8,068 nt of DNA from Candidatus Micrarchaeum sp. Lineage in GTDB: Archaea > SpSt-1190 > DYHY01. The stretch is from contig DYHY01000006.1 of the NCBI GenBank assembly GCA_020723935.1, forward strand, positions 10,022-18,089, written 5' to 3'. Positions 1 to 8,068 of this stretch are shown here, one piece after another. The position numbers were made by a program, and so were the translations under genes. The notes under the pieces are model-generated. The model was not told the DNA's origin and did not search any database. It saw nothing but the letters and a program-made list of their open reading frames with translations. Each line of letters starts with the position of its first letter. Positions within the stretch are counted from its first letter, which is position 1.

Positions 1-1
1 T

Positions 2-100
2 ATTTCCGAGGAGAGCTACAACGAGCTCAAAGCTGGGAACGAGCGCAAGCTCGAACAGCTCCAGGAAAAAATAAATCAATTCGGGGCCGGAAATGGCTAA
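2..100 (+). CDS. C-terminal end of a SHOCT-like motif protein (5' partial)
   Basis: The reading frame is open from the window edge to TAA at 98-100 and encodes 32 residues, beginning ISEESYNELKAG and ending in a short charged helix plus a GAGNG tail. The pattern S-E-E-x-Y-x-E-L-K followed by a K/E/Q/L-rich helix matches the short SHOCT-like (short C-terminal domain) motif common at the ends of archaeal and bacterial proteins. The same motif occurs twice in the gene at 1713-2384 (LSEEVYYDLKAK). The stop overlaps the start of the MinD-like gene by 8 bases (ATG at 93), so the two are probably co-transcribed and translationally coupled. The main domain lies outside the window, so its function cannot be stated. 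That this is a real coding end is likely; the motif name is a family-level inference. Confidence 0.7.
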   Translation: MSEESYNELKAGNERKLEQLQEKINQFGAGNG

Positions 101-869
101 GGAAAAAACGCGGATAATAGGCGTGATCAGCGGCAAGGGTGGCGTCGGGAAGACGACTATCGTCGCGACAGTCGGCTCGATCCTCGCGTCCGAATACAAG
201 AAAGATGTGATAATCCTCGACTGCAATTTCACGACTTCCCATCTTGGTCTACATTTGGGCTTACATGACACCCCGATTACGTCGAATACCGTCCTCCCGG
301 GGAAAGCCGAACTCGACGATGCGATTTACAATCACAAGAGCGGGATGCGCGTCGTACCGGCCGGACTCTCGGTGAACGACTTGAAAGGGATAGATCTTGT
401 CGATTTGGAAAAGATCGTAAAAAAGCTCATAAACAAAGCGGACTTTGTTTTCCTCGATGCTGCTGCAGGCCTCGGCAGGGAAGCTATTGTCACTATGCGC
501 GCCTGCGATGAAGCCCTTTTTGTGACTGTTCCTCAGGCGCCTTCGGCAGTGGATGTCATGCGCTGCCACAAACTTGTCAAGCAATACGGCAAGACTCCGT
601 TAGGTGTAGTCCTCAATATGGTTCACAGCAAGGCCCACGAGTTTTCGGCCCTTGAAATAGAGACTCTGACCGATCTCCCCGTTGTCGCCAAGATACCTTT
701 CGACACGAACATCCAGAAGGCCCTGTCAGAACGCAAGGTGTTGAACTATTATCAGCCAAACTCAAGAGCAATGCGCGCCTACCGGAAACTGGCTGCCTGG
801 CTCTGCGGCGTAGAATACCATGAGCGGCCCTTCGTGTCACTCATTGTCGACTGGCTCAGAGAAGTCTGA
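93..869 (+). CDS. MinD/ParA-family deviant Walker P-loop ATPase
   Basis: A 258-aa cytosolic ATPase of the SIMIBI MinD/ParA/Mrp class. The N-terminus carries the deviant Walker A GKGGVGKTT (residues 14-22) with the signature Lys15 plus Lys20. The A' region ILDCNF (41-46, Asp43) and following HLGLHLG correspond to the MinD D-x-D-x-x-x-x-N-L-x-x-x-L-G stretch. Walker B is FVFLDAAAGLG (Asp122). A base-recognition-like VVLNMV lies at 172-177. The last residues (about 246-258: FVSLIVDWLREV) alternate hydrophobic and polar residues and could form a short amphipathic membrane-targeting helix as in MinD, though it is less basic than in bacteria. Such ATPases dimerise on ATP and position or recruit partners at membranes or DNA. 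No MinE- or ParB-like partner is visible. It overlaps the upstream SHOCT-like gene by 8 bases, suggesting that protein as a partner. Family call is firm; specific role unknown. Confidence 0.93.
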   Translation: MAKEKTRIIGVISGKGGVGKTTIVATVGSILASEYKKDVIILDCNFTTSHLGLHLGLHDTPITSNTVLPGKAELDDAIYNHKSGMRVVPAGLSVNDLKGIDLVDLEKIVKKLINKADFVFLDAAAGLGREAIVTMRACDEALFVTVPQAPSAVDVMRCHKLVKQYGKTPLGVVLNMVHSKAHEFSALEIETLTDLPVVAKIPFDTNIQKALSERKVLNYYQPNSRAMRAYRKLAAWLCGVEYHERPFVSLIVDWLREV

Positions 870-1019
870 GAACGTGTCGGGATTTTCCATGTGTCGGAAA
901 GTGACGTCGCAATAGGACCCTTCCGAATGCACTCTTCTGTCGTCTCCTTCTTCCCTGGGTTGATTTTGAACGAAACAGTTCGTAACCTTTCATCTGCCTA
1001 ATAAACCACTCCGAGCATT

Positions 1020-1034
1020 GGAACTATTAGTTCC
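1020..1034. repeat. Perfect 15-bp palindrome, candidate operator
   Basis: GGAACTA-T-TAGTTCC has 7-base arms around a single central base. It lies in the gap ahead of the winged-helix gene, about 170 bases upstream of the TATA element. The tiny spacer rules out an RNA hairpin with a normal loop, so a DNA site for a dimeric protein is the better reading. The binding protein is unknown. Confidence 0.5.
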
Positions 1035-1086
1035 TTCTCAAAACTGGGTTTTCAGCAGTTTCCTCCTTGTTTTCAAGGGCGTATTC

Positions 1087-1103
1087 TGTCGATTTCATCG
1101 ACA
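1087..1103. repeat. Perfect 17-bp inverted repeat, candidate operator
   Basis: TGTCGAT-TTC-ATCGACA has two perfect 7-base arms with a 3-base spacer, the typical geometry of a winged-helix or HTH dimer site. The half-site TGTCGAT recurs alone at 1157-1163, and the related TGTCGG recurs at 1179 and 1188, immediately upstream of the TATA element. The nearest encoded candidate binder is the winged-helix protein at 1234-1716, which suggests autoregulation (inference). Confidence 0.55.
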
Positions 1104-1175
1104 CATCTCATTCCAAAGCATTTTCCGCACATTTGGCCCTTCGCTTTGAAATATCATGTCGATTGGCCTGGCCTA

Positions 1176-1193
1176 ACCTGTCGGACCTGTCGG
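1176..1193. repeat. Tandem direct repeat of a 9-mer abutting the promoter
   Basis: ACCTGTCGG occurs twice head to tail (1176-1184 and 1185-1193). It ends where the presumed BRE/TATA begins. The 9-base period is close to one helical turn, so two bound molecules would sit on nearly the same DNA face. An activator or repressor site next to the BRE is plausible. Confidence 0.5.
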
Positions 1194-1208
1194 AAAGGAT
1201 AAATAAAA
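1192..1208 (+). promoter_or_regulatory. Archaeal BRE/TATA promoter of the winged-helix operon
   Basis: A purine-rich BRE-like stretch (GGAAAGG, 1192-1198) is followed by ATAAATAAAA (1199-1208). The centre of the TATA element is about 31 bases from GTG 1234 and 37 from ATG 1240. Transcription would therefore begin at or just before the start codon, giving a leaderless or very short-leader mRNA. Only a weak GGAAG stands in for a ribosome binding site. Confidence 0.6.
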
Positions 1209-1233
1209 GAACGATGCAAGGGTTGGAAGTTGC

Positions 1234-1716
1234 GTGCAGATGTCAGGAATTGCCCAAGCTATGAAAAAGGCCTTTGGAACGGATGAAATCCTGGCTCTCA
1301 TGACGGAACAGAACGCCAAGCTTATGGCCCGCATGGATGACCAGTCCCGTCAGATCAAGGCGCTCTCCGACTCTGTCACATATGTCAACCATCAGCTCCT
1401 TGAGATTCGGGAAAAGTTCGACCATTTGGAGATTTCGACCCGAAAAGCCGCCGAGAAACCCGCGCGCAGGGAGAGGATTCATTCGGAAAACCCCGTGGAA
1501 GCCAAGGTCCTTGAAAGCGTATCCAAAAGCGGGTCGATCACGGCTTCGGAAGCCGCTTTATTATCGGGCCTGAGCCGCACCCGGGCGAGCGAAGTCCTCA
1601 ATTCCCTTGTGAGGAAACGCCTGATATTGAAGGAAAAGCACGGAAAAACCAGCTTCTTCGTTCCCACTCCCGACGTGTCGACGGAAAGGCCCGGAGGTGG
1701 CGCGGAGACGACATGA
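1234..1716 (+). CDS. Coiled-coil plus winged-helix DNA-binding protein
   Basis: About 160 aa. Residues about 18-70 are a heptad-like helical region rich in Leu, Met, Gln, Lys and Glu, likely a coiled coil for oligomerisation. A charged linker (71-86) follows. A MarR/TrmB-like winged helix spans 87-145: the recognition region includes LSGLSRTRASEVLNSL (110-125), then RKRLILKEKHGKTSFFV as the wing. The C-tail is low-complexity. No metal or ligand site is recognised. GTG 1234 and ATG 1240 are both possible starts; ATG 1240 gives 158 aa, and the TATA position suits either. The stop overlaps the next start by 4 bases (ATGA, 1713-1716), so the two genes form a coupled operon. A transcription factor acting on the palindromes just upstream is a reasonable inference; the exact family is uncertain. 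Confidence 0.82.
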   Translation: MQMSGIAQAMKKAFGTDEILALMTEQNAKLMARMDDQSRQIKALSDSVTYVNHQLLEIREKFDHLEISTRKAAEKPARRERIHSENPVEAKVLESVSKSGSITASEAALLSGLSRTRASEVLNSLVRKRLILKEKHGKTSFFVPTPDVSTERPGGGAETT

Positions 1717-2384
1717 CTCCGTCACAAGCTACATCCCCCAACCCTAGCCTGACGGAGCTCAAGAGGCAGGTCTCCATGGCCGCCCCGCAGCTTTCTGTCG
1801 GGGAGAAAACACCCGAAAAACGAACATCCGAACCAACTTTGCCAGGGATCTCTTCCGTCGACACGTCGGAGGTAACAGCCAAAATCCTCAAACTCGAGGA
1901 ATTGGCCCGTGAATTGTCCTTCGAAGGAATTCTTGCAAGGAAAGAGGATTTGGAGAACGCTCTGTTCACCCTAGAGAAAGAGCACATAAACAGCCTTGCT
2001 TCAGATAGCAGCTATTATGAGATAAAGTCGAAGATAATCAAGGAGCTGCGGAAATTGGACGATAAATTGGCTGTGCTCCGCGCATATCTTGATTCAAACA
2101 AAGTCTTCAGATCCGAGCTTCCGAAGCTCGAGAACTCCATCGCGAAAATCGCGGCGGCATCAAGATTCACCGGCTCGTCTTCCGTTACGTCCCCTGGACC
2201 GGCTGGTTCGCTCCCCTCCCGCCAGGATATGGAAGCATCCTTGGGCGAGCTCACGAAGAAATACCTGGCCGGACAGCTTTCCGAGGAGGTCTACTACGAC
2301 CTCAAGGCCAAGCTTTCGGTGAAGCTGGATTACCTTGCTCCTCCGTCCGCCGGCAGGAAGGGAAGCCCTCTTTCTTCCGACTGA
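1713..2384 (+). CDS. 223-aa helical protein with two SHOCT-like motifs
   Basis: The first 50 residues are Ser/Pro/Thr-rich and probably disordered. Helical segments follow (about 52-92 and 105-148). Two copies of a SHOCT-like motif are visible: residues about 90-119 (SDSSYYEIKSKIIKEL...) and about 183-208 (YLAGQLSEEVYYDLKAKL...). They are separated by a Ser/Gly/Pro-rich linker (151-170). The Y-x-(D/E)-(L/I)-K-x-K core matches the tail of the partial gene at 2-100. There are no enzymatic motifs, signal peptide or membrane segments. Its start lies inside the stop of the winged-helix gene (ATGA), so it is translated with it. It may act as an adaptor for the winged-helix protein or the MinD-like ATPase. 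The motif call is by eye; the function is not recognised. Confidence 0.8.
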   Translation: MTPSQATSPNPSLTELKRQVSMAAPQLSVGEKTPEKRTSEPTLPGISSVDTSEVTAKILKLEELARELSFEGILARKEDLENALFTLEKEHINSLASDSSYYEIKSKIIKELRKLDDKLAVLRAYLDSNKVFRSELPKLENSIAKIAAASRFTGSSSVTSPGPAGSLPSRQDMEASLGELTKKYLAGQLSEEVYYDLKAKLSVKLDYLAPPSAGRKGSPLSSD

Positions 2385-2387
2385 TCC

Positions 2388-2403
2388 CCCGGCGGGCGCC
2401 GGG
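2388..2403. repeat. GC hairpin just after the stop codon
   Basis: CCCGGC-GGGC-GCCGGG forms a 6-bp stem with a 4-base loop, three bases beyond the TGA at 2382-2384. It is followed by AAAA rather than T residues, so it is not a classical intrinsic terminator for the + strand. It may protect the mRNA 3' end, or be chance in GC-rich DNA. Confidence 0.3.
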
Positions 2404-2440
2404 AAAAGCAATTCCGGCCCCCAATGTCCTCTTCCGCAAG

Positions 2441-2450
2441 ATTTAATAAG
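2441..2450 (+). promoter_or_regulatory. TATA element for the membrane-protein gene
   Basis: ATTTAATAAG (core TTTAATA, 2442-2448), preceded by CGCAAG as a possible BRE, stands out in GC-rich surroundings. Its centre is about 29 bases upstream of ATG 2474, the expected TATA-to-start distance for a leaderless archaeal transcript. This supports 2474, not the TTG at 2574, as the original start of the downstream gene. Confidence 0.6.
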
Positions 2451-2473
2451 CGCGGTCCGCCTCCGCCGGCCGG

Positions 2474-3397
2474 ATGTTCCCCCTTGCTGCGGAATTAATC
2501 CTCGGCACTTTCTTCAAGGCTCCCGCGCTCCCCCCCTCCTCCCCTCCCCCCCCTCTCCTTCACGGTCCTCGCGTTGAGGCATGACGCGATAAAGGGGCTC
2601 GCCAGGCGGCGCGAGAGGATCTTCTTCGGCGCGTATCTCCTCGCGGTCCTCGCCCATCTCGCCCTCTCCGACGGCTATTCCTTCCTCTCAGACACCTTCT
2701 CCTCTGCAGTCAAGCCCCATTACCTGCCCCTCGCGGCGGCAACCGTCGTCCTCGCCCTGGGCGCCCTCTCGCTCCACGCGGGCTTCTCGCGCCTCAGGCA
2801 GGACCTTTTCTCGGACGAGGAAGCCCAATCCTCCTGGGCGCTCCTCCTCGCCCTCGCCGGCTTCTCCGGATGGCGATCGTCTCCGGCTACGGCCGCATGA
2901 GCCCGGCGGCCATCTCGGCAAAGGTCGTCTATTTCGCCGCATTGGCACCGATCTTGATGTGCTACCTCCTCCAGTTCGCCTTCTACAGGAAGTTCGGTCT
3001 GCGGTTCGGGTCCCTGAGCCTCGCCGGCGCCTTCGCCTCCCTGGCGAACCCCGTCCTGTTCTTCGCGGCGATCTTCTTCTATATGAGGCCGGGGAACGTC
3101 GTCAACGTCAAGCCCTTCTACCGGCTGCGCCTCTACGCCGCGGTTTTCTCCGTCCTGGGGGCGGGGGAGCCCCTTCCGGAGGGCGGCTTGCTGGGCCTCT
3201 CCTCCGTGGAGGCCTCCTCCTTCCTCCTGCATTTCCTGCGCGCCTACCGGAAGATAACCGGCGCGGTCTCGGGCCTCTTCGCTAAGGAGCTCCTCGCGTC
3301 GGGCGACTGGGTCGCGAAGGATCCCGCCGTCAGGCGGGCGGTTGAAGACTTCCTCAGCGAGCCCGAGGACGGCCCGGTCTTGCCCGCCCGGAAGTGA
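2474..3397 (+). pseudogene. Multi-pass membrane protein gene, split by two compensating frame changes
   Basis: The ATG at 2474 opens a frame starting MFPLAAELILGTFFKAPALP, which hits a stop at 2582-2584. Near the C-rich tract (C7 2530-2536, C8 2546-2553) the coding signal moves to the frame that runs to 2900 (LSFTVLALRHDAIKGLARR..., hydrophobic segments IFFGAYLLAVLAHLAL and YLPLAAATVVLALGAL, then WALLLALAGFSG). At about 2865-2870 it returns to the first frame (MAIVSGYG..., VVYFAALAPILMCYLLQF, LANPVLFFAAIFFYM) and ends at 3397. The two changes cancel (one extra base, one missing), giving about 307 aa with four to five membrane segments and a soluble C-terminal tail from about 3115. The third membrane segment is cut exactly at the second change, which supports one original gene. 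Alternatives: sequencing indels, or two overlapping genes (2574-2900 with TTG start, and 2870-3397). The family is not recognised. Confidence 0.6.
2528..2561 (+). repeat. 34-nt homopyrimidine tract with C7 and C8 runs
   Basis: Every base from 2528 to 2561 is C or T, including C7 (2530-2536) and C8 (2546-2553). The tract sits early in the membrane-protein gene, exactly where its frame changes. Such runs are prone both to replication slippage and to sequencing indels. Confidence 0.75.
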
Positions 3398-3401
3398 CCA
3401 T

Positions 3402-4937
3402 TTACACCGTCGGCTTGAACTTGTGCTTGGCTAGCTCCGTCTCCCGCCGGTCCGGCGCGAGCGGCTCGAGGCGCACGTCCAGCTCAAGGGTCTTGAAGCC
3501 CGCTTCCGAGCCTTCGGAGAGGAAAGCCTTCATCGGCGGGCTCGCCGGAACTATCTCGGCCCTGCCCTCCGAATAGCCGTCCGTCGCGTACCTCTCAAGT
3601 TTCGCCTGCGTCTTTGAGAGGAGCGCCGCTTCCGGCTCGCCGTACGTGTCGAAGACGAAGGTGATCTTGTCGCAGTCAAGGGCCGCCCCAGGCTCGTACC
3701 TGACGTCGAAGACCCCGCTGAACGCGTCGGGCCTCTGCTGGGAGATGAGGGCGGCGATGTTCTCCGCGACGTATGCCGGGAGGTGCTTCATCGCCTCGCC
3801 CTGCGAGAACTTCACCCTGCCGACGACCTCTATCGCGGGCGATGGGATGCCGCAGGAGCAGTCGTGATCAAGGGTCACGAGGTCCCCGGTCTCGCCGTTC
3901 ACGTCGCACCACGCCTTGAGGTTCGTCGGCGTCACCCACGCAGCCCCGCTCTCGTCGGCCGTCACGCGCTGGTAGGGCGCGACGTGCGAGCGGCCTTCCG
4001 AGCACGGGTAGGTTATGAGGCCGTGATCAACGGTCCCGCGCATGTTCCTCACCTCTATCCCCGGGACGTCCTCCCTGAACCTTCTCCTGGACTCGGAGAG
4101 GTGCCCGCCGCCCAAGACGACGCCCTTTAGCGGGAAATCCCCTTCCGCCCTCAGCCGGTCTATCTCTTCCTTCATCCTGCGGTTCGTCTCATAGGCCCTC
4201 CCGAGCGTCGCCTCGTAATCGACCTTGATCATGCCGTCGGCGCGAACGCGCATCACGGGCTCCGGGACCTCGACGTAGGTGAGCTCGGAAGCGGCCCGCA
4301 CGAGGAAGATGGGCACCGTCCTTGTGTAGCTGGTTATCACGTCCGTCGCGGGGAGCTCGTCCATGAACTTCCCGTAATCCCTCGTGTCTATGTGCCTGAC
4401 CTTCCCCGTGCGCTCGACGAGCTTGAGGACTATCGGCACGCCCTTGCCCATCAAGCTCTCCGACGGGGCGAGGACCATTATGCCGTCCGTCCCCCCGCCG
4501 GTACCCGACGGTGTCCAAGGCCTGCCTGTATCCCTATCCCTGGGCGCCGAACATGTCGGCCAGGTCCCAGGGGATCTCGACCATATTCCCGGTCGTCCCG
4601 CTGGTGTTGAAGTATTTCACGAAGCCAGCGTCGTCCCTGAGAATCTCAGGCATCCTCTGCTGCATGTCCTCGCGCGTTATGCGAAAGCCGGTCGCGTCCA
4701 AGTCCTTGAAAGTCCTTATGTCCGCGGGCGAGGAGACGCCCAGCTCGCGCATCCTCCTCGGGAAGAGGGGGGCGCGTGCGTCCAGTACCGCGCGACGATG
4801 CCGCGCAGGGACGCGTCCTGCGCCGCCTCGAGCTCCTCGGGGCTCCTGTAAGGGAAATCCAGCGGATCCTTCCCCGCGCGGTATATCGCCTTCAAAACCC
4901 CGACTGCAGCCCGGGCAACCTCTCCGACTTTTCCCAT
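3402..4937 (-). pseudogene. PaaK/LuxE-like adenylate-forming ligase, disrupted
   Basis: Adenylate-forming (ANL) enzyme of the phenylacetate-CoA ligase / F390 synthetase / LuxE type, about 510 aa when repaired. These activate a carboxylate as acyl-AMP. Starting at ATG 4937, MGKVGEVARAAVGVLKAIYR leads to WTHAPP. At G6 (4767-4772) one base is missing and the frame moves to LFPRRMRELGV, then the P-loop NTSGTTG (near 4600). An in-frame TAG (4536-4534) follows, then GYRQALDTVGYRRG. At C6 (4491-4496) one base is extra, after which the frame GTDGIMVLAPSES... runs to 3402. Other landmarks are VVLGGGHLSESRRRF, YPCSEGRSH (A5-like) and the PaaK-like DCSCGIPSPAIEVVGR block. Removing one TATCCC copy (4529-4540) abolishes the TAG. 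The gene ends 4 bases from the convergent membrane-protein gene. Substrate is unknown. It is either a recent pseudogene or suffers sequence errors. Confidence 0.75.
4529..4540. repeat. 6-bp tandem duplication creating an in-frame TAG
   Basis: TATCCC occurs twice in tandem on the + strand. Read on the - strand within the ligase, the codons are CAG GGA TAG GGA TAC AGG; with one copy they become CAG GGA TAC AGG, an uninterrupted Q-G-Y-R. The duplication is the simplest source of the premature TAG at 4536-4534. Confidence 0.7.
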
Positions 4938-4963
4938 GGCAGTGCGTGCCGGAGCGCCGCGCG

Positions 4964-4970
4964 CTAAAAA
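4964..4970 (-). promoter_or_regulatory. Probable TATA element of the ligase gene
   Basis: On the minus strand TTTTTAG (4970-4964) is an AT patch in GC-rich DNA. Its centre is about 30 bases before ATG 4937, again fitting a leaderless start. It is a poorer match to the archaeal TATA consensus than the one at 5038. Confidence 0.45.
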
Positions 4971-5004
4971 GCTTGCTTAACACCTTGAAGTGGCGTTCGG
5001 AAAA

Positions 5005-5040
5005 AAGCCTTCGCAGGGCGCGGCGGTCCGAATAAGGCTT
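5005..5040. repeat. 7-bp inverted repeat flanking the operon promoter
   Basis: AAGCCTT (5005-5011) and AAGGCTT (5034-5040) are perfect inverted copies 22 bases apart. The right arm overlaps the BRE/TATA of the downstream operon. A second pair, TTCGG (4996-5000) and CCGAA (5028-5032), is interleaved with it. A repressor site overlapping the BRE is possible, but chance is not excluded. Confidence 0.35.
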
Positions 5041-5046
5041 AAATAT
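5038..5046 (+). promoter_or_regulatory. TATA promoter of the Roadblock/KaiC/GTPase operon
   Basis: CTTAAATAT is a good archaeal TATA box with an A/G-rich BRE-like stretch upstream (5031-5037). Its centre is about 28 bases from ATG 5070. No ribosome binding site precedes 5070, so the first gene is probably leaderless. The promoter is divergent from that of the ligase, within a 132-base gap. Confidence 0.65.
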
Positions 5047-5069
5047 GAAGTGTCACTCCTGCAAGTAAT

Positions 5070-5399
5070 ATGCCAGTTTCTGCCTCGCGCAAGGCGGCCT
5101 TCTACAGGCAGCTTGCGCAGGACCTCGCGCAGGGCGTTGCAAAGATAATCGGGAACACCTCCTACACCCTCGCCGCGTCCGTCTCCGGGATATCCGTCGA
5201 CTACAGGACGAAGGCCGTAGCCACGGGCGACTCGTTCGATTCCGGGAATTTCAAGGACCTAATCGCCGTCTATGTCCGGATCATCGGCCCCGTGGCTAGG
5301 ACCCTTGCCGCGCGGGCGGCCGCACCCCTCCTCAAGGAACTCCCTGAGATGAGGAAGGATCTCCCGGCATGGATCTTGGCCTGGGAGAGGGAGGACTGA
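5070..5399 (+). CDS. Uncharacterised 109-aa protein, first gene of the operon
   Basis: A small soluble protein that I do not recognise. Residues 5-27 form a likely amphipathic helix (RKAAFYRQLAQDLAQGVAKI). A Ser/Thr-containing middle (SYTLAASVSGISVDYRTK, 31-48) may be a beta hairpin. It is followed by a hydrophobic helix (FKDLIAVYVRIIGPVARTLA, 61-80) and a basic/acidic C-terminal helix ending in WILAWERED. There is no signal peptide, and no cysteine or catalytic motif is evident. ATG 5070 is chosen because the TATA element lies 28 bases upstream. The gap to the Roadblock gene is 8 bases from its TGA, so it is co-transcribed with the GTPase/Roadblock/KaiC genes. As leader gene of the module it may be a partner or regulator of the GTPase; this is inferred from position only. 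Confidence 0.8.
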   Translation: MPVSASRKAAFYRQLAQDLAQGVAKIIGNTSYTLAASVSGISVDYRTKAVATGDSFDSGNFKDLIAVYVRIIGPVARTLAARAAAPLLKELPEMRKDLPAWILAWERED

Positions 5400-5407
5400 C
5401 ACCCCGT

Positions 5408-5791
5408 ATGCTCACGCCCTCCGAAGCGGAGAAGAAGTTCCTCGGGATACTGGGCTCCCTCGAATCGCTCTCCGACATCCAGGCGGCGGGGATAGTGCGC
5501 CGCGACGGCCTCATGATAGCATCGTCCCTCCCCAAGGAGATGGACGCGAGGACGATAGCCGCGATGACGGCGGCGATCGTCGGGACGGCCGAGACGTGCA
5601 CAGCGGAGCTCCACCTCGGCCGCTTCCTCCAGGTCATCATTGAGGCGGAGAAGGGCAAGCTGATAGCTACCGGGGCGGGGGGCGAGGCGATACTCTTCTG
5701 CCTCGTCTCGGCGAGCGGGAACCTGGGCCTGGTGCTCCTTGAGATGGGGCGGGCGGCGCAGCAGGTGTCATCGCAGCTGGAGGAGATCTAG
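5408..5791 (+). CDS. Roadblock/LC7 (MglB-like) protein 1
   Basis: 127 aa covering one full Roadblock/LC7 domain. A helix (residues 4-20) is followed by the strand IQAAGIVRRDGLMIASSLP (24-42), the long helix DARTIAAMTAAIVGTAE, strands FLQVIIEAEKGKLIATGAG and AILFCLVSASGNLGLVLLEM, and a C-terminal helix to EEI. Members of this family dimerise into a platform for small GTPases; MglB is a GTPase-activating partner of MglA. ATG 5408 is chosen because the domain begins right after it and GGAGG lies at 5390-5394. An in-frame ATG at 5369 would add 13 Gly-rich residues and overlap the previous gene. The gene is followed 5 bases later by the KaiC-GTPase fusion, its likely partner. About 70% identical by hand alignment to the second Roadblock protein (6969-7364). 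Confidence 0.92.
   Translation: MLTPSEAEKKFLGILGSLESLSDIQAAGIVRRDGLMIASSLPKEMDARTIAAMTAAIVGTAETCTAELHLGRFLQVIIEAEKGKLIATGAGGEAILFCLVSASGNLGLVLLEMGRAAQQVSSQLEEI
5495..5519 (+). repeat. 25-bp direct repeat, copy 1 (Roadblock paralogues)
   Basis: Identical to 7074-7098. Both encode V-R-R-D-G-L-M-I in the two Roadblock genes. It is a remnant of gene duplication or recent gene conversion, and a possible recombination point. Confidence 0.85.
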
Positions 5792-5796
5792 GGGAG

Positions 5797-6972
5797 ATGG
5801 CGGGCGCCCTCCTTCCTACCGGGATACCGAAGCTTGACGAGCTCCTCGGCGGAGGGATCGCTCCCGGGAACTCCGTCCTCGTGACGGGGGCCTTGGGCGC
5901 CGACATTGAGACGTTCGGCCAGCAGATAGCCGCGAGCGTCGCCGAGAAGGACGGCACGTGCATCTACCTCGTCTGCGACAAGTTCCCGCGCCTCGTGACG
6001 GAGAAGATGAAGGCCCTAGGGTTCGGCGCCCAGGACAGGATCTTCTTCATCGACGGCTATTCCGGCTCAATCGGCGTCTCGCCCGAGGGCGCGTTCTCGC
6101 TCCCCAACATGGGCGACTACCTCTCCGTCGTCTCCACGGCGATATCGTCCGTGAGCCCGTCGCTCCTCATCGTAGACTCGCTCTCCAGCTTCCCGCCCGG
6201 GAACAGGCGCGCCGAGATCGAGAAGTTCATCTCCCTCATAGGCTCGCGCGGGGTCGCGGGCGTCTTCCTCCTCACGCGCTTCGGCGACGAGGACGAGAAG
6301 ATGGTCTTCAAGATATCTGGGAAGTTCGACCGCGTCGTCTACATCAATTCCGTCGAGGAGAACTTCATCGAGCGCAGCTACTACACCACCTCCTCCTCGC
6401 CCGACATGCACGTGCCCTTCAAGGTGTCCTCCTCCGGGATAGTGATACAGGTGCCCAAGATCCTCGTCACCGGGCCCTACCATGCCGGCAAGTCCACGTT
6501 CATCCACAAGCTCTCGACGCGCGCGGTCTCCGTCGATCGGCTCGGGACGACGATAGCCCTCGACCATGGCTACGTGGAGTACGGCGGCCTCTCGGCCGAC
6601 ATCTTCGGCACGCCCGGCCAGGAGAGCTTCAACTTCATCCTCCCGATCCTCGCCCGCGACATCTTCGGCGTGATGCTTGTCGTTGACGCGACGGACCCAT
6701 CGCTCCTCGGCCGCGCGAAGGAGATGCTGGAGGCCGTCTCGGGCATGCGCATACCTTTCGTCGTCGCCGCGAACAAGTCAGATCTTCCCGGCGCGCTGCC
6801 GCCCGAGGAGATAAGGAAGGGCCTCGGGATAGGGGAGGAGATCCCGATGGTGAAAACCGTCTCAACGACCGGCGAGGGCTTAAAAGAGCTGCTTTCCGAC
6901 CTCTTCGACATGATCCTGGGCTTCAGGAAGTGGGCTTCGCAGAAGAGCGGTGGGGCGCGCGCGGCCGAATGA
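5797..6972 (+). CDS. KaiC-like pseudo-ATPase fused to an MglA/COG2229-like small GTPase
   Basis: 391 aa, two domains. Residues 8-215 resemble a KaiC/RadA RecA-fold domain: TGIPKLDELLGGGI at the N-terminus and Walker B LLIVDSLSSF (Asp127). The Walker A region, VTGALGADIETF (29-40), lacks the Gly-Lys-Thr, so ATP hydrolysis is unlikely. Residues 219-375 are a small GTPase: G1 GPYHAGKST (226-234), switch I TT at 251-252, G3 GTPGQE (271-276; Ras Asp57 position is Gly, the catalytic-type Gln275 is kept, as in MglA/COG2229), G4 NKSD (326-329), and G5-like STTGEG (356-361). The tail is short and basic/Gly-rich. GTP binding and switching therefore look intact. GGAGGAGAT at 5779-5787 serves as ribosome binding site. 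It overlaps Roadblock 2 by 4 bases. It probably works with the two Roadblock proteins flanking it; the upstream signal and output are unknown. Confidence 0.92.
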   Translation: MAGALLPTGIPKLDELLGGGIAPGNSVLVTGALGADIETFGQQIAASVAEKDGTCIYLVCDKFPRLVTEKMKALGFGAQDRIFFIDGYSGSIGVSPEGAFSLPNMGDYLSVVSTAISSVSPSLLIVDSLSSFPPGNRRAEIEKFISLIGSRGVAGVFLLTRFGDEDEKMVFKISGKFDRVVYINSVEENFIERSYYTTSSSPDMHVPFKVSSSGIVIQVPKILVTGPYHAGKSTFIHKLSTRAVSVDRLGTTIALDHGYVEYGGLSADIFGTPGQESFNFILPILARDIFGVMLVVDATDPSLLGRAKEMLEAVSGMRIPFVVAANKSDLPGALPPEEIRKGLGIGEEIPMVKTVSTTGEGLKELLSDLFDMILGFRKWASQKSGGARAAE

Positions 6973-7364
6973 GCTCCGCAGCCTCTCCGGGGACCGCCGA
7001 CTTGAGGAAGCAGGAGCTGGAGGCGATCCTCGCGCACCTGGGGGAGTTCGGCGAGATCCAGGGCGCGGCGGTCGTGCGCCGCGACGGCCTCATGATAGTC
7101 TCATCCCTCCCCGCGACGACCGACTCGCGGACGATAGCGGCGATGTCGGCTGCGATCATCGGCACGACCGAGATGAGCACGGAGGAGATAAAGCTCGGGC
7201 GCTTCCCTCAGGTGATAATCGAGGCGGAGAAGGGCAAGTTCATAGCTGTCGGCGCCGGAACGCAGGCGAGCCTCGTCTGCCTGGTGCGCGCGACGGGGAA
7301 CCTGGGCATGGTCCTCCTGGAGATGGGCAGGGCCGCCGAGCAGATATCAGGGAAGCTCGGCTAG
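6969..7364 (+). CDS. Roadblock/LC7 (MglB-like) protein 2
   Basis: 131 aa, a single Roadblock/LC7 domain with the same elements as Roadblock 1: IQGAAVVRRDGLMIVSSLP, DSRTIAAMSAAIIGTTE, FPQVIIEAEKGKFIAVGAG, SLVCLVRATGNLGMVLLEM and a C-terminal helix AAEQISGKLG. The N-terminal 10 residues are Ser/Ala/Gly-rich. ATG 6969 is chosen because its ATGA overlaps the fusion gene's stop, signalling translational coupling; an upstream in-frame ATG at 6930 lies inside the GTPase gene. By hand alignment about 71 of 102 positions match Roadblock 1, including a 25-base identical DNA stretch, so the two are paralogues. They might form a heterodimer as the GTPase-binding surface, which would allow asymmetric GTPase binding (inference). 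Confidence 0.92.
   Translation: MSSAASPGTADLRKQELEAILAHLGEFGEIQGAAVVRRDGLMIVSSLPATTDSRTIAAMSAAIIGTTEMSTEEIKLGRFPQVIIEAEKGKFIAVGAGTQASLVCLVRATGNLGMVLLEMGRAAEQISGKLG
7074..7098 (+). repeat. 25-bp direct repeat, copy 2 (Roadblock paralogues)
   Basis: Same 25 bases as 5495-5519, 1579 bases away. A further shared 18-base stretch encodes the E-A-E-K-G-K block in each Roadblock gene. Confidence 0.85.
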
Positions 7365-7390
7365 GCCGGCAAGGGCGAAGGAATGATTGG

Positions 7391-8068
7391 ATGATGAAAA
7401 CCGGGATAGAGAGGCTCGACGAACTCGTCGGAGGCGGCTTTGCGGAGCGGAGCAACTTCCTCGTCATCGGCCCGCCCGGGAGCGGGAAGGAGGCGCTCCT
7501 GCTCCACTTCCTCGCCGCCGGGAAGGCCCAGAGCAACCCAGCTGTCTTCGTGACGACGGACAACGCGCCCCTGGAGATAGAGAAGCGCGCCATATCCCTC
7601 GGCCTGGACTTCGCAGGCTTCGCGCAGGCACGTCTCCTGAAATTCGTCGACTGCTACTCTTGGGCGCTGCAGGCCCACCAGGACATCGTGAAGAGGGACG
7701 ACATCTTCGTCCCCGGGCCCTCGTCCTTGAACGAGCTATCGATCGCCATCTCCAAGGCGCTCCTGGAGATAGGCCGCCCGCCGATGCCCTCGCGCGTCTC
7801 GTTCCAATCTCTCTCGACGCTCCTCCTCTACAACAACCCCGAGGTCGTCTTCCGCTTCATCCAGGTGATGGGCGCGCGCCTCAAGCAGACGGGCTCAACG
7901 ACCCTCTTCTCGATAGAGAGCGGCATGCATCCGGAATCCACGATAGCGACCCTCGAGCACCTCCTGGCCGGGACTGTCGAGTTCAAGGTCGATGGCGAGC
8001 GCAGGTTCTTCCGCGTCCCGAGGGTGCCCGGCGGCCAGGCGCTCCTCAAGTGGACCGAGTACGACATA
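7391..8068 (+). CDS. KaiC-like RecA-superfamily ATPase, degenerate Walker B (3' partial)
   Basis: 226 codons are open to the window edge, with no stop. The start is TGIERLDELVGGGF, as in KaiC family proteins. Walker A is GPPGSGKE (27-34): Lys33 is present but the usual Thr/Ser is Glu34. A KaiC-like VFVTTDNAPLEIEKRA strand-helix is at 52-67, and FVDCYSWA at 85-92 matches FIDGYSGS of the fusion's domain. The Walker B region reads RVSFQSLSTLL (135-145), with Gln139 where the family has Asp. SIESGMHPESTIATLEHLL (174-192) and the last residues (FRVPRVPGG...WTEYDI) are typical of the C-terminal half, so the RecA domain is nearly complete; a further domain could follow. ATG 7391 has GAAGGA at 7377-7382 as ribosome binding site; the gap from Roadblock 2 is 26 bases. 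It may bind but not efficiently hydrolyse ATP. Confidence 0.88.
   Translation, partial: MMKTGIERLDELVGGGFAERSNFLVIGPPGSGKEALLLHFLAAGKAQSNPAVFVTTDNAPLEIEKRAISLGLDFAGFAQARLLKFVDCYSWALQAHQDIVKRDDIFVPGPSSLNELSIAISKALLEIGRPPMPSRVSFQSLSTLLLYNNPEVVFRFIQVMGARLKQTGSTTLFSIESGMHPESTIATLEHLLAGTVEFKVDGERRFFRVPRVPGGQALLKWTEYDI

Follow-up and report, generated by a model that had tools for sequence, protein, structure and literature searches.

MglA-type GTPases with their Roadblock partners, and the proteins of the KaiC superfamily, are the closest described counterparts of the locus reported here. MglA proteins of Groups 2-5 are marked by GTPGQ in the G3 motif and by a Thr in G2 that replaces the Arg of Group 1, and an NKxD form of G4 is a feature of Groups 1, 4, and 5 (PMC4316618). 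Group 4 has archaeal members and is nearly confined to methanogenic Euryarchaeota (Wuichet and Sogaard-Andersen, PMC4316618). The 2014 survey that defined these relationships collected longer GTPases too and classified those of at most 240 residues (PMC4316618). The Roadblock proteins coupled to Groups 2-5 are marked by an Asp-Gly pair (PMC4316618), and Roadblocks serve such GTPases as GAP, GEF, or platform (PMC4316618; PMC10933270). KaiC proteins, for their part, have been proposed as archaeal signalling hubs, and the joining of inactivated KaiC domains (iKaiC) to signalling modules is credited by Galperin and colleagues (2018) to Makarova, Galperin, and Koonin (2017); the portion of PMC5847659 on which both statements rest names REC and HalOD1 as partners.

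The window, that is the whole stretch of 8,068 nucleotides of Candidatus Micrarchaeum sp. DNA that was analysed, encodes a protein in which a KaiC/RecA-fold domain without Walker A is confirmed to be joined to a complete Ras/Arf/MglA-type GTPase (Table 1). This fusion resembles the MglA/MglB systems of Groups 2-5, above all Group 4, in its G3 GTPGQ (G271-Q275), its G2 Thr, its G4 NKxD, and an adjoining Roadblock gene. However, MglA proteins are small and single-domain (150-240 residues, at most 240 in the classified members), whereas here the GTPase is joined to a pseudo-KaiC domain in a protein of 391 residues, and Group 4 has no reported conserved neighbours (PMC4316618), whereas the fusion has a conserved KaiC neighbour. 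As described in that same portion of PMC5847659, iKaiC proteins likewise combine a KaiC-superfamily domain devoid of ATPase residues with a signalling module, which in the fusion is a GTPase instead of the two partners named there.

Two further systems share part of the design. Conservons (CvnA-D) also associate a Ras-like GTPase and a Roadblock in operon-encoded signalling (PMC4316618). Nevertheless, the actinobacterial conservons comprise a histidine kinase, CvnC, and a separate small CvnD, without KaiC; no histidine kinase or CvnC gene is present between positions 5070 and 8068 of the window. In the Ragulator-Rag complex and in Asgard Roadblock-GTPase proteins, a Roadblock dimer is a platform for a Ras-like GTPase (PMC10933270), as may hold for the fusion operon, but these systems have no KaiC-fold component and their GTPases belong to another subfamily.

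No description of a small GTPase fused to or encoded beside an archaeal KaiC, or of the three-part operon, was found in the literature, the 2017 mBio survey of KaiC being outside the search. The GTPase fusion may already be listed in that survey, and first discovery is not claimed. What appears new is that an iKaiC protein incorporates an MglA/MglB-like switch, fusions of iKaiC to signalling modules being already known. An earlier note on this DNA knew of no described system with such an architecture; within the literature searched, this stands for the GTPase fusion and has to be given up for iKaiC-signalling fusions in general, as the portion of PMC5847659 cited above attests.

Architecture of the fusion protein

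Table 1. Features of the fusion locus, as nucleotide positions in the window or, where indicated, as residues of the fusion protein.
Feature	Position	Strand	Remarks
ROB1, Roadblock/LC7 protein, 140 aa	5369..5791	+	PF03259, E 2e-13; ends 5 nt before the fusion
Fusion protein	5797-6972	+	single open frame, 391 aa
Pseudo-KaiC domain (residues 1-218)	5797..6450	+	PF06745; Walker A degenerate, GALGADIE, residues 31-38
GTPase domain (residues 219-391)	6451..6972	+	PF00025, PF00071, TIGR00231
G1, GPYHAGKS	residues 226-233	+	motif
Switch I/G2	residues R248, TT 251-252	+	motif
G3, FGTPGQ, within DIFGTPGQ	residues 270-275	+	motif
G4, NKSD	residues 326-329	+	motif
ROB2, Roadblock/LC7 protein, 131 aa from ATG at 6969	6969..7364	+	PF03259, E 2.6e-12, longer frame
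Stand-alone KaiC-like partner, 226 aa within window	7391..8068	+	PF06745, E 1.3e-25; DUF7504, E 2.2e-19

In Pfam searches, KaiC (PF06745) matches residues 7-184 of the fusion (E 1.1e-14, 54.9 bits, cut-off 26.6) and Arf (PF00025) residues 221-372 (E 1.5e-12, 47.7 bits, cut-off 22.3). Ras (PF00071) likewise matches the GTPase half, and TIGR00231 (small_GTP) exceeds its NCBIfam cut-off (43.4 vs. 42.5). Compared with PDB sequences by phmmer, the N half retrieves KaiC chains (9e-14) and the C half Arf-like, Arf1, and MglA chains (5e-12 to 1e-8). The AlphaFold2 model of the monomer, built as a single chain with 56 sequences, has a mean pLDDT of 87.1 and a pTM of 0.77 and ends in a disordered tail (residues 378-391). 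Its N half superposes on the archaeal KaiC-like protein PH0284 of Pyrococcus (2dr3; Z 27.1, 210 residues, 2.0 A) and on KaiC structures (Z 24-26), in a fold search where absence of a family from the list does not exclude that family. The fold of the N half is that of PH0284, CirA, ArlH, and KaiC (Z 24-27), but the fusion differs from these KaiC-like ATPases by lacking Walker A and the catalytic Glu pair and by carrying a C-terminal GTPase.

The loss of the ATP site is general. Instead of the GxxxxGKT (GxxxxGK[TS]) of KaiC, the Walker A site has the degenerate sequence given in Table 1, and in an alignment of 88 fusion copies, from which all conservation counts are taken, the P-loop Lys is absent in 88/88. 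The catalytic Glu pair after strand 2 is also missing; the window copy reads VCD at residues 59-61, and none of the 88 homologues has a conserved Glu at 59-62. Judging from these residues, the KaiC half cannot act as a normal ATPase. The altered loop nevertheless follows a pattern, with Pro33 in 85/88 copies, Gly34 in 86/88, Glu or Asp at the position after the lost Lys (38) in 78/88, and an invariant Phe40. Its loss is thus non-random and a new role of the loop is possible. Such remodelling would suit a pseudo-KaiC half that is a ligand sensor, the acidic P-loop binding a ligand other than ATP and gating the GTPase while the adjacent KaiC acts separately, and V4R-domain or, for some copies only, PAS-sensor genes do lie upstream of the fusion in ANME-2 loci. 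However, no ligand or pocket is identified in this half, and the regular association with another KaiC gene, described below, favours protein contacts, so that we regard a ligand sensor as improbable.

In the GTPase half, GK[ST], the two Thr of switch I, FGTPGQ, and N326 and K327 of NKxD are found in 88/88 homologues, and D329 in 86/88. Arg248, located three residues upstream of the Thr pair and not adjacent to it, is invariant. Over the family alignment, mean identity is 63% in this half vs. 43% in the KaiC half. The pattern of conservation indicates that selection has preserved the active site of the GTPase but not that of the KaiC domain. In view of GTPGQ, the G2 Thr, and the roles of Roadblock proteins, it is very probable that the C half and its Roadblock constitute a switch of the MglA/MglB type, and this part of the explanation proposed below is well supported. 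The earlier note had read the frame as a single protein in which a dead KaiC-type domain precedes, with a boundary near residue 218, an MglA/COG2229-like GTPase having all its nucleotide-binding boxes. The profile matches, the motifs, and a KaiC fold recovered at high confidence agree with this reading in full.

Distribution and origin of the fusion

The fusion is not an accident of one contig. It recurs intact in the only other genome of the window's family (G001), in the same class (G003), and in many other archaea, which rules out a contig-specific or misassembled protein and disposes of the proviso, made when the fusion was first noticed, that it might be confined to this contig and split in close relatives. 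As far as searched, relatives devoid of the fusion lack it altogether instead of having it split. Full-length copies were found in 8 other genomes among the 61 searched, in 3 of the 10 genomes of the window's small phylum, and in the phyla of G011 (18/151), G043 (12/29), and G022 (3/34). When about 85,000 species genomes were scanned with an alignment, relatives turned up at 221 loci, and the 80 best of these were fetched. Nearly all of these best 80 of 221 cover the whole query, and they belong to Methanobacteriaceae, ANME-2, 'Ca. Methanoperedens', Alkanophagales, and Methanocellales. The fusion is also present in individual metagenome bins assigned to Methanomassiliicoccales, Hydrothermarchaeota, and Nanoarchaeota, although these labels may be wrong, and several ANME-2 bins have two to three copies. 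A single-sequence scan of genome contigs with the window copy returned no relatives, probably due to the divergence of this copy, which ranks among the most divergent of the family.

Trees, all midpoint-rooted, point to a common history of the two halves. The fused KaiC domains group together in a single clade (99/96). In a tree made of archaeal sequences only, one branch, supported at 94/90 and recovered in 96% of bootstraps, separates the fusion GTPases from 10 archaeal GTPases that stand alone. Distances within the N halves and within the C halves correlate (r 0.96), as expected for a gene inherited in one piece. Moreover, the N domain is near-constant in size and the linker is conserved across lineages. 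The fusion probably arose once, anciently. The neighbouring KaiC proteins fall into at least two clades of their tree, none of which groups with the fused domain; the idea that the pseudo-KaiC half arose when the neighbouring gene was duplicated in tandem is therefore unsupported.

These results also bear on the idea that the fusion is a remnant or chimera without joint function, in which a decayed KaiC was accidentally joined to a working GTPase. A KaiC half without ATPase residues and with the lower mean identity would fit this idea. On the other hand, a protein that stays intact in many archaeal lineages, with a near-constant N domain, a conserved linker and operon, and a probable single origin, would not, and the remnant reading, already disfavoured, is very improbable.

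A conserved operon with Roadblock and KaiC genes

Neighbours on the same strand and within 1 kb were counted in the 75 loci having more than 1.2 kb of flank on each side. A Roadblock gene adjoins the fusion in 72/75 loci, a separate KaiC gene also in 72/75, and both together are near it in 70/75. Neighbouring genes overlap or are separated by a few bases, as is typical of operons. Such a conserved operon, with a Roadblock and a second KaiC, suggests a molecular switch long kept by archaea. Two main orders occur. In Methanobacteriaceae, the order is Roadblock-fusion-KaiC(-KaiC-TPR protein) (type A), and one ANME-2 paralogue group has the same order with the TPR gene missing. In 'Ca. Methanoperedens' and others, it is KaiC-fusion-Roadblock (type B). 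The window has an order of its own, Roadblock, fusion, Roadblock, KaiC; Roadblocks on both sides of the fusion are absent from nearly all other loci viewed.

The steady presence of the second KaiC gene matters for the oligomeric state of the fusion. KaiC ring assembly normally requires ATP bound between subunits. Pseudo-KaiC halves could still form by themselves a homo-hexameric ring or filament showing six GTPases, for which the second KaiC would not be needed; the earlier note had raised the display of the GTPase on an oligomeric ring or filament. The N half does resemble KaiC as well as archaeal KaiC-like proteins whose crystals contain six chains (2dr3 A-F). Yet the ATP site is gone in all 88 copies and the second KaiC gene would be left unexplained. 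We consider this homo-oligomer unlikely and favour a hetero-complex because of that gene.

The Roadblock genes that the earlier note had seen next to the fusion are found on both of its sides in the window. Both proteins score well above the Robl_LC7 cut-off of 23 bits (50.3 and 46.8), and they are 59% identical to each other. ROB1 may alternatively start at an internal ATG (5408), which avoids an overlap with the upstream ORF, and the start of ROB2 overlaps the stop of the fusion (ATGA). ROB1 and ROB2 are the only PF03259 matches in the window's genome (91% complete), of which the fusion is the sole PF00025 match; they are thus mutual obvious partners. Possibly, ROB1 and ROB2 form a heterodimer, as LAMTOR2/3 associates two unlike Roadblocks. 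Both carry the Asp-Gly pair (RRDG). Across the family, Roadblocks coupled to the fusion have Asp-Gly in 38/71 cases and Glu-Gly in 30/71, a point against the explanation proposed below. The upstream ORF (5070-5399, 109 aa), which overlaps the annotated start of ROB1, has no family match and may belong to the operon; a relationship to the ANME-2 upstream genes was rejected for want of an HMM match.

The frame of the window's partner KaiC continues beyond position 8068, at which point the scaffold passes into a gap (Ns), and two further KaiC genes above the cut-off lie elsewhere in the genome. DUF7504, in addition to KaiC, also matches one type B partner. The P-loop of the window partner, GPPGSGKE, retains the Lys but has Glu in place of Thr/Ser. 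In type A partners the P-loop is normal (GPPKVGKS), whereas type B partners mostly have GK[ED] instead of GK[ST]. Among 95 adjacent KaiC proteins, the residue after GK is E in 31, D in 10, S in 40, and T in 3. A conserved acidic residue at the Mg-binding Ser/Thr position (41/95) is unusual and hints that these proteins use nucleotides in a different way. Partners with GK[ED] are possibly poor ATPases, so that an output via ATP turnover by KaiC may be the wrong idea, and the GTPase may be the only fully intact nucleotide engine in many modules. Besides, since the partners belong to at least two clades, the partner KaiC seems replaceable, which makes a specific docking interface less likely. Comparison of the loci indicates that fusion and Roadblock are the constant core, the KaiC being exchangeable.

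Other genes accompany the operon in some lineages. In eight Methanobacteria loci, it is preceded by two small genes (c20 and c21), whose products have N ends resembling class III signal peptides or pilins, and followed by the TPR protein. KaiC and Roadblock genes are frequent in archaeal type IV pilus loci (PMC4858521). A link with pili was not retained, the pilin-like genes being confined to Methanobacteria, with none in the window's operon. In nine loci of an ANME-2 paralogue group, the Roadblock gene is preceded by genes for two small proteins that contain cysteines and match no Pfam family (c8 and c13), often together with a gene for a V4R-domain protein (c11); these proteins are possibly sensors for the switch. 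An anti-phage defence system was also rejected, as PADLOC gave no meaningful match (best for the fusion, 0.0065 over 23 residues).

Elsewhere in the window, an archaeal MinD-type ATPase (93-869; TIGR01969 above cut-off) lies upstream on the strand of the fusion; after it come genes for a regulator resembling TrmB/MarR and for a coiled-coil-like protein. On the minus strand, 3402-4478 and 4534-4983 are, in different frames, apparent pieces of one adenylate-forming gene, phenylacetate-CoA ligase-like with a TSGTTG motif, possibly frameshifted or broken. The GC content is about 0.51 over positions 1-2000 and climbs to about 0.65 beyond position 2500.

A proposed GTPase switch on a pseudo-KaiC scaffold

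As the KaiC half is no normal ATPase and a second KaiC is encoded alongside, the likeliest role of this half would be to couple the switch to a KaiC assembly. In our preferred explanation, to which we give a probability of roughly 0.55, an MglA/MglB-like switch is carried by a pseudo-KaiC scaffold, regulated by the Roadblock, and docked on the neighbouring KaiC. A switch between GTP and GDP states, of the kind found in MglA Groups 2-5, would be fixed onto a KaiC-fold scaffold having no ATPase of its own. The Roadblock would bind the GTPase domain as GAP, GEF, or platform, in the way MglB acts on MglA. The pseudo-KaiC half would be an assembly or recognition module joining the KaiC of the adjacent gene by KaiC-type contacts, and the nucleotide state of the GTPase would pass to this partner and then to a downstream target. 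The analysis establishes the domain composition, the missing Walker A, the intact boxes of the GTPase, the conserved operon, and a probable single origin; GTP hydrolysis, Roadblock regulation, docking on the partner, and output are what we infer. Motility or pili as the output are only hinted at.

A more specific version, which we put forward tentatively and hold to be doubtful, is a GTPase-gated mixed ring made of the fusion and the neighbouring KaiC, where Roadblock-controlled GTP hydrolysis would set the state of the KaiC hub. If true, a signalling machine combining a Ras-type switch and a KaiC ring would be widespread in methanogens and methane oxidisers, and a KaiC signalling hub of archaea would be governed by hydrolysis of GTP, not of ATP.

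Archaea encode many Roadblock and KaiC proteins, whose GTPases and connections are for the most part uncharacterised. A conserved operon that unites both systems in one polypeptide makes a possible switching of KaiC hubs directly testable in methanogens and anaerobic methanotrophs. Where a genome has a single GTPase of this kind and two Roadblocks, as here, the complete set of components is small enough for reconstitution. The MglA/MglB type of switch gains a permanently tethered form and, finally, the fusion bears on early Roadblock-GTPase modules related to eukaryotic ones.
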